From assembly GCA_017255395.1 (NCBI GenBank), contig JAFKDC010000003.1:1-64000 (forward strand): a stretch of 64,000 bases of DNA. The letters are read 5' to 3'. Shown one piece after another: positions 1 to 64,000 of this stretch. How positions within the stretch are numbered: the stretch's first letter is position 1; each line of letters begins with the position of its first letter. The DNA comes from Enemella evansiae (GTDB taxonomy: Bacteria; Pseudomonadota; Alphaproteobacteria; Rhodobacterales; Rhodobacteraceae). The notes below the pieces were generated by a model. The model searched no databases and had not been told where the DNA came from. It saw only the letters and a list, made by a program, of their open reading frames with translations. The position numbers and the translations under genes were made by a program.

Positions 1-228
1 AGGGGCGAAAAGGCCTACTCCGCGGCCGGCGGGGGGGAATAGGGCGCGGGTTCCGCCCGGGCCCTGCCCGGGCGCCCGGCCGGGGGCTTTGCCCCCGGAC
101 CCCCAAGGTATTTGGCAAACCAGGAAGAAAGGGCCTGCCCCCGGGGCGCGTGGGATGGCCTGTGGGTGGGCCGGTGATCAGCCCGGTTCCGTAGCCTGCC
201 TGTTGAGCCCTGCGGGGCCGGGCCGCTG
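1..228. other. Non-coding left edge
   Basis: No gene is supported here. The stretch lies beyond the 3' end of tonB. It contains a GC-rich hairpin with arms CGGGGGC/GCCCCCG at 81-97, followed by GGTATTT and an AGGAAGAAAGGG tail. This is one copy of a dispersed intergenic element that occurs at least four more times in the window. Confidence 0.6.
81..135 (+). repeat. Dispersed intergenic hairpin element, copy A
   Basis: A hairpin CGGGGGC-ttt-GCCCCCG is followed by a C-rich spacer, GGTATTT, about ten bases, and a purine-rich AGGAAGAAAGGG end. The order matches the copies near 31741, 38450, 52640 and 55201. This copy lies downstream of tonB, so it could end that transcript only if read on the minus strand, where no T-run follows the stem. 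Confidence 0.5.
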
Positions 229-1386
229 CTAGCGGCCCTGGATATTGATCGAGAAGCTGCGTTGGGCGCCGGCGGGCGGTCGGGGGAAGGGCGCCGCGCG
301 GCGCACGATCTGCACCGCCGCGCGGTCCAGCGCCGACGAGCCGGAGCTGCGGGCGAGGCCTACGCGGGCAATGCCGCCGCCGCTGCTGATTGTGAAGGAG
401 ACCACCGCCGTGCCGCGTGCATTGACCCGGGGGCGGCCCGCGCGCGACAGCTTGGCCATGACCTGGCCCGGGTAGTTGCTGGCCGCCGCATTGCCGGCGT
501 CGCGGCTGTTGCCGCCGCTGCCGCTGCGCCGGGCGGTGGCGTTCTCGGTGCCGGTGGCGGCCCCGGCGCGGGCGTTCTGGTTGCCGTTGCCGGCGGGCTT
601 CTTCGCGGGCGCGGCCTGCCGGACGGGTTTCTTCGGGGCGGGCGGCGGCTTGTGCTTTTCTTCGAACTCGGCGGAGCGGCGGATCGGGCGCAGGGAGCGC
701 GTCACGGCGGCGCTGTCGGGGGCGGCGCCGGACAGCGCCTCTGTCCGTGGCTCCGGGGGGTCTGCGGTCTCGACGGGGCGGGCCGCTTGAAGGGGTTGGA
801 TGGGCTCGGCGGTCAGCGCCTCGGGTTTTGTCGCGGGGGCGGGCCGGGCGCTGAGGGCTTCGGGGGGGCGCTCTGCCTCGACCGGCTCTGTCGGGGCGGC
901 GACGACCACCTCTGCGGGGGCGAGGGCGGGCGCGGGCTGTGCCGTTTCGGGATCTGCGGTTTCCGCCGTCTCTGTCGGCGGCGGCGTGGCGCGATCCGCG
1001 GTTTCCGCCGGGGTCTCTTGCGGGCGCGGGGCCTGTTCGGCGGGCCTGGGCCGCGATTGTTCCGGGCGTTCCGCCTCGGCCCGGTCGGTGACCTCGGGCG
1101 GGGCCTGTTCGGTTGTCTCGGGGCGGCTCTGCTCGGCGGTGTCAGGGTCTGCCTCGTCGATGGGCTCTGCCGCTTCGGCGGGGGTCACCTCGGCCTCGGT
1201 TGTATCGGGGCTGAGCGTCCCGGCGGCCATGTCGGCGAAGGCATTGCCCAACCGCACCTCTCCGGCGCCGGCGGCGCCTTCCATCAGGGTCTCTTCGGGC
1301 GTGTTGGTGGCCACGGCCAGCGCGCCATGCGCGGCGAGGGCGGTGGCCAGCGCGGCCACCTTCGCGGTTCTGGAGGACAGCTTCAT
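229..1386 (-). CDS. tonB: TonB family energy-transducing protein
   Basis: A 385-aa periplasm-spanning protein that passes proton-motive energy from ExbB/ExbD to outer-membrane receptors. A single hydrophobic segment lies at about residues 7-27. It is followed by a linker of more than 200 residues rich in Pro, Ala, Glu and Thr, and a basic KKP/APKK stretch near residue 260. The C-terminal TonB domain covers about residues 300-385 and begins near SNYPGQVMAKL. The ATG at 1384-1386 overlaps the stop of the upstream exbD (ATGA), so it is translationally coupled as the last gene of exbB-exbD-exbD-tonB. The linker is long for TonB. Next to hmuSTUV, the likely client is a haem receptor, which is not in this window. 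Confidence 0.88.
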   Translation of the reverse strand: MKLSSRTAKVAALATALAAHGALAVATNTPEETLMEGAAGAGEVRLGNAFADMAAGTLSPDTTEAEVTPAEAAEPIDEADPDTAEQSRPETTEQAPPEVTDRAEAERPEQSRPRPAEQAPRPQETPAETADRATPPPTETAETADPETAQPAPALAPAEVVVAAPTEPVEAERPPEALSARPAPATKPEALTAEPIQPLQAARPVETADPPEPRTEALSGAAPDSAAVTRSLRPIRRSAEFEEKHKPPPAPKKPVRQAAPAKKPAGNGNQNARAGAATGTENATARRSGSGGNSRDAGNAAASNYPGQVMAKLSRAGRPRVNARGTAVVSFTISSGGGIARVGLARSSGSSALDRAAVQIVRRAAPFPRPPAGAQRSFSINIQGR

Positions 1387-1769
1387 CACAGGCCCCTTTC
1401 GGTCACGATGACGACACGTTCCGCCCCCGCCGCCTGCATCGCGCGGCCGATCCCCACCAGCGTTTCGGCGGGCAGGTCGCGGTCGGGGATGATGCGCATC
1501 CGGGCGCGGGCCGCGTCGGGTTGTTCGGCGACGAAGGCTTCGGGCGAGGCGACGGCGGTGCCGCGCCATGTCAGGCGCCCGTCCGCGTGCACGACCAGCG
1601 CATCCGCCGGGGCCGTGGTTTCGATCTCGGCGGTCGAGACCAGCGTCAGTTCCTTGTCCAGAGGCGCGGCGAGGGTGCCGGCCACAAGAAAGAAGATCAG
1701 CATCAGGAAGACGATGTTGATCAGCGGAATGGTGTTCTCTGCCGAGGCACGGCGGGGTTTGCGGTTCAT
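1386..1769 (-). CDS. exbD: ExbD/TolR biopolymer transport protein (second copy)
   Basis: A 127-aa single-span inner-membrane protein of the ExbD/TolR family, part of the TonB-energising proton channel. The N-terminus is short and basic. One membrane segment follows, IPLINIVFLMLIFFLVAGT at about residues 14-32, as expected for ExbD, and then a periplasmic domain. It overlaps the preceding exbD by 4 bp and tonB by 1 bp. Two different ExbD proteins in tandem suggest that the channel carries a hetero-dimer of ExbD. That stoichiometry is an inference from gene order. Confidence 0.88.
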   Translation of the reverse strand: MNRKPRRASAENTIPLINIVFLMLIFFLVAGTLAAPLDKELTLVSTAEIETTAPADALVVHADGRLTWRGTAVASPEAFVAEQPDAARARMRIIPDRDLPAETLVGIGRAMQAAGAERVVIVTERGL

Positions 1770-2152
1770 GACGCCCCCAGGACTGTGACGGCGAGGCCGG
1801 GCTGGCCGCGCAGGATGGCAAGCACATCGGTCAGGCGCTGCGCGGTCACGCCCTCGCCGAGGGCCACGATGACCGGCAGCGGCGTATCGGTCTCGCCCTT
1901 CTCGGCGGCCAGCACGGCGGCCAGCGTTTCGAGCGGATGGTCCGTGCCGTTCAGGCGCAGGCTGTCTGGGGCCAGCGACAGGAACATGGGGCGCGTGTCG
2001 GTGGTGGGGGTGGCCCCGGAGCCGGCGGCGGCAAGGTCGACCTCGGCGAATTTGCTGAAGGTCGAGGACAGCATGAAGAACAGCAGCAGAAGGAAGATGA
2101 CGTCGATCAGCGACGTCATCGACAGCCTGCGGCGGCGGGTCCGGTTACGCAT
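1766..2152 (-). CDS. exbD: ExbD/TolR biopolymer transport protein (first copy)
   Basis: A 128-aa ExbD family protein. The start at 2152 (MRNRTRRRR) is chosen because the basic leader is followed at once by the conserved SMTSLIDVIFLLLLFFMLSS membrane segment. The Asp in that segment is the expected proton-pathway residue. The open frame runs further upstream to 2296, but that part lies inside exbB and reads as shadow sequence. It overlaps exbB by 8 bp and the next exbD by 4 bp. Confidence 0.88.
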   Translation of the reverse strand: MRNRTRRRRLSMTSLIDVIFLLLLFFMLSSTFSKFAEVDLAAAGSGATPTTDTRPMFLSLAPDSLRLNGTDHPLETLAAVLAAEKGETDTPLPVIVALGEGVTAQRLTDVLAILRGQPGLAVTVLGAS

Positions 2153-2792
2153 GGACGGCCCCGGGCAGGGGCGCCTCGGCGGCGCGGCCCGTTGGCGACA
2201 GGACGGTGTGCAGGGCGCGTTGCGCCAGCACGCGCTCGGCGTCCATCCGGGCCTCGAACCAGGCCAGCACGACGGCGGTCGGCATGGCGACCGCAAGGCC
2301 CACGGCGGTGGTCATCAGCGCCACCCAGATACCGCCCGCGAGGATCGATGGGTCGACCTGGCTTCCGGCCTCTTGCAGGGCCTGGAAGGCGGCGATCATG
2401 CCGAGCACGGTGCCGAAGAGGCCCAGAAGCGGCGCCAGCTGCGCGATGGAATCGAGTACGCGAAAGCCACGTTCCAGCTTGGCGAAGCGGGTCTCGGCCT
2501 CGGCGTCCAGCCGCGCCGGATCGGTCTGACCGTCCAGCGCCATGGCCAGCACCGGGCGCAGGTAGCTGCGCGAGCGGTCGAGCGCATGGCGGGCCTCGGC
2601 GCGCTGGCCCGCGTCCCAGTGGTCCACCGCCTCTTGCAGGGCCCTGTGGCGCCCGACGCCCGCCGCCGAAAATTGCCAGAGCTTGTAGAGAACCACCGTC
2701 AGCACCACGACCGAGAGACCGCAGAGCAGCAGGACGACGGGGCCGCCGAGATCGTAAAGGCGCAGCAGCGCGTCACGCAGGGTCTCGATCAT
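2145..2792 (-). CDS. exbB: ExbB/TolQ/MotA family proton channel protein
   Basis: A 215-aa integral membrane protein of the MotA/TolQ/ExbB family, which forms the pentameric channel that energises TonB. Three hydrophobic segments are visible at about residues 15-37, 115-140 and 155-180. The second contains the family signature IAQLAPLLGLFGTVLGMI. The ATG at 2792 overlaps the end of the preceding small secreted-protein gene by 4 bp. Gene order and coupling support an ExbB-ExbD-ExbD-TonB complex serving the adjacent haem importer. Confidence 0.92.
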   Translation of the reverse strand: MIETLRDALLRLYDLGGPVVLLLCGLSVVVLTVVLYKLWQFSAAGVGRHRALQEAVDHWDAGQRAEARHALDRSRSYLRPVLAMALDGQTDPARLDAEAETRFAKLERGFRVLDSIAQLAPLLGLFGTVLGMIAAFQALQEAGSQVDPSILAGGIWVALMTTAVGLAVAMPTAVVLAWFEARMDAERVLAQRALHTVLSPTGRAAEAPLPGAVHA

Positions 2793-3232
2793 CCCATCAC
2801 CTCGACGCCTTCGGCGCGGCTGCGCAGGGTCAGATCCCTGACGCAGGCATCCGGGGCCACGCCGTCGCCCGCGCAGGTGTCGGCGCCGTTGATCAGCAGC
2901 CGCCCCAGCGCCGTGCAGGCCATGCCGGGCACCACGAACTGCCGCACCCGGGGACGGGCGGCGGGCAGGGCGCCGAAATCGAACAGGGTCATGCGGTCGA
3001 CCCGGCCCTCGGTGTCGAAGAGCACCGCCTCGTAGACCGCCTGCGCGATGTCGGTGTCATGACCGTTCTGGATCAGGAAGCTGATGCGGCAGGCCTCGTC
3101 CACCTGCTCGACAGCGTTGAGTTCGAGCGTGACGTTCTGCCCCTGTGCGTCCTGCGCCGTGGCGATGGCGGGAGCCAGAAGGGTTGCGGCAAGAAGCGCG
3201 CGCGCGCTCTTGCCCGAGGGTCGCATGATCAT
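2789..3232 (-). CDS. Unknown secreted protein heading the exbB-tonB operon
   Basis: A 147-aa protein with a clear export signal: basic start, hydrophobic run LLAATLLAPAIATAQ, and a likely cleavage after ATA. The mature part has a VTLELNAVEQVDEACRISFLIQNG opening and four Cys (in EACRISF, GMACTAL, ADTCAGD and DACVRDL), as expected for two disulfides in the periplasm. I do not recognise a named family. It overlaps exbB by 4 bp and is the first gene of the energy-transduction operon, so a role beside the Ton system is plausible but not shown. The start could also be the Met codon six bases downstream (3226). Confidence 0.75.
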   Translation of the reverse strand: MIMRPSGKSARALLAATLLAPAIATAQDAQGQNVTLELNAVEQVDEACRISFLIQNGHDTDIAQAVYEAVLFDTEGRVDRMTLFDFGALPAARPRVRQFVVPGMACTALGRLLINGADTCAGDGVAPDACVRDLTLRSRAEGVEVMG

Positions 3233-3320
3233 GGGTCCAGCCTTTTGTCGTGCAATCTTCAAAGCGTTGCGCGTCTGGCTGGGGTCCGCTCGGACCCTTG
3301 GCTGAACGGGTGTGTCGATA

Positions 3321-3347
3321 CCCGATAAGTTTTATCAACTTATCGGG
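3321..3347. promoter_or_regulatory. 27-bp perfect dyad upstream of the exbB-tonB operon
   Basis: Arms CCCGATAAGTT and AACTTATCGGG are perfect 11-bp inverted repeats separated by 5 bases. The dyad lies about 90 bp upstream of the first gene of the exbB-tonB operon and 34 bp beyond the stop of the haem monooxygenase gene. No T-run follows it on either strand, which argues against a terminator. The AT-rich core next to iron genes suggests an operator for an iron-responsive regulator. The regulator cannot be named from the sequence. Confidence 0.55.
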
Positions 3348-3380
3348 CGATGTCCAGATGGCGCCCGGCGGGCGCACCGG

Positions 3381-3707
3381 TCAGGCGTCCTGCGTTGCCG
3401 CGATTTCCTGGATCGCGCGGAAGCCTTCGAAGCGCGGGGTGCCTTCGTGCAGCTTGCGGTTTTGTCCGGCCCGGGCGTGGGAGGCGCGGAAGGCGTCGCT
3501 GCGGGTCCATGCGCGAAAATGCTCTTCTGTCTGCCAGATGGTGTGCGAGGCATAGAGAATCCGGCCCTCTTCCTCGGGCCCCTTGAGCATGTGGAAAGAG
3601 ACGAAGCCATCGAGCTCGTGCAGGCGGCTTTCGCGCGACAGCCAGAGCTCCTCGAACTCGGCGGCGTTTTCAAGCGGGACGGTGAAGCGGTTCATGGCAA
3701 GGTACAT
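3381..3707 (-). CDS. IsdG/HmuQ-type haem-degrading monooxygenase (ABM domain)
   Basis: A 108-aa antibiotic-biosynthesis-monooxygenase fold protein. The opening MYLAMNRFTVP and the segment FVSFHMLKGPEEEG...YASHTIWQTEEHFRAWTRSDAF match the IsdG/HmuQ/HmuD haem-degrading group. These enzymes cleave haem to release iron, using a conserved Asn, Trp and His; candidates N6, W66 and H35 or H75 are present. It follows hmuV by 33 bp on the same strand, so it is probably the last gene of hmuSTUV. The assignment rests on context as well as on sequence, because many ABM proteins have other substrates. Confidence 0.75.
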   Translation of the reverse strand: MYLAMNRFTVPLENAAEFEELWLSRESRLHELDGFVSFHMLKGPEEEGRILYASHTIWQTEEHFRAWTRSDAFRASHARAGQNRKLHEGTPRFEGFRAIQEIAATQDA

Positions 3708-3740
3708 GGTGGGGGTCTTCCTTTGGTTGGCACGGGGCCT

Positions 3741-4526
3741 TCAGGCCGAGGCGGCGTGGGGCAGGATGAAGGGTACGCCCGGAGCGGGCAGGGTGGAAAC
3801 CCGGAGCGCGCAGCCATAGGCCCGCGACAGGGTGGTATCGGTGAGCACCTCGGCGGGCGTGCCGGCGGCCAGCAGCCGGCCCCCGGACAGCACCGCGACG
3901 CGGTCGGCGTAAAGCGCGGTCAGGTTGAGATCGTGCATGACCGCCAGCACGCCGCCCCCGGCGCGGGCGAACGCGCGGGCGATCTGCATCACCTGCAACT
4001 GATGCGCGATGTCGAGGCTGGCAACCGGTTCGTCCAGCAGCATCCAGCGCGGCTGGACGTGGTCCACGGGCCGCCAGACCTGCGCCAGCACGCGGGCCAG
4101 CGTCACGCGCTGCGCCTCGCCGCCCGACAGCTCCTGATAGGCGCGGTGGGCGTGGTGGGCCATGCCGACGCGGGCCAGGGCCTGCATCGGCACCTCTGAC
4201 CGCTCGCCCGAGGTGCCCGCCTGCAACCCCATGCGCACGACTTCGAGCGCGGTGAACGGGAAGGCGAGACGGGTTGCCTGCGGCATCACGGCGCGCTGCG
4301 CCGCAAGCTGCCAGGGCTTCTGCGTCGCGGTCGCGGCGCCGTTCAGGTGGACGCTGCCGTCATGGGGCAGGGTGCCGGTGATGGCGCCCAGAAGCGTCGA
4401 CTTGCCGGAACCGTTTGGCCCGACGATGGCGGTCACATCGCCCGCGCGGGCGGTCAGCGTGACCGCCTCCAGCGCCAGCGTGTCGCCGTAGCGGACAGAG
4501 ATATCGCGGGCCTCCAGCGTGGTCAT
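3741..4526 (-). CDS. hmuV: Haem ABC importer ATP-binding protein HmuV
   Basis: A 261-aa ABC ATPase that powers haem import across the inner membrane. Walker A is GPNGSGKST, the signature is LSGGEAQRV, Walker B is RWMLLDEP, and the switch His lies in AVMHDLN. Start 4526 (MTTLEARD) is chosen because its ATG overlaps the stop of hmuU (ATGA). The reading frame continues upstream only as shadow. The nucleotide-binding domain resembles the FecE/BtuD/HmuV group. It acts with HmuU and HmuT encoded immediately upstream. Confidence 0.93.
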   Translation of the reverse strand: MTTLEARDISVRYGDTLALEAVTLTARAGDVTAIVGPNGSGKSTLLGAITGTLPHDGSVHLNGAATATQKPWQLAAQRAVMPQATRLAFPFTALEVVRMGLQAGTSGERSEVPMQALARVGMAHHAHRAYQELSGGEAQRVTLARVLAQVWRPVDHVQPRWMLLDEPVASLDIAHQLQVMQIARAFARAGGGVLAVMHDLNLTALYADRVAVLSGGRLLAAGTPAEVLTDTTLSRAYGCALRVSTLPAPGVPFILPHAASA

Positions 4527-5593
4527 GACAGGGCCAGCCCGCGGCGGCGCAGCAGGATCCACAGGAAGACCGGGGCACCCAGAACCGCGGTGACGATCCC
4601 GATGGGCAGCTCGGCCGGGGCGATGATCACGCGGGCGATGACATCGGCAAGGATCAGAAGGCTGGCCCCCAGCAGCGCGGCATTCGGCAGAAGCGTGCGG
4701 TGATCCGGCCCGGAGGCCAGTCGCAGCAGGTGCGGCACGACGATCCCGACAAAGCCGATCCCGCCCGAGACCGCCACGGCGGCGCCGGTGGCGCCCGCGA
4801 CCGACAGGATCGCCACGGCCTTCACGCGCTGCACGTCGATGCCGATATGGGCGGCGGTGGCCTCTCCCATCGCCAGCCCGTTCAAACCGCGCCCCAGCGC
4901 CATGGCGGCGATGCCCGACAGCAGGATCAGCGGCGCGGCGGCCAGGGCCTTGGCCCAGCTTGCCCCCGCCAGCGACCCGAGGCCCCAGAAGGTCAGGTCG
5001 CGCAGCTGCTGGTCGTCGGCCATGTAGACAAGGATGCCCGAGAGCGCGCCCGCCAGCGCCCCCAGCGCGATGCCCGCCAGCAGCATGGTCGCGACAGAGG
5101 TCCGCCCGTGGCGCGTGGCGACCCGGTACAGGAGCAGCGTCGTGGCCCAGCCGCCAAGGAAGGCGGCCAGCGGCACCAGCGCATTGCCGGTCAGCGCCAG
5201 AAGCGCGGGCGGCAGCAGCGCGCCCAGCACGATGGCAAGGATCGCGCCAAGGCCCGCACCCGCGCCGACACCGACGATGCCGGGGTCGGCCAGCGGGTTG
5301 CGGAAGAGGCCCTGCATCACCGCGCCCGAGACCGCCAGCGCGGCGCCCACCAGCGCGCCCATGGCAAGGCGCGGCAGGCGGATGTCGAAGAAGACGACGC
5401 GTTCGATCCGGGTCAGCGGCTCGCCAGAGGCCAGCTTGGCGGCCAGCGTCGTCACCGTCACGTCGGTCGCCCCGACCTGAAGGCTGAGCACCGCCGAGGC
5501 CACCAGCAGCAGCGCCAGCGGCCCGTGCAACCGGCGGGCGCGGCGCAGCCGGTCCCCGGCAAGCGCGGCAGAGCTGTCGTCGAGAACCGCCAA
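4523..5593 (-). CDS. hmuU: Haem ABC importer permease HmuU (FecCD family)
   Basis: A 356-aa polytopic membrane protein of the FecCD/BtuC family, with roughly ten hydrophobic segments. The N-terminal cytoplasmic part is followed by the HGPLALLLVASAVLSLQVG first span. Family features include RLPRLAMGALVGAALAVSGAVMQGLFRNPLADPGIVGVGAGAG, GLGSLAG and the C-terminal GGIGFVGIVVPHLLR segment. It starts 3 bp after hmuT and overlaps hmuV by 4 bp, as expected for a coupled importer operon. Confidence 0.93.
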   Translation of the reverse strand: MAVLDDSSAALAGDRLRRARRLHGPLALLLVASAVLSLQVGATDVTVTTLAAKLASGEPLTRIERVVFFDIRLPRLAMGALVGAALAVSGAVMQGLFRNPLADPGIVGVGAGAGLGAILAIVLGALLPPALLALTGNALVPLAAFLGGWATTLLLYRVATRHGRTSVATMLLAGIALGALAGALSGILVYMADDQQLRDLTFWGLGSLAGASWAKALAAAPLILLSGIAAMALGRGLNGLAMGEATAAHIGIDVQRVKAVAILSVAGATGAAVAVSGGIGFVGIVVPHLLRLASGPDHRTLLPNAALLGASLLILADVIARVIIAPAELPIGIVTAVLGAPVFLWILLRRRGLALS

Positions 5594-5596
5594 GGC

Positions 5597-6481
5597 CTAG
5601 CCGTCCTGCCCGTAAAGCGCGTGGTTCAGCGCCGTGACCGCCTCGGCGGTGCGCGGGCCGAAGCCCAGCAGCAGCAGGCCGTCCATCTTGACCAGCGCGC
5701 TTTCCTCTGCCGCCGGGGTCAGGCGCATTGCGGGCATGGCAAAGAGCGTCTCGGCGGTGATGTCGTGGGTGCCGCCGCGCTGCATCGTCAGGATCACATC
5801 GGGCGCGGCAAGGCCCACGGCCTCGTCGCCGATCTGCTTGTAGCCCTCGACGCCCTGAAGCGCATTGATGCCCCCGGCCATGCGGATGATGGCATCGGCG
5901 CCGGTGCCCTGACCGGCGGCATTGATCTTGCCGCCCTGCGTGGTCAGCACGAAGAGCACGCGCTTGCGCTCTGCCTCGGGGCGGTCGGCGTCTTGCATCG
6001 CCTCGTCCAGCGCGGCGCCGACCTCTGCCGCCAGCGCCTCGGCCCGGTCGGGCACGCCAAGCGCGGTTCCGATCACCTCGATCTTGTGCAGGATCGCCTC
6101 GGGGGTCAGCCCCTCGGGCACCGCGACAAGATCCACCCCGGCGGCGCGGATCACCTCCAGCGTTTCGGCCGGGCCGGCGCCCTCTTCGGCAAGGATCAGC
6201 GAGGCGCCCACCGACAACACGCCCTCGGGCGACAGAGCGCGCATGTAGCCCACGTCCGGCAGGCCGGTGACCTCGGGCGGATAGGTCGAGGTGCTGTCGC
6301 GGGCGCGCAGCCGGTGGCCCTGATCCAGCGCCACGACGACTTCGGTGACCGCGCCGCCGATCGACAGCAGGTCCGCCTCGTCTTGGGGCACACCCTGCGC
6401 GGCCACGGCCCAGGCGGCAAGGCCACCAAGCGCGGCGGTCATGACCCCGGCAAAGCCCGTGAAGACAGAGGGCCGGGTCAT
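5597..6481 (-). CDS. hmuT: Periplasmic haem-binding protein HmuT
   Basis: A 294-aa solute-binding protein of the BtuF/TroA-like cluster. The signal region ends near AWAVAAQG (about residue 29). It is followed by LLSIGGAVTEVVVALDQGHRLRARDSTSTYP, typical of HmuT, where the YP segment supplies the haem-ligating Tyr. The lobes are joined by a helix around GYKQIGDEAVGLAAPDVILTM. Start 6481 overlaps the hmuS stop by 4 bp; longer readings upstream are shadow. It should deliver haem to HmuUV in the periplasm. Confidence 0.92.
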   Translation of the reverse strand: MTRPSVFTGFAGVMTAALGGLAAWAVAAQGVPQDEADLLSIGGAVTEVVVALDQGHRLRARDSTSTYPPEVTGLPDVGYMRALSPEGVLSVGASLILAEEGAGPAETLEVIRAAGVDLVAVPEGLTPEAILHKIEVIGTALGVPDRAEALAAEVGAALDEAMQDADRPEAERKRVLFVLTTQGGKINAAGQGTGADAIIRMAGGINALQGVEGYKQIGDEAVGLAAPDVILTMQRGGTHDITAETLFAMPAMRLTPAAEESALVKMDGLLLLGFGPRTAEAVTALNHALYGQDG

Positions 6482-7533
6482 TCCGCGGGCTCCCGCAGGC
6501 TTTCCAGCCCGGCGACCAGATCCTGCCAGTCGGGGCGCCAGTCGCGATCCTCTGTCCGGCGTCCGAAGATCTGGAAGATCAGCCCGCCCTCGGCGTCGAA
6601 GGCCTCGACAGAGACGGCGGGGCCGCGCTGTGTCGGCTTGTCGGCGACCCAGACCTCGGCCACCTTGTCCAGCCGCAGGTGCAGGTTGAAGCCCGGGTCC
6701 ATGACGTTCTGCCACGGCCCCATGGGTTTCAGGCTGCGGATCGGGCCAGAGTGGATCTGGATGCAGCCGCAGTTGCCAACGAAGACCATCACCTCGACAC
6801 CGCGCGCCTGGATCCGTTCCAGCATGGTGTTGACCGCCTCGGGCGCCAGCGGGCGGGCGAAGGGCTCTCCTGCGGTGCGATAGGCGCCCAGCCGGTTCAT
6901 CTTCAGCTTGGAACACAGGCGCAGGAACTGGTGCGTGTCGGTAAGCCGGGTCCATTCCGCGCGCAGGATATCCAGCTTGTCCGGGTTGGTCCTGGCCGCC
7001 TCGACGGGCTTGCGCGGCTCGACCGTCTGCCCCTCGGACTGATCGGGAAGGGCCAGCGCGGCGACCACGTCTTCCCAGGCCTCATGGGCAGAGGTGTCGC
7101 GCATGTGGATCTTGTGGACCGCATCGCCGGCGGCGTCGAAAACCTGAAGCGACCGGCGCGGCGGCTCGTCCTCCCTGGCGGTTTCGACCGCATAGGCGTG
7201 CACCCACTGCGAGGGGAAGATCCGCAGGTCGATCTCTTCGGTCAGCACCATCGCGGCGTGCGGGCCGGGGTGATAGTTGGCATAGCGCCCGACCTTTTCG
7301 TGCACGCAGCCCTCTACGCGGGTCAGGGCCATGACCTCGCCCAGCAGCTCGGCGGCGGGCATCAGCCGGTCGGGGTGGGCGGCGATCCGTGTGGCGCTCT
7401 GACCGATGCGGGCAGCGACCAGTTGCGCCTCTGAGAGGCCCAGCTGGTTGGCCAGATCGCGGGCGCGCAGTTTGGGAGAGTCTTCTTCGGCCTTGCGGAT
7501 GGCAGCAGGAGAGAGGGGGGATGCGGTAGTCAT
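6478..7533 (-). CDS. hmuS: Haem-degrading/trafficking factor HmuS
   Basis: A 351-aa cytoplasmic protein of the HmuS/ChuS/PhuS family that accepts imported haem. Two homologous halves are visible: residues about 25-170 contain EGCVHEKVGRYANYH, and residues about 190-345 contain FVGNCGCIQIHSGPI, the most conserved stretch of the family. It is the first gene of hmuSTUV and overlaps hmuT by 4 bp. No hmuR receptor gene lies in the window, which is unusual for this operon. The promoter region upstream carries a dyad at 7603-7623. Confidence 0.92.
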   Translation of the reverse strand: MTTASPLSPAAIRKAEEDSPKLRARDLANQLGLSEAQLVAARIGQSATRIAAHPDRLMPAAELLGEVMALTRVEGCVHEKVGRYANYHPGPHAAMVLTEEIDLRIFPSQWVHAYAVETAREDEPPRRSLQVFDAAGDAVHKIHMRDTSAHEAWEDVVAALALPDQSEGQTVEPRKPVEAARTNPDKLDILRAEWTRLTDTHQFLRLCSKLKMNRLGAYRTAGEPFARPLAPEAVNTMLERIQARGVEVMVFVGNCGCIQIHSGPIRSLKPMGPWQNVMDPGFNLHLRLDKVAEVWVADKPTQRGPAVSVEAFDAEGGLIFQIFGRRTEDRDWRPDWQDLVAGLESLREPAE

Positions 7534-7602
7534 GACGAGCCCTTACGACAGAAGGTGATGGCTGCCCCCGCACGACGACGACCGGGTCTGGCTTGTCACT
7601 AT

Positions 7603-7623
7603 ATCCGACCAATTTAATCGGAT
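7603..7623. promoter_or_regulatory. Dyad upstream of hmuS, candidate iron-responsive operator
   Basis: Arms ATCCGA and TCGGAT flank an inner AA-N-TT core. The 21-bp site is symmetric at 16 of 20 pairable positions. It sits 70-90 bp upstream of the hmuS ATG, inside the only AT-rich patch of this region. The location fits repression or activation of hmuSTUV. It differs in sequence from the dyad upstream of exbB-tonB, so the two half-operons may answer to different regulators. Confidence 0.4.
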
Positions 7624-7860
7624 TGCCGGGGGGCTGCAAGCGGTTGCAGGCGCTCGGACGACAACCGCCCGCAGGATGGGATCGGGGCCGGGCTGTGGGC
7701 GGGTGGCGCAGCCCTTCGGGAAGATAAATGCGTGCAGGGCCGACACTTGGGTTTGAAGCGGATCTGGCCGCGCGTCAGTGGGAGGCTCTTTTCCGTTTAT
7801 CCACAGTGAAATATGGGGCAGAGCCGAAACGAAGGCGCGTCTTTGTTGCTTTGAACGGGA

Positions 7861-7881
7861 ATCCCGGTCTACTCTCGGGAT
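7861..7881. promoter_or_regulatory. Inverted repeat ATCCCG-N9-CGGGAT upstream of the XRE-cupin gene
   Basis: Two 6-bp arms, ATCCCG and CGGGAT, are separated by 9 bases and end 26 bp upstream of the ATG at 7908. A second TCGGGA...ATGATCCC pairing partly overlaps it. XRE regulators usually bind such dyads in their own promoters, so this is a candidate autoregulatory operator. This is inferred from position only. Confidence 0.3.
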
Positions 7882-7907
7882 CGGGAAATGATCCCTGGGG
7901 GAAAGAC

Positions 7908-8468
7908 ATGAAGAGCGACCTGACGGTCCGCCTGGCCGGGCGTCTGTCGGAGCTGCGCGCTGCCCGTGGCTGGACGCTGGACCAACTGTCGAACGCAAGC
8001 GGCGTCAGCCGTGCGGCGCTGTCGCGGCTGGAAAACGCCGAGGTCAGCCCGTCGGCCGATGTGCTGTCCCGGCTGGCGGTCGCGCATGACATGACGCTGT
8101 CGCGACTCTTTTCACTGATCGAGGACGGCTATGCGGCGCATATCCGCCGTGACGACCAAGCGGTCTGGCGCGACGGGGAAACCGGGCTGGCCAAGCGCAT
8201 CGTCTCTCCGGCGACGGCGGCGCTGGCGGGCGAGGTTCTGGAATGCCGGATGACCCCCAACACGGAAATGATCCAGGACGCGCCCGAAGTGATCGGGCAG
8301 GAGCATCACCTGATCATGCTGACCGGCTACATGCGGGTGGAGCTGGAAGGCGAGGCCTACCAGCTGGGGCCGGGGGATGCCCTGCGCTATCGCGAGCATG
8401 GCGAAGTGAAGTTCCTGACCGCCAAGGGGCAGGGCGCCAAGTTCTATCTGTGCTCGGTGACCGCCTGA
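7908..8468 (+). CDS. XRE family regulator with C-terminal cupin domain
   Basis: A 186-aa transcriptional regulator. The helix-turn-helix domain covers residues about 8-65 (LSELRAARGWTLDQLSNASGVSRAALSRLENAEVSPSADVLSRLA). A cupin_2 small-molecule sensing domain follows at about 110-180 (GQEHHLIMLTGYMRVELEGEAYQLGPGDALRYRE). Start 7908 is chosen because a GGGGGAAAG ribosome-binding site lies just upstream and the HTH begins soon after; the frame is open further upstream to 7728 without support. It is divergent from hmuS. No adjacent target gene reveals its ligand. Confidence 0.85.
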   Translation: MKSDLTVRLAGRLSELRAARGWTLDQLSNASGVSRAALSRLENAEVSPSADVLSRLAVAHDMTLSRLFSLIEDGYAAHIRRDDQAVWRDGETGLAKRIVSPATAALAGEVLECRMTPNTEMIQDAPEVIGQEHHLIMLTGYMRVELEGEAYQLGPGDALRYREHGEVKFLTAKGQGAKFYLCSVTA

Positions 8469-8624
8469 GCGCCGGTCTCGACCGCAGGGGGGTTGACCAA
8501 AGGTAAGCACCCCGCTCACGCTCTCGTGACCAAGACTTCTGAAACAGGGGCCGTCCGGCTGCCGTGTGTATCTGCATCCGATCCCGAGGGACGGGACAAC
8601 AACAGACACATGGGAGACCAGACG

Positions 8625-9182
8625 ATGACCAAGACGATGACCCTGAGCGCCGCTGCCTTTGCGATGACCGCCCTTGCCGGTGCCGCCATGGCGCAGGACA
8701 ACCCGATGGTGGGCGGCGCCGCGATGTTCGCCGACAAGACCATTGTCGAGAACGCGGTGAACTCGGCCGATCACGAAACGCTGGTTGCCGCCGTGAAGGC
8801 CGCCGACCTCGTGGACACCCTGAACTCCGAAGGGCCGTTTACCGTCTTTGCCCCGACCGACGCGGCCTTCGACATGATTGCCGACGACAGCCTTCAGGCG
8901 CTGATGGCCCCGGAAGCGAAAGACCAGCTGGCCAAGATTCTGACCTGCCACGTCGTCGCGGCCAATGCCATGTCCGACGCCATTGCCGGAATGATCGCCG
9001 ATGACGGCGGCATGCACCCGGTTCCGACGGTGGGTGGCTGCACGCTTCAGGCCAAGATGATGGGCGACAAGATCGTGCTGACGGACGAGAACGGCCGCGA
9101 CGCGACGGTGACCATCGCCGACGTGCGCCAGTCGAACGGTGTGATCCACGTGATCGACCGCGTGCTGCTGCCGAAGCAGTAA
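8625..9182 (+). CDS. Secreted fasciclin (FAS1) domain protein
   Basis: A 185-aa exported protein. The signal peptide ends near GAAMAQ (about residue 23). One FAS1 domain covers residues about 40-183, with the H1 motif TVFAPTDAAF and the H2 motif NGVIHVIDRVLLP. Start 8625 is preceded by GGGAGA at a good distance. FAS1 proteins act in cell adhesion or surface structure; no specific role can be read here. Two Cys in the mature part (LTCHV and VGGCTL) could form a disulfide. Confidence 0.88.
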   Translation: MTKTMTLSAAAFAMTALAGAAMAQDNPMVGGAAMFADKTIVENAVNSADHETLVAAVKAADLVDTLNSEGPFTVFAPTDAAFDMIADDSLQALMAPEAKDQLAKILTCHVVAANAMSDAIAGMIADDGGMHPVPTVGGCTLQAKMMGDKIVLTDENGRDATVTIADVRQSNGVIHVIDRVLLPKQ

Positions 9183-9416
9183 GGCCGCAGGAATGCAGGG
9201 CGGGGCCCGGTTGTGTGCAAAACGAAACGGGTGATTTTCCTGCCCCGCCGTGCACGAAGCGTTGGGCGACCCCAACACGCCTGACGGAATCGTGCACGTC
9301 CCCGGCTTGCCCCCGCAGGTCGGGGGCGCTCTATTCTGAAGCAGGCCGGTGTGCCCGGCCCGCGCCGAAAACCAAGACGACGCCGAAACCGACACGCCAA
9401 AGCCAAGGAGGAGCCG

Positions 9417-9872
9417 ATGAAACGCCGCATCTTTCTGACGGGCGCCCTGGCGCTGCCCGCCCTCAGCCAACCCGCGCTTGCCGCCTTCGAGGTCAGCCGC
9501 AGCCGCGAGGAATGGCGCGCAATACTGACCGAGGCCGAGTTCCGGGTCATGCGCGAGGAAGGGACCGAACGCGCCTTCACCTCGCCCCTGAATGACGAGA
9601 AGCGCGCCGGAAGCTTCCTGTGCAAGGGCTGCGATCTGCCTCTGTATTCGTCCCGGCACAAGTTCGACAGCGGCACCGGCTGGCCCTCGTTCTGGCAGGC
9701 CCTGCCGAATGCGGTCGAGACGAAACCGGACCGCAAGCTGTTCGTGACCCGCACCGAATGCCACTGCCGCCGCTGCGGCAGCCACATGGGCCATATTTTC
9801 GATGACGGCCCGGCCCCGACCGGCAAGCGGCACTGCATCAACGGCATTGCGATGACCTTCCGCCCGGCCTGA
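9417..9872 (+). CDS. msrB: Exported peptide-methionine (R)-S-oxide reductase MsrB
   Basis: A 151-aa MsrB that reduces methionine-R-sulfoxide in proteins. It starts with a twin-arginine type leader, KRRIFLTGALALPALSQPALA, so it probably works in the periplasm. Zinc-binding pairs are C69xxC72 and C117xxC120. The catalytic Cys is C140 in GKRHCINGIAM. The family motif FDSGTGWPSFW is intact. An AAGGAGG ribosome-binding site precedes the ATG at 9417. A hairpin follows the gene at 9908-9933. Confidence 0.93.
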   Translation: MKRRIFLTGALALPALSQPALAAFEVSRSREEWRAILTEAEFRVMREEGTERAFTSPLNDEKRAGSFLCKGCDLPLYSSRHKFDSGTGWPSFWQALPNAVETKPDRKLFVTRTECHCRRCGSHMGHIFDDGPAPTGKRHCINGIAMTFRPA

Positions 9873-9907
9873 ACGGCCCGGCGCAGAGGTGACGCAGACA
9901 TGCGAAA

Positions 9908-9933
9908 GGGCACCCGGATTGCTGCGGGTGCCC
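9908..9933 (+). terminator. Hairpin after msrB
   Basis: GGGCACCCG and CGGGTGCCC form a perfect 9-bp stem with an 8-base loop, 35 bp after the msrB stop. The following bases (CTGTTCGTG) contain few T, so termination may be partial or Rho-assisted. Confidence 0.55.
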
Positions 9934-10157
9934 CTGTTCGTGAGTGGAGGAGCGCTGGGCCCTTGGTTGGAGGATTGCACGCCTTTACGATAGCTGTCTA
10001 GAAATTAATCAACCTTAGGTAGATTATTTTTGATAGTGTTCTGGCTGAAAAGGCTTTTCCGCCGTCGGAGCCAGCCTCGGCAGGGGGGCGGTCTGATGGC
10101 TTTTCCCGTCGGGGCCGATGCCCCGCCGAAAGCGCCTGAGGGTCGTCCAGAAACGGA

Positions 10158-10182
10158 AAAGGGCGGCCCCGTGGCGCCGCCC
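10158..10182 (-). terminator. Rho-independent terminator of the J-domain gene
   Basis: On the minus strand GGGCGGC pairs with GCCGCCC across an 8-base loop and is followed by TTTTCCGTTT. It lies about 85 bp beyond the stop of the J-domain gene, the expected arrangement for an intrinsic terminator. Confidence 0.7.
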
Positions 10183-10267
10183 GTCTGTCATCCAAGTCCG
10201 GCAAGGCATGGGCCGTGGCCCGGTTGGTCTGCCCTGATCCCGTGGCACGCCCTTTCCAAGCGTGGCC

Positions 10268-10894
10268 TCACTTGAAGCTGCGCGAGTCCTTGATCTGATC
10301 CCAGGCCCAGACAACCTCTTGCAGCTGTTCTTCCTGGCTGCGGTCGCCGCCGTTCATGTCCGGGTGCAGCACCTTGATGAGTTTCTTGTAGGCCTTGCGG
10401 ATCTCGACCTTGGTAAGCGCATCCTCCGCTTCGAGGATCTCCAGCGCGCGCTTCTCGGTCGGGGGCAGCTTGCGCCCGCCGCCGGGCTTCTGCCGCCCGG
10501 GATTGCGCGTGGCATTGTCGCCCAGCACCTGATGCGGGTCCTCGATCCCCAGACGCGCCCAGGCCTTGGCCTCGGGGTCGCGCCATTCCTTGGTCTTGCG
10601 CTCCCAGACCTTGTCGGCGCTTTCCTGCGCGTTCATCTCGGCCTCGGTCTTGCCCTCGAAGAACGACCACTTGGCATTGTACTCGCGCACGTGGTCCCGG
10701 CAGAACCAGTAGAAGTCATCCAGAACGTCCGGTGCCTTGGGCGCACGGAACTTGCCTGCTTCTTCGCAGCCGGGGTGGTCGCAAACGCGGGTGGAGGTTT
10801 CGGACTCGCCGGTCATGCTCTTGCGTCCACGCGGGTTTTTTTTCTTCGCGGACTTCACGGACATGTCGAACCCGAAGGGATCTGATCTGCTCAT
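10268..10894 (-). CDS. J-domain (DnaJ-like) protein
   Basis: A 208-aa protein with a C-terminal J domain: residues about 150-205 contain LEILEAEDALTKVEIRKAYKKLIKVLHPDMNGGD with an intact HPD. The N-terminal half has a conserved CDHPGCEEAGKFRAPK...FYWFCRDHVREYNAKW region with Cys/His that could bind metal. It is the J-domain type common next to bolA in Rhodobacteraceae. Such proteins recruit DnaK; the client is unknown. Start 10894 (MSRSDPFGFD) has GAGGTGC upstream. The gene is divergent from bolA, with 73 bp between starts. Confidence 0.85.
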   Translation of the reverse strand: MSRSDPFGFDMSVKSAKKKNPRGRKSMTGESETSTRVCDHPGCEEAGKFRAPKAPDVLDDFYWFCRDHVREYNAKWSFFEGKTEAEMNAQESADKVWERKTKEWRDPEAKAWARLGIEDPHQVLGDNATRNPGRQKPGGGRKLPPTEKRALEILEAEDALTKVEIRKAYKKLIKVLHPDMNGGDRSQEEQLQEVVWAWDQIKDSRSFK

Positions 10895-10967
10895 AAGGCA
10901 CCTCTTCTCGACTCGGACGCCAGAGCATAGACTATCTGCGAGGCAATGACAGGGGGCAGACCGTAAA

Positions 10968-11222
10968 ATGTCACGAGCAGAAGAAATGCGCCGAAAGCTG
11001 GAAGAGGCCTTTGCGCCGACCCGGCTGGATATCCGCAACGACAGCGAGCGTCACGCGTCCCATGCGGGCTATGACGGCACCGGCGAAAGCCATTTTCACG
11101 TCACGATCCGCGCGCCGGGTTTCGCGGGGCAAAGCCGTGTCGCCCGGCATCGCGCCATGCATGCGGCGCTGGGGGATCTGACGACGCGCATCCACGCGCT
11201 GTCCTTCGATATCGACGCCTGA
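10968..11222 (+). CDS. BolA family protein
   Basis: An 84-aa BolA-like protein. The family core SHFHVTIRAPGFAGQSRVARHRAMHAAL contains the conserved His used with monothiol glutaredoxins to bind iron-sulfur clusters. The RVARHR element matches BolA rather than IbaG. It is short and complete for the family. It is transcribed away from the J-domain gene. Confidence 0.9.
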   Translation: MSRAEEMRRKLEEAFAPTRLDIRNDSERHASHAGYDGTGESHFHVTIRAPGFAGQSRVARHRAMHAALGDLTTRIHALSFDIDA

Positions 11223-11678
11223 TGCGGCATTATCCGTGACGGCCCTCCGCCCGAAAGAACAGCGCGGCGGAGGGGTGTCGGGAGTGTCGTTCATGAGGCG
11301 CAAAACGGCGGGGGCCACATCGGACCCCGGTACCCGCGGCCTGTCCGCGGGTCTGGCCCGGGCGATGGGCAGGCTGGCTTGTGTTCGCATCACATGGCCG
11401 GAGCGGTGGCAGGGCTGGGGGGAACCGACCGGAATAAGGGGCGGGGCCTTGCGGCCGCGCCCCCGATGTGTCGAAAAAGGTTCAAAAACCCCCGGTACAA
11501 TCCTTGGTCGTGACGCCCCGAGCAATCCTGAGGCTGGGCTTCCGTCAATCCGAAAGCCTTGACCATACGTTAACACGGGCTAAGACAGTTTGTCAGTATG
11601 GGAATCCTGACCCGGCGTCAGCCAAACGCAAATTCTGCGTGATTGCAGTGCGCCAAGAGGCAGGTCGGGGCGCGTGGG
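11223..11678. other. Gene-free stretch between bolA and a small membrane-protein pair
   Basis: These 456 bp carry no supported gene. Open frames here lack ribosome-binding sites and family features. A weak promoter-like pair, TTGACC at 11559 and TAAGAC at 11581, points right, but the next genes are on the minus strand, so any transcript would be non-coding. I see no terminator for bolA with a T-run. Confidence 0.35.
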
Positions 11679-11813
11679 TCACTCAGCAGGGTGAGAGGGG
11701 CGCTTGCTGTCCAGCCAGCCGTCGATGCGGCGGGTTTCGCGTTTCAGCAGCACGATGCCAAGGCCCACGACGGCGAAGGCAATCAGCGGGATCGCGATCT
11801 CGAAGCCTGTCAT
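11679..11813 (-). CDS. 44-aa single-span membrane protein
   Basis: A very short gene: MTGFEIAIPLIAFAVVGLGI starts a single membrane span, followed by a basic LLKRETRRIDGWLDSKR tail that should face the cytoplasm. Its ATG overlaps the stop of the 77-aa gene upstream (ATGA), which supports translation. I do not recognise the family. It ends the gatB-side minus-strand group. Confidence 0.6.
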   Translation of the reverse strand: MTGFEIAIPLIAFAVVGLGIVLLKRETRRIDGWLDSKRPSHPAE

Positions 11814-12043
11814 TCCGGTCTCTCCTTGCGCAGCATGCCCAGAATATAGTGCGAAAGCCCGTGCAATGCCAGTCCGGCAAGGCCCCAGCCTATGGTCAGA
11901 GAGTTTACGTGCAGTGAATTTTCGGTCAAGGGCCGCAGGATCGCAAAGCCGATCAGGCCCAGAGCGACCGCATTGGCAAAGCCCGCCAGCAGCTTGACGC
12001 GCTCGTTATGGACCATAAGCGTGTCGCGCAGGCGGGGGGGCAT
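11810..12043 (-). CDS. 77-aa two-span membrane protein, unknown
   Basis: A small protein with two hydrophobic segments: VKLLAGFANAVALGLIGFAILRPL and SLTIGWGLAGLALHGLSHYILGML, with charged ends. It follows gatB by 48 bp and overlaps the next 44-aa gene by 4 bp, so the two probably form a small membrane pair. I do not recognise a family. The start could be MVHNER at 12016 instead of 12043. Confidence 0.65.
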   Translation of the reverse strand: MPPRLRDTLMVHNERVKLLAGFANAVALGLIGFAILRPLTENSLHVNSLTIGWGLAGLALHGLSHYILGMLRKERPE

Positions 12044-12091
12044 GTCACGGCCCCCGCCGGATCGCAGCCACCACGCGGCGGCAGGCCGGGG

Positions 12092-13609
12092 TCATGCCTC
12101 GGCCAGCTTCTTCGCCACCAGCTCGTTCACCGCCTTGGGGTTGGCCTTGCCGCCCGTGGCCTTCATCACCTGACCGACGAACCAGCCCGCCAGCTTGGGG
12201 TTCTGCTTGGCCTTCTCGACCTGCGCGGGGTTGGCGGCGATGATCTCGTCCACCGCGGCCTCGATGGCGCCGGTGTCGGTGACCTGCTTCATGCCGCGCG
12301 CCTCGGCGATCTCTTCGGGGTTGCCGCCCTCGGTATAGACGATCTCGAAGAGGTCCTTGGCCATCTTGCCCGAAATCGTGTCGGCCTTGATCAGGCGGAT
12401 CACCCCGGCCAGCTGGTCCGGCGACACGGGGCTGTCCTCGATGCCTTTGTCGTCCTTCTTCAGACGACCGAAGAGTTCGTTGATGACCCAGTTGGCGGCC
12501 AGCTTGCCGTCACCGGCGCCCGCCGCGACCTTTTCGAAGAAATCGGCGTTCACCACCTCGGCGGTCAGCACGCCCGCGTCGTAATCCGACAGGCCGAAGT
12601 CCTTGACGAAACGCGCCTTCTTCTCGTCCGGCAGTTCCGGCAGCGAGGCGGCGATGTCATCGACCCAGCCCTGCTCGATCTCCAGCGGCAGCAGGTCGGG
12701 GCAGGGGAAGTAGCGGTAGTCATGCGCCTCTTCCTTGGACCGCATCGACCGCGTCTCGTTCTTGTCGGGATCGTACAGGCGGGTTTCCTGATCGACGGTG
12801 CCGCCGTTCTCGACGATGGCGATCTGGCGCTTGGCTTCGACGTCGATGGCCATCTGGATGAAGCGCATCGAGTTCATGTTCTTGATCTCGCAGCGCGTGC
12901 CGAGATGGCTGAAATCCTGCGTTTCCTGATACTTCTCGTACTGGCCGGGCCGACAGATCGAGACGTTGACGTCGGCGCGCAGGTTGCCGTTCTGCATATT
13001 GCCGTCGCAGGTGCCGAGATAGCGCAGGATCTGGCGCAGCTTGGCAATATAGGCGGCGGCCTCTTCCGGGCCACGGATGTCGGGGCGGCTGACGATTTCC
13101 ATCAGCGCGACGCCGGTGCGGTTGAGATCGACGAAGGACATGTTCGGGTCCATGTCGTGGATCGACTTGCCGGCGTCCTGCTCGACGTGGATGCGCTCGA
13201 TCCGCACCTTGCGGGCGATGCCCGGCTCCATGTCGACGATGATCTCGCCCTCGCCCACCAGCGGGTGGTACAGCTGCGAAATCTGGTAGCCCTGCGGCAG
13301 GTCGGGGTAGAAGTAGTTCTTGCGGTCGAAGGCGGATTTCAGGTTGATCGCCGCCTTCAGGCCAAGGCCCGTGCGCACCGCCTGCTCGATGCAGTATTCG
13401 TTGATGACGGGCAGCATGCCGGGCATCGCCGCGTCCACGAAGGAGACGTTGGAGTTCGGCTCGGCGCCGAATTTCGTCGAGGCGCCCGAGAAGAGTTTCG
13501 CCTGAGAGGCCACCTGTGCGTGGATCTCCATCCCGATGACCAGTTCCCAGTCGTGCTTTGCGCCCGCGATTACCTTGGGTTTCGGGGTCTCGAATGTCAG
13601 GTCCAGCAT
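12092..13609 (-). CDS. gatB: Aspartyl/glutamyl-tRNA amidotransferase subunit B
   Basis: A 505-aa GatB, the kinase/tRNA-binding subunit of GatCAB, which converts Glu-tRNA(Gln) (and Asp-tRNA(Asn)) to the amidated form. Family signatures are [32 protein letters not shown] and [11 protein letters not shown]; the C-terminal tail domain (about residues 400-505) is complete. Start 13609 ([10 protein letters not shown]) is chosen because homology begins there; upstream sequence in frame is shadow. gatA and gatC are not in the window. Confidence 0.96.
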
Positions 13610-13766
13610 GGCCGCCTCTCGTCTCGGATTTGGCAAGCGGTCTACTGCGCGGGGACGCTCTGGGCAAGGGGCAGGGCAGCGCCAGCGCGGCGGGCCCTGC
13701 GCATTTGGCGCCGATAGGAGCAGAGCGCCCATGAACGCTGTCCTCGGCGCCCGCCAGACCGCCCGG

Positions 13767-15011
13767 TCAGCCGTCGCGCAGCAGGCTTATACCATCGGGG
13801 CCGAAGACAAGGCGGCGGCCGGACACCAGCGCCGGGGCGTAGAATTCCGCAAGGCTGGACATGGCACGGATGCGGCCCCGCCGGACCAGATCCTCTGCCT
13901 CGGCTTCGGCGGGATGCGCGCGCCCCGGCATCGGTGCAAGGGCCCAGACGCGCGGGTGCAGCGCGCGCAGGTGGTCCTGCGCGATCCAGCCGAGACTGTC
14001 GGCGATGCGGCGGCGTGCGCTGCCGGTCCTGGCAGGGCCGCCCATGGTCAGGCCCGCGAAGGCGGCCAGCCGGTTGGCCATGTGCTGGCCCGGCTGGCGG
14101 GCGAGGATGTCGTGCAGCCCCTCGGCGAAGTACTCGGCATCCAGACGCCGCTCGGCGCCCGCGTCGGCCTCCAGCGCGCCGATATAGACCCATGCGTAGC
14201 CGCCCGCGCCCCAGAGGTCGCGGGTGCGTTCGGCGGTGCGGCGGGCCTGCCGTTCCAGCATTTCCCAGCTGCCAAAGGCGGCGGGCCGCATGGCGCGGCC
14301 CAAGGCCGTGTAATGACCGGCTGCAAGGGGGGCGAGGTCGATCAGATCCTCGAAATCGTCGGCGGCGCGCAGGCCGGGCCGGGGGGCGGCCTCGAGCAGG
14401 GCGCAGCGCACCTCGGCCCATGCCGGCGATTCGCATTCGAAGGGGTCGTAGCGGTCCGCCAGCCCGGCGGCGCGGCGCATGTGCCAGTCATAGGCGTCTC
14501 TCCGCTGAGGCGACAGGGCGCCCGGCGGCGAGGCGCCGCGCCAGTTCCGGGCCAGATCGACATGGGCCATGGCGGCGACAAAGGCGGTGGCCGGACAGTC
14601 CGGCTGTTCCTCCATGGCGAGGTCGAGGGCGGCAAGAACGGTGCGGGTGCGGCGCGGTTCCGTGCGCTGCACGGCGCCATGGGCGGCGGCCATCACATCG
14701 GCCCGCGCACCGCTGGCAAGAAGCCCTGCCACCGGCAGCAGGCCGGGGGTCATGTGGCGTTCGCGCTCGGCGGTGTAAAACTCTGCCGCAAGCCTGTCCC
14801 ATGCATCCTGCCGGGCCAGAAAACGCCCCCGTGACAGGTGTTTGTCCCGGGCTGCGGTTTCGGGGCAGGGGTCGCAGACCGGGATCTCCACCCGTGGCCG
14901 CAGCGGCCCGAGGCCCGTTGCACCGGCGCTGCGGCGTGCGCCTGCCTTTGGTTGGGCCGGTCGGTTCCGGGCTGTGCGAAGGACGGAGGCGGTGGTGGAA
15001 AAGGGTCGCAT
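13767..15011 (-). CDS. Unrecognised 414-aa protein
   Basis: A long reading frame with consistent coding character: a VDLARNWRG...[37 protein letters not shown] middle and a [56 protein letters not shown] end. It is rich in Trp, Ala and Arg with helical segments that could be TPR-like, and has no clear signal peptide or membrane span. I do not recognise a family. Start 15011 (MRPFSTT) is a guess: the frame is open to 15185. It lies between gatB and a transglycosylase gene, divergent from the latter. Confidence 0.6.
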
Positions 15012-15233
15012 GAAGGCGCTACTCGGACAGGAACTTCGCCCTTCAAAATGCCCCGCCACTGTGACCAAAAGGCGGCGCGTTCCGGGAATTGCCCGGGCCT
15101 TCCTTCCGGCCCCTTCGCGCCCCTGTTCGCGCGCCGGCACAGGTCGTTTCGACAGCTTGCACACTGGCCCGCCCCGTTGCGACAAATTACATCACTTGCA
15201 ACAAGAGCCACTTCATAGCAGCTTGCCGGGATC

Positions 15234-16040
15234 ATGATGCGTATAGCTGCCATACTATTCACGCTTCTCGCTGCTCCGGCCTCGGCCAACTCGGTTCAGA
15301 CCCCTCTGGCCCCGCTGCCAGAACCTGAAGCGATTGTGCCGCAGGTGTCCGAGCAAGCGGTGAAGACGTCGCTTCGCCCGGTTGCCCGCCGGATGGTCAT
15401 CCCCGCCGCCCGCTGGGACAAGACCTCTGGCCGGAAAAGCTGGACCCTTGCCACCCTCTCTGCGCTGAAGACCCATGCCACGGTCCTGCCCGACATCGTG
15501 CCGCGCGACATCGCCGAATACTGCCCGGCCTACCCCCACGCCCCCCGCGAAGTGCGCGAGGCCTTCTGGGTCGGCCTGACGTCGGCGCTGGCCTGGCACG
15601 AGAGCACGCACCGCCCCGGTGCCGTCGGTGGTGGCGGAAAGTGGTACGGGCTGACGCAGATCCTGCCCGCCACGGCGCGCGGCTATGGCTGCAAGGCGCG
15701 CAGTGGCGAGGCGCTGAAGGACCCCGAGGACAATCTTTCCTGCGCGCTCAGGATCATGGCCAAGACGGTCAAGCGCGACCGCGTGATCAGCGCCGGGATG
15801 CGCGGCGTGGCCGCCGACTGGGGCCCGTTCCACTCCGCCAAGAAACGCGCCGACATGAAGGCATGGACCCGCAAGCAACCCTATTGCTCTGGGCTGTTTT
15901 CCTCGCTGAAGCCGGTGGCGCGCCCCGATCACATCGGGCCGGAGCCGCAGAGCCCCGCCGCCCGGCCCGAGATGATCGCGAAGAAGCCCGGGCTGAACGC
16001 GGCAGAGATCATCTCGACCCAGTCTCACGCGCGGTTCTGA
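15234..16040 (+). CDS. Lytic transglycosylase (SLT domain), exported
   Basis: A 268-aa periplasmic enzyme predicted to cleave peptidoglycan glycan strands. A signal peptide covers residues 1-18 (LLAAPASA). The SLT domain lies at about 105-200. The catalytic Glu is E123 in ALAWHESTHRPGAV, followed by WYGLTQILPATARGYGC, the expected G-L-x-Q-x-x-P element. Two pairs of Cys suggest disulfides. The C-terminal 60 residues are Pro-rich and low in complexity. A strong bidirectional terminator follows. Confidence 0.88.
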   Translation: MMRIAAILFTLLAAPASANSVQTPLAPLPEPEAIVPQVSEQAVKTSLRPVARRMVIPAARWDKTSGRKSWTLATLSALKTHATVLPDIVPRDIAEYCPAYPHAPREVREAFWVGLTSALAWHESTHRPGAVGGGGKWYGLTQILPATARGYGCKARSGEALKDPEDNLSCALRIMAKTVKRDRVISAGMRGVAADWGPFHSAKKRADMKAWTRKQPYCSGLFSSLKPVARPDHIGPEPQSPAARPEMIAKKPGLNAAEIISTQSHARF

Positions 16041-16071
16041 CGCCCGTCGGACAGGTCGGACAGGACACAAG

Positions 16072-16108
16072 GAAAAGGCCGCGCCCCGGGAAGGAGCGCG
16101 GCCTTTTC
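16072..16108. terminator. Bidirectional terminator between convergent genes
   Basis: GAAAAGGCCGCGC and GCGCGGCCTTTTC form a perfect 13-bp stem with an 11-base loop. The A/T ends give a T-run on both strands. It can serve the transglycosylase (plus) and the acyltransferase (minus), which end on either side. Confidence 0.8.
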
Positions 16109-16211
16109 GCCTTTGGCGGTCGGGTGCGCGGCGACAGCCCTGTGGGCCTGTTTCGGCTCGGTTGGATCGAAACGCGCCGTCAGAGCGCTTCGCTTCACGT
16201 CGGGAAGAGCG

Positions 16212-17075
16212 TCAGACCTTCAGCCAGCTTGGGCGGCGGGTGGCATCGACCAGCGACAGCCCGGTTCCCTTCGGTCCGCCAAGGGCCAGCGTGGCGCGGC
16301 GCAGCATCTCGATCCCGTCCTCGGATTTCGCCGGCAGGGCCGAGGCGGAAATCGGTTCGCCGACCCGCACGAGGAAGGGCTGGCGCGCCTTGTTCAGCGT
16401 CTCGTGGAACAGGGTGATGTCCCGCAGGGTCGGGTGGATCAGGTCGAAGAGGTAGAACAGCACCGAATTCCGCGCGCGGATGTTGATCGGGATCACCGGC
16501 AGGTCGAACTTGCGGGCGATCATCGCGGCAGAGGCCATCCACGGGCGTTCGTACAGCCGCAGGCCGCGCCGTTTCGCCAGCCGCCCCGAAGGGAAGATCA
16601 CGCCCAGCCGGCCCTCGGCCACCGCGCGGCGGGTATAGGCCATGGTCTCGCGGGTCTTGCCGTGGCTGCGCTTGTCCTTGCGCCATTCCACCGGGGCAAT
16701 CATCGCGTCAAGCTGCGGAACCGCGCGGACGATGTCGTGGTTGGCAAAGAAATAGGCGTCGGGCCGGACCTGCCGCAGGATATGATACAGAATGATGCCG
16801 TCGGCGATGCCCGTGGGATGGTTGGCCACCACAAGCGCCGGTCCGTGCGAGGGCAGGTTGCCCAGCCCCGAGACCTCGACCTCGTCGGACAGCATGTCGC
16901 CCATCACCGCCATCAGTTCCTGCGCGGGCAGATGGTCGACCGAGGAGCCGATTTCCAGCGTCTTCTCGTAGCTGAGAAGGCGGTACAGTGCCGCGCGCAA
17001 GAGACGGGTGCCCGGGCGGTCCGCAAACAGCCAGGGGGCGCGTTCCTCGATCAGGGGGTCGATGCGGTCTTTCAT
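16212..17075 (-). CDS. PlsC-type lysophospholipid/ornithine-lipid acyltransferase
   Basis: A 287-aa acyltransferase of the LPLAT superfamily. The acceptor-site motif NHPTGIADG (N85-H86...D92) and the second motif FPSGRLAKR are intact. The spacing between His and Asp is that of the HPxGxxDG group (putative hemolysin/ornithine-lipid acyltransferase type) rather than classical HX4D. It has no strong transmembrane segment. It is likely to transfer acyl groups to a lysolipid at the inner membrane; the exact acceptor cannot be told. Confidence 0.8.
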   Translation of the reverse strand: MKDRIDPLIEERAPWLFADRPGTRLLRAALYRLLSYEKTLEIGSSVDHLPAQELMAVMGDMLSDEVEVSGLGNLPSHGPALVVANHPTGIADGIILYHILRQVRPDAYFFANHDIVRAVPQLDAMIAPVEWRKDKRSHGKTRETMAYTRRAVAEGRLGVIFPSGRLAKRRGLRLYERPWMASAAMIARKFDLPVIPINIRARNSVLFYLFDLIHPTLRDITLFHETLNKARQPFLVRVGEPISASALPAKSEDGIEMLRRATLALGGPKGTGLSLVDATRRPSWLKV

Positions 17076-17201
17076 ATCACTGGCCCAAGATCACGATTCG
17101 GTATCATACGGATGACAGGCGCGCCGTCATGGCTAGTCTAGCCGACTTAACGATTTAAGCCACACACCCGCGGAAGCAATGGGCAAACATACGCGCACCG
17201 C

Positions 17202-17657
17202 CTAAAGAAGTGCGAAATGATGTTTCTCTACAAGGACACCCCGTGAAATCAGCGCCTCGTGCAATCGGTCGGGCGGGGGAAGCGCATCCTGTGGCAGCGG
17301 CACGCGCGTCCCGTCGCGCAGGATCAGCCGGACCCGCACCGAAAGATCAAGCCGCGTGTCCATGCGCACACCGTCGATCCGGGTCAGCGCGACCTCTCCG
17401 GTGACCGGGCCAGAGCGCCAGCACAGGGTGCGGTCGTCCAGTGTCAGCCAGGCGCGCCGGGCCCGGGCGAAATCCCAGAGCGCGGGCAGCGTGGTCAGCA
17501 GCACCGCCGCGACGATCGCGGGATGCGCCTGCAGCCAAAGCCGAAGCGCCAGCGCCGCAAGCCAGACCGTCAGGATGACCAGCGCCGCCCGCAGGCTGCG
17601 CCCGCTGGCCGCGTGATGCAGCGGGGACGGGGGGCTGCCCGGGGCGCAGGCGCTCAC
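17202..17657 (-). CDS. Membrane protein with PH-like domain, unknown
   Basis: A 151-aa protein with two hydrophobic segments (about residues 24-45 and 48-65), followed by a beta-rich region: RAWLTLDDRTLCWRSGPVTGEVALTRIDGVRMDTRLDLSVRVRLIL. This resembles bacterial PH-like domains (bPH2/YdbT-type). The start is a GTG overlapping the stop of the SDR gene (GTGA). It is the third gene of pepN-SDR-PH. Function unknown. Confidence 0.7.
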   Translation of the reverse strand: MSACAPGSPPSPLHHAASGRSLRAALVILTVWLAALALRLWLQAHPAIVAAVLLTTLPALWDFARARRAWLTLDDRTLCWRSGPVTGEVALTRIDGVRMDTRLDLSVRVRLILRDGTRVPLPQDALPPPDRLHEALISRGVLVEKHHFALL

Positions 17658-18397
17658 CGCCCGCCCGCGACATCCACGATGGTGCGGGTGACGTAGGAGG
17701 CCCGTTCCGACAGCAGCCAGAGCGCGGCCTCGGCGATCTCGTCGGCGGTGCCGGGGCGGCCCAGCGGCGGCGTGTGGCCGATCTTGTCCAGCCGGTCGGG
17801 GAGGCCGCCCTTGGCGTGGATCGGCGTGTCGATCAGGCCCGGGCGGATGGCGTTCACGCGGATGCCCTCGGGCGCCAGCTCGTCCGCCAGCCCCAGCGTC
17901 AGCGAATCGATGGCCCCTTTCGAGGCGGCATAGTCGACATATTGGTTCGCCGCCCCCAGCCGCGCCGCCGCGCTGGAGATATTGACGATGGCGCCGCCCT
18001 TGCCCCAGTCGCGCATCACCGCGACGGTCTGCCGGATCACCTCGATGGCGCCGAAGACGTTGACGGCAAAGACCTGCGCGACCCGCTCTGGCGTCAGGTC
18101 CGCCAGCTTGCCGGTGGGCGCCACGATGCCGGCATTGTTCACCAGCCCGATGCGGCCCGGCTTCATCTCTGCCACCTGCGCGAAAAGCGTTGCCACGGCC
18201 TTGGGTTTCGAGACATCGGCCTGCACCACATAGGCCTGCGCGCCCATGCTTTCGACCATGGCCGCCGTCTCGTCGGCCCCGGTCTTGTCGTTGGCGTAAT
18301 GCACGACGATGCGCTGCCAGCCGTTGAAGGCTGCCATGCGCGCCGTTGCGGCGCCGATGCCGGTGCTGGCCCCGGTGACGATCAGGAGCCCGCTCAT
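17654..18397 (-). CDS. Short-chain dehydrogenase/reductase (SDR), classical type
   Basis: A 247-aa NAD(P)-dependent oxidoreductase. The cofactor motif is TGASTGIG at residues about 8-15, NNAG follows near residue 90, the catalytic Ser lies in NISSAAARLG, and YAASK gives the YxxxK pair. The fold is complete, with the RPGLIDTPIH substrate-side segment. Its ATG overlaps the pepN stop (ATGA), so the two are coupled. The substrate is unknown; the sequence resembles FabG-like proteins. Confidence 0.88.
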   Translation of the reverse strand: MSGLLIVTGASTGIGAATARMAAFNGWQRIVVHYANDKTGADETAAMVESMGAQAYVVQADVSKPKAVATLFAQVAEMKPGRIGLVNNAGIVAPTGKLADLTPERVAQVFAVNVFGAIEVIRQTVAVMRDWGKGGAIVNISSAAARLGAANQYVDYAASKGAIDSLTLGLADELAPEGIRVNAIRPGLIDTPIHAKGGLPDRLDKIGHTPPLGRPGTADEIAEAALWLLSERASYVTRTIVDVAGGR

Positions 18398-20946
18398 TGC
18401 GCCAGCATCCGGGTGACCATCTCGCCGGTATCCCGAGAGAGCTTCGGCTTCGCCGCGATGCGTTCCAGCGCGGCGCGCATCAGGGCGCGGCGGCCTTCGT
18501 CGTAGCGGGTCCAGGTCTGGAACACGGCGGCCATGCGCGCGGTGGTCTGCGGGTTCAGGTCGTCGAGCCGGATCAGCCAGTCGGCCAGCAGCGCGTAGGA
18601 CGCCCCGTCGGCGCGGTGGAAGGCGGCGTGATGCATGGCCAGACCGCCAAGGACGGCGCGGAAGCGGTTGGGGTTCTTCCAGTCGAAGGCCGCATGCTGG
18701 GTCAGCGCCTGCGCACGCTCGACCGCCACATCGGGCGCCGCGGCGCCGATCTGCAGGCCGAACCATTTGTCCATGACAAGGCGGTCGTCCTGCCACTGCT
18801 CTTCGAAGGCGGCCAGCGCCTCTGCGTCGCGGCCCGCCCGCACGAGGCTGCCAAGCGCCGTCAGTTGCAGCGTCATGTTGTCGGCGCTGTCGAACTGCGC
18901 CTGCGCCGCCTTGCCGCCGTCCAGCCGCGTCTGAAGTGCCAGCACGCCCGCCCCCAGCGCGCGCTTGCCCACCTGTTCGGCGTCCGGGGAATAGGGGGCC
19001 TCGACGGTGGCCTCTGCGGCGAGGCGCGGCAGCAGGTCCGCCCAGCGTTCGGCGCGGAACTGCCCCAGCGTCTCTGCGGCGTTCCAGATGGCGTCTGGGT
19101 CGGGGGTGTGGCCGCGCTCGTGCAGCACGCGGGCCAGTTCGGCCTGCGAGGGCGTGCCCATCATCAGCGCGCGATAGGCCGGGTCGAGGTCGGTGTCCCG
19201 CAGCACCCGCTCCAGCCCGTCGAGCCATGCGGTGTCGGGTGTCGCGCCTTCGGTGATCATGGCGATCAGGCATTCGATCCCCAGCATCTGCGAGGCGTCC
19301 CATCGGTTGAAGGGGTCGGTGTCATGGGCCAGCAGGAAGGCGCGTTCCTCGGCGCTGGCTTCACGCTCCATCACCACGGGGGCCGAGAAGTCACGCAAGA
19401 GAGAGGGCATGGGCCGGGCAGAGAGCCCTTCGAAACGGAAGGACTGCTCGGCTTCGGTGATTTCCAGCAGGGTGGTGGGCACCACCTCGTCGCCGTTGGG
19501 GTTCAGCAGGCCCACGGCCATGGGGATGACCTGAGGTGCCTTGTCGGGCTGGCCGGGGGTGGGGGGCGTGACCTGCCTGAAGGTCAGGGTGTAGGTGCCG
19601 TCGGTCCAGTCCTCGGTGACGCTGACGCGCGGCGTGCCCGCCTGAGAGTACCAGCGCTTGAACTGGGTCAGGTCGCGGCCCGTCGCATCCTCGAAGACCT
19701 TCAGCCAGTCCTCGATGGTCGCCGCATCGCCGTCGTGGCGGTCGAAGTAGAGGTTCAGCGCCTTGGCGTAGTCCTCATCGCCCACCAGCCGCTTGAGCAT
19801 CCCGATCACCTCGGCGCCCTTCTCGTAGACCGTCGCGGTGTAGAAGTTGTTGATCTCCTGAAAGCTTTCGGGCCGCACGGGGTGCGCCAGCGGCCCTTGA
19901 TCCTCGGGGAACTGACGCCCGCGCATCATCTGCGCGTCCTCGATCCGCTTCACCGGAGCCGAACGCATGTCGGCGGTGAACTGCGCGTCTCGGAAGACCG
20001 TCAGCCCCTCTTTCAGGCACAGCTGGAACCAGTCGCGGCAGGTGATGCGGTTGCCGGTCCAGTTGTGGAAGTACTCATGCGCGATGATCGCCTCGATCCG
20101 CTCGAAGTTGGCATCGGTCGAGGTCTCGGGCGAGGCCAGCACGCAGCTGGAGTTGAAGACGTTCAGGCCCTTGTTCTCCATCGCGCCCATGTTGAAGTCA
20201 TCGACGGCGACGATGTTGAAGATGTCGAGGTCGTATTCGCGGCCATAGACATCCTCGTCCCATTTCATCGACTTCTTCAGCGCCTCCATGCCGAAGGCGC
20301 ATTTGCCCTCGTCGCCGGGGCGGACCCAGATGTTCAGCTCGACATCGCGACCGTTCATGGTGGTGAAGCGGTCGGGGTGGTTGACCAGATCGCCCGCCAC
20401 CAGCGCAAAGAGATAGGCGGGCTTGGGCCACGGGTCGTGCCACTCGGCAAAGCCTTCGCCGGTTTCGCCCGGGTTGCCGTTCGACAGCTTGACCGGCTCG
20501 TCGCCCTCGATGCGGACGGTGAAGACGGACATCACGTCGGGGCGGTCGGGGTAGAAGGTGATCTTGCGGAAGCCCTCGGCTTCGCACTGGGTGCAGTACA
20601 TGCCGTTCGACATGTACAGGCCTTCCAGCGCGGTGTTCTTCGCGGGGGCGATCTCGACCTCGCATTCCCAGAGGAAGGGCCCGTCGGGCACGGCGCAGGT
20701 CAGGCCCTCGGCGGATTGCACCGGAGAGACGGTCCTGCCGTCGATGGCGGCATGGATCAGCGTCACGTCCTCGCCGTTCAGGAAGAACTCTTGCTTCGGC
20801 GCGTCGGGGTTGGGGGCGAAGTGGATGCGGGCCAGAACCCGCGTCGCCTCTGGCGCAAGGCGGAAGGTCAGGTGCACGTCCTGCACCTGCCAGCCGAAGG
20901 GCGTGTAGTCCGAAAGGTAAACGGTTTGCGGGCTGGCATCCTTCAT
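18394..20946 (-). CDS. pepN: Aminopeptidase N (M1 family)
   Basis: An 850-aa zinc metallopeptidase that removes N-terminal residues from peptides in the cytoplasm. The substrate-recognition motif GAMEN lies near residue 252, and the zinc site HEYFHNWTGNR begins near residue 290 with the third ligand Glu downstream (CLKEGLTVFRD). Length and domain order match the E. coli PepN subgroup. Start 20946 (MKDASPQTVYLSDY) is the expected N-terminus; the frame continues upstream as shadow. It heads the pepN-SDR-PH operon. Confidence 0.95.
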   Translation of the reverse strand: MKDASPQTVYLSDYTPFGWQVQDVHLTFRLAPEATRVLARIHFAPNPDAPKQEFFLNGEDVTLIHAAIDGRTVSPVQSAEGLTCAVPDGPFLWECEVEIAPAKNTALEGLYMSNGMYCTQCEAEGFRKITFYPDRPDVMSVFTVRIEGDEPVKLSNGNPGETGEGFAEWHDPWPKPAYLFALVAGDLVNHPDRFTTMNGRDVELNIWVRPGDEGKCAFGMEALKKSMKWDEDVYGREYDLDIFNIVAVDDFNMGAMENKGLNVFNSSCVLASPETSTDANFERIEAIIAHEYFHNWTGNRITCRDWFQLCLKEGLTVFRDAQFTADMRSAPVKRIEDAQMMRGRQFPEDQGPLAHPVRPESFQEINNFYTATVYEKGAEVIGMLKRLVGDEDYAKALNLYFDRHDGDAATIEDWLKVFEDATGRDLTQFKRWYSQAGTPRVSVTEDWTDGTYTLTFRQVTPPTPGQPDKAPQVIPMAVGLLNPNGDEVVPTTLLEITEAEQSFRFEGLSARPMPSLLRDFSAPVVMEREASAEERAFLLAHDTDPFNRWDASQMLGIECLIAMITEGATPDTAWLDGLERVLRDTDLDPAYRALMMGTPSQAELARVLHERGHTPDPDAIWNAAETLGQFRAERWADLLPRLAAEATVEAPYSPDAEQVGKRALGAGVLALQTRLDGGKAAQAQFDSADNMTLQLTALGSLVRAGRDAEALAAFEEQWQDDRLVMDKWFGLQIGAAAPDVAVERAQALTQHAAFDWKNPNRFRAVLGGLAMHHAAFHRADGASYALLADWLIRLDDLNPQTTARMAAVFQTWTRYDEGRRALMRAALERIAAKPKLSRDTGEMVTRMLAQ

Positions 20947-21046
20947 GGGGGTCCTCGGCGGTTGGGAACTTCGGGTTGCCCCAAGTGTTAGGCTTGCAAG
21001 AGAGCCGCCGCAATGGCTGGCACCCCGAGATAACAGGAGAGACGAC

Positions 21047-21283
21047 ATGTCTGCCCCGCAAACGAATATCGAGAAGCAAGAGCGCCGCCACCGCCCCGCC
21101 CTGGGCGGCATGACCATCGCCGTGGGCTTTGCCGCGCTGCTGTTCGTGGGCTGGATCCTCTGGGTCTTCGCCGCCGGCAATACCCCGGGTGAAAGCGATG
21201 CAGAGCGTGTCGTGCCGGGCGCCGAGGCCGTCGAGACGCAGGAAGGCCCCGTGGCAGGCGAAGGCACGACTGTCGCAGACTGA
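21047..21283 (+). CDS. 78-aa single-span membrane protein, unknown
   Basis: [21 protein letters not shown] is followed by one membrane span ([23 protein letters not shown]), then an acidic periplasmic tail. ACAGGAGA lies upstream of the ATG at a good distance. It is divergent from pepN. The family is not recognised. A strong terminator follows at 21307-21335. Confidence 0.7.
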
Positions 21284-21306
21284 TGCAGGTAGGGTTCCGA
21301 GTATCG

Positions 21307-21335
21307 GGCGGGGGCTTCGGTTCCCCGCCTTTTTT
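21307..21335 (+). terminator. Rho-independent terminator after the 78-aa gene
   Basis: GGCGGGG pairs with CCCCGCC across a 9-base loop and is followed at once by six T. It lies 24 bp after the stop of the 78-aa gene and ends only 7 bp before the next start codon. Confidence 0.85.
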
Positions 21336-21341
21336 CATGGC

Positions 21342-21518
21342 ATGGCCGTGAAGAAGGGTGACCTGCCGCAAAAGACCTGCGCGACCTGCGGGCGCCCGTT
21401 CACGTGGCGCAAGAAGTGGGCGAAGGTCTGGGACGAAGTGCGCTATTGCTCGGACCGGTGCAGGCGGGAGCGCAGGTCGTCCGGTCAGGCAGAACGACCG
21501 TCCTCAACGCAATCTTAA
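21342..21518 (+). CDS. DUF2256 small Cys-rich protein
   Basis: A 58-aa protein with [20 protein letters not shown] and a second [11 protein letters not shown] element; the CxxC...CxxxC arrangement suggests a small zinc-binding domain, matching the DUF2256 family. The start codon lies 7 bp after the T-run of a terminator and has no visible ribosome-binding site. It may be translated from read-through or a leaderless message. Function unknown. Confidence 0.75.
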
Positions 21519-21585
21519 CGGTTCCATTAACCATCCCATCATACACTCCGATGCGTATCCTATGAGGATGCGGAAAGGAGTTTGT

Positions 21586-21663
21586 ATGAGTGAAGATATG
21601 TATCGTTGGCTGACTGTCGCGTTGATGATCCTGACGATCCTCGTCATGATCATCCTAGCCTGA
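21586..21663 (+). CDS. 25-aa hydrophobic peptide
   Basis: A tiny gene: MSEDMYRWLTVALMILTILV plus five more residues, one membrane span with an acidic start. The support is a near-perfect AAAGGAG ribosome-binding site five bases upstream of the ATG, and a perfect 11-bp hairpin 10 bp after the stop. Such peptides usually sit in the inner membrane and bind a larger partner. No homolog can be named. Confidence 0.55.
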   Translation: MSEDMYRWLTVALMILTILVMIILA

Positions 21664-21673
21664 CAAAAAGTCA

Positions 21674-21701
21674 CCCCCGGGGTGTTGCACCACCCCGGGG
21701 G
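21674..21701 (+). terminator. Strong hairpin after the 25-aa peptide gene
   Basis: CCCCCGGGGTG and CACCCCGGGGG form a perfect 11-bp stem with a 6-base loop. A CTCTTC stretch follows rather than a T-run, so it may stop transcription weakly or protect the 3' end. Confidence 0.6.
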
Positions 21702-21811
21702 CTCTTCAAAAAGAAGTTCGACGAGCGTCGATCTGTATCGTTCTCAACACTTACCCCAAACCACTCCGAAAATCAAGATCTGCACCGCGCGATGGTTGAC
21801 GGCCCGATCTG

Positions 21812-24800
21812 TCATTCCGCCGCCCGCAGCGCCAGTTCCGGCTGGCGCGGATCGCTCGGGGTCTCGTCCTCCCAGATGATCTCTGGCGCCGTGACCCTCC
21901 GTGCCGCGCGGTTCAGCGCCCAGTCGCGGGCCGCCGTGCTGCTGCGGCCCAAGGATAGCCGTGCCAGCAGGCGCGCCAGCCACAGAACGTAGGTCGTGGC
22001 CCAGACCCGCACCGCCAGCAGCGAGGGCGTCACCACCAGCGTTAGCACCGTCGCCACGCCAAGGCCGAAGACCACCGCCGTCGCGAGGTTCTTCCACCAC
22101 AGCGCCGTCGGGCTGTCGATGGAATAGCCGCCCGCGAAGAAGTCGAGCGAGAGCCCGAACATCATCGGCGCAAGGCCTGCCATGGTGGTGATCGTGGTCA
22201 GCAGAACCGGGCGGATGCGCGCCTCTGCGGTGCGCACGATGGCCTCGATCCGGGGCATGTAGCGGCTGTATTCCTGATAGGTGTCGATCAGCACGATATT
22301 GTTGTTCACCACGATCCCCGCCAGCGCGACGATGCCGGTGCCGGTCATGATGACGCTGAAGTACTGCCCCATGACCAGCATCCCGATCAGCACGCCGGTG
22401 GTGGAGAGCACCACGGCGATCAGCACCAGCACCGCGTTGTAAAGGCTGTTGAACTGCGCCAGCAGGATGATGAACATCAGACCTAGCGCCGCGCCGAAGG
22501 CGGAGGAAAGGAAGGCCTGGCTTTCCTCCTGGTCTTCCTGGTCGCCGGTCCATTCCCACTCGATCCCTGCGGGCAGGGGGGCGGTCTCCAGCCACTCGGT
22601 CAGCTGCGCGATGCGGTCGTTGGCCGTGAGGGGCACCAGAGAGACGGTCGCGCCCCGGTCCACCAGGCGCTGAAGCTCTGCGGCCTCGCTGTCGGAAATC
22701 CCGCGTTCCAACCGGAAGTACCGCGTTTCGACGCCGCCGCCGGAGCCACCGAACAGCGAGCCGGGTCGCGGGAAGTCCAGCGACAGATCGTAAGCGCCTG
22801 CGTCCCGGGCCTGCTCTGCCGGGATCTCGCTGCCGAAGCCAAGCTCGTGCGAGACCGTGGCGGGCGCCTCTGCCCCCTCGGCCCGCTGCGGTTCCTCGTA
22901 AAAGCTGGCCTCGCGCGCGACCTCGGCGGGCATTGTGATCCGAACCGTCTTGCGGTCGGTGTTCACCCCGGCCTTGACGTCGAAATAGCGCTTCTGGTCG
23001 ATGCGGTTGATCTCTGCCAGCTTTTCCACCGGCTGGCGCGTGACGAAGTTCGCCAGCGGCACAAGGCCGTCCGCCGTGCGCACCTTGAGGCTGTCGAGCG
23101 TCGACAGCACGCGGTCCTCCTCGGGCAGGCGCACGCGGATCTCGATCTCTTCGTCGGACCCGGCTGGCGTGTAGCTGTCCAGCAGGATGCCGCGCGTCAC
23201 AAGCTGCACCATGGCGCCCACCACGGCCACGTCGGCGCCGAAGCGCCCGGCCTTTTCGACATCGACGTCGATCTCCCAGTCGATGCCGGGCAGGGGGCGC
23301 GTGTCCTCGATCAGGGTCAGCGCGGGCAGGCTGTCGAACCGTTCGCGCGCAAGGGCGGTGGCGGTCAGCAGGTCTTCCCAGTCATTGCCCTTCAGGCGCA
23401 GGTGAACGGGCTTGGCCGAGGCCGGGCCGCGCGCCTGTGCAAGGATCTCGATCTCGATGCCGGGGATACGCTCCAGCTTGGCGGTCAGGGCGTCGATGAT
23501 GTAATCGCCGTCCAGTTGCTCCAGCGTGACCTCGTCGGGGTGTTCGCGGGCATAGGCGGCACGGTCCTCCCATGGGATGGTCTCCAGCTGGACCTGCCCG
23601 ATGGTGTCCTTGGGGGCCTGCGCCCCGCCGGTGTTGCTGTCGAGGCCGCCCTCTCCGGCAAAGGCGAAGGCGTTCAGGATGCCGGGCTGGGCCAGCACGA
23701 TCTGCTCGGCGCGCCGGACGATGGCATCCTTCTCCTGAAGCGACAGGTTGCCCCGCGCGCGGACGTAGACGATGGCCTGCTCGGGTTCGCTGTCGACGAA
23801 GAACTCGACGCCGTTGTTGTTCTCGCCGAAGTAGCTGAAGACGCTGGCGACGAAGAAGCCGACGGCGCCCAGCGTCACCAGCGGCATGACCGGATTGCCC
23901 GCGATGGACTTGATCACGTAGCCGAAGGGCGTGCGGCGGTGGCTGCCCTCGATGCGCTTGCGGCGGCGTTGCAGGGCCGCCGCGTCCATGACCACCGAGG
24001 ACAGCACCGCGAACAGGATGAAAGTCACGATGCCGGGCAGGCGGGCCGCCAGCCCCTCGCCCTCGACCGGGAACAGGTAGGCCGGGTTCAGCACCATCAT
24101 GGCGCCCACGAACATGCCGAAGATCATCACCGGCACGAGGGCCGCGCGCAGGACCCACGGCGTGGCGCCGCGCAACCAGTTGCCCGCGCGGTGGATGTTG
24201 CGCGAAAAGCGGCCCGTGACGCCGCCCATGACCGGCAGGTAGATCAGCGCCACCACGAGGCTGGCGGCCAGCACGAAGATCAGCGTGACCGGCAGCATGC
24301 CCATGAACTCGCCCGCCACACCGGGCCAGAACAGCATCGGCAGGAAGGCGCAGAGCGTCGTGGCGGTGGACGAGACCACCGGCCAGAACATGCGCTTGGC
24401 GGCCTCGACATAGGCATGCATCGGCCCCGAGCCTTCAGAGATGCGCTTGTCGGCGTATTCGACCACCACGATGGCGCTGTCGACCAGCATGCCAACGGCC
24501 AGAATCAGGCCGAACATGACGATGTTGGAAATCGTCACACCCATGATCGCCAGTAGCACGAAGCACAGCAGGAACGAGGTCGGGATGGCGAAACCCACCA
24601 GCAGGGCGGGCCGCAGCCCCAGCGAGGCCAGCACCACGATCATCACCAGCGCGATGGCGGTCAGGACCGAGCCTTCCAGCTGGCTGACCATGCTTTCCAC
24701 CTGACGGCTCTGGTCGTTGGAATCGCCCACGTCCAGCACCGCCTGCAACTCGGGCGGCCAGCCCTCGCGGGCCTCGGCGATGACCGCGCGCACGTCGGCG

Positions 24801-25684
24801 GCGGTGTCGATGATATTGAAACCCTTGCGCTTGACCACCTGCAGGGCGACCGTCTGCACACCGTTGAAGCGCGCGGTGCCAGTGCGGTCCTCGAAGGTCA
24901 GGTTGATGGTGGCCAGATCGCCCAGCGTCACCACGCGGTCGCCGTTCACCTTCACCGGCAGGTCGTAGACGTCGCGCGCCTCAGAGAAATTCGAGGGCAC
25001 CTTCAGCGCGAAAGTGCCGTTCTCTGTCTCGACCTCGCCAGCGGCGATCAGCTGGTTGTTGTTCTGCACGACGGTGATCAACTCGCCCGCGGTGACGTTG
25101 TAGCTTTCCAGCCGCAGCGGGTCGATCACCACTTCGAGCATCTCGTCGCGGTCGCCCGCGATCCCGGCCTCGAGCACGGAATCCAGCCCCTCGACCCGGT
25201 CCTGCAGGTCCTTGGCGACACGGTTCAGCGTGCGTTCCGGCAGCGGCCCCGACAGGTTGACGATCAGGATCGGGAATTCCGAGAAGTTGATCTCGTTGAT
25301 AGAATACTGTTCCGCGCCCTCGGGGAAATCGGCCTGCGCGTTGGACATGCCGTCGCGCACGTCGGCCATGATCTTGGTCTTGTCCCAGCCGAATTCGAAC
25401 TCCAGCGCCAGACCGGCATAGCCCTCGGCGGCGGTGGCGGTCATGCTTTTCAGCCCGTCGAGGTCGGACAGCTCCGATTCCATCGGCTTGACCAGCAGCG
25501 TCTCGGCATCGCTGGCGGAAATGCCGGGGAAGGGCACCGAGACAAACAGGGCCGGGATCTCGATGTCCGGCTCGCCCTCTTTGGGCAGGCTGATGTAGGC
25601 GTAGGCGCCGACCACAAGGCCCAGAACGATGAAGGCCAGCACCATGCGGGCGCGCTGCGCGGCCCAGTCGACGATCCCGGTCAC
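21812..25684 (-). CDS. RND efflux transporter permease, enlarged
   Basis: A 1290-aa inner-membrane proton antiporter of the AcrB/HAE family, longer than the usual 1020-1050 residues. The N-terminal span (residues about 9-30) is followed by the porter domain, and the TM4 motif GMLVDSAIVVVEYADKR is intact. Extra length lies in the centre (about residues 510-560, two added hydrophobic segments followed by a basic RRRKRIEG) and in the second porter half (a loop including FPRPGSLFGGSGGG). The GTG start overlaps the stop of the fusion-protein gene. The substrate cannot be told, and no TolC gene is adjacent. Confidence 0.88.
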   Translation of the reverse strand: MTGIVDWAAQRARMVLAFIVLGLVVGAYAYISLPKEGEPDIEIPALFVSVPFPGISASDAETLLVKPMESELSDLDGLKSMTATAAEGYAGLALEFEFGWDKTKIMADVRDGMSNAQADFPEGAEQYSINEINFSEFPILIVNLSGPLPERTLNRVAKDLQDRVEGLDSVLEAGIAGDRDEMLEVVIDPLRLESYNVTAGELITVVQNNNQLIAAGEVETENGTFALKVPSNFSEARDVYDLPVKVNGDRVVTLGDLATINLTFEDRTGTARFNGVQTVALQVVKRKGFNIIDTAADVRAVIAEAREGWPPELQAVLDVGDSNDQSRQVESMVSQLEGSVLTAIALVMIVVLASLGLRPALLVGFAIPTSFLLCFVLLAIMGVTISNIVMFGLILAVGMLVDSAIVVVEYADKRISEGSGPMHAYVEAAKRMFWPVVSSTATTLCAFLPMLFWPGVAGEFMGMLPVTLIFVLAASLVVALIYLPVMGGVTGRFSRNIHRAGNWLRGATPWVLRAALVPVMIFGMFVGAMMVLNPAYLFPVEGEGLAARLPGIVTFILFAVLSSVVMDAAALQRRRKRIEGSHRRTPFGYVIKSIAGNPVMPLVTLGAVGFFVASVFSYFGENNNGVEFFVDSEPEQAIVYVRARGNLSLQEKDAIVRRAEQIVLAQPGILNAFAFAGEGGLDSNTGGAQAPKDTIGQVQLETIPWEDRAAYAREHPDEVTLEQLDGDYIIDALTAKLERIPGIEIEILAQARGPASAKPVHLRLKGNDWEDLLTATALARERFDSLPALTLIEDTRPLPGIDWEIDVDVEKAGRFGADVAVVGAMVQLVTRGILLDSYTPAGSDEEIEIRVRLPEEDRVLSTLDSLKVRTADGLVPLANFVTRQPVEKLAEINRIDQKRYFDVKAGVNTDRKTVRITMPAEVAREASFYEEPQRAEGAEAPATVSHELGFGSEIPAEQARDAGAYDLSLDFPRPGSLFGGSGGGVETRYFRLERGISDSEAAELQRLVDRGATVSLVPLTANDRIAQLTEWLETAPLPAGIEWEWTGDQEDQEESQAFLSSAFGAALGLMFIILLAQFNSLYNAVLVLIAVVLSTTGVLIGMLVMGQYFSVIMTGTGIVALAGIVVNNNIVLIDTYQEYSRYMPRIEAIVRTAEARIRPVLLTTITTMAGLAPMMFGLSLDFFAGGYSIDSPTALWWKNLATAVVFGLGVATVLTLVVTPSLLAVRVWATTYVLWLARLLARLSLGRSSTAARDWALNRAARRVTAPEIIWEDETPSDPRQPELALRAAE

Positions 25685-27711
25685 TGGATGATCTCCTCGA
25701 AGCTGGGCGCGACGGGCACCCCGTCGGTGACGTATTCCTGTCCCAGCGTGATGACGTCCACGGTGTCCGGCAGGCCGGTCACCCAGACCCCTTCGCGGGT
25801 GTCGCGCAGCAGCGTGACGGGCAGGAAGGCCACGGTTTCCTCGGCTGAGACACTGCGCACGCCAAGGCGGCCGTCGTCGTCCAGTGTCAGGCTGGATTGC
25901 GCCAGCAGGTGCGCGGGGGCGCCCTCGGCGGCGATGGCGATCTCGGCGGTCTGGCCGTCCCGGATCGAGAGGTCTTCGTTGTCGACAAGGATCTCGACGC
26001 GGAAGGTGCGGGTCAGCGGATCGGCAGAGCGCGAGACAAAGGTGACCTTGCCAGCCACCTCGCGCCCCGAGACCAGCCGCGCGCCCGCCTGCGCGCCATG
26101 GTCGACGCGGGCCACATCGCTTTCGGCCACGTAGCCCACGATCTTGACCGGGTTCAGCTGGATCACCGTGGCGCAGGCGCTGCCCGGCTGCATCAGCGCA
26201 CCAAGTTCGGCGGTGTCGGTTTCCAGAAGCCCGGCAAAGGGCGCGTGGATGGACAGTCGTTGGATGTCCTTCTCGACAGAGGCGATGGCGGCCTCGGCGG
26301 CCTGAATGGCGCTGAGCGCGCTTTCCTCGCCGGTCTTGGCGGATTGCACGGCGGCGGCGGCGCCTTCCAGCTGCGACTTGGCCGAGATCACGGTGGCCTT
26401 GGCGCCCTCGACGCCCGACAGGGCGCTTTCGACGGCGGCAGAGGCGCCCTCGACATCCGAGGTGGCGCTTTGCACCCCGGCCTTGGCGTTCTGGATCTGG
26501 CTTTGCGCGGCCTGCACCCCGGCCTTGGCGTTCTGGATCTGCGCCCCCGCCGCGATCACACCCGCCTTGGCGTTGCGGATGCCGCTTTGCGCCGCCTGCA
26601 CGGCAGCCTTGGCGGTCTCGACCTGGCTTTTCGCGGTCTCGACGCCTGCCAGCGCGCCCTGCACCTGACTTTTCGCGGCCTCGATGCCCGAGGCGGCGCT
26701 CTTCAGCCCCAGTTGCGCGGCCTGCACCCCGGCCCTGGCGGCCTCGAAGGCGGCCTCGGAAGCGGCCAGCCGGGTCTGCGCGGCAAAGCCGTCGCGGGCC
26801 AGCGACTGCGCGGCCTTGAGGTTGATATCGGCCTCTTTCACCCGGGCCTCGGCTTCCAGCACGCGGGCTTCGGCCTCTGGCACCCGCGCCTCGGCCTCGG
26901 CAAGCGCGGCTCGGGCGGCGGGCACGGCGGCCTGGGCCTCTTTCAGGCGCGACTGCGCGGCGGGCACGGCGGCCTGCGCCTCGGCCAGCCGGGCTTCGGC
27001 CTCGGGGACGCGGCTTTCGGCCTCTTCCAGCCGGGCCTCGACCTCGGGGACGCGGGCCTTGGCCTCGGCCAGATAGGCCTCTGCCTCGGGGACACGGGCC
27101 TTGGCCTCGGTCAGGCGGGCGGCGGCGGCGGGCACCCCGGCGCGGGCCTGGGACAGTTGTGCCTGAGCGGCGGGCACGGCGGCCTCGGCCTCGAGGATAC
27201 GGGCGCGGGCGGCGGGCAGGGCGGCCTCTGCCTCGGCCAGGCGCGCCTTGGATTCCGGCAGGCGGGCCCTGGCCTCTGCCAGCCGTGCCGTGGCTTCGCG
27301 CAGGCTGACCTGTCGCGTGCCCGGGTCGATCTCGCACAGCAGCTGCCCGGCCTCGACCAGCGCGCCCCGGCGCAGCGGTTCCGAGACCACCTTGCCCGAT
27401 GTCTCGGCCCGCACCTCGACCTCGCGCAGCGCCTCTGTCTCGCCGCGCAGGACCACGGCGCTGTCGACCACCTGCGCCACCGAGCGGTGGGCCATGACGC
27501 GCACGGTGCCTTCGGGCACTTTGTCCGCGGGGCTCTCGGCGATCTCCGCCACGGGCTCCGCCACCGGGCCCTCGGGCTCTGGCGTGTCGGCCCCGGCCAG
27601 CGCGGCGGGCGTATTGTCCCGCGCAAAACCCAGGAGACGGTCCCGTTCCAGTACGAGGCCATAAAGGACAGCGGCCACAATCAGGGCCGTGATCAGGGAA
27701 ACGATACGCAT
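25681..27711 (-). CDS. RND membrane-fusion protein with giant repeat hairpin
   Basis: A 676-aa periplasmic adaptor, far above the roughly 400 residues of AcrA-type proteins. An N-terminal span (about 4-20) is followed by the first lipoyl half (REVEVRAETSGKVVSEPLRRGALVEAG), then the hairpin, then the second lipoyl half (IHAPFAGLLETDTAELGALMQPG, from about 488) and beta-barrel/MP domains. The hairpin has two arms of 14-residue repeats. Arm 1 (151-290) has Pro at 152, 166, 180 and so on to 278; arm 2 (327-480) repeats AGVQAAQSQIQNAK-like units. The tip (about 300-322) has the RDGFAAQTRLAASEA signature for docking to TolC-type channels. It is coupled to the RND permease by GTGA. Confidence 0.9.
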   Translation of the reverse strand: MRIVSLITALIVAAVLYGLVLERDRLLGFARDNTPAALAGADTPEPEGPVAEPVAEIAESPADKVPEGTVRVMAHRSVAQVVDSAVVLRGETEALREVEVRAETSGKVVSEPLRRGALVEAGQLLCEIDPGTRQVSLREATARLAEARARLPESKARLAEAEAALPAARARILEAEAAVPAAQAQLSQARAGVPAAAARLTEAKARVPEAEAYLAEAKARVPEVEARLEEAESRVPEAEARLAEAQAAVPAAQSRLKEAQAAVPAARAALAEAEARVPEAEARVLEAEARVKEADINLKAAQSLARDGFAAQTRLAASEAAFEAARAGVQAAQLGLKSAASGIEAAKSQVQGALAGVETAKSQVETAKAAVQAAQSGIRNAKAGVIAAGAQIQNAKAGVQAAQSQIQNAKAGVQSATSDVEGASAAVESALSGVEGAKATVISAKSQLEGAAAAVQSAKTGEESALSAIQAAEAAIASVEKDIQRLSIHAPFAGLLETDTAELGALMQPGSACATVIQLNPVKIVGYVAESDVARVDHGAQAGARLVSGREVAGKVTFVSRSADPLTRTFRVEILVDNEDLSIRDGQTAEIAIAAEGAPAHLLAQSSLTLDDDGRLGVRSVSAEETVAFLPVTLLRDTREGVWVTGLPDTVDVITLGQEYVTDGVPVAPSFEEIIQ
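26272..26733 (-). repeat. 42-bp coding tandem repeat, hairpin arm 2
   Basis: Eleven consecutive 14-codon units encode residues 327-480 of the membrane-fusion protein. Units follow the pattern A-G/A-V-x-x-A-x-S-x-I/V-x-x-A-K, rich in Gln, Ser and Asn, with no Pro. The DNA is imperfect but stays in phase at 42 bp. Confidence 0.85.
26842..27261 (-). repeat. 42-bp coding tandem repeat, hairpin arm 1
   Basis: Ten consecutive 14-codon units encode residues 151-290 of the membrane-fusion protein, each starting L/V-P and continuing E/A-x-x-A-R-L-x-E-A-x-A. The Pro sits at the same place in all ten units (residues 152 to 278 in steps of 14). Composition is rich in Glu, Arg and Ala, unlike arm 2. Confidence 0.88.
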
Positions 27712-28034
27712 TCGGGTCTCATCCGTATTTCAAAAGGTCTTACGCCGGGGCGTTAATGGCGGATCATCGGGCGCGGCCCCCACCGCGTTCCCCTCTGAAC
27801 CGAATGGTTCAGTTTCTAGGGGGCTTTGCATCACCGCGCAAGCGCGCCGGTTGTCGCAACGGCACGAAACTGACAGTTTCCGACAACAGTGCCGCGCAAA
27901 TGCCGCGCCCGGACGGCGTTTCGACACCTTTTGCGAGCGATTCCGCCGTGGACCGGGCCGCCGGAGATGACCGCTTGGCACCCGCCGCCCGCCTGTGTAA
28001 GAGGGGGCAAACCGCGCCAGAGGGAGGCCAAAGG
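27712..28034. other. Divergent control region between RND genes and YfgM-like gene
   Basis: These 323 bp hold no supported gene. It should contain promoters for both sides. A TetR-type dyad (27795-27812) lies 84 bp upstream of the membrane-fusion protein start. AGGGAGG at 28021-28027 is the ribosome-binding site for the plus-strand gene. Confidence 0.5.
27795..27812. promoter_or_regulatory. TetR-like operator upstream of the RND efflux operon
   Basis: CTGAACC-gaat-GGTTCAG is a perfect 7-bp inverted repeat with a 4-base centre. Its size and position are typical of operators for TetR-family efflux repressors, but no TetR gene lies in the window, so the regulator would be encoded elsewhere. Confidence 0.5.
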
Positions 28035-28691
28035 GTGAGCGACACCGACAGTTTCATCGACGAGGTCACCGAAGAGGTCAAACGCGACAAGCTCTTCGCG
28101 GCAATGCGCAAATACGGCTGGATCGCGGTGGCGCTGGTGCTGCTGATCGTCGGCGGAACCGCCTGGCGCGAGTTCCGCATCGCCTCGGAAGAGAGCGCGG
28201 CGCAAAGCTTCGGCGACGACATTCTCGCAGCGCTGGACGAAGGCGACGAGGCCGCGCGCATCGCGGCGCTGGAAGGCGTCGAGGGCGGTGCGACCGGCGC
28301 CGAGGCCATCCTTCAGATGCTGATCGCCGCCGAAGAGGGCAGCGCCGAGAACGATGCCGAGGCCGTGGCCCGCTTGCAGGCGGTGGCCGACAACACCGAG
28401 GTGCCGTCGATCTACCGCCAGATCGCCCGCTACAAGGCACTGACCCGCGGGGCTGAGGTCGTTTCGCTGGAAGACCGCCGCAGCGGGTTCGAGGCGCTGG
28501 CCGTCGCGGGGCAGCCGCTGCGCCTGCTGGCCGAGGAACAGCTGGCCCTGATCGAGGTCGAGGCGGGCGATACAGAGGCCGCGCAGGCGCGCCTGACACG
28601 CATCATAGAGGATGCAGAGGTGACGGCGGGCTTGCGCCGCAGGGCGTCTCAGTTGATTGTGGCGCTGGGTGGCACGGTTCCCGAAAGCTGA
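28035..28691 (+). CDS. YfgM-like membrane protein with TPR-type periplasmic domain
   Basis: A 218-aa protein: a cytoplasmic start with TDSFIDEVTEEVKRDKL, one membrane span (YGWIAVALVLLIVGGTAW, about residues 27-44), then a helical periplasmic region of TPR_21/YfgM type. YfgM acts with the Sec translocon and chaperones. Start GTG 28035 with AGGGAGG upstream is preferred over longer in-frame readings. It is followed by bamB at 42 bp, a conserved pairing. Confidence 0.85.
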   Translation: MSDTDSFIDEVTEEVKRDKLFAAMRKYGWIAVALVLLIVGGTAWREFRIASEESAAQSFGDDILAALDEGDEAARIAALEGVEGGATGAEAILQMLIAAEEGSAENDAEAVARLQAVADNTEVPSIYRQIARYKALTRGAEVVSLEDRRSGFEALAVAGQPLRLLAEEQLALIEVEAGDTEAAQARLTRIIEDAEVTAGLRRRASQLIVALGGTVPES

Positions 28692-28733
28692 TCGCAGCGC
28701 AACCGGGAACGAGAGGCAAGAGGGCAGAACACG

Positions 28734-30068
28734 ATGGCTTTGCACAAGGCGATGATCCTGACGGCGCTCGGCGCACTGGCGCTGGCGGGCTGCACCGAAC
28801 GCGACACGGTTCTGGGCGGCGAGCGTCTGAACGTGCGCGACGTGCTTCAGACCCGTGGCGGCGGCGATATCGACACCCCCGGGCCGAATGTCGCCCGGGC
28901 CATCGCTCTTCCGGGCCAGAACGCCAGCGCCTCCTGGGCGCAAAGCGGTGTCTCGCCGCACGCGCGGGTGGCCAATGCGGCCTTCTCCGGGCGCTTCCAG
29001 CCGGTCTTTGCCACCTCGATCGGGCGCGGCGACACGCGGCGCAACCGGCTGAACGTCGATCCTGTGGTCGGCGGTGGCCGCGTCTTCACGATGGATTCCG
29101 CCCACGTCGTGCGGGCCACCTCGACCGGTGGCGGCACGCTGTGGGAACACGACCTGACGCCGCTGCGCGACAAGGCGATTCAGGCGCAGGGCGGCGGTCT
29201 GGCGGTCAGTGACCGGGCGCTTTACGTCTCTTCGGGCTTCGGCATGCTGGTGGCGCTGGACCCGGCGACGGGGCGCGAGATCTGGAAACAGGATCTGGGC
29301 AACACCGCCACCGGCGCGCCGTCCTACCGCGATGGCGTGGTCTACGTGACCTCGGGCGATCAGACTGGCTGGGCGCTGGAGGCTGATACCGGGCGCGTGC
29401 GCTGGCAGATCGACGGGGCCGAGAACATCAACAACGTCGCGGGGGCGCCCGCCCCGGCCATCGGCGACACGCATGTGATCTTCTCCTTCGGCAGCGGAAC
29501 CCTGCAGGGCGCGCTGCGGCAGGGCGGGCTGCGGGTCTGGAACGCCGACATTCTCGGGCGCCGCAACGGCTTTGCCATCTCTACCGTGAACGATATCACC
29601 GGCGACCCGCTGATCGCGGGCGATACGGTCTTTGCGGGCAACCACGCCGGTCGCGTCGTGGCGCTGGGGCTGTACAACGGCGAACGCAAGTGGACGGCCC
29701 GCGAGGGCGCGCTGGGGCCGCTCTGGCCGGCGGGCGACTCCGTCTTCTTCGTCTCGGACCGCAATCAGTTGATCCGGCTGGACGCGGCGACCGGCGAGCA
29801 GGTCTGGGCGGTCGACCTTCCGGGCTACAAGACCAAGCGCAACCCCAACAAGCGCCGCAGCGAGGCCTATGCCAACCTCGGCCCGATCCTGGCGGGCAAC
29901 CGGCTGATCGTGGCGGGGTCCGACGGCCATCTGCGGGCCTTCTCGCCCGAAAGTGGCGCCCTGGTGGGCAGCGTGCCCATCGACGGCGGCGCGACGACGC
30001 GGCCCGTGGTCGCGGGGGGCACGCTCTACGTCGTCTCCGGCAAGGGCGTTCTGCACGCATATCGGTGA
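28734..30068 (+). CDS. bamB: Outer-membrane assembly lipoprotein BamB
   Basis: A 444-aa lipoprotein subunit of the BAM complex, which inserts beta-barrel proteins into the outer membrane. The signal peptide ends in the lipobox LAGC with C20 as lipidation site. An eight-bladed PQQ-like beta-propeller follows, with repeats such as LDPATGREIWKQDL, LEADTGRVRWQID and LDAATGEQVWAVDL. It lies between the YfgM-like gene and der, the conserved context. Tandem terminators follow. Confidence 0.93.
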   Translation: MALHKAMILTALGALALAGCTERDTVLGGERLNVRDVLQTRGGGDIDTPGPNVARAIALPGQNASASWAQSGVSPHARVANAAFSGRFQPVFATSIGRGDTRRNRLNVDPVVGGGRVFTMDSAHVVRATSTGGGTLWEHDLTPLRDKAIQAQGGGLAVSDRALYVSSGFGMLVALDPATGREIWKQDLGNTATGAPSYRDGVVYVTSGDQTGWALEADTGRVRWQIDGAENINNVAGAPAPAIGDTHVIFSFGSGTLQGALRQGGLRVWNADILGRRNGFAISTVNDITGDPLIAGDTVFAGNHAGRVVALGLYNGERKWTAREGALGPLWPAGDSVFFVSDRNQLIRLDAATGEQVWAVDLPGYKTKRNPNKRRSEAYANLGPILAGNRLIVAGSDGHLRAFSPESGALVGSVPIDGGATTRPVVAGGTLYVVSGKGVLHAYR

Positions 30069-30071
30069 GGT

Positions 30072-30095
30072 AAAGCGCCTTCGAAGGCGCTTTTT
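30072..30095 (+). terminator. Rho-independent terminator after bamB (first of two)
   Basis: AAAGCGCC, centre TTCGAA, GGCGCTTT: a self-complementary stem followed by a T-run, 3 bp after the bamB stop. The centre could fold as a small UUCG-type loop. Confidence 0.85.
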
Positions 30096-30096
30096 C

Positions 30097-30119
30097 AAAG
30101 GCCCCGCGCAGGGCCTTTT
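30097..30119 (+). terminator. Second terminator after bamB
   Basis: AAAGGCCC pairs with GGGCCTTT across a 6-base loop and continues into TTTT. It starts one base after the first terminator, giving a double stop before der. Confidence 0.75.
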
Positions 30120-30207
30120 GCCGCCCCCCGGGCGCCGGGTGCGCGAGAGTGGTTCCCTCGTGCCGTGAAATGCGTTAAGCGGCGGGTCTGATCCGCCGGA
30201 GCGCCGC

Positions 30208-31677
30208 ATGTCCTTCTCTCTCGCCATCGTCGGCCGCCCCAATGTGGGCAAGTCGACGCTCTTCAACCGCCTCGTGGGCAAGCGCCTCGCGCTGGTCGAC
30301 GACCAGCCCGGTGTCACCCGCGACCTGCGCGAGGGCGAGGCCCGGCTGGCCGACCTGCGTTTCACCGTCATCGACACCGCCGGTCTGGAGAACGAGACCG
30401 ACGACTCGCTGCCCGCCCGGATGCGCCGCCTGACCGAGCGCGCCGTGGAAGAGGCGGACATCTGCCTGTTCCTGATCGACGCCCGCGCGGGCATCCTGCC
30501 CGACGACGGGGTCTTTGCCGAGATCCTGCGCCGCCGCGCCGGGCACGTCATCCTTGCCGCCAACAAGGCCGAGGGCTCGGCGGCGGACGGCGGCGTGATC
30601 GAGGCCTATTCGCTGGGCCTGGGAGAGCCGATCCGGCTGTCGGCGGAACACGGGCAGGGGCTGGACGAGCTGTACCAGGTGCTGCTGCCGCTGTCGGACG
30701 GCTTCGAGGCGCGCGCCGCCGAAGAAGCGCCGGAAACCAACGTGGCCCTGACCGAGGAGATCGACGAGGACGACGATTCTGTCCCGATGCCGACGCCGAC
30801 AAAGCCCCTGCAGGTGGCGGTCGTCGGCCGCCCGAATGCCGGGAAGTCGACGCTGGTGAACAAGATCCTCGGCGAAGAGCGGCTGCTGACCGGGCCGGAG
30901 GCCGGGATCACGCGGGATGCGATTTCGGTGCGGATGGACTGGGGCGGGGTGCCGATGCGCATCTTCGACACCGCCGGCATGCGCCGCCGCGCCAAGGTGC
31001 AGGAAAAGCTGGAGAAGCTGTCGGTTTCGGACGGCATCCGCGCGGTGAAATTCGCCGAGGTGGTGGTGGTTCTGCTGGACGCGGCCATCCCCTTCGAGGT
31101 GCAGGATCTGAAGATCGCCGACCTGGCCGAGCGCGAGGGCCGCGCGGTGGTCGTGGCGGTGAATAAATGGGATGCCGAGGACCACAAGCAGGACAAGCTG
31201 CGCGAGCTGCGCGAGGCCTTCGAGCGGCTCTTGCCGCAGCTGCGCGGGGCGCCGCTGGTGACGGTTTCGGCGCGGACGGGCAAGGGGCTCGACCGGCTTC
31301 AGGCGGCGGTGATGCAGGCCTACACGGTCTGGAACCGGCGGGTGTCCACCGGGCAGCTGAACCGCTGGCTGGAGAGCATGGTGCAGAGGCATCCGCCCCC
31401 CGCGCCGCAGGGCCGCCGCATCAAGCTGCGCTACATGACCCAGGCCAAGACGCGGCCGCCGGGCTTCGTGGTGATGTGTTCGCATCCCGACAAGCTGCCC
31501 GAGAGCTACTCGCGCTTCCTGGTGAACGGGCTGCGCGAGGACTTCGACATGCCGGGCACGCCGATCCGCCTGACCATGCGCGGGCAGGGCGACCGCAACC
31601 CCTACAAGGGACGGCGCGAGAAGAACGCGGGTGCGCTGAAGAAGCACCTGGGCAAACTGCCGAAGAAGAAGGGCTGA
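30208..31677 (+). CDS. der: Ribosome-associated GTPase Der (EngA)
   Basis: A 489-aa double-GTPase needed for 50S ribosome maturation. Two G domains are visible: G1 motifs GRPNVGKST (about residues 8-16) and GRPNAGKST (about residue 210), DTAG motifs, and NKxD as NKAE and NKWD. The first NKxD site reads NKAE, a common variant in Der of this group. A KH-like C-terminal domain with [19 protein letters not shown] follows. It has a lysine-rich end. Confidence 0.96.
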
Positions 31678-31740
31678 GCGGCCCGTAGAAGGGGCATCGC
31701 TGAGGGAAAAGTGCGGTGCGTCTGCGGCGCGCTCTCACTC

Positions 31741-31839
31741 TTGGGGGCTTTGCCCCCAAAACCCCGCTTCGGGGCTCTGCCCCGCGCGCCATGCGCGCCC
31801 CCCCCCCGAGGTATTTTCAAGACCAAAGAAGCAGAGGGG
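31741..31839 (+). repeat. Dispersed intergenic hairpin element, copy B
   Basis: TTGGGGGC-ttt-GCCCCCAA hairpin, an extra GC hairpin near 31761-31782, a C-run, GAGGTATTTTC, then AAGAAGCAGAGGGG. This is the longest copy. It lies just after der and could act as its terminator or as a processing site. Confidence 0.7.
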
Positions 31840-31857
31840 CTATCGGGGGGCGGGGGG

Positions 31858-32192
31858 TTATTTCGGCGCGGCCCGTTCGAGGGCGTAGCCGTCGCCCCAT
31901 GTGCCGTGCAGGGTGCCGTCGGGCATGAGACGTAGATCACGGGCGGGGCATTGTCTTCCCATTGCAGGGTCAGGACGCGGCCGTCGAGGCGCCCGACCCC
32001 GCGAAAGCTGTCACTGCCGATGGTCCAGTCGCCGTAGATGTCGGTGCCGCCTTCGGTCAGGGTCAGGTCGCCGCTGTAGGCGGAGCCGTCGGCGTTGCGG
32101 CCTTCGACCGTGTAGTCGCCGAAGAGGTCCGGCGCCTGGCCGAGAACAGGGGTGGCGGCAAGCAGGAAGGCGGCGGCGAGACACGGGCGCAT
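31858..32192 (-). pseudogene. Frameshifted small secreted protein gene
   Basis: MRPCLAAAFLLAATPVLGQ is a clear signal peptide. The mature part reads DYTVEGRNADGSAYSGDLTLTEGG and GRLDGRVLTLQWEDNAPPVIYV. Here the frame breaks: where a codon is expected, only two bases remain (31927-31928). One base shifted, the sequence continues sensibly as MPDGTLHGTWGDGYALERA and ends at a TAA (31858-31860). Read straight, the frame runs on through the intergenic repeat into the end of der, which is clearly not protein. It is either a real one-base deletion or a sequencing error. Family not named. Confidence 0.75.
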
Positions 32193-32255
32193 GGGGCAAA
32201 TCCTCTGTCGGTCAAGGACCGCGAGGGTAGCCGGGGTCCGTCCCTGCGGTCCAGC

Positions 32256-32969
32256 CTATTCCGTGTCGGTGGCGCGCAGGCTGAGGATTGCCACGATGCC
32301 GAGCAGCGAGAGCCCGGCCACGGCGGCATTGAAGGGCTGCATGTTCTCGACGATCACGCCGACCAGCGCCCAGATCACGGTGATGCCGTATTCCGGCGCC
32401 CGGTGCAGGCGGTATTGAACGGTGACGGCGATCACCACGGCCACCAGCAGCGACAGAAGCGCCGCCGGGGTCGGCGGCAGCCAGCCGTAGCCGCCCAGCA
32501 CCACGCCGAGCGCCACGCAGGAGGCTGCCGTCAGCCAGCCCGCCAGCACCGCGACGGGCGCCTGTTGCAGCCAGCGGTCGGTGTCGCCCACGCGGAACAG
32601 CGCCAGCAGCGCACCGGCCAGCATCAGCCAGATCAGCAGGGTCGCGCCCAGCGGGGTCAGCACCGCCACCGGCAGCCAAGTGGCCCCCAGCGCCAGCGTC
32701 GCGAAAAGCGCCGGGCGCATGGGAGACCAGTCCGCGTCATCCGCGCGTCGCAGCAAGCCGAAGAGGGTGCTGACGATCAGCCATGCGTAGATCAGACCCC
32801 AGATGGCGAAGGCGTAGCCCTCGGGCTGGACCGGCGGTTCTTCGATCTGCACCGGGAACTGGCCGGGCTCGAAACCGCCGAAACCCGGGGTCAGCAGCGG
32901 CGAGGCCGCGAAGGCCAGCGCCGCGAGAAGGCAGCCGAGCGCCCAGAGGCGCGCGCGCGTTTCGCTCAT
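32256..32969 (-). CDS. TspO-like tryptophan-rich membrane protein
   Basis: A 237-aa polytopic membrane protein with seven or eight hydrophobic segments. [20 protein letters not shown] resembles the tryptophan-rich sensory (TspO/MBR-like) group, and Trp is frequent. TspO proteins bind porphyrins in Rhodobacter, but this longer relative may do something else. Start 32969 overlaps the serS stop (ATGA). Confidence 0.7.
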
Positions 32970-34255
32970 GCCAGTGTCCCTTCGGCACTCAGGCGGGTCT
33001 TGCCGCCGAGGTAGGGGTGCAGCGCCTCGGGCAGCTCGACCGAGCCATCCGCCTGCTGGCCGTTTTCCAGCACCGCGATCAGGCAGCGGCCCACGGCGAG
33101 GCCCGAGCCGTTCAGCGTGTGGACGAAGTCGGGTTTGCCGCCGGCTTCCTTGTAGCGGGCGTTCATGCGTCGCGCCTGAAAGTCGCCGCAGACCGAGACC
33201 GAGGAGATCTCGCGGTAGGCGTTCTGGCCGGGCAGCCAGACCTCGATGTCGTGGGTGCGGCGCGCGCCGAAGCCCATGTCGCCGGTGCAGAGCACCACGG
33301 TGCGGTAGGGCAGGCCGAGCGCTTCGAGGATGCCCTCGGCGCAGGCGGTCATGCGGTCGTGTTCCGCGCGGCTGTCCTCGGGCCGGGTGATGGAAACCAT
33401 CTCGACCTTCTCGAACTGGTGCTGGCGCAGCATGCCCGCCGTGTCGCGGCCCGCGCTGCCCGCCTCGGAGCGGAAGCACTGCGTGTGGGCGACGTAGCGG
33501 CGCGGCAGGCTTTCGGCCTCGACCGTCTCGCCGTTGACGATATTGGTCAGCGTCACCTCTGCGGTGGGCACCAGCCACCAGCCATTGCTGGTCTCGTAGC
33601 TGTCCTCGCCGAATTTCGGCAACTGGCCGGTGCCGTACATCATCTCGGGGCGCACCAGCACGGGCGTCCATGTCTCGGTCAGACCGTTCGTGTCGACGTG
33701 GGTGTCCAGCATGAACTGCGCCAGCGCGCGGTGGATGCGCGCAACGCCGTGCTGCAGCACCATGAAGCGCGCGCCCGAGAGCTTGGCGGCGGTCTCGAAA
33801 TCCATGCCGGGCACCACACCCGCGATCTCATAGTGTTCCTTCGGCGAGAAGTCGAAGGCGCGCGGTTCGCCCCAGCGCTTGGCCTCGACATTGTCGGCCT
33901 CGTCGGCGCCGTCGGGCACGTCGTCGAAGGGCAGGTTCGGCACGCCCATCAGCAGGTCGGTCAGCTGGCTGTCCAGTTCCTTGGCGCGGTCCTGCATCGC
34001 GCCGACCTCGGCCTTCTTCTCGCCCACCAGCGCGCGCAGGCGTTCGAATTCCGCCTCGTCGCCGCTGGCCTTGGCGGCGCCCACGTCCTTGGCGGCGCGC
34101 TTCTGGTCGGCCTGTGCGGTCTCGGCCGCATGGATCGCGGCGCGGCGCGCCTCGTCCAGCGCCAGCACCTCGGAGGACATCGGCGCGGCGCCCCGGCGCG
34201 AGAGGGCGGCATCAAAGGCAGCGGGATTGTCGCGGATTGCGCGGATGTCGTGCAT
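32966..34255 (-). CDS. serS: Seryl-tRNA synthetase
   Basis: A 429-aa class II aminoacyl-tRNA synthetase that charges tRNA-Ser. The N-terminal coiled-coil arm (about residues 25-105, [25 protein letters not shown]) is intact. Class II motifs include [23 protein letters not shown] (motif 2 region) and a C-terminal [18 protein letters not shown] (motif 3). Length matches the family. Confidence 0.97.
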
Positions 34256-34643
34256 CGTATCCTCCGAAAGTCTGGCGCGAGTCGCGGGACTTATGCCCTA
34301 TCCGATCAACAGAGGGTAGGGCCTCGGGTCACGCGGTCCACCTGATCCGGCAGCCATGTCTCGGCGGGCGTCGTTCGCGTGCCCCGGCAGAGGTGGTGAC
34401 AACCACGGTGACCGTGGTGCGGGGCGGGCGGGCGGAGCCAACCGACCTGCACCCCCGGACAGCGCGCGGCCCGGAGGGAAAGGATGAGGGCCGCCAGCGC
34501 CGCGGACCGGGCAAAGCCGCCCTGCCTCAAAACGCCCCGCGCGCCTTGCATCCGGCCAGCGGCGCGCATAGGTTCCGCGCGACTTCGCTCCGGGGACCTT
34601 CCGCGCGGCGACAGACGTTCAAGACCCACAAAGGAGCACCCCT
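34256..34643. other. Divergent region serS / yajC
   Basis: No gene is supported in these 388 bp. It should hold promoters for serS and for yajC-secDF. A perfect palindrome lies at 34404-34420. AAAGGAG at 34631-34637 serves yajC. Confidence 0.5.
34404..34420. promoter_or_regulatory. Palindrome ACCACGGT-G-ACCGTGGT upstream of yajC-secDF
   Basis: A perfect 8-bp inverted repeat around a single G. Both arms are identical to those of the palindrome upstream of acnA (46738-46755), which has two centre bases instead of one. It lies about 224 bp before yajC and 150 bp before serS. Confidence 0.45.
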
Positions 34644-34931
34644 ATGGATCCCGCCGCACTCGGCCAGTTCGTCCCGCTTATCCTGATTTTCGTCATCATG
34701 TGGTTCCTGCTGATCCGTCCCCAGCAGAAGAAGATCAAGGACCACCAGAAAATGGTCGAGGCGCTGCGCCGGGGCGATCAGGTGGTGACCCAGGGCGGCA
34801 TCATCGGCAAGGTGTCGAAGGTCAAGGACAACAACGAGATCGAGGTCGAGGTCGCCGAGGGCGTGCGCCTCCGCGTGGTCAAGTCGACCGTCGCGCAGGT
34901 TCTTTCAAAGACCGAGCCCGCCGAGGGCTGA
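34644..34931 (+). CDS. yajC: Preprotein translocase subunit YajC
   Basis: A 95-aa accessory subunit of SecDF-YajC. One N-terminal membrane span (LGQFVPLILIFVIMWFLLIRPQQKK) and the cytoplasmic domain with GDQVVTQGGIIGKV are typical. It is 58 bp upstream of secD. Complete. Confidence 0.95.
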   Translation: MDPAALGQFVPLILIFVIMWFLLIRPQQKKIKDHQKMVEALRRGDQVVTQGGIIGKVSKVKDNNEIEVEVAEGVRLRVVKSTVAQVLSKTEPAEG

Positions 34932-34989
34932 GGCCCTTTCGCGGACCTGCCCAAGCCTAGCCCGAGACCTGCCCGAAAAGGGGCCTTCG

Positions 34990-36651
34990 ATGCTGCAAAT
35001 CGACTCCTGGAAGCGCGTGCTGATCTGGTCGACCCTTGTGGTCGGGATCGCCTTTGCCGCGCCCAACCTGTTCTATGGCCGTGTCGAGGGCCACAATGAC
35101 GCGGTGAAGGCCATCGAGGCCGGCGCCGACACCTCGGAGAACCGCGAGGCGGCTTCGGCCTGGCCTTCGTGGCTGCCGTCGGGGCTGGTCAACCTCGGGC
35201 TCGACCTGAGGGGCGGCGCGCATCTTCTGGCCGAGGTGAAGGTCTCGGACGTCTATGCCGCGCGGATGGAGTCGCTTTGGCCCGAGGTGCGCGACGTCCT
35301 GCGGGACGAGCGCGCCACGGTCGGCACCATCCGCCTTCAGGACGGGCCGCCCGACGAGTTGCGCGTGCGCATCTCGGAGCCAGAGGGCATGGAGCGCGCT
35401 ATCGAACTGGTGCGCGGGCTGTCCACCCCGGTGGTTTCGCTGACCGGGCAGGGCACGCGCGACATCGAGGTTTCGGGTGACGGGTCGGACCTTGTCGTCA
35501 CCCTGTCCGAGGCAGAGCGGCAGGCCATCGACGAACGCACCCTGCAACAGACGCTGGAGATCGTGCGCCGCCGGATCGACGAGGTCGGCACGCGCGAACC
35601 CACGATCCAGCGGCAGGGCGGCGACCGTGTGCTGATCCAGGTGCCGGGGCTGGGCTCTGCTCAGGAACTCAAGGACCTGATCGGCACCACCGCGCAGCTG
35701 ACCTTCCAGCCGGTGGTCAGCCGTACCGGCAGCGCAAACGACAATCCCGGCGTCGGCAACGAAGTTGTGCCCTCGCTGGACGAAGAGGGCGTCTATTACA
35801 TCCTCGAACAGGCCCCCGTCGTCACCGGCGAGGAACTGGTCGACGCGCGCCCCGACTTCGACCAGAACGGGCGCCCGGCGGTCTCTTTCCGCTTCAACCC
35901 CTCGGGCGGGCGCAAGTTCGGCGATTACACGGCGGCCAATATCGGCAGCCCCTTCGCCATCGTGCTCGACAACGAGGTGATCTCGGCCCCGGTCATCCAG
36001 AGCCATATCTCGGGCGGGTCGGGCATCATCACCGGCAATTTCACCGTCGAGGAATCGACGAACCTTGCGGTGCTGCTGCGCGCGGGCGCGCTGCCCGCCG
36101 GGCTCGACTTCCTCGAAGAGCGCACCATCGGCCCGGAACTGGGGCAGGACAGCATCGACGCGGGCAAGATCGCCACCATGGTGGCCTTCGCGGCGGTGCT
36201 GGTTTTCATGGTGCTCAGCTACGGGCTATTCGGGCTGTTTGCCAATATCGCGCTGATCCTGAACATCGGCCTTCTGTTCGGCTTCCTGTCCAGTTTCGGC
36301 GCCACGCTGACCCTGCCGGGGATCGCCGGTATCGTGCTGACGGTCGGCATGGCGGTGGACGCCAACGTGCTGGTCTTCGAGCGGATCCGCGAGGAACTGA
36401 AGACCGCGCGCGGCCCGGCCCGCGCCATCGAACTGGGCTATGAAAAGGCGCTCTCGGCCATTGTCGACGCCAATATCACCACCTTCATCACCGCCGTGAT
36501 CCTGTATGTCATGGGTGCCGGTCCGGTGCGCGGCTTTGCCGTGACACTGGGCGTGGGCATCCTGACCTCGGTCTTCACGGCGATCTTCGTGACGCGGCTG
36601 CTGATCGTGATGTGGTTCGAACGCCGCCGCCCCAAGACGATCGAGGTGTGA
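34990..36651 (+). CDS. secD: Protein-export membrane protein SecD
   Basis: A 553-aa RND-fold subunit that uses proton-motive force to complete protein export. An N-terminal span is followed by the LGLDLRGGAHLL motif, a large periplasmic domain with VRRRIDEVGTREPTIQRQGGDRVLIQVPG, and five C-terminal spans with MAVDANVLVFERIREEL, where Asp is the proton-pathway residue. secF starts 1 bp after its stop. Confidence 0.97.
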   Translation: MLQIDSWKRVLIWSTLVVGIAFAAPNLFYGRVEGHNDAVKAIEAGADTSENREAASAWPSWLPSGLVNLGLDLRGGAHLLAEVKVSDVYAARMESLWPEVRDVLRDERATVGTIRLQDGPPDELRVRISEPEGMERAIELVRGLSTPVVSLTGQGTRDIEVSGDGSDLVVTLSEAERQAIDERTLQQTLEIVRRRIDEVGTREPTIQRQGGDRVLIQVPGLGSAQELKDLIGTTAQLTFQPVVSRTGSANDNPGVGNEVVPSLDEEGVYYILEQAPVVTGEELVDARPDFDQNGRPAVSFRFNPSGGRKFGDYTAANIGSPFAIVLDNEVISAPVIQSHISGGSGIITGNFTVEESTNLAVLLRAGALPAGLDFLEERTIGPELGQDSIDAGKIATMVAFAAVLVFMVLSYGLFGLFANIALILNIGLLFGFLSSFGATLTLPGIAGIVLTVGMAVDANVLVFERIREELKTARGPARAIELGYEKALSAIVDANITTFITAVILYVMGAGPVRGFAVTLGVGILTSVFTAIFVTRLLIVMWFERRRPKTIEV

Positions 36652-36652
36652 G

Positions 36653-37621
36653 ATGCGACTGAGACTGGTTCCCGAGACAACGAACTGGAACTTCTTCGGC
36701 CGCCCGACGCTGTGGCTGGGCATCTCGGTGGTGATGATCGTCATGGCGCTGGTCAGCTTCGGCCTGCGGGGCCTGAACTACGGCATCGACTTCCAGGGCG
36801 GCACCACGATCCGCACCGAAAGCGCGCAGCCGGTGGACGTGGGCGCCTACCGCGACGCGCTGGCCGCGCTGGAGCTTGGCGACGTGGTGATCTCCGAGGT
36901 CTACGACCCCAATTTCGGCCCCGAGCAGAACGTCGCCATGGTCCGCATTCAGGCGCAGGACGGCGAGGAAGCGGTCAGCGCCGAGGTCATCGAGACGGCC
37001 CGCACGGCGCTTCAGGGCGTGGCCGGGGACATCCGCTTCGTTTCGGTCGAATCGGTTGGGCCGAAAGTGTCGGGAGAGCTGATCCAGACCGCTGCCATCG
37101 CCGTGGCGCTGGCCATCGCGACGGTGCTGATCTACATCTGGCTGCGCTTCGAATGGCAGTTCGCGCTGGGGGCGGTGGTCGCGCTGGTGCATGACGTGGT
37201 GCTGACCATCGGCATCTTCTCCGAGGTCGGCATCCGCTTCGACCTGTCGATCATCGCGGCGCTGCTGACCATCGTGGGCTATTCGCTGAACGACACGGTG
37301 GTGGTCTTCGACCGGGTGCGCGAGAACCTGATCAAGTACAAGTCCAAGGACCTCAAGGAGGTGCTGAACCTCTCGATCAACGAGACCCTCAGCCGGACCT
37401 TCATGACCTCCTTCACCACGCTGATCGCGCTGATCTCGCTCTTCGTGCTGGGCGGCGACGTGATCCGGGGCTTTGTCTTCGCAATGATCTGGGGCGTCGT
37501 GGTCGGCACCTATTCGTCGATCTTCGTGGCTTCGATCATCCTGCTGAAGCTGGGGGTCAAGCGCGACTGGACGACGCCTCCGGGCCAGCAGGGCAACCAG
37601 TTCGGGAACATCGATGCCTGA
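36653..37621 (+). CDS. secF: Protein-export membrane protein SecF
   Basis: A 322-aa partner of SecD with six spans. Conserved elements: LNYGIDFQGGT near residue 42, VGPKVSGELI, and GYSLNDTVVVFDRVREN with the functional Asp. The stop overlaps the start of the next gene by 8 bp. Confidence 0.97.
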   Translation: MRLRLVPETTNWNFFGRPTLWLGISVVMIVMALVSFGLRGLNYGIDFQGGTTIRTESAQPVDVGAYRDALAALELGDVVISEVYDPNFGPEQNVAMVRIQAQDGEEAVSAEVIETARTALQGVAGDIRFVSVESVGPKVSGELIQTAAIAVALAIATVLIYIWLRFEWQFALGAVVALVHDVVLTIGIFSEVGIRFDLSIIAALLTIVGYSLNDTVVVFDRVRENLIKYKSKDLKEVLNLSINETLSRTFMTSFTTLIALISLFVLGGDVIRGFVFAMIWGVVVGTYSSIFVASIILLKLGVKRDWTTPPGQQGNQFGNIDA

Positions 37622-38057
37622 CCTCTGGGCCAGCCTCCTCGGAACAGGGGGGCTGGCCTTGCTGGGACCGGCAGCCTTCGCCGCGGGGCTGGTGCGCGGC
37701 TTTTCCGGCTTTGGCACTGCGCTGGTGTTCCTGCCGGTCGCGGCGCAGATCCTGTCGCCCTTCGGGGCGATCCTCGCCCTGATCTTCATGGAGCTGCCGG
37801 CACCGCTGCCGAACCTGAGACGGGCCTGGGCCTCGGTCGAAGGGCCCGACCTGCTGGCGCGGCTGACCTTGTCGGGTTTCCTGCTGCTGCCGGTGGGGAT
37901 CTGGGTGCTGACCCGTGTGCCGCCAGAGCTTTTTCGCATGATCGTCTGCCGCCTTGCGCTGGCCATGCTGGCGGCGCTGGTGGCCGGGTTGCGCTGGTGT
38001 CGCCGCGCGCGGTGCCGGGGATCGGCGGCCTTGTCGGGCCTGCCGGTCTGGGGCTAG
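37614..38057 (+). pseudogene. Truncated TauE/SafE family permease
   Basis: A 147-aa reading frame with the N-terminal half of a TauE/SafE sulfite/sulfonate exporter: LVRGFSGFGTALVFLPVAAQ is the family signature, followed by three more hydrophobic segments. The family is about 240-260 aa. The frame breaks after LVAGLRW; the last 20 residues are non-hydrophobic, while the minus-one frame continues with SPRAVPGIGGLVGPAGLG, as expected for the linker to the second half. The second half is then missing, with the next gene starting 9 bp on. It overlaps secF by 8 bp. It is probably a decayed gene. Confidence 0.7.
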
Positions 38058-38066
38058 GGTGCCGCC

Positions 38067-38420
38067 ATGCGACTGAACGAGATCACCTACGAGGATGCGG
38101 CCCCGGTCGAGGGCTATGGCCCCGGCTTCTTCCGGGTCTCGGGGCAGGTCCACGAGGGGCCGATGCTGCTGTGGGCGCGCGGCAAGGCGTCCTGGGGCGG
38201 GCTGTCCGATGCGGCCAGCCTGCTGACGCTGGCGGGCCATGTGGATGTCCTGTTCATCGGGGTCGGGGCCGAGATGGCCTATCTGCCGGGCGCGCTGCGC
38301 GCCGCGCTGGACGAGGCCGGGCTTGGGGTGGAGGTGATGACCTCGCCCTCGGCCTGCCGGACCTACAATGTGCTGCTGTCCGAAGGGCGCAGGGTTGCGC
38401 TGGCGGTGCTTCCGGTCTGA
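38067..38420 (+). CDS. Mth938-type domain protein (DUF498)
   Basis: A 117-aa protein with the Mth938/NDUFAF3-like fold: FFRVSGQVHEGPMLLW, HVDVLFIGVGAEMAYLP and the end SPSACRTYNVLLSEGRRVALAVLPV. Eukaryotic relatives assist respiratory complex I assembly, and alphaproteobacterial members are commonly linked to secDF. Its cellular role here is not known. Confidence 0.88.
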   Translation: MRLNEITYEDAAPVEGYGPGFFRVSGQVHEGPMLLWARGKASWGGLSDAASLLTLAGHVDVLFIGVGAEMAYLPGALRAALDEAGLGVEVMTSPSACRTYNVLLSEGRRVALAVLPV

Positions 38421-38449
38421 CGCTGCGTCGATCGGCCAACGGGCTTTTC

Positions 38450-38478
38450 GAGTATTTTTCCAGAGAAGAAGCAGGGGG
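38450..38478 (+). repeat. Dispersed intergenic hairpin element, copy C (partial)
   Basis: Only the right part is present: GAGTATTTTTC followed by AGAGAAGAAGCAGGGGG. The GC hairpin is missing. It lies between the Mth938 gene and ccmA. Confidence 0.55.
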
Positions 38479-38556
38479 TTGCGCGTGATTCTTGACGTGG
38501 GGCGCCCGGCGGCGAAGGGGCTGGTCTGGCCGCCGGGCTTGGGCTAACCCTTGGGC

Positions 38557-39171
38557 ATGGATTTGATCGCGACGGATCTGGGTGTGGCGCGCGGCGGCGT
38601 GCCGGTGCTGGAGGGGGTGGGCTTCGTGCTGCGCCCGGGCCGGGCGCTGGTGCTGCGCGGGCCGAACGGCGCCGGGAAGACGACGCTGTTGCGCACCATC
38701 GCCGGGTTGCAGCCGCCGCTGTCGGGGCGGATCGAGGGTGCCGGGGAGCGGGTGGCCTATGCGGCGCATTCCGACGGCCTGAAGGCGATGCTGACGGTCG
38801 CGGAGAACCTGCGCTTCTGGTCGCGGGTTTTCGGGACCAAGGGCATCGGAGCGGCGCTGGAAGGGTTCGACCTGACCGGCCTGAGCGACCGGCTGGCGGG
38901 GAGCCTGTCGGCCGGGCAGAAGCGGCGGCTGGGGCTGGCGCGGATGGCGGTCACGGGGCGGCCCGTCTGGGTGCTGGACGAGCCGACCGTATCGCTGGAT
39001 GCGGGCTCGGTTGTGCTGTTTGCCGAGGCGGTGCGGCGGCATCTGGCGGAGGGCGGATCGGCGCTGATGGCCACGCATATCGATCTTGGGCTGGCCGAGG
39101 CCGCGGTGCTGGACGTGGCGCCCTTCCGCGCCCGCCCCGGGGTTGCCGCGGAAGACGAGGCCTTCCTGTGA
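38557..39171 (+). CDS. ccmA: Cytochrome c biogenesis ATP-binding protein CcmA
   Basis: A 204-aa ABC ATPase of the haem-handling CcmABCD complex (System I maturation). Walker A is GPNGAGKTT, the signature is LSAGQKRR, and Walker B is VWVLDEP. Start 38557 (MDLIATDLG) is preferred over a TTG six bases upstream. The stop overlaps ccmB by 4 bp. Confidence 0.94.
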
Positions 39172-39824
39172 TCGCGTTGCTGTCGCGGGATCTGGCACTG
39201 GCGGTGCGGGCGGGCGGTGGGTTCGGCCTTGGGCTGGCCTTCTTCCTGATCGTCACGGTTCTGGTGCCCTTCGGGGTCGGGCCCGAGACCGCGCTTCTGG
39301 CGCGGATCGCGCCCGGGGTCCTGTGGATCGGGGCGCTGCTGGCCTGCCTGCTGTCGCTGGACCGCATCCTTGCGCTGGACTGGGAGGACGGCTCTCTCGA
39401 CCTTCTGGCGACGGCGCCGCTGCCGATGGAGGGGATCGTCACCGTCAAGGCGCTGGCGCACTGGATCACCACCGGCCTGCCGCTGGTGCTGGCGGCGCCG
39501 GTGCTGGGGGTGCTGCTGAGCCTGCCGGTCGAGGGATACCTCTGGGTCTTCCTGTCGCTGGCGCTGGGAACCCCGGCGTTGTCGGTGATCGGTACCTTCG
39601 GCGCGGCGCTGACCGTCGGGCTGAAGCGCGGCGGGCTCTTGATGTCGCTTCTGGTGCTGCCGCTTTACGTGCCGACGCTGATCTTCGGCGCAGAGGTGGC
39701 GCGGCGCGGGGCCGAGGGGCTGGCGGTCTCTGCCCCGCTGGCGATGCTGGCGGGGATCAGCTGCGGCGTCATCGCGGTGCTGCCCTTTGCCAGCGCCGCC
39801 GTGCTGCGGATCAACCTTCGCTAG
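39168..39824 (+). CDS. ccmB: Haem exporter permease CcmB
   Basis: A 218-aa membrane protein with six hydrophobic segments. Conserved CcmB features: an N-terminal [32 protein letters not shown] and [14 protein letters not shown] start overlapping the ccmA stop (GTGA). It forms the CcmABC complex. Confidence 0.94.
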
Positions 39825-39930
39825 CGGCCGGGACGGGCGCGGTCTCTGCGACCTTGGGGGCGGGCCGGGGATGTTGCCTCTCACCGAGAATTGAGGTGTA
39901 TGGGGAGGCGCGACCGCAGTAGGAAAAGTC

Positions 39931-40677
39931 ATGTCGATCTGGGACTACGCCAATCCTGTGAAGTTCATCCGCACCGCGGACCACATCCTGCCCTGGGTGT
40001 CCGGTGCGGCGCTGCTGTGCCTTGTCACGGGGCTTGTCTGGGGCTTCTTCTTCACGCCCGACGATTTCCGGCAGGGGTCCACCGTCAAGATCATCTACCT
40101 GCATGTGCCCGCCGCGCTGATGGCGATCAACGCCTGGCTGATGATGCTGGTGGCCTCGCTGATCTGGATCGTGCGGCGCCATCACGTCAGCGCGCTGGCG
40201 GCGCGGGCCGCCGCCCCGATCGGCGCCGTCATGACCGTTATCGCCCTGGCGACCGGCGCGATCTGGGGGCAGCCCATGTGGGGCACCTGGTGGGCCTGGG
40301 ATCCGCGGCTGACCTCCTTCCTGATCCTGTTCCTGTTCTACCTCGGCTATATCGCCCTGTGGGAAGCCATCGAGAGCGACGACACGGCGGCGGACCTGAC
40401 CGCGATCCTCTGCCTCGTCGGCTCTGTCTTCGCGGTGCTCAGCCGCTACGCGGTGAACTTCTGGAACCAGGGGCTGCACCAGGGCGCCAGCGTGATGCGC
40501 GCGGGCGCCATCGCGGGGGACACCGAAGAGCGCGTGTCGAATGTCTTTGCGGTGCCGCTGTTCGTCTGCATCGCGGGCTTCGTGCTGCTCTTCGTGGCGC
40601 TGGTCCTGTTGCGGACACAGACCGAGATCCGCGCCCGCCGGACGCGGGCGCTGCTGGCGCGGGAGCGGGTGGCATGA
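39931..40677 (+). CDS. ccmC: Haem-handling protein CcmC
   Basis: A 248-aa member of the haem handling protein family that loads haem onto CcmE. Six spans and the WWAWDPRLTS WWD-type tryptophan-rich motif (GTWWAWDPRLT) are present with flanking His (LHVPAALMA and GLHQGAS). The gene follows ccmB by 106 bp and overlaps ccmD by 4 bp. Confidence 0.95.
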   Translation: MSIWDYANPVKFIRTADHILPWVSGAALLCLVTGLVWGFFFTPDDFRQGSTVKIIYLHVPAALMAINAWLMMLVASLIWIVRRHHVSALAARAAAPIGAVMTVIALATGAIWGQPMWGTWWAWDPRLTSFLILFLFYLGYIALWEAIESDDTAADLTAILCLVGSVFAVLSRYAVNFWNQGLHQGASVMRAGAIAGDTEERVSNVFAVPLFVCIAGFVLLFVALVLLRTQTEIRARRTRALLARERVA

Positions 40678-40829
40678 TGCCGGAACTGGGGAAATACGCG
40701 GTTGCGGTGCTGTCCAGCTATGCCGTCTCGCTGGGGCTGATCCTTGCGCTGGTGGCGCTGACGCTGCGGCGCGCGCGGCGCGTGCGGGCGGATCTGGAGA
40801 AGGTCGAGGAAAGGGTGAAGCGTGGCTAG
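40674..40829 (+). CDS. ccmD: Cytochrome c maturation protein CcmD
   Basis: A 51-aa single-span protein (YAVAVLSSYAVSLGLILALVALTL) with a basic cytoplasmic end (RRARRVRADLEKVEERVK), as expected for CcmD, which helps release haem-loaded CcmE. It overlaps ccmC by 4 bp and ccmG by 8 bp. Size and position support the call. Confidence 0.9.
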   Translation: MMPELGKYAVAVLSSYAVSLGLILALVALTLRRARRVRADLEKVEERVKRG

Positions 40830-41367
40830 GATTCCGGTCTTGATGATAGTGCCGCCGCTGGTCTTCGGTGCCTTCGGCTTCATGGCCTGGATGGGGCTGG
40901 GGCGCGAAGGCGCGAACGAGCTGGAAAGCGTCTTCGAAGGCCGTCCGGCCCCGGCGATGACCGATGTGGCGCTGCCGGGCTATCCCGCGATCACGCCCGC
41001 CGATCTGGCGGCGGGAGAGATCACGCTGGTGAACTTCTGGGCCTCGTGGTGCCCGCCCTGCCGCGCCGAACACCCCGAGCTGAAGCGGCTGGCGGAAAGC
41101 GGCGTGCGGCTGGTGGGCGTGAACTTCAAGGATCAGGAGAAGACCGCGAAGACCTACCTGGAAAACGACGGAAACCCCTTCCTTGCGGTGGCCTTCGATC
41201 CGGCGGGTCGGACGGCGATCGACTGGGGGGTGACGGCGCCGCCAGAGACCTTCATCCTCGATGGCTCGGGTACGGTGCTGTTCAAGTTCGTCGGGCCACT
41301 GATCGGCACCGACTTTGAGCAGCGCTTCGTCCCGGCGCTTGAAAAGGCCCTGGCGGCAGAGGAATAG
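40822..41367 (+). CDS. ccmG: Thiol:disulfide interchange protein CcmG/DsbE
   Basis: A 181-aa membrane-anchored thioredoxin that keeps apocytochrome c thiols reduced. One N-terminal span is followed by a thioredoxin domain with active site WCPPC in NFWASWCPPCRAEHP and a cis-Pro in TAPPETFILD. The GTG start at 40822 overlaps ccmD. Last gene of the ccmABCDG operon; ccmE, F and H are elsewhere. Confidence 0.94.
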   Translation: MARIPVLMIVPPLVFGAFGFMAWMGLGREGANELESVFEGRPAPAMTDVALPGYPAITPADLAAGEITLVNFWASWCPPCRAEHPELKRLAESGVRLVGVNFKDQEKTAKTYLENDGNPFLAVAFDPAGRTAIDWGVTAPPETFILDGSGTVLFKFVGPLIGTDFEQRFVPALEKALAAEE

Positions 41368-41452
41368 CGGCGGGTGGCCAGATGACGGGGCGGGGCGCAG
41401 GGCCACGCCCGGGGGGCTGCGGGACCGCCTGCGACGGACCCGCAAGCCGGGG

Positions 41453-41587
41453 TCAGAGGTCGCAACGCTCTGACACCTCCATGGTTGTGGCGCAGCTGTG
41501 TTGTTCCGGCTGATGGGCGCTTGCGTAGGCCCCGAACATGGCCAGCAGCAAGAGGGCGCCGGCCTGCACGACTGTGATGAGTTTCAT
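41453..41587 (-). CDS. 44-aa secreted peptide, unknown
   Basis: MKLITVVQAGALLLLAMFGAYASAH has a signal peptide; the mature 20 residues carry two Cys (HSCATTMEVSERCDL) and His. A weak ACGAGGCG ribosome-binding site precedes it. It resembles in design the 51-aa secreted protein near purB. Not recognised. Confidence 0.5.
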   Translation of the reverse strand: MKLITVVQAGALLLLAMFGAYASAHQPEQHSCATTMEVSERCDL

Positions 41588-42102
41588 GAATACGCCTCGT
41601 GTTTTCTTATTCTTTGTAGCTGTGGATTTGGATCGCGAAATGGAAGGGCGGCAAGGGGCTTTGTCGAAGGACAGAGGGGCCATGGTGAAATCCTGCGCAG
41701 GTGTATGCCGGTTGCCGTCGAATTCGGCGCGAAATCGCCGGACCGTTTCGGGAAACCCGTTCGGCTTGAAAGAATATTAGGAAATGACTGAAGCCAGCGC
41801 AGGTCTGGAAAACCCGGCCTGAGTGTCAGGGGGCGGGAAGGCGAGTCGGTGCCTCCGGCGGAGCGACGGGATGGCGGCCCCACCACGGTCGGCGCCGGGG
41901 CCCGCCCTTGGGGTTCAAGAACGCGCTGATTCCGGCTGCGACGTCAGGGGGAGGGTACTGTGGCGCACGGTGTGCCGGCAGAACAGAGATGGCCCGTCCC
42001 TCCGCAGAAGGGCCAGCGCGTTGGGTGACCCAGCCTGACCCCGGGCGTTGCGTTCCTCGCACGGACCGCAGGCATAGCGATGGCGGCCTGCGGCGTCCGG
42101 GC
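41588..42102. other. Gene-free stretch between ccmG side and haloperoxidase gene
   Basis: These 515 bp hold no supported gene. Open frames are GC shadows without ribosome-binding sites. The left 150 bp next to the 44-aa gene are its likely promoter. I see no clear terminator with a T-run for the haloperoxidase gene. Confidence 0.45.
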
Positions 42103-43491
42103 TTACCCCAGTCGCGGCAGGGCGGTGTCGAAGACCGTGTCGGCGATCAGGCGGCCGATGCGCAGACCCTCGGTGTTGTCCGCCTCCCAGTGGATGCCGC
42201 CGTATTCGCGGCTGGCGCCCGCCTCTTCGGCGGCCTGGCTCAGGCTGGTGAAAGAGCGCCGCACGCCCTTCAGTTGCATCGGCCAGTTCACCAAGTCCGG
42301 CGCGTAGCCGGTGAAGGAAACCATGTCCGTGTCCAGCAGATGCGCCAGCATTCGCGCCGAGGCGCCCGAGAAGGTCGAATGCCCCGAGGTGTAGGCGGGG
42401 AAGGGCGGCGTGGGGATCAGGGTCTGCCAATCCGGGTCGTGGAAGCGGGCGAACCTGTCCTGCGGCAGGACCGTGGTGCGGATCGCGGTTTCCGGGCGCA
42501 ACACGTCCATGTCGAACTTGCAGTCCCATGTCACGATGGCCGCGTCGGCCTGACTGAGGCTGATCAGCGCCATGAAGCGCGCCTGATCCACGAGGTCGAG
42601 CGACTGCCGTTGCAGCAGGTCCATGGCGATGATCTGCCAGTGGCCCGGCGGGGTCGCGCCGCGCGGGCCGTCCTCCCAGAAGAAGGCGATCTCGGCCTGA
42701 TCGCGGGTGCGGTACTCGCTGGTGGCGCCGCCCCACAGGAAGACCTTTTCCAGCTGGCGCAGGAATTCGCGGCTGTCCTGTCGCGGGAAGGGGCGGGGGC
42801 GGAAGTCGCGGGCGTTGCCGACCACAAAGGGCTGGATCTTGCCCCAGCCGGGCAGCAGCGGCGGGCCGTATTGCTTGAAGGTCGGGCCGTTCTCGGCGGC
42901 GAAGAAGGGGCCGGTGGGTTGCCATGCCATCGGGCCTTCGAGCTTGCCGTAGAGCAGCCCGCGCGAGGCGTCGGTGCCGTCGCCGGCGCGCTCGGCCAGC
43001 ACCGCCCAGGCCACGGCGGTGCCCCATGCCACGCCGTTGGACTTGGCCTCGCCATCCGGCAGCCCCGCGAGAAAGGCCTCCAGCGCGCAATTGTCCTGTT
43101 GGAACAGCGCCTTCAGCACGGTCGAGACGGCGGCGCCATAGGCGACCTGCGGGTCCACCGGCGCGGGCGGTTCCGGCAGGCTGACGGGGCTGGCGTAGCG
43201 CGGCGACAGCCCGTTTACTGCGGCAAAGCCCGCAAGGTGGCCGATGGCGAAGGCGCGGGTGGCGGGCGGCGGCGGGGTCGCGGTGTCGCGCACCGCCTGC
43301 ACCAGCGCATCGGACCAGGCCATGACCGGCGTCATGTTGCCCGGCGAAACGACGTCCTCGATGTAAGAGACACGGGCCGCGCAGGCGGTGTCTGCAATGG
43401 CCCGGGGGCTGGCGGCGACGAGTGCTGCGGCGGACAGACCCGCAAGCGCGGCGCGGCGGGTCAGGGGTTTGGACGGCGTGCAAATGGTCAT
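42103..43491 (-). CDS. Tat-exported vanadium-dependent haloperoxidase / PAP2 protein
   Basis: A 462-aa periplasmic or secreted enzyme. A twin-arginine leader (LTRRAALAGLSAAALVAASP) targets it to Tat. The PAP2/vanadate-binding signatures are complete: KFDMDVLRP (K325, R332-P333), TSGHS (S369, G370, H371) and SREYGGIHWEAD (S427-R428...H434). These residues bind vanadate or phosphate. Length suits bacterial vanadium haloperoxidases, which oxidise halides with hydrogen peroxide, but an acid-phosphatase role cannot be excluded. It stands alone, with no neighbour suggesting substrate. Confidence 0.82.
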   Translation of the reverse strand: MTICTPSKPLTRRAALAGLSAAALVAASPRAIADTACAARVSYIEDVVSPGNMTPVMAWSDALVQAVRDTATPPPPATRAFAIGHLAGFAAVNGLSPRYASPVSLPEPPAPVDPQVAYGAAVSTVLKALFQQDNCALEAFLAGLPDGEAKSNGVAWGTAVAWAVLAERAGDGTDASRGLLYGKLEGPMAWQPTGPFFAAENGPTFKQYGPPLLPGWGKIQPFVVGNARDFRPRPFPRQDSREFLRQLEKVFLWGGATSEYRTRDQAEIAFFWEDGPRGATPPGHWQIIAMDLLQRQSLDLVDQARFMALISLSQADAAIVTWDCKFDMDVLRPETAIRTTVLPQDRFARFHDPDWQTLIPTPPFPAYTSGHSTFSGASARMLAHLLDTDMVSFTGYAPDLVNWPMQLKGVRRSFTSLSQAAEEAGASREYGGIHWEADNTEGLRIGRLIADTVFDTALPRLG

Positions 43492-43856
43492 GATATAAAT
43501 CTCCGGTTCAAATTTCCGTTATCTCCGAGTGTTCACAGGAAAATGCAGGCTGGCAAGGGATTTGCGGGCTGGTCCCCGCAGATCCCGTGGCCCGCGCATC
43601 GTTCCCGGAATTGTTTCCCGATAGCGGATGGAATGTGACTGTTCCGGGCGGAAGGCAAGGGTCGGTGCGCGGTGAGTCGGGAAAGCCGGTGCACCCCACC
43701 GGGGGCAATTTTGCGCGGGCCGCGCCGTGCCGGTCCTGCCGGGTCTCAGCCCGGCCTGCGCGCCACCTGAAACCGGGGTCGGCGCGGCGCCGGACAAAGA
43801 AAAACCGCCGGGCGCGTGGGGCGCCCGGCGGTCGGATTGTGTCGGAAGCGGTCGCC
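43492..43856. other. Intergenic region haloperoxidase / acnA
   Basis: In these 365 bp I see the promoter area of the haloperoxidase gene (a locally AT-rich patch at 43487-43530) and the acnA terminator at 43797-43831. No gene is supported. Confidence 0.5.
43797..43831 (-). terminator. Rho-independent terminator of acnA
   Basis: On the minus strand an 11-bp perfect stem (CCGCCGGGCGC / GCGCCCGGCGG, 5-base loop) is followed by TTTTTCTTTG. It starts 26 bp after the acnA stop. Confidence 0.9.
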
Positions 43857-46646
<2,790 letters not shown>

Positions 46647-46737
46647 CTGGATACCTCCGATGGGGTAACGGAATTCAAGGTGTCTGTGCGCCGGGATGGT
46701 GCGCCATGCTGCAGGCGCATTCAAGGGCAATCAGCGA

Positions 46738-46755
46738 ACCACGGTATACCGTGGT
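46738..46755. promoter_or_regulatory. 18-bp perfect palindrome upstream of acnA
   Basis: ACCACGGTATACCGTGGT reads identically on both strands. It lies 92 bp upstream of the acnA start, between acnA and the divergent DUF1223 gene. The same arms occur upstream of yajC (34404-34420), and GTATACCGTGGT recurs at 53731-53742. This suggests a site for a dimeric regulator, possibly linked to central metabolism. Confidence 0.55.
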
Positions 46756-46911
46756 ATGCGATCACCTAGTCGCCTGATTGCGCGGCGTCAAGGCCCGGGG
46801 GCGCGGCATTTGCGACAGGCTTGTCTGTCACACTCTCTCTCGAATGATTGATTGGCAAAGACAAGGGTGCTCTTTTACCTCAGAATGGCAACACTCGACG
46901 ACAGGACTCCC

Positions 46912-47619
46912 ATGTTTTCAAAGACCGCTTGGCTGCTGATCCCCTGGCTTGCTGTGGCCGGGACCGTGGCGGCACAGGACGGCGCGGACCGCTCGCCGGT
47001 GGTGGTGGAGCTTTTCACCTCGCAAGGCTGTTCCAGTTGTCCGGCGGCGGATGCGCTGCTGGCCGAGATGGCGGGGCGCGAGGACATCATCCCGCTGGCG
47101 CTGCACGTGGACTACTGGGACTACATCGGCTGGGCCGACGGCTTTGCGCAGTCCAGGTTCACCATGCGCCAGAAGGGCTATGCCCGCGCCGCCGGAGAGC
47201 GGCGGATCTACACGCCGCAGATGGTGGTGAACGGCCGCGAGGACGTGGTAGGATCGCGGCCGCTGAAGGTGGCGGCGCTGATCGAGAAACACGCGGACAC
47301 GCCGCCCAAGGTGGCCCTGACCCTGAAGCGCGAGGGCGACCGCCTGCACATCCATGCCCGCGCGCTGGAAAAAACGCGCCCCTGCGCGATCTACGCGGTC
47401 CAGTACGAACCGGCGCGCGACGTCATGATCGAACGCGGCGAAAACGCTGGGCGCAGCATCCGCTACACCCATATCGTGCGCGACTGGACGGAGGTCGGAA
47501 CCCTGCCTGACGACGCCCCCTTCGAGGCGATGATGACCGTCGATGCGACCCTGCCGGTGGTGGTGCTGGTGCAGGAAGACCGCTTCGGCCCCATCGTCGC
47601 GGCGGCGCGTCTGGAGTGA
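46912..47619 (+). CDS. DUF1223 secreted thioredoxin-like protein
   Basis: A 235-aa protein with a signal peptide (LLIPWLAVAGTVAAQ) and the DUF1223 core VVVELFTSQGCSSCPAADALLAEM, where CSSC sits like a thioredoxin active site. HVDYWDYIGWAD and RIYTPQMVVNG are further conserved parts. Linkage to acnA is common in this group. A redox role in the periplasm is likely but unproven. The start could also be 46885. Confidence 0.88.
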   Translation: MFSKTAWLLIPWLAVAGTVAAQDGADRSPVVVELFTSQGCSSCPAADALLAEMAGREDIIPLALHVDYWDYIGWADGFAQSRFTMRQKGYARAAGERRIYTPQMVVNGREDVVGSRPLKVAALIEKHADTPPKVALTLKREGDRLHIHARALEKTRPCAIYAVQYEPARDVMIERGENAGRSIRYTHIVRDWTEVGTLPDDAPFEAMMTVDATLPVVVLVQEDRFGPIVAAARLE

Positions 47620-47848
47620 CCGGCCCCGGTTTGCCGAGCCGTCCCGCCGGGGTCTGCCGGCGCCGGAGCTGAAGACGATCCGCCGCGTCGCAACGGGGCG
47701 GGAAGGGCCTTTGGGGCGCTCCCTGCACATGGACAGCGGGCGGAGAAGGCCTTTCCGGCGCGGCCTGAACCGTATCGCGACACCCGGGAAGGGCGGCGTG
47801 TAGGGGGCAGGCGCCCCGGGGCGCTGTCGTCACAGCCTGCGCCCGGCC

Positions 47849-48808
47849 TCAGCGGCTGGCCTGCGCCTCGGCCTTGCGGCGGCGCTTTTCCTGCCGACGG
47901 GGCTTCCAGCGGCGGTGCGTCCAGAGCCATTGCCCGGGGTCGGCCTCGATCCGCGCTTCCAGCCGCCGCGTCGCCTCTTGCATCATGTCCCGCGGGTCGC
48001 CGTGGAGGATCGGCTCTTCGATCACCGTGTCAAAGCCGTAGCGGTCGGCGCGGCGGATGCCGAAGTAGGGCAGCAGCAGCGCGCCGGTCTTGACGGCGAT
48101 CTCGGCGGGCGCCAGCGACGTCGGCGCGGGCTGTCCGAGGAAATCGAGCGGGGGACCCGCGCTTTCGAAGACGTCGAAAGCCATGGCGAGAATGCCGCCG
48201 CCCCGCACGTGTTTCAGCAGGGCCTTGAGGCCCGCGGGCCCCTGTTCGAAGACCGGCTCGCAGACGTCCCGGTAGTTCTGGATGTAGCGGGCATTGGCAT
48301 AGGGGTTGGCCATGGGCCGCAGCAGGCCCGCGACCCTGTGTCCCCGCGCCACCAGGGCCGAGCGCGCGCAGATCGGGCTGCCGTAGTGGCCGGTCAGCAG
48401 GATCACCGGGCGGCCTTCGGCGCGCGCCGCCTCGAAGGCGGCGAGGCCGGGTCCGGTGACCGGGTAGGCGGCGCCGCGTTTCAGCATCTCGGCCGGGTCG
48501 TAGTTTTCCACCAGCGCGCGGGCGAGGTTGTCGATGGCGGCCTCGGCGATGGCGGTCTTGCGCGCGGGTGGGGTGTCGGGCCAGACGTGGTCGAGATTGG
48601 CCTCCACCCGGGCATGGTAGCCAAGCGCGGGCGCCAGCAGGCGGCGCACCAGCCAGCTTGTCAGCGCCAGCCGCGACCGCACCGGCAAGAGGCGCAACAG
48701 GGCAATGGCTGTCGAGAGCGCCGCATTGGACAGCCGGTCCTGCCAGCCGCCGCGCGCGGAGGCGGCGGATCGTGCCTTCTTGGCCGGGGCCTGTGTCTTC
48801 GCTGTCAT
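47849..48808 (-). CDS. LpxL/HtrB-like lipid A acyltransferase, altered catalytic motif
   Basis: A 319-aa inner-membrane acyltransferase-like protein. The N-terminal basic stretch, membrane-associated LLRLLPVRSRLALTSWLVR and the HtrB-type segments (IDNLARALVENYD, PLDFLGQPAPTSLAPAEIAVKTGALLLP) fit lauroyl/myristoyl transferases. The usual catalytic dyad is HX4D/E; here H141 is followed by YGSPI, so position 146 is Ile, with no acid nearby. It may use a different residue, or be inactive. No lpx neighbours. Confidence 0.78.
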   Translation of the reverse strand: MTAKTQAPAKKARSAASARGGWQDRLSNAALSTAIALLRLLPVRSRLALTSWLVRRLLAPALGYHARVEANLDHVWPDTPPARKTAIAEAAIDNLARALVENYDPAEMLKRGAAYPVTGPGLAAFEAARAEGRPVILLTGHYGSPICARSALVARGHRVAGLLRPMANPYANARYIQNYRDVCEPVFEQGPAGLKALLKHVRGGGILAMAFDVFESAGPPLDFLGQPAPTSLAPAEIAVKTGALLLPYFGIRRADRYGFDTVIEEPILHGDPRDMMQEATRRLEARIEADPGQWLWTHRRWKPRRQEKRRRKAEAQASR

Positions 48809-48905
48809 GATGGCGTTTTAGGCGCGCGAAGGAGGGGCGGCAAGAGGCCGGGCGGACCGGCCCGTTCCGGGGCGCGCCTCCGCTGCTGGGTTCCGGCGCA
48901 GGTGC

Positions 48906-49943
48906 TTAGTCCTCGCTGTCCGGGTCGAGCAGCTCGATCTCGCCGACGCCCGCCAGGTCGCGAATGGCGGCGACCACGGCGCCCATAGCCTTTTCGCCCA
49001 GCTTGGGCTTGACCGTGCCCTTGACCCGGGCCTCTTCGCGGATCGACTCTGCCATGCGCCTGGACATGTTCGACAGCAGGAAATCGGCGGCGCGCTGGTC
49101 CTCCTCGGTCGTGGCGGCGGCGATGGCGGTGGCCAGCGTGTCGGGCTGCACGTCGCGGGTGATCTTGGGCACGTCGATGGCATTGAGCCGGTCTGGGATA
49201 TTGGCGAAGGTGAAGATCGACCGGCGCACGGCCTCGGCGAATGCGGCATCTTCCTGTTCGAGGTTCTGAAGCAGTTCCTCGCGCACCGCGGCGTTGGAGT
49301 AGTTCAGGATCGCCCCCAGCCGTTCGTCGGGCCGCGCGGCGAAGGCCTTTTCCGGTTCGGCATCCAGCTGCGCCGCGAGGCTGAGGCCGATGCGGTCGAC
49401 GGCATCGGGGGTGACGCCGGTGGTCATCGAGACCGCGTAGGAAATGCGCCGCGCGCGGTCGCCCGGCAGCTTGGCCAGGACGGTCGCGGCCTTACCCACG
49501 TCGATCTTGGACATCATGACAGCGGCGACCTCGGTGCTTTCGGAGAGCACCAGTTTTTCCAGCCGCACGGCGTCAAGCCGGTTGATCCGGTCCCATGGGT
49601 CGCCGGTCTGGCGCACCCCGGCCTCTTTCCGCAGCCGCGAGGCGGTGCGCGGGCTGATGTGGCCGTCGAGCGCGCTGAGCGCCCGGGCCATGTCGCCGGG
49701 GAAGGACAGGCCGACGGATTCCAGTTCGGAGGAGAACTCGGACAGCACGGCGTTCAGCGTTTCGCGGTCGATATAGCGCATGTTGCCCATCAAAAGCGTC
49801 AGTTCGGCCTGATAGTCGTCGGGCAGGTTGGACAGCGGAACGTCCGAGTCCTCGTTCAGGAGGAATTGCACCACGATCGCGGCCTTGGCCTTGCGGGAAA
49901 GCGGCGGGCGGGTGCCGGGGCCGGGAAGGGCGAGGGCGGTCAT
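48906..49943 (-). CDS. fliG: Flagellar motor switch protein FliG
   Basis: A 345-aa protein with FliG middle and C-terminal domains: KAAIVVQFLLNEDSDVPLSNL at the N-terminus, SESTEVAAVMMSKIDVGKAATVLAKLPGDRARRISY in the centre, and EEDQRAADFLLSNMSRRMAESIREEA at the rotor end. FliG couples stator force to rotation. It is separate from any other flagellar gene in this window. Start 49943 (MTALALPG) chosen; further upstream is shadow. Confidence 0.88.
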   Translation of the reverse strand: MTALALPGPGTRPPLSRKAKAAIVVQFLLNEDSDVPLSNLPDDYQAELTLLMGNMRYIDRETLNAVLSEFSSELESVGLSFPGDMARALSALDGHISPRTASRLRKEAGVRQTGDPWDRINRLDAVRLEKLVLSESTEVAAVMMSKIDVGKAATVLAKLPGDRARRISYAVSMTTGVTPDAVDRIGLSLAAQLDAEPEKAFAARPDERLGAILNYSNAAVREELLQNLEQEDAAFAEAVRRSIFTFANIPDRLNAIDVPKITRDVQPDTLATAIAAATTEEDQRAADFLLSNMSRRMAESIREEARVKGTVKPKLGEKAMGAVVAAIRDLAGVGEIELLDPDSED

Positions 49944-50160
49944 CCGGAAACGAATCCTTCGAGGGGGTCTTTGGTACAGGCCTAGCGGTGCCCGGGTTTC
50001 TGGTGTGTTAAGCGAACAAATTGAATGAATTTTCCCGGCGGCAGCAGGGTCGGATGCCGTGGATTTTCGTCGAGTTTTTCGCATCGTCGGCTCCGGGCTT
50101 AACCTTGCGTTAGAGCGCGGCGGACAAACCATGGCTGTCCCGAACCGTAGCGAGTGTTCC

Positions 50161-50877
50161 ATGTCCGTCGTGCCCCTCCAAGCCCCAACGCCCCGCCAGG
50201 TCGACAGTTGTCTCGTGGTCGATGACGATCACTTCGACAGGATGCTGCTGCGGCGCTGTCTCGGGCGGGACCGGCCGCACCTGAGGATCGACGAAAGGAG
50301 TTCGCTGACGGCGGCCCGTGACTATCTTGCGCGGAACCGGGCGGACCTGATCGTGCTGGACCACCGTCTGCCCGACGGCAGGGGGGCAGAGTTCGCGGCT
50401 GAATTACGCCGGGATGAAACACTGCGTGACACGATGATCTGCGTCGTCACCAGCCAGGATATCCAGGCGCTGGATGCTGTGGTGCCGGCTCTGTCGAAGG
50501 ACAGGCTGGACAGCAGGGCGCTGTGGTCGCTGGTCGGGGAATACCTGTCGATCTGCGACATCGCCAGCGGCTCGGGCGAGGCGCTGGCCGTAGCGGGCCT
50601 TGGTGAAGCCATGCAGGACAGGCTGGCGCCGCAGCTATCACGTATGCTGCGTTTGCTGCGCAGTGCCCGGGCGGGGCTTGGCAAGGCGGCACCGCGTCAG
50701 ACGGAGGCGGAACTGGAGCGGCTGGAGGCGACAATCCTTTCGCTGTCCGACTGGCTGGCGCAGACGAGGGAGGACAGGGAGGGGGAAGGAACACCCCGGA
50801 GCGTGACCCGCGCCATGGACGCGGCATCGGACTGGACGGCAGGGGCATCCGGCGAGATCCACGGGCCGGTGGCTTGA
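50161..50877 (+). CDS. Single-domain CheY-like response regulator with C-terminal extension
   Basis: A 238-aa protein. The receiver domain (about 15-125) has VVDDDHFDRMLLRRCL, phospho-acceptor D67 in LIVLDHRLPDG and K113 in LSKDRLDSRAL. The C-terminal 100 residues are helical (LERLEATILSLSDWLAQTRED) with no known output domain. It is divergent from fliG, which hints at motility control. Starts at 50131 or 50059 are also possible. Confidence 0.75.
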   Translation: MSVVPLQAPTPRQVDSCLVVDDDHFDRMLLRRCLGRDRPHLRIDERSSLTAARDYLARNRADLIVLDHRLPDGRGAEFAAELRRDETLRDTMICVVTSQDIQALDAVVPALSKDRLDSRALWSLVGEYLSICDIASGSGEALAVAGLGEAMQDRLAPQLSRMLRLLRSARAGLGKAAPRQTEAELERLEATILSLSDWLAQTREDREGEGTPRSVTRAMDAASDWTAGASGEIHGPVA

Positions 50878-50910
50878 GGGACTGGAGCGGCACCGCCGCG
50901 CGGAAAGGCA

Positions 50911-50940
50911 AACGGGCCGCCCTTCAGAGGACAGCCCGTC
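50911..50940 (-). terminator. Hairpin after the 51-aa secreted protein gene
   Basis: On the minus strand ACGGGCTGTCC pairs with AGGGCGGCCCGT (two G-U pairs) and is followed by TTTGCC. The response regulator ends on the other side, so it may serve both. Confidence 0.45.
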
Positions 50941-50968
50941 GTCTTGAGCGCCAGGTTCGCGCAGCGCC

Positions 50969-51124
50969 TCAGCTTGAGACGGGAACGCAGCTCTTGCTGT
51001 CTTCGCTGTAGGTCGTGCCGTCTGCGCAGGACATGGCGGCCTGCCGGTCGTGCCCGCACTCGGCATGGGCCAGAAGCGGCGTCAATGTCAGGGCGGTCGC
51101 TGCGAGAAGGGTCTTGATCGTCAT
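50969..51124 (-). CDS. 51-aa secreted Cys-rich peptide
   Basis: MTIKTLLAATALTLTPLLAHA is a signal peptide; the mature 30 residues (ECGHDRQAAMSCADGTTYSE...) contain three Cys. A GGAGGTATCACG ribosome-binding region precedes it. Such a peptide next to purB is common in related genomes. Function unknown. Confidence 0.7.
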   Translation of the reverse strand: MTIKTLLAATALTLTPLLAHAECGHDRQAAMSCADGTTYSEDSKSCVPVSS

Positions 51125-51208
51125 CGTGATACCTCCGTTGAACAGGGGCAGGGTAGCACGGGTCCGGGTTTCGACCAAAGTTTCCCGTCACGGTATCAGC
51201 GAAGATAG

Positions 51209-51237
51209 GCCCGCCGCCTGTTTCGCAGGCAGCGGGC
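51209..51237 (-). terminator. Hairpin after purB
   Basis: GCCCGC-c-GCCTG and CAGGC-a-GCGGGC form an 11-bp stem with one mismatch and a TTTCG loop (plus-strand reading), 8 bp beyond the purB stop. No T-run follows. Confidence 0.45.
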
Positions 51238-51244
51238 GCGGCGG

Positions 51245-52552
<1,308 letters not shown>

Positions 52553-52639
52553 CGGCAGCGTCCTTTGGGTGGGATTTGGCGCGGGTGATACGGTCTGGGG
52601 GCCTTGGGGGCAAGGGCGGCGCGTGAGGCTGCGGCGGAA

Positions 52640-52691
52640 CCGGGGCGCTGCCCCGGACCCCGGGATATTTCCGGACAGTAGAAGCAGGGGG
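52640..52691 (+). repeat. Dispersed intergenic hairpin element, copy D
   Basis: CCGGGGC-gct-GCCCCGG hairpin, ACCCCGGGATATTT, then AGTAGAAGCAGGGGG. Clean match to the element. It lies 90-140 bp upstream of purB. Confidence 0.7.
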
Positions 52692-52836
52692 AGGCCTGCG
52701 GATCGGGGAGGCGGGGAGCGGGGGCATGACGGTGGTCGCGGGTGTGTCGATGGGTGTAGCGCACTGGCGCGGTGGTGGGCGCAGAGTCGGTTTTGGCCCG
52801 GACGCGCGCGCCTGGCGCTCCGGCGGGCGCTGCGGC

Positions 52837-53169
52837 TCAGGGTTCGCGCCCGAACTGACTTCGGATCAGGGCGGCCAGCGACAGGGCGGCGTAGAGGGCG
52901 AGCGCGCCCAGCATCATCAGCGCCCCGTATGCGGTCAGGTGATGCCGCGCCCAGTCCGGCAGTGCCCCGCAGTCGCTGTAGCCATAGAGCATATTGCCCT
53001 GTGCGCAGCTTTTGGCGACGAGGACTCCGGCGCCGACTCCCGCAAGCCAGACCAGCAGGCAGAGCACGGTGACCCGGCGGTAGAGCCGCCATGACGAGGC
53101 GAGGCCGATCGCCGAGACGGCCAGCGGCAGGGCCACGAGGTAGAGCAGGACGGCGATGGTCGGGGACAT
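52837..53169 (-). CDS. 110-aa membrane protein, unknown
   Basis: Three hydrophobic segments (MSPTIAVLLYLVALPLAVSAIGLA, VTVLCLLVWLAGVGAGVLVA, YGALMMLGALALYAALSLAALI) with a loop carrying two Cys (KSCAQGN and SDCGALPDW). Start 53169 chosen at the first span. Divergent from the DUF6314 gene, 70 bp apart. Family not recognised. Confidence 0.65.
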   Translation of the reverse strand: MSPTIAVLLYLVALPLAVSAIGLASSWRLYRRVTVLCLLVWLAGVGAGVLVAKSCAQGNMLYGYSDCGALPDWARHHLTAYGALMMLGALALYAALSLAALIRSQFGREP

Positions 53170-53239
53170 GGCGGCCGGGTTTCTTGCGGGGTCGGGCCAT
53201 GGTAGGCAGGCTGGGACAGGAAACAAGTCGGGTATTCCG

Positions 53240-53629
53240 GTGCAGCTTGCGGATTTCATGGGCCTTTGGGTGCTGGAGCGGCGGATCGTCTCGGCGGACG
53301 GCGTGGAGGGCGTCTTTTCCGGCCGGGCCGAGTGGCGGCCGCAGCCGGAGGGCGCGCTCTATGTCGAGGAGGGCGAGCTGTCGATGCCCTCGGGGCGGTT
53401 CCGGGCGGAGCGGCGCTATCTCTGGGGGCCGGATCTGGACGTCTATTTCGCGGACGGGCGGTTCTTTCACCGGGTCCCGGCGGAGGGCGGCGATGCCGCG
53501 CATTGGTGCGAACCGGACCGGTACGACGTGACCTATGCCTTCGGCGCGTGGCCCGCGTGGTCTTGCCGCTGGCGGGTGAAGGGGCCTCGCAAGGACTACC
53601 AGATGGTCAGCGGTTACGCACGGGCCTAA
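53240..53629 (+). CDS. DUF6314 family protein
   Basis: A 129-aa protein: LADFMGLWVLERRIVSADG opening and YVEEGELSMPSGRFRAERRYLW...FADGRFFHRV and CEPDRYDVTYAF, the conserved pattern of this beta-rich family (lipocalin-like). Start GTG 53240 or ATG 53258. Role unknown. Confidence 0.75.
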   Translation: MQLADFMGLWVLERRIVSADGVEGVFSGRAEWRPQPEGALYVEEGELSMPSGRFRAERRYLWGPDLDVYFADGRFFHRVPAEGGDAAHWCEPDRYDVTYAFGAWPAWSCRWRVKGPRKDYQMVSGYARA

Positions 53630-53730
53630 GGCCGGGGACCGAAGCGTGGCGCCCGGGCCACAGCCTGTCCGTCGCGCCGCCCGTGAGCAAGTGCATGATC
53701 TGGCGCGGGTTTTGCGCAAACATCGGCCGA

Positions 53731-53742
53731 GTATACCGTGGT
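53731..53742. promoter_or_regulatory. GTATACCGTGGT, half of the acnA palindrome
   Basis: Twelve bases identical to the right part of the acnA-upstream palindrome, located 95-106 bp upstream of the DUF3422 gene. The left arm is not conserved, so this may be chance. Confidence 0.25.
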
Positions 53743-53836
53743 GCCCCGCTAACGCCATGAAAAGATGTGGTTTTCGCGCTTTACTTCGGGCGGGGTGCGG
53801 GGCAGGGTCCCGCGTATCCCGAGGAGTCGAGAACCG

Positions 53837-55135
53837 ATGCCGCCGATCTCTGACCACCCGCTGCGCTACAAGCTGGCCAACGAGTTGCACGCGCGCCCCT
53901 TTCCGGCGCTGAAGGCGCCCGCGCGCGCGGTCTATCTTGCCATCAAGCAGACCCGCGACGCGGCGGCGCGGGACCGGGACGCGGATCTTCAGCACCTGAT
54001 CGCGCTGCTGGACCGCTATGGCTGCCAGCATCCGCAGCCCGGCGCCACGCATTTCAGCGGCAAGATCGGCCAGCACATGCTGAAGTGGGAGCAGCACACC
54101 GAGTTCGTGACCTACACTGTCTTCCTCTCCGGTCTGGGCGAGCGCGCCTTCGACCCGGCGGATTTCGAGGTCTTCCCGCCCGACTGGCTGGAGGCGGCGC
54201 CGGGCGTGCGCGTGACCTCGGCGCTGTTGCGGGTGGCGCCGCGCGGGGAGGACGCGCAGGTGGCGGCACAGGCGTCCGAGTGGCTGGTGCCCGAGAGCAT
54301 GGCGATCAGCGCCGTGGTGGACGGTGACGCGGTAATCGCGGGCGACTTCCGCATCGACCCGGCGGGGCACCAGCGCTTCGCGGTCTTCGTGCGCGATGGC
54401 GTCGGCGCGCGGCGCGTGGGGCGGATCGTCCAGCGGGTCTGCGAGATCGAGACCTACAAGGCGATGTCGATGCTGGGCTTCACCCGGGTGCGCGAGATCG
54501 GCGCGCGGATGGGCGAGATCGACCGCGACCTGTCGCGGCTCATGCAGGAGATGACAGAGGGCGCGGGCCCCGAGGAAGAGACGCTGAAGGCGCTGCTGGC
54601 GGTCTCGGCGGAGCTCGAGAACCTCTCGGCGCGGACGGCCTTCCGCTTTGGCGCGACGGGGGCCTACGAGGCCATCGTCTCGCAGCGGATCGAAGTGCTG
54701 CGGGAAGAGCGCTTCCAGGGCCGACAGACCTTTGCCGAGTTCATGATGCGGCGCTACGATCCGGCGATGCGCACAGTCAAAAGTGCCGAGCGGCGGCTGG
54801 AGGCCATGGCGCATCGCGCGACCCGGGCGGCGGACCTGTTGCGCACGCGGGTCGAGGTCGGACGCTCGGCGCAGAACCAGCAGCTGCTGGAAAGCATGAA
54901 CAGGCGCGCGGAGCTGCAATTGCAGTTGCAGAAGACGGTCGAGGGCCTGTCGGTGGTGGCGATCAGCTACTATGCGGTCTCGCTGGTCGGCTACCTGATG
55001 TACCCGGTCGCCGAGCTTATGGGCCTGTCGAAGGGCACGATGACGGCTCTGGTCGTGGTGCCGGTGGTACTGGCGGTCTGGCTGATGATCCGCCGCATTC
55101 GCCATCACGTCGAGGACGCGGGCCCCGACATCTGA
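53837..55135 (+). CDS. DUF3422 family membrane protein
   Basis: A 432-aa protein of the DUF3422 family: DHPLRYKLANELHARPFPAL opening, HTEFVTYTVF, EIETYKAMSMLGFTRVRE, and a coiled-coil region with MNRRAELQLQLQKTVEGLSVVAISYYAVSLVGYL. Two C-terminal membrane spans end the protein. Start 53837 (MPPISDHP). Function unknown in the family. Confidence 0.88.
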   Translation: MPPISDHPLRYKLANELHARPFPALKAPARAVYLAIKQTRDAAARDRDADLQHLIALLDRYGCQHPQPGATHFSGKIGQHMLKWEQHTEFVTYTVFLSGLGERAFDPADFEVFPPDWLEAAPGVRVTSALLRVAPRGEDAQVAAQASEWLVPESMAISAVVDGDAVIAGDFRIDPAGHQRFAVFVRDGVGARRVGRIVQRVCEIETYKAMSMLGFTRVREIGARMGEIDRDLSRLMQEMTEGAGPEEETLKALLAVSAELENLSARTAFRFGATGAYEAIVSQRIEVLREERFQGRQTFAEFMMRRYDPAMRTVKSAERRLEAMAHRATRAADLLRTRVEVGRSAQNQQLLESMNRRAELQLQLQKTVEGLSVVAISYYAVSLVGYLMYPVAELMGLSKGTMTALVVVPVVLAVWLMIRRIRHHVEDAGPDI

Positions 55136-55200
55136 ACAGCTTCGATCCAGCAGGGCGCCCTTGGGCGCGCATGTCGGTTTGCGTTCGGGCCACGCAGGCC

Positions 55201-55264
55201 TTGGGGAGGGCGCTGCCCTCCCCAAACCCCACCCGAGGCATGTGTCAAACCAAACAAGCAGGGG
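55201..55264 (+). repeat. Dispersed intergenic hairpin element, copy E
   Basis: TTGGGGAGGGC-gct-GCCCTCCCCAA, an 11-bp perfect stem, then ACCCGAGGCATGTGTC and AAACAAGCAGGGG. The TATTT core is changed to CATGT. It lies between two convergent genes. Confidence 0.65.
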
Positions 55265-55396
55265 CGCTGTCCCATCTTCGTTGGTTTCTAAAGACCCCTG
55301 GAGAGCGTGCTGCGCGCGGGGGGCAAAGCTTCCCATCGGTCGCCTTGCTGAGCAAGGCGAAACCCTGCGTCCAGCGGGCGGGCTGAATGGCAAAGA

Positions 55397-55416
55397 CGCC
55401 CTCCGGTGGGAGGGCG
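55397..55416 (-). terminator. Terminator of the thiosulfate transporter gene
   Basis: CGCCCTCC-ggtg-GGAGGGCG, a perfect 8-bp stem, 41 bp beyond the stop; on the minus strand TCTTTGCC follows. Confidence 0.6.
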
Positions 55417-55457
55417 CCTTGATGGGATACTTTCGGCGTGTGGGTTAATCTGCTGGG

Positions 55458-56510
55458 TTATTCTGCCGGTTGCAGCGCCGCGCCGCGCGGGTTGCGTGCG
55501 GTCAGCGCGTTCATGGCCAGCCCGCCCAGGGCGATGGCGGCGAGCGCCAGCAGGGCCGCGACCGACAGTGTCGGGATGCCCGCGAGGCCTGCGCCGACGG
55601 TGCAGCCGCCTGCGAGCACGCCGCCCACGCCCATCAGCACCGCGCCGGTCAGGTAGCTGCCGGTTTCGCGCGGCGAGGTGAAGCTTTGCCAGTCGAGGCG
55701 GCGGGCGGCGAGGGCCGAGACGAAGCTGCCGGTGAGGACGCCTCCGATCAGGCCGACGCCGAAGCCTGCCGGGATCGAGGTCGAGGCGACGGTCCAGAAC
55801 AGCGTGTCGGCCCAGGGCGCGGTGAAGGACAGCGATTGCAGCGCGATCGGGTCGAAGTCGTCGTAGAGCACAAAGCCGGTGCCGGCCCAGCCCAGCGGGA
55901 CCAGCAGGCCGAGGGCCGCGGCGCCGATCAGCGGCAGCGCCCGGTTGCCAGAGCGCAGCGCCACGGCGAGCGCCGCCAGCGCCAGCACGGCGGTCCAGAG
56001 CGGGGCGCCGCCGGGCAGGGTGGCGAGGCTCACGGTTTCCCCGAGATCGACGGTCAGGGCGCCGAGGTTTGTGCGGACCGGTGCCAGCACGCCCTTGAGC
56101 GTCGCATGGGCGACGATGGCGAAGACCGCCAGCACGGTGACGGCGCGCAGGTTGCCGGTCGCGCTCAGCACCGTCAGGCGCGAGATGCAGCCGCGCGTCA
56201 GCACCATGCCCGCGCCGAACATCAGCCCGCCCGCGACGATGGCCACCAGCGGCAGCGCGGAGGTCATGAAGCGGTGATCGCCGAAGTCGATCCAGCCCAT
56301 GGCCACGGCGGCCTGCGTCCCGAGCAACGCTGTGGCAAGGGCCATCATCCAGACTCCCATGGCCTGACGGCGGTCCTCGCCAACGAGGCCGCGGCGGAAG
56401 CAGAACTTCGTCCGTTCGGCCAGCACGCCGAAGAGCGCGCCGAGGATCAGCGCGAAGAAGACGGAGACCTGCGGCGCGGTCAGGGTCTCGAAGCCGAGGG
56501 ATTCGAACAT
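55458..56510 (-). CDS. YeeE/YedE (TsuA-type) thiosulfate transporter
   Basis: A 350-aa membrane protein with two homologous halves and about nine spans. Conserved cysteine motifs of the family are intact: ERTKFCFRRG, LTRGCISRL and LAGGCTVGAGL. TsuA-type members import thiosulfate through a chain of Cys. A sulfur-transport role is likely. No TusA gene is fused or adjacent. Confidence 0.85.
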   Translation of the reverse strand: MFESLGFETLTAPQVSVFFALILGALFGVLAERTKFCFRRGLVGEDRRQAMGVWMMALATALLGTQAAVAMGWIDFGDHRFMTSALPLVAIVAGGLMFGAGMVLTRGCISRLTVLSATGNLRAVTVLAVFAIVAHATLKGVLAPVRTNLGALTVDLGETVSLATLPGGAPLWTAVLALAALAVALRSGNRALPLIGAAALGLLVPLGWAGTGFVLYDDFDPIALQSLSFTAPWADTLFWTVASTSIPAGFGVGLIGGVLTGSFVSALAARRLDWQSFTSPRETGSYLTGAVLMGVGGVLAGGCTVGAGLAGIPTLSVAALLALAAIALGGLAMNALTARNPRGAALQPAE

Positions 56511-56717
56511 GGGAGCCTCCGGAAGGAGCGGATTTCAGGATTTCCGCTCCAATTGAGGGCAATCGGTGCCGATGACAAGGCTTCGGTCTGACCGGGCGTC
56601 CCAAGCGTGCAGGACGGTGTTCCCCCGCGCGCCCGTACGATGGAACGGGCGTTTCGGATGCGGTTTGCGCGATGTGAGGGCTTTCGGCGGGTGCCTCAGG
56701 GGCAGCGTCCCGCGTTC

Positions 56718-57248
56718 TTATTTTCCGCCATCCCGGTCGAGGGCCATCCGGTGGACCTTTCGCAGGGTGTTCAGGTTGCGCACCGTGCCGGTCTTCATCG
56801 CGGGGTGGGTCAGTTTCGAGCGACCCATCCCCTCCGGGTAGTGGATGTAGAGCGCGCCGGGCGCGGGCCTGATCTCTTCGACGGTGCGGTGTCGGCACGC
56901 GGCCTGCGGGTCGTCCGGGAAGGATTCGTCTGTGAGCAGGATCGCAACCTTGGCGGGCTCGGCCTCGGGAAAGGGCAGGGCGTCGAGGATGGCGGAGAGG
57001 TCCGCAGGGGTCCGCAGGCACAGGGGCATGGGGTGGCCCGTGTGGGTGGCGAGGGCGCGTTCGAGCGCGGTTTGGACCTCGGGGGTGCTGCCCTCATGGG
57101 TAAAGACGGCGTTGCCGCTGGCGATATAGGTCTGGGGCCGCACGCCGCCGATCTCTTCGATCAGACTGCGGAGGTCTGTCATGGCGAGTTTGCCGGTCCC
57201 GCCCACGTTCACGGCGCGCAGGAAGGTGGCGTAGGTCGTGGTGGTCAT
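56718..57248 (-). CDS. DUF1697 family protein
   Basis: A 176-aa protein with the DUF1697 opening YATFLRAVNVGGTGKLAMTDLRSLIEEIG...TYIASGNAVF and end HPAMKTGTVRNLNTLRKV. Complete. Start 57248 chosen from the family N-terminus. Function unknown. Confidence 0.85.
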   Translation of the reverse strand: MTTTTYATFLRAVNVGGTGKLAMTDLRSLIEEIGGVRPQTYIASGNAVFTHEGSTPEVQTALERALATHTGHPMPLCLRTPADLSAILDALPFPEAEPAKVAILLTDESFPDDPQAACRHRTVEEIRPAPGALYIHYPEGMGRSKLTHPAMKTGTVRNLNTLRKVHRMALDRDGGK

Positions 57249-57545
57249 GGGCTGTGGTCCGGTGAGGCTGGCTTGCGGGATATGGGTGCCGGTCTGGAGC
57301 GGCAGAGGCACCGCCTTCGCGAGATGCGGGTGACGGGGGCGGGCGCTAGTGGCGCGGAGGGGTGAAGCCCGCGCTGGCCAGGCGCGTCGGGCCGCTGCGG
57401 TGTGGAGGCGGTCCGCCCGTGCGGGTCGGGCGCTTTGGGCTGCCGTCTCGCGGTGGCGGGTGGCACCAAAGGGGTGGGCGCCTCGGGCCGTGTGCGAAGG
57501 GAGAGGGTCCGCCCGCGCCGGTCGGGCGGGCGGAGCCCGGTGGCC

Positions 57546-58553
57546 TCAGCGGCCACGGATGCGCGGGTCGAGGGCGTCTCGCAGCCCGTCGCCCAGGTAG
57601 TTGACCGAAAGCACCGTCAGCGAGATCGCGATGCCCGGCAGGACGACGCGTTCGGGGAAGCGCTCCATCCGCTGCACCGCGTCCGCCAGCATCTTGCCCC
57701 ATGTGGGGAAGTCCGAAGGGAAGCCCACGCCAAGGAAGCTGAGCGCCGACTCGGTGATGATCGCCGTGGCCAGTCCCAGCGCCGCCGAGACCATGATCGG
57801 CGACAGCACGTTGGGCAGCAGGTGCCGCCGGATGATCTTGCCGTTCGAGGACCCGATAGAGCGCGCCGCCAGCACGAACTCGCGTTCCTTGATGGCCAGC
57901 ACGTCGCCGCGCACGATCCGCGCCGTGGGCATCCAAGAGGTGATCGCGATGATCGTCACGATCAGGATGAACATCCCGCCCTCGGGGCCGAAGTTGGCCC
58001 TGAGCGGTTGCCGGAAGAGCGTCACCGCAAGCAGCAGCAGCGGCAGGATCGGCAACGCGAGGAACAGGTCCGTGGTGCGCATGAGCAGGCCGTCGAGGCG
58101 CTTGAAATAGCCCGCCATGACGCCGATGGCGGTGCCGATGATCAGGCTCAGCAGCATCGCCGCCCAGCCCACCGCCATCGAGGCGCGGCCCCCCGCCAGC
58201 ATCTGCGCGAGGTTGTCGCGGCCCAGCTGGTCCGACCCCAGCGGCTTGGCCCAGGACACCTTGGCCGAGCCGTCCCACAGCGCGGTGTAGATCGGCCGCA
58301 GGTCCTTGTTGCGGATGTCCAGCTTCTGCGGATCGACCGTCCAGATATAGGGGCCGACCAGCACCGCCAGCGTGATGAAGGTCAGGAAGCCCAACCCGAA
58401 CATCGCACCCTTGTGCTTGCGGAACTGGTCCCAGACGTCCTTGCCCCGGGATCGGGGCGGGGCCATTGGTCCCTTGTCCTGCAGCGCCGCGATGGGGGTG
58501 GCGGCCTCTGCGCCTTCGGCGAGGATCACATCGTCCTGCGGAGAGTCAGTCAT
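57546..58553 (-). CDS. Peptide ABC importer permease (DppC/OppC type)
   Basis: A 335-aa permease with an N-terminal cytoplasmic extension, one span (MFGLGFLTFITLAVLVGPYIW), and a BPD_transp_1 domain with five spans. The EAA loop lies in VLAIKEREFVLAARSIGSSNGKIIRRHLLPN. The C-terminus is LSVNYLGDGLRDALDPR, standard for OppC. It overlaps the DppB-type gene by 8 bp. Confidence 0.92.
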   Translation of the reverse strand: MTDSPQDDVILAEGAEAATPIAALQDKGPMAPPRSRGKDVWDQFRKHKGAMFGLGFLTFITLAVLVGPYIWTVDPQKLDIRNKDLRPIYTALWDGSAKVSWAKPLGSDQLGRDNLAQMLAGGRASMAVGWAAMLLSLIIGTAIGVMAGYFKRLDGLLMRTTDLFLALPILPLLLLAVTLFRQPLRANFGPEGGMFILIVTIIAITSWMPTARIVRGDVLAIKEREFVLAARSIGSSNGKIIRRHLLPNVLSPIMVSAALGLATAIITESALSFLGVGFPSDFPTWGKMLADAVQRMERFPERVVLPGIAISLTVLSVNYLGDGLRDALDPRIRGR

Positions 58554-59553
58554 AGCGGATCCTCGGGTCGAGAATGCCGTAAAGGATATCGGCGATCAGG
58601 TTGAACATCACGATAAGCACCGCGAAAATGAAGGTCAGCGTCATGACCATGGGCAGGTCGTTGGCGAAAAGCGCGGTCAGCAGAAGCTGCCCGATGCCGT
58701 TCACCTTGAAGACGCTTTCGGTGATGATGGCGCCGCCGAAGATCGACGGGATGCCCAGCGCGATGACGGTCACCACCGGGATCATCGAGTTGCGCAGCAC
58801 GTGGACCATGACGGTGACGGCCTCGGACAGGCCCTTGGCCCGGGCGGTGCGCACGTAGTCCTGATTGAGGTTGTCCAGCATCGAGGCGCGCATGTAGCGC
58901 GACAGCTGCGCGGTGATCTGAAGCGCCAGCACCATGACCGGCATGATCATCTGTTGCAGCTGGACCTTGAAGGTGGCCCAGTCGACGACCCGGTGCGTGG
59001 TGTCGTAGATCGAGGGGAACCAGCCAAGCTGCACGGAAAAGATCACGATCAGCAGGGGGCCGGTGAAGAAGGGCGGGATCGAGAAGCCGATCATCGTCAC
59101 GAAGGTGCCCGCCTGATCGAAGACCGAATACTGGCGATAGGCCGAGTAGATGCCGACCGGGATCGCGATGAGGATGGCGACGATATAGGCCACGCCCACC
59201 ACCCAGAGGGTCTGCGGGATGCGCTGGAGGATGATGTCCATGACCGGGCTGCGGGTCTGCCACGAGATCACGCGCAGCTTGCCCTCGGAGAAGGTGGTGC
59301 CCAGCCAGTGGTCGATCAGCACCTGCGGCTCGATCCAGAAGACCTGGACCAGCCATTTCCAGTATTGCACCAGCGGCGGTTCTCCGAGGCCGAGGGCCTG
59401 CCGCATCTTCTCCTTGACCTCGGGCGGCACGGTCAGGGGGACCTGCGCCATGGGGTCGCCGGGGGCGAGTTGCAGCAGCATGAAGATGACGAAGCTGATG
59501 AAGATCAGCGTCGGGATCGAGAGCAAGAGTCGTCGGATCGCGTATGTGAGCAA
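58546..59553 (-). CDS. Peptide ABC importer permease (DppB/OppB type)
   Basis: A 335-aa permease of the OppB group. First span AIRRLLLSIPTLIFISFVIFMLLQLAPGDP is typical. The EAA loop is DYVRTARAKGLSEAVTVMVHVLRNSMIPVVT. Ends DILYGILDPRIRYD. It lies 385 bp after the binding-protein gene, past two strong hairpins. Confidence 0.92.
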   Translation of the reverse strand: MLTYAIRRLLLSIPTLIFISFVIFMLLQLAPGDPMAQVPLTVPPEVKEKMRQALGLGEPPLVQYWKWLVQVFWIEPQVLIDHWLGTTFSEGKLRVISWQTRSPVMDIILQRIPQTLWVVGVAYIVAILIAIPVGIYSAYRQYSVFDQAGTFVTMIGFSIPPFFTGPLLIVIFSVQLGWFPSIYDTTHRVVDWATFKVQLQQMIMPVMVLALQITAQLSRYMRASMLDNLNQDYVRTARAKGLSEAVTVMVHVLRNSMIPVVTVIALGIPSIFGGAIITESVFKVNGIGQLLLTALFANDLPMVMTLTFIFAVLIVMFNLIADILYGILDPRIRYD

Positions 59554-59938
59554 GGGTTACTCCCCTGTCTGGCTTTGTCGGTGGCGGTGGATGCACGTCC
59601 CCTGCGGTCCCAGGGACCGAAGCGGGGCGCATGGCGCGGGAAAGGCGGGGGGTGCGACAGGGGCCTGACGGACCACATGCGCCGCAGGGGCGGGGCGACC
59701 ATCCGTCATCGCGAGGAAACGCGGGCGACGCTGCAGGGGTGCCGGGGCAACCGGTGGCCGCATGGCGCCATTCAGGAACCCGCAGCCGTCGTGCCGGAAG
59801 GATCTTTCAGGCTGCCGGAGGTCCGTCGTCATCGCGGGGCGGGCCTTTCTGCCGGGGCGGCGGCGATGTCGGGGGCAGGCCGGGGCGGCGCCCGGCCTGC
59901 ACGAGGGCGCGCGACAGGCGCGCGCCCGGTTCCGGGGC
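59554..59938. other. Region between binding-protein gene and permease genes
   Basis: These 385 bp hold no gene. Two perfect GC hairpins lie just after the binding-protein stop (59875-59927). The remainder next to the permease is GC-rich without a clear promoter. Confidence 0.5.
59875..59927 (-). terminator. Double hairpin after the binding-protein gene
   Basis: Two consecutive perfect stems: GGGCGCGCG/CGCGCGCCC (9 bp, 59905-59927) and GCAGGCCGGG/CCCGGCCTGC (10 bp, 59875-59900). They start 12 bp beyond the stop. No T-run follows, so partial termination or 3'-end protection of the binding-protein message is likely. Confidence 0.6.
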
Positions 59939-61639
59939 TTACTCGATGCGGTACCAGTCAGCCACGTTCCACAGCTCCGAATCCCAGACGTTCAGATCGA
60001 CGCCGCCAAGGGTGTTCGAATGCGCCGACAGGCGGCCACGGTGCACCAGCGGGATCATGCCGCCGCGCTCGAAGGCCATCTTCGACAGCTCGCGGCCGAT
60101 GCGCTGACGCTCTGCCGGGTCGGCGGTCTTGGTCAGCTCTGTGTGCAGCGCGTCGTATTCCTCGTCGCAGAAGCGGCTGATGTTCTCGCCCTGCCACTGG
60201 GTTTCGGGGCGCGGAGCCTTGTCGCACAGGCCGTTGCCAAGGTAGGCCTGCGGGTCGGTGCCGTTGAAGGTGTTGGCGTACATCTCGACGTCGGCATAGA
60301 ACTTCTGGAAGGTATCGGGCGAACCCGGGTCACCGCCGAAGAAGACCGACGAGTCGACATTGCGCAGCTCGACCTCGAAGCCGATCTGCTCCCACCAGTC
60401 CTTGATCAGCGCCTGGAAGTCCTGGCGCACGGCGTTGGTGGAGGTCTGGTAGAGCATCCGCAGCTCGACGCCGTCCTTCTCGCGGATGCCGTCGCCGTTG
60501 CTGTCGACCCAGCCGGCCTCTTCCAGCATCGCCTTGGCGCCCTCGATATCCTGCACGTCGCAGCCCTCGGCATCGGTCCAGGCAAAGGCCTCGGGCGCGG
60601 GCACCCAAGAGCAGGTCACGCGACCGGCCTGGCCATAACCCACCTCGACCAGCAGGTTGCGGTCGATGGCCATGGACATGGCCTTGTAGACCGCCGGGTC
60701 CGACAGATAGGGGTGCGGACGCACGACCGAGCGCTCATCCGGCCCGAGGTTCGGGTCGGGGTTGGTATTGTTCAGCATGATGCGTTCCATCAGCGGACCA
60801 AAGCCCGCCACGGCGACGCCTTTCCCGCCGGCTTCCATCTCGGCGATGACGTCGGGCGCCAGCTGTAGGTTCCATGCGTAGTCGAACTCGCCGGTTTCCA
60901 TCACGGCGGTGCCCGCCGCGGCCGCGTCGCCGCCGCCCTTGAAGTTGACGGTCGCGAAGGCCGGCTTGTTCGGGTCGCGGTAATTGGGGTTCGCCGACAG
61001 CGAGATCACATCGTTGGGCTTGAACTCGTCCACGACGAAGGGGCCGGTGCCGATGGGGCCAAAGTTCTCATCGGTGCAGGTCGAGGCGGCGGCGCCCACG
61101 CAGTTCTCGAACTGGGCCTTTTGCAGGATCGGGCTTTCGTTGCCCACGAAGGCGGAATAGGGCACCGGCTGCGGCTCTTCGAAGGTGACCACGACGGTCA
61201 GCTCGTCCGGGGTTTCGACGCTGGCGATCCCCTCGAACTTGGTCAGCTGCGCGCAGCCGCCTTCGGGATGGGTGCAGTATTCGTAGGTGAATTTCACGTC
61301 CTCGGACGTAAAGGGCGTGCCGTCGGACCACATCAGGCCCTCGGTCAGCTTCCAGGTGATCTGGGTCAGGTCTTCGGTAACGCCGCCGTTGTTGACGGTG
61401 GGGATCTCGTCCACCAGCCAGGGCACCAGCTCGCCGGAGGCGTTGTAGCGGGCCAGCGGCTCGACGATGATCGACGATGCTTCGGTATCCTTGGTGCCGC
61501 CCGACAGGAAGGGGTTCAGGATCGACGGCGCCTGCCAGTAGATGATCCGCACTTCGCCGTCAGAGCCGCGCTCGGCCATGGCGGCTGGTGCGAAGGCCAC
61601 GGCAGCCGCAGCCCCCAGCATCAGGGTCTTGAGTTTCAT
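59939..61639 (-). CDS. Peptide ABC importer substrate-binding protein (SBP family 5)
   Basis: A 566-aa periplasmic binding protein. Signal peptide MKLKTLMLGAAAAVAFAPAAMA. The family-5 core includes ITWKLTEGLMWSDGTPFTSEDVKFTYEY and FVVDEFKPNDVISLSANPNYRDPNKPAF. Four or more Cys suggest disulfides. It is divergent from the double ATPase gene. The ligand is probably an oligopeptide but cannot be read. Confidence 0.92.
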   Translation of the reverse strand: MKLKTLMLGAAAAVAFAPAAMAERGSDGEVRIIYWQAPSILNPFLSGGTKDTEASSIIVEPLARYNASGELVPWLVDEIPTVNNGGVTEDLTQITWKLTEGLMWSDGTPFTSEDVKFTYEYCTHPEGGCAQLTKFEGIASVETPDELTVVVTFEEPQPVPYSAFVGNESPILQKAQFENCVGAAASTCTDENFGPIGTGPFVVDEFKPNDVISLSANPNYRDPNKPAFATVNFKGGGDAAAAGTAVMETGEFDYAWNLQLAPDVIAEMEAGGKGVAVAGFGPLMERIMLNNTNPDPNLGPDERSVVRPHPYLSDPAVYKAMSMAIDRNLLVEVGYGQAGRVTCSWVPAPEAFAWTDAEGCDVQDIEGAKAMLEEAGWVDSNGDGIREKDGVELRMLYQTSTNAVRQDFQALIKDWWEQIGFEVELRNVDSSVFFGGDPGSPDTFQKFYADVEMYANTFNGTDPQAYLGNGLCDKAPRPETQWQGENISRFCDEEYDALHTELTKTADPAERQRIGRELSKMAFERGGMIPLVHRGRLSAHSNTLGGVDLNVWDSELWNVADWYRIE

Positions 61640-61893
61640 GTCACTCTCCTAGTTGGCGGGACGGGCCTTCGTGGGCCGTCCACGTTCTCGCATTGGTGGG
61701 GAACAGTGATGCATCCCGAATTCCGGCACGCAATGGCCGGGGGTTTGAAATGACATCCAACGCTCTCTCACTGGGTCCATCGAAACAGATGATGCGCAAA
61801 ATGCAAGCATTGCCTAAGGGAAGTGCAACCGCGCCCTTTACAGGCGGCTTTGGCAGGCCGTAGCCTTCTGTGTCAGACAGACAGAGGACCGCC
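61640..61893. promoter_or_regulatory. Shared divergent promoter region of the peptide importer
   Basis: This 254-bp region separates the binding-protein gene (minus) and the double ATPase gene (plus). Its AT-richer part at 61790-61815 contains AATGC-AA-GCATT, a small dyad. AGAGGA at 61883-61888 is the ribosome-binding site for the ATPase gene. Confidence 0.4.
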
Positions 61894-63723
61894 ATGCTGG
61901 ACGCCGCCCCACCCCCGATTGCCCGCATCGAAAACCTGCGGGTGGAGTTCCAGACCAAGTCCGGTCCGGTGGTGGGGGTCGAGGATGTCTCTTTCGAGAT
62001 CGGCCCCGGAGAGACCGTCTGCGTGGTCGGCGAATCGGGATCGGGCAAGTCGGTCTCGTCGCTGTCGCTGATGCGGCTGATCGAATACGGGGGCGGAGAG
62101 ATCGCCGGGGGTCGCCTGCCGTTCGACCGCAAGGAGGGGGGCGAGATCGACCTCGCCGCCACCGACCAGTCGCTGATGCGCACGATCCGCGGCAACGAGA
62201 TCGGCATGATCTTCCAGGAACCGATGACCGCGCTGAACCCGGTCTTCACGGTAGAACGCCAGTTGACCGAGGGGCTGCGCGTGCATCGCGGCCTGTCCCG
62301 GAAAGAGGCCGCCGCCGTGGCGCTGGACCTGATGAAACAGGTCCGCATCCCCGAGGCCGAGCGGAGGCTGAAGCAGTACCCGCACGAGCTGTCGGGGGGC
62401 ATGCGCCAGCGCGTGGTGATCGCCATGGCGCTGGCCTGCAAGCCGCGCCTGCTGATCGCCGACGAACCCACCACCGCGCTGGACGTGACGATCCAGGCGG
62501 AAATCCTCGCCCTGATGGACCGGCTCAAGCGCGAGACCGGGACGGCGGTGATGTTCATCACCCACGACATGGCGGTGGTCGCCCAGATGGCCGACCGCGT
62601 GGTGGTGATGTTCCGTGGCAACAAGGTCGAGGAGGGCACCGTCGAAGAGATCTTCGAGCGCCCGCAGCATCCCTATACCAAGGCGCTTCTGGCCGCCGTG
62701 CCCAAGCTGGGCGAGATGTCGGGCACCGATCTGCCCGCGCCGATGCGGCTGGTGGGGCAGGCGGGTCCGCCGCCGCAACCGATCCCCGGCACGCAGGAGC
62801 CGCTGCTGAAGGTCGAGAACCTGACCACGCGCTTTGCCGTCAAGGGCGGGCTTTTCCGGCGCACCGTCGCCAATGTCCACGCGGCCGAGGATGTGTCCTT
62901 CACGCTGAACAAGGGGCAGACCCTCAGCCTTGTGGGGGAAAGCGGCTGCGGCAAGTCCACGGCGGGGCGGTCGATCCTGCGTCTGGTCGAGCCGATGGCG
63001 GGCACCGTCGATCTGGACGGCACCGATGTCATGGCGCTGTCGCCCTCGGGCCTGCGCGACATGCGGCGCGAGATGCAGATGATCTTTCAGGACCCCTTCG
63101 CCTCGCTGAACCCGCAGCTGCCGCTTGCCGATCAGGTGGCCGAGCCGATCCACAATTACGGCGTGGCCAAAGGCTCTGCGGTGATGGACAGGGTCGCCAG
63201 CCTATTCGACCGGGTCGAACTGCCGCGCAGCTTCATGCGCCGCTTCCCGCATGAGCTGTCGGGCGGCCAGCGCCAGCGCATCGCCATTGCCCGCGCGCTG
63301 GCGCTGAACCCCAAGCTGATCGTCGCGGACGAGGCGGTTTCGGCGCTGGACGTCTCGGTTCAGGCACAGGTCATCAACCTGATGATGGAACTGCAGGCAG
63401 AGCTGGGCCTTGGCTATGTCTTCATCAGCCACGACATGGCGGTGGTCGAGCGGGTCAGCCACCACGTGGGCGTGATGTACCTTGGCCGCATCGTCGAGCT
63501 GGGGCCGCGCCGCGCCGTCTTCGAGGACCCGCAGCACCCCTATACGCGCGCCCTGATGAAGGCGGTGCCCATTGCCGATCCGCGCCGCCGCAAGTCCGAG
63601 AAGGACCTGAACTTCAAGCCGATTCCCTCGCCGATCCACCCGGTTGGGCATGAGCCCGGGCCGTCGGTCTACCGCGAGGTCTCTCCGGGACACAGGGTGC
63701 TGACCTCCGACAGCGGGTACTGA
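61894..63723 (+). CDS. Fused double ATPase of the peptide ABC importer (DppD-DppF type)
   Basis: A 609-aa protein with two complete ABC domains. First: Walker A GESGSGKS, signature LSGGMRQRV, Walker B LLIADEPTTALD. Second: Walker A GESGCGKST, signature LSGGQRQRI, Walker B LIVADEAVSALD. Each is followed by the oligopeptide-transporter C-terminal element with PYTKALLAAVP or PYTRALMKAVP. Start 61894 (MLDAAPPP) has AGAGGA upstream; a GTG at 61870 is an alternative. Confidence 0.92.
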   Translation: MLDAAPPPIARIENLRVEFQTKSGPVVGVEDVSFEIGPGETVCVVGESGSGKSVSSLSLMRLIEYGGGEIAGGRLPFDRKEGGEIDLAATDQSLMRTIRGNEIGMIFQEPMTALNPVFTVERQLTEGLRVHRGLSRKEAAAVALDLMKQVRIPEAERRLKQYPHELSGGMRQRVVIAMALACKPRLLIADEPTTALDVTIQAEILALMDRLKRETGTAVMFITHDMAVVAQMADRVVVMFRGNKVEEGTVEEIFERPQHPYTKALLAAVPKLGEMSGTDLPAPMRLVGQAGPPPQPIPGTQEPLLKVENLTTRFAVKGGLFRRTVANVHAAEDVSFTLNKGQTLSLVGESGCGKSTAGRSILRLVEPMAGTVDLDGTDVMALSPSGLRDMRREMQMIFQDPFASLNPQLPLADQVAEPIHNYGVAKGSAVMDRVASLFDRVELPRSFMRRFPHELSGGQRQRIAIARALALNPKLIVADEAVSALDVSVQAQVINLMMELQAELGLGYVFISHDMAVVERVSHHVGVMYLGRIVELGPRRAVFEDPQHPYTRALMKAVPIADPRRRKSEKDLNFKPIPSPIHPVGHEPGPSVYREVSPGHRVLTSDSGY

Positions 63724-64000
63724 TCGGCGCCGCAGAAGGACTGGCATCGGCGCGGCCTGTGCTCGCGGCGATGCGCTTCCGTGTGTCTCGACCGACAGCG
63801 CAATCCCCGACCGGGCGCGCCCTGCGCGTGGCGACAGGGAAGGCGGCATGGCCTCTCTCTGGCCAGAGGTCTGGCGCTGCCCCGGTTCTGGCCGGGCGGC
63901 GCGCCCTGCCGAAGCCCGGCCACGCGGTGCCAGCCCGCCGCTGGCCGACCCGGTCCCTCCGGGGACCACTGCCACGCCATGGTTCCCGGGCGCGCCGACG
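63724..64000. other. Non-coding right edge
   Basis: I see no gene, RNA or convincing terminator in these 277 bp after the double ATPase gene. Confidence 0.4.

Follow-up and report, generated by a model that had tools for sequence, protein, structure and literature searches.

Our data show that a 676-residue protein encoded in the window (the whole stretch of DNA analyzed here, 64,000 nucleotides at positions 1 to 64,000 of Enemella evansiae contig JAFKDC010000003.1) belongs to an RND efflux pump as its periplasmic adaptor, and make it likely that the TolC-facing α-hairpin of this adaptor was lengthened by paired heptads. We also propose, much more tentatively, that a single orthologous adaptor changes its reach digitally, by equal whole heptads in both arms, often at opposite points and over a range of 5 to 42, and that the proline-kinked long forms build a tube, curved or spring-like, that exceeds the periplasm in length.

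The adaptor gene lies at 25681..27711 on the minus strand. Its product scored 132.4 bits against TIGR01730, the NCBI model for RND periplasmic adaptors (cut-off 94.9), exceeded the cut-offs of both Pfam adaptor models, HlyD_D23 and HlyD_3, and at 46.7 bits fell far short of the cut-off of 390.8 for TIGR00998 (EmrA/EmrK). By sequence, the closest solved relatives are 6vej (an RND adaptor), AcrA (to which phmmer matched residues 86-150 of the window protein) and MexA. Foldseek searches with the predicted model ranked AcrA and MexA at the top, and sequence and fold searches together matched 6vej, AcrA, MexA, MacA and EmrA. The RND pump gene follows on the same strand (21812..25684, 1290 aa, ACR_tran 458.3 bits), its start overlapping the adaptor stop by 4 nt; this overlap with the first possible RND start recurs in 72 of 78 cases, window included, and a further locus, L078, ends too early to tell.

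Two other long open frames cross the adaptor gene, one on the plus strand (25897-27756, 619 aa) and one on the minus strand that continues into the RND gene (21812-27337, 1841 aa); both are probably due to high G+C content and the repeat. In 71 of the 78 RND partners, Gly replaces the second member of the TM4 Asp pair; six, including the window pump, have Ser there, and one is unread. Asn stands in place of the TM10 Lys in 75 of 78, with three unread. The TM4 Asp pair and TM10 Lys are what we take to be the proton-relay residues of AcrB, from which these pumps depart.

We predicted the structure of the window adaptor with AlphaFold2 from a 25-sequence alignment (mean pLDDT 83.2, pTM 0.39). The model begins with a helix at residues 2-32 (27616..27708, minus strand, as for all parts that follow), probably a membrane anchor, and with strands at residues 70-132 (27316..27504) that would include the first half of a lipoyl domain. 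Two unbroken helices are predicted next: arm 1, residues 133-304 (172 residues; 26800..27315), and arm 2, residues 309-484 (176 residues; 26260..26787), joined by a tip at residues 305-308 that ends in Gly308 (26788..26799). The second lipoyl half and subsequent strand domains occupy residues 485-676 (25684..26259). A reading made from the sequence alone had called this protein a membrane-fusion protein with a giant hairpin. The TIGR01730 match bears out the family, and the model supports the rest, predicting one long hairpin, unbroken in both arms, that exceeds those of AcrA, MexA and EmrA. Scaled on EmrA (127 Å per 84-residue helix), its predicted length is ~26 nm, and it counts 26 heptads by the anchors defined below, about 25 of them helical.

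The two arms differ in sequence. Ten prolines in arm 1, at residues 152, 166, 180, 194, 208, 222, 236, 250, 264 and 278, give nine spacings of exactly 14 residues, confirming the periodicity that the sequence-only reading had described; the next proline is at residue 491, and arm 2 contains none. The dominant periods of arm 1 are 7.0 residues for hydrophobic positions and 14.0 for proline, and Tandem Repeats Finder detects the repeats in the DNA too. The described contrast between a charged, Glu/Arg-rich arm 1 and a Gln/Ser/Asn/Gly-rich arm 2 is likewise present in the sequence. Arm 2 had been counted as eleven proline-free 14-residue units: it is indeed free of proline, but its 176-residue helix corresponds to about twelve and a half units.

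An assembly error is unlikely to account for these arms, because the arm lengths recur unchanged in a second genome from this genus, the repeat units have diverged (the best 84-nt window between units reaches 83% for arm 1, 71% for arm 2), and the two genomes show a low dN/dS (0.07 in arm 1, 0.10 in arm 2). We also considered, and rejected, simultaneous lengthening of both arms through a DNA palindrome: in four genes the best 42-nt complementarity between the arms was 25-28, the level of codon-shuffled controls (means 26.5-28.1, 60 shuffles each).

Using residues 485-676 as query, we collected relatives at the family level, the sample being the better-scoring part (the best 80 of 161; among the matches listed, from 303 genomes). 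One match to this C-terminal part, G009:C3:664102-664667, is split over two frames, which may reflect a frameshift or gene breakage. C-terminal matches came from 234 loci, of which six were left unmeasured (one paralog and five cut by the locus end); in the other 228, of which 34 are identical duplicates and 194 distinct, we located three anchors: where the first lipoyl half ends, the tip glycine, and where the second lipoyl half starts. The heptad number is the length of arm 2, from tip glycine to lipoyl domain, divided by seven; the helix falls about one heptad short of this number.

In all 194 distinct relatives, arm 2 exceeds arm 1 by exactly 3 residues and spans a whole number of heptads. 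There are 17 lengths, from 5 to 42 heptads (35-294 residues). In the short forms arm 2 measures 35 (n = 14), 42 (5), 49 (3), 56 (95), 63 (34), 70 (5) or 77 (8) residues, and in the long forms 98 (2), 112 (2), 140 (2), 154 (7), 168 (4), 182 (6), 210 (1), 224 (1), 238 (1) or 294 (4). All 30 arms longer than 77 residues are multiples of 14, and 98% of the 295 two-heptad units in arm 1 of these long forms carry a proline; arm 2 is proline-free in 194/194. The anchors do not force the match between arms, since those at the tip and in the lipoyl domain were each aligned individually. The exact matching in every relative measured is strong evidence that the two arms pair along their length as one antiparallel coiled coil. 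With the 30 long forms set in antiparallel register 0, 93% of 1360 core cells combine one large and one small residue and 1% hold two large ones, as antiparallel pairing would have it; the fit is nearly as good in register 7 (0.92 versus 0.93), which counts against the reading.

On an assumed spacing, the Leu, Ser and Arg positions of the tip would correspond to the RLS motif. The tip Leu and Gly are kept in 194/194 relatives, short and long alike, which speaks for a conserved role of the tip and bears on the suggestion, made in the sequence-only reading, that the adaptor may form a tube lacking a long TolC partner. The Ser is present in 143 of 164 short forms and 8 of 30 long ones, and the Arg position holds Ala in 155 of 164 short forms and in 30 of 30 long forms. 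Passages of a review of adaptors (Symmons et al, 2015; PMC4446572) name the RLS tip motif.

To follow length through evolution, we built a FastTree tree of the relatives from which the hairpin was left out. It requires at least 56 length changes, and at the fewest 6 changes between long and short. Relatives differ by whole repeats, as anticipated by the suggestion that length may change through repeat gain or loss; the closest pair of different length has a 90% identical core and lies 18 heptads apart. Among 44 branch-disjoint pairs of different length, the changes in the two arms fell within 7 residues of mirror points in 25 (shuffle null 16.5, P 0.004). A flipped control gave 19/44, so part of the agreement arises because changes in both arms favor mid-arm positions. 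Where the shorter arm had at least 98 residues, 4 of 11 pairs were within 7 residues (flipped control, 1). Several long pairs were far off (differences of 85, 54, 31 and 29), and placement inside repeats is ambiguous. These data are modest evidence that length changes tend to lie opposite each other in the two arms.

Two repeat dialects, exemplified by RVPEAEARLAEA and SIPTAEARLAEA, occur in different branches, which points to more than one expansion. Species with 42 heptads include Antarctobacter heliothermus and Pseudoponticoccus marisrubri, and the tree alone implies four separate arrivals at this length. Their independence is weakened by the likeness of two of these forms, L040 and L047, whose inner arms match best in register (80 versus at most 71 in arm 1, 68 versus at most 56 in arm 2), indicating shared descent or exchange. 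Between these two, the dN/dS ratio of 0.89 at the start of the C-terminal part was read as an unaligned one-residue difference and set aside. In-register likeness to the other 42-heptad forms is lower for L042 and little or none for L159 (67 versus 63 in the best case). The L159 form thus looks independent, which makes at least two arrivals at 42 heptads probable. The main long clade may go back to an ancestor that was already long, with shortening afterwards.

The gene keeps its place as far as checked: of the 78 distinct named loci covered by the synteny check, 76 have an upstream neighbor whose translation reads as BamB or YfgM-like. We took 20 distant loci, 17 of them in other families of the class and 3 in the same family; 18 of their inserts had the 5-heptad length, as did that of one paralog in the window genome (19/21). 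The short, 5-heptad type of hairpin is therefore probably ancestral. Whole inserts were measured here, and 8 of these 19, with an anchor three residues earlier (70 instead of 67), were put on one scale. Two loci are exceptions: in L294 the first anchor is missing, and in the distant homolog L309 the insert, at 26 residues, comes near to loss of the hairpin. At a threshold of E 1e-15, a search for similar arms across 289 genomes from the class and 249 from the phylum found none apart from the window; this was a weak search that scored the best 13-15 candidates per genome. With up to 150 candidates scored, the same arm query recovered 10/10 long-hairpin genomes and did not find the single short one.

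What the extra length is for admits several readings, not all of which exclude growth by paired heptads. The frequent length changes on the tree, together with the loss of the tip serine in most of the main long clade, could mean that repeats drift neutrally, the added length being functionless and free to vary while the coil pairs. We consider this rather unlikely: comparison of the two genomes of the genus shows purifying selection on the arms, and the tip is conserved, although selection for pairing would by itself suffice to produce both.

The remaining readings turn on whether the hairpins fit the periplasm. Passages of a study of E. coli envelope width (PMC8824477) put the inter-membrane distance at 30-32 nm at high osmolarity, whereas the longest arms (291 and 294 residues by anchors) would measure ~43 nm if helical, on the EmrA scale. 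One solution is a long hairpin folded over itself into a shorter four-helix rod that fits a normal periplasm, for which passages of the Symmons review (PMC4446572) offer CusB as precedent. Our AlphaFold2 model of the 42-heptad relative L042 breaks both arms close to their middle, at mirror points (266-278 and 580-583), which hints at such folding; for this relative an upright full-length rod is not predicted, which also counts against our main reading. However, confidence is low at the break (block pLDDT 44-48), the alignment comprised 14 sequences, and the 26-heptad window protein is predicted unbroken. We consider folding of this particular kind unlikely.

An unusually deep periplasm, with the membranes far apart and spanned by an upright hairpin, had been suggested by the sequence-only reading and is in our view improbable. 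The identical hairpin length in both genomes of the genus would fit it, and E. coli periplasm width does vary with tethers and osmolarity, according to the same passages of PMC8824477. There, however, the longest Lpp extension compatible with near-normal growth, 21 residues, widened the periplasm by about 3-4 nm. In the window genome, seven further HlyD_D23 adaptors, with open frames of 367-498 aa, are of ordinary length, as are three TolC-like frames of the OEP family (429-482 aa), which lie on other contigs and make a channel available. So are the adaptors over the cut-off (325-497 aa) and channels (468-513 aa) in the three 42-heptad genomes that we searched. RND length did not correlate with hairpin length among 75 complete RNDs (rho 0.19, P 0.10), and the closest pair of different length, with its 90% identical core, differs by 18 heptads. 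A generally deep periplasm is unlikely on these grounds. That the tube crosses the outer membrane or ends outside the cell is very improbable: the longest arms would exceed the E. coli membrane gap, but the tip keeps its Leu and Gly as in short forms, and the one family searched for, OEP, has no match on contig C3, which carries these genes.

We return to growth by paired heptads, and prefer a tilted, curved or folded rod as the reading of the long forms. By analogy with known pumps, six adaptor copies would ring the RND trimer, their tips meeting a TolC-like channel. A length change would persist only if both arms gain or lose the same heptads, and unequal changes would be lost because an unpaired heptad would break the coil. 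The regular proline, at an outer heptad position of one arm, may bend or soften the rod, in which case the long forms would be tilted, curved or folded rather than upright. Hairpin length would then be loosely constrained, and might drift or be tuned in this bacterial family.

These adaptors form a natural series of one protein in 17 lengths at one chromosomal place (76/78 loci checked), which can be used to ask whether tripartite pumps are built tip-to-tip, interpenetrating or folded, a matter of debate. In an E. coli-like envelope there would be no room for the longest members to stand upright; for them, either the envelope is different or the upright picture fails. Exact arm matching also makes the family an unusually clear example of two parts of one protein evolving in length together.

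Heptad-wise extension is already known as a kind of change: passages of the Symmons review (PMC4446572) describe adaptor hairpins extended or shortened by heptads in both helices, and those passages contain no such range or exact arm matching within one orthologous gene. In the open-licence literature, as far as its passages go, we did not meet 5-42 heptads in one orthologous gene, this exactness or a 14-residue proline unit, and titles and abstracts on hairpins, adaptors and envelopes, mostly of that literature, do not name the window protein. The window adaptor shares with AcrA and MexA an antiparallel hairpin between lipoyl halves and an RND partner, and its long arms hold the Foldseek query TM-scores to these two at about 0.3. 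It differs from them in hairpin length, ~26 nm as predicted against 58 Å for AcrA and 47 Å for MexA (passages of PMC4158417), and in the proline every 14 residues on one arm. With EmrA of Aquifex aeolicus it shares a long heptad hairpin. The same passages call the EmrA hairpin, with 11 heptads per 84-residue, 127 Å helix, exceptionally long, and describe an MFS partner, the lack of a membrane-proximal domain and shifts within the heptad pattern, in all of which EmrA differs. Against its 11 heptads, the window adaptor has about 25 that are helical (26 by anchors), and its relatives have 5 to 42.
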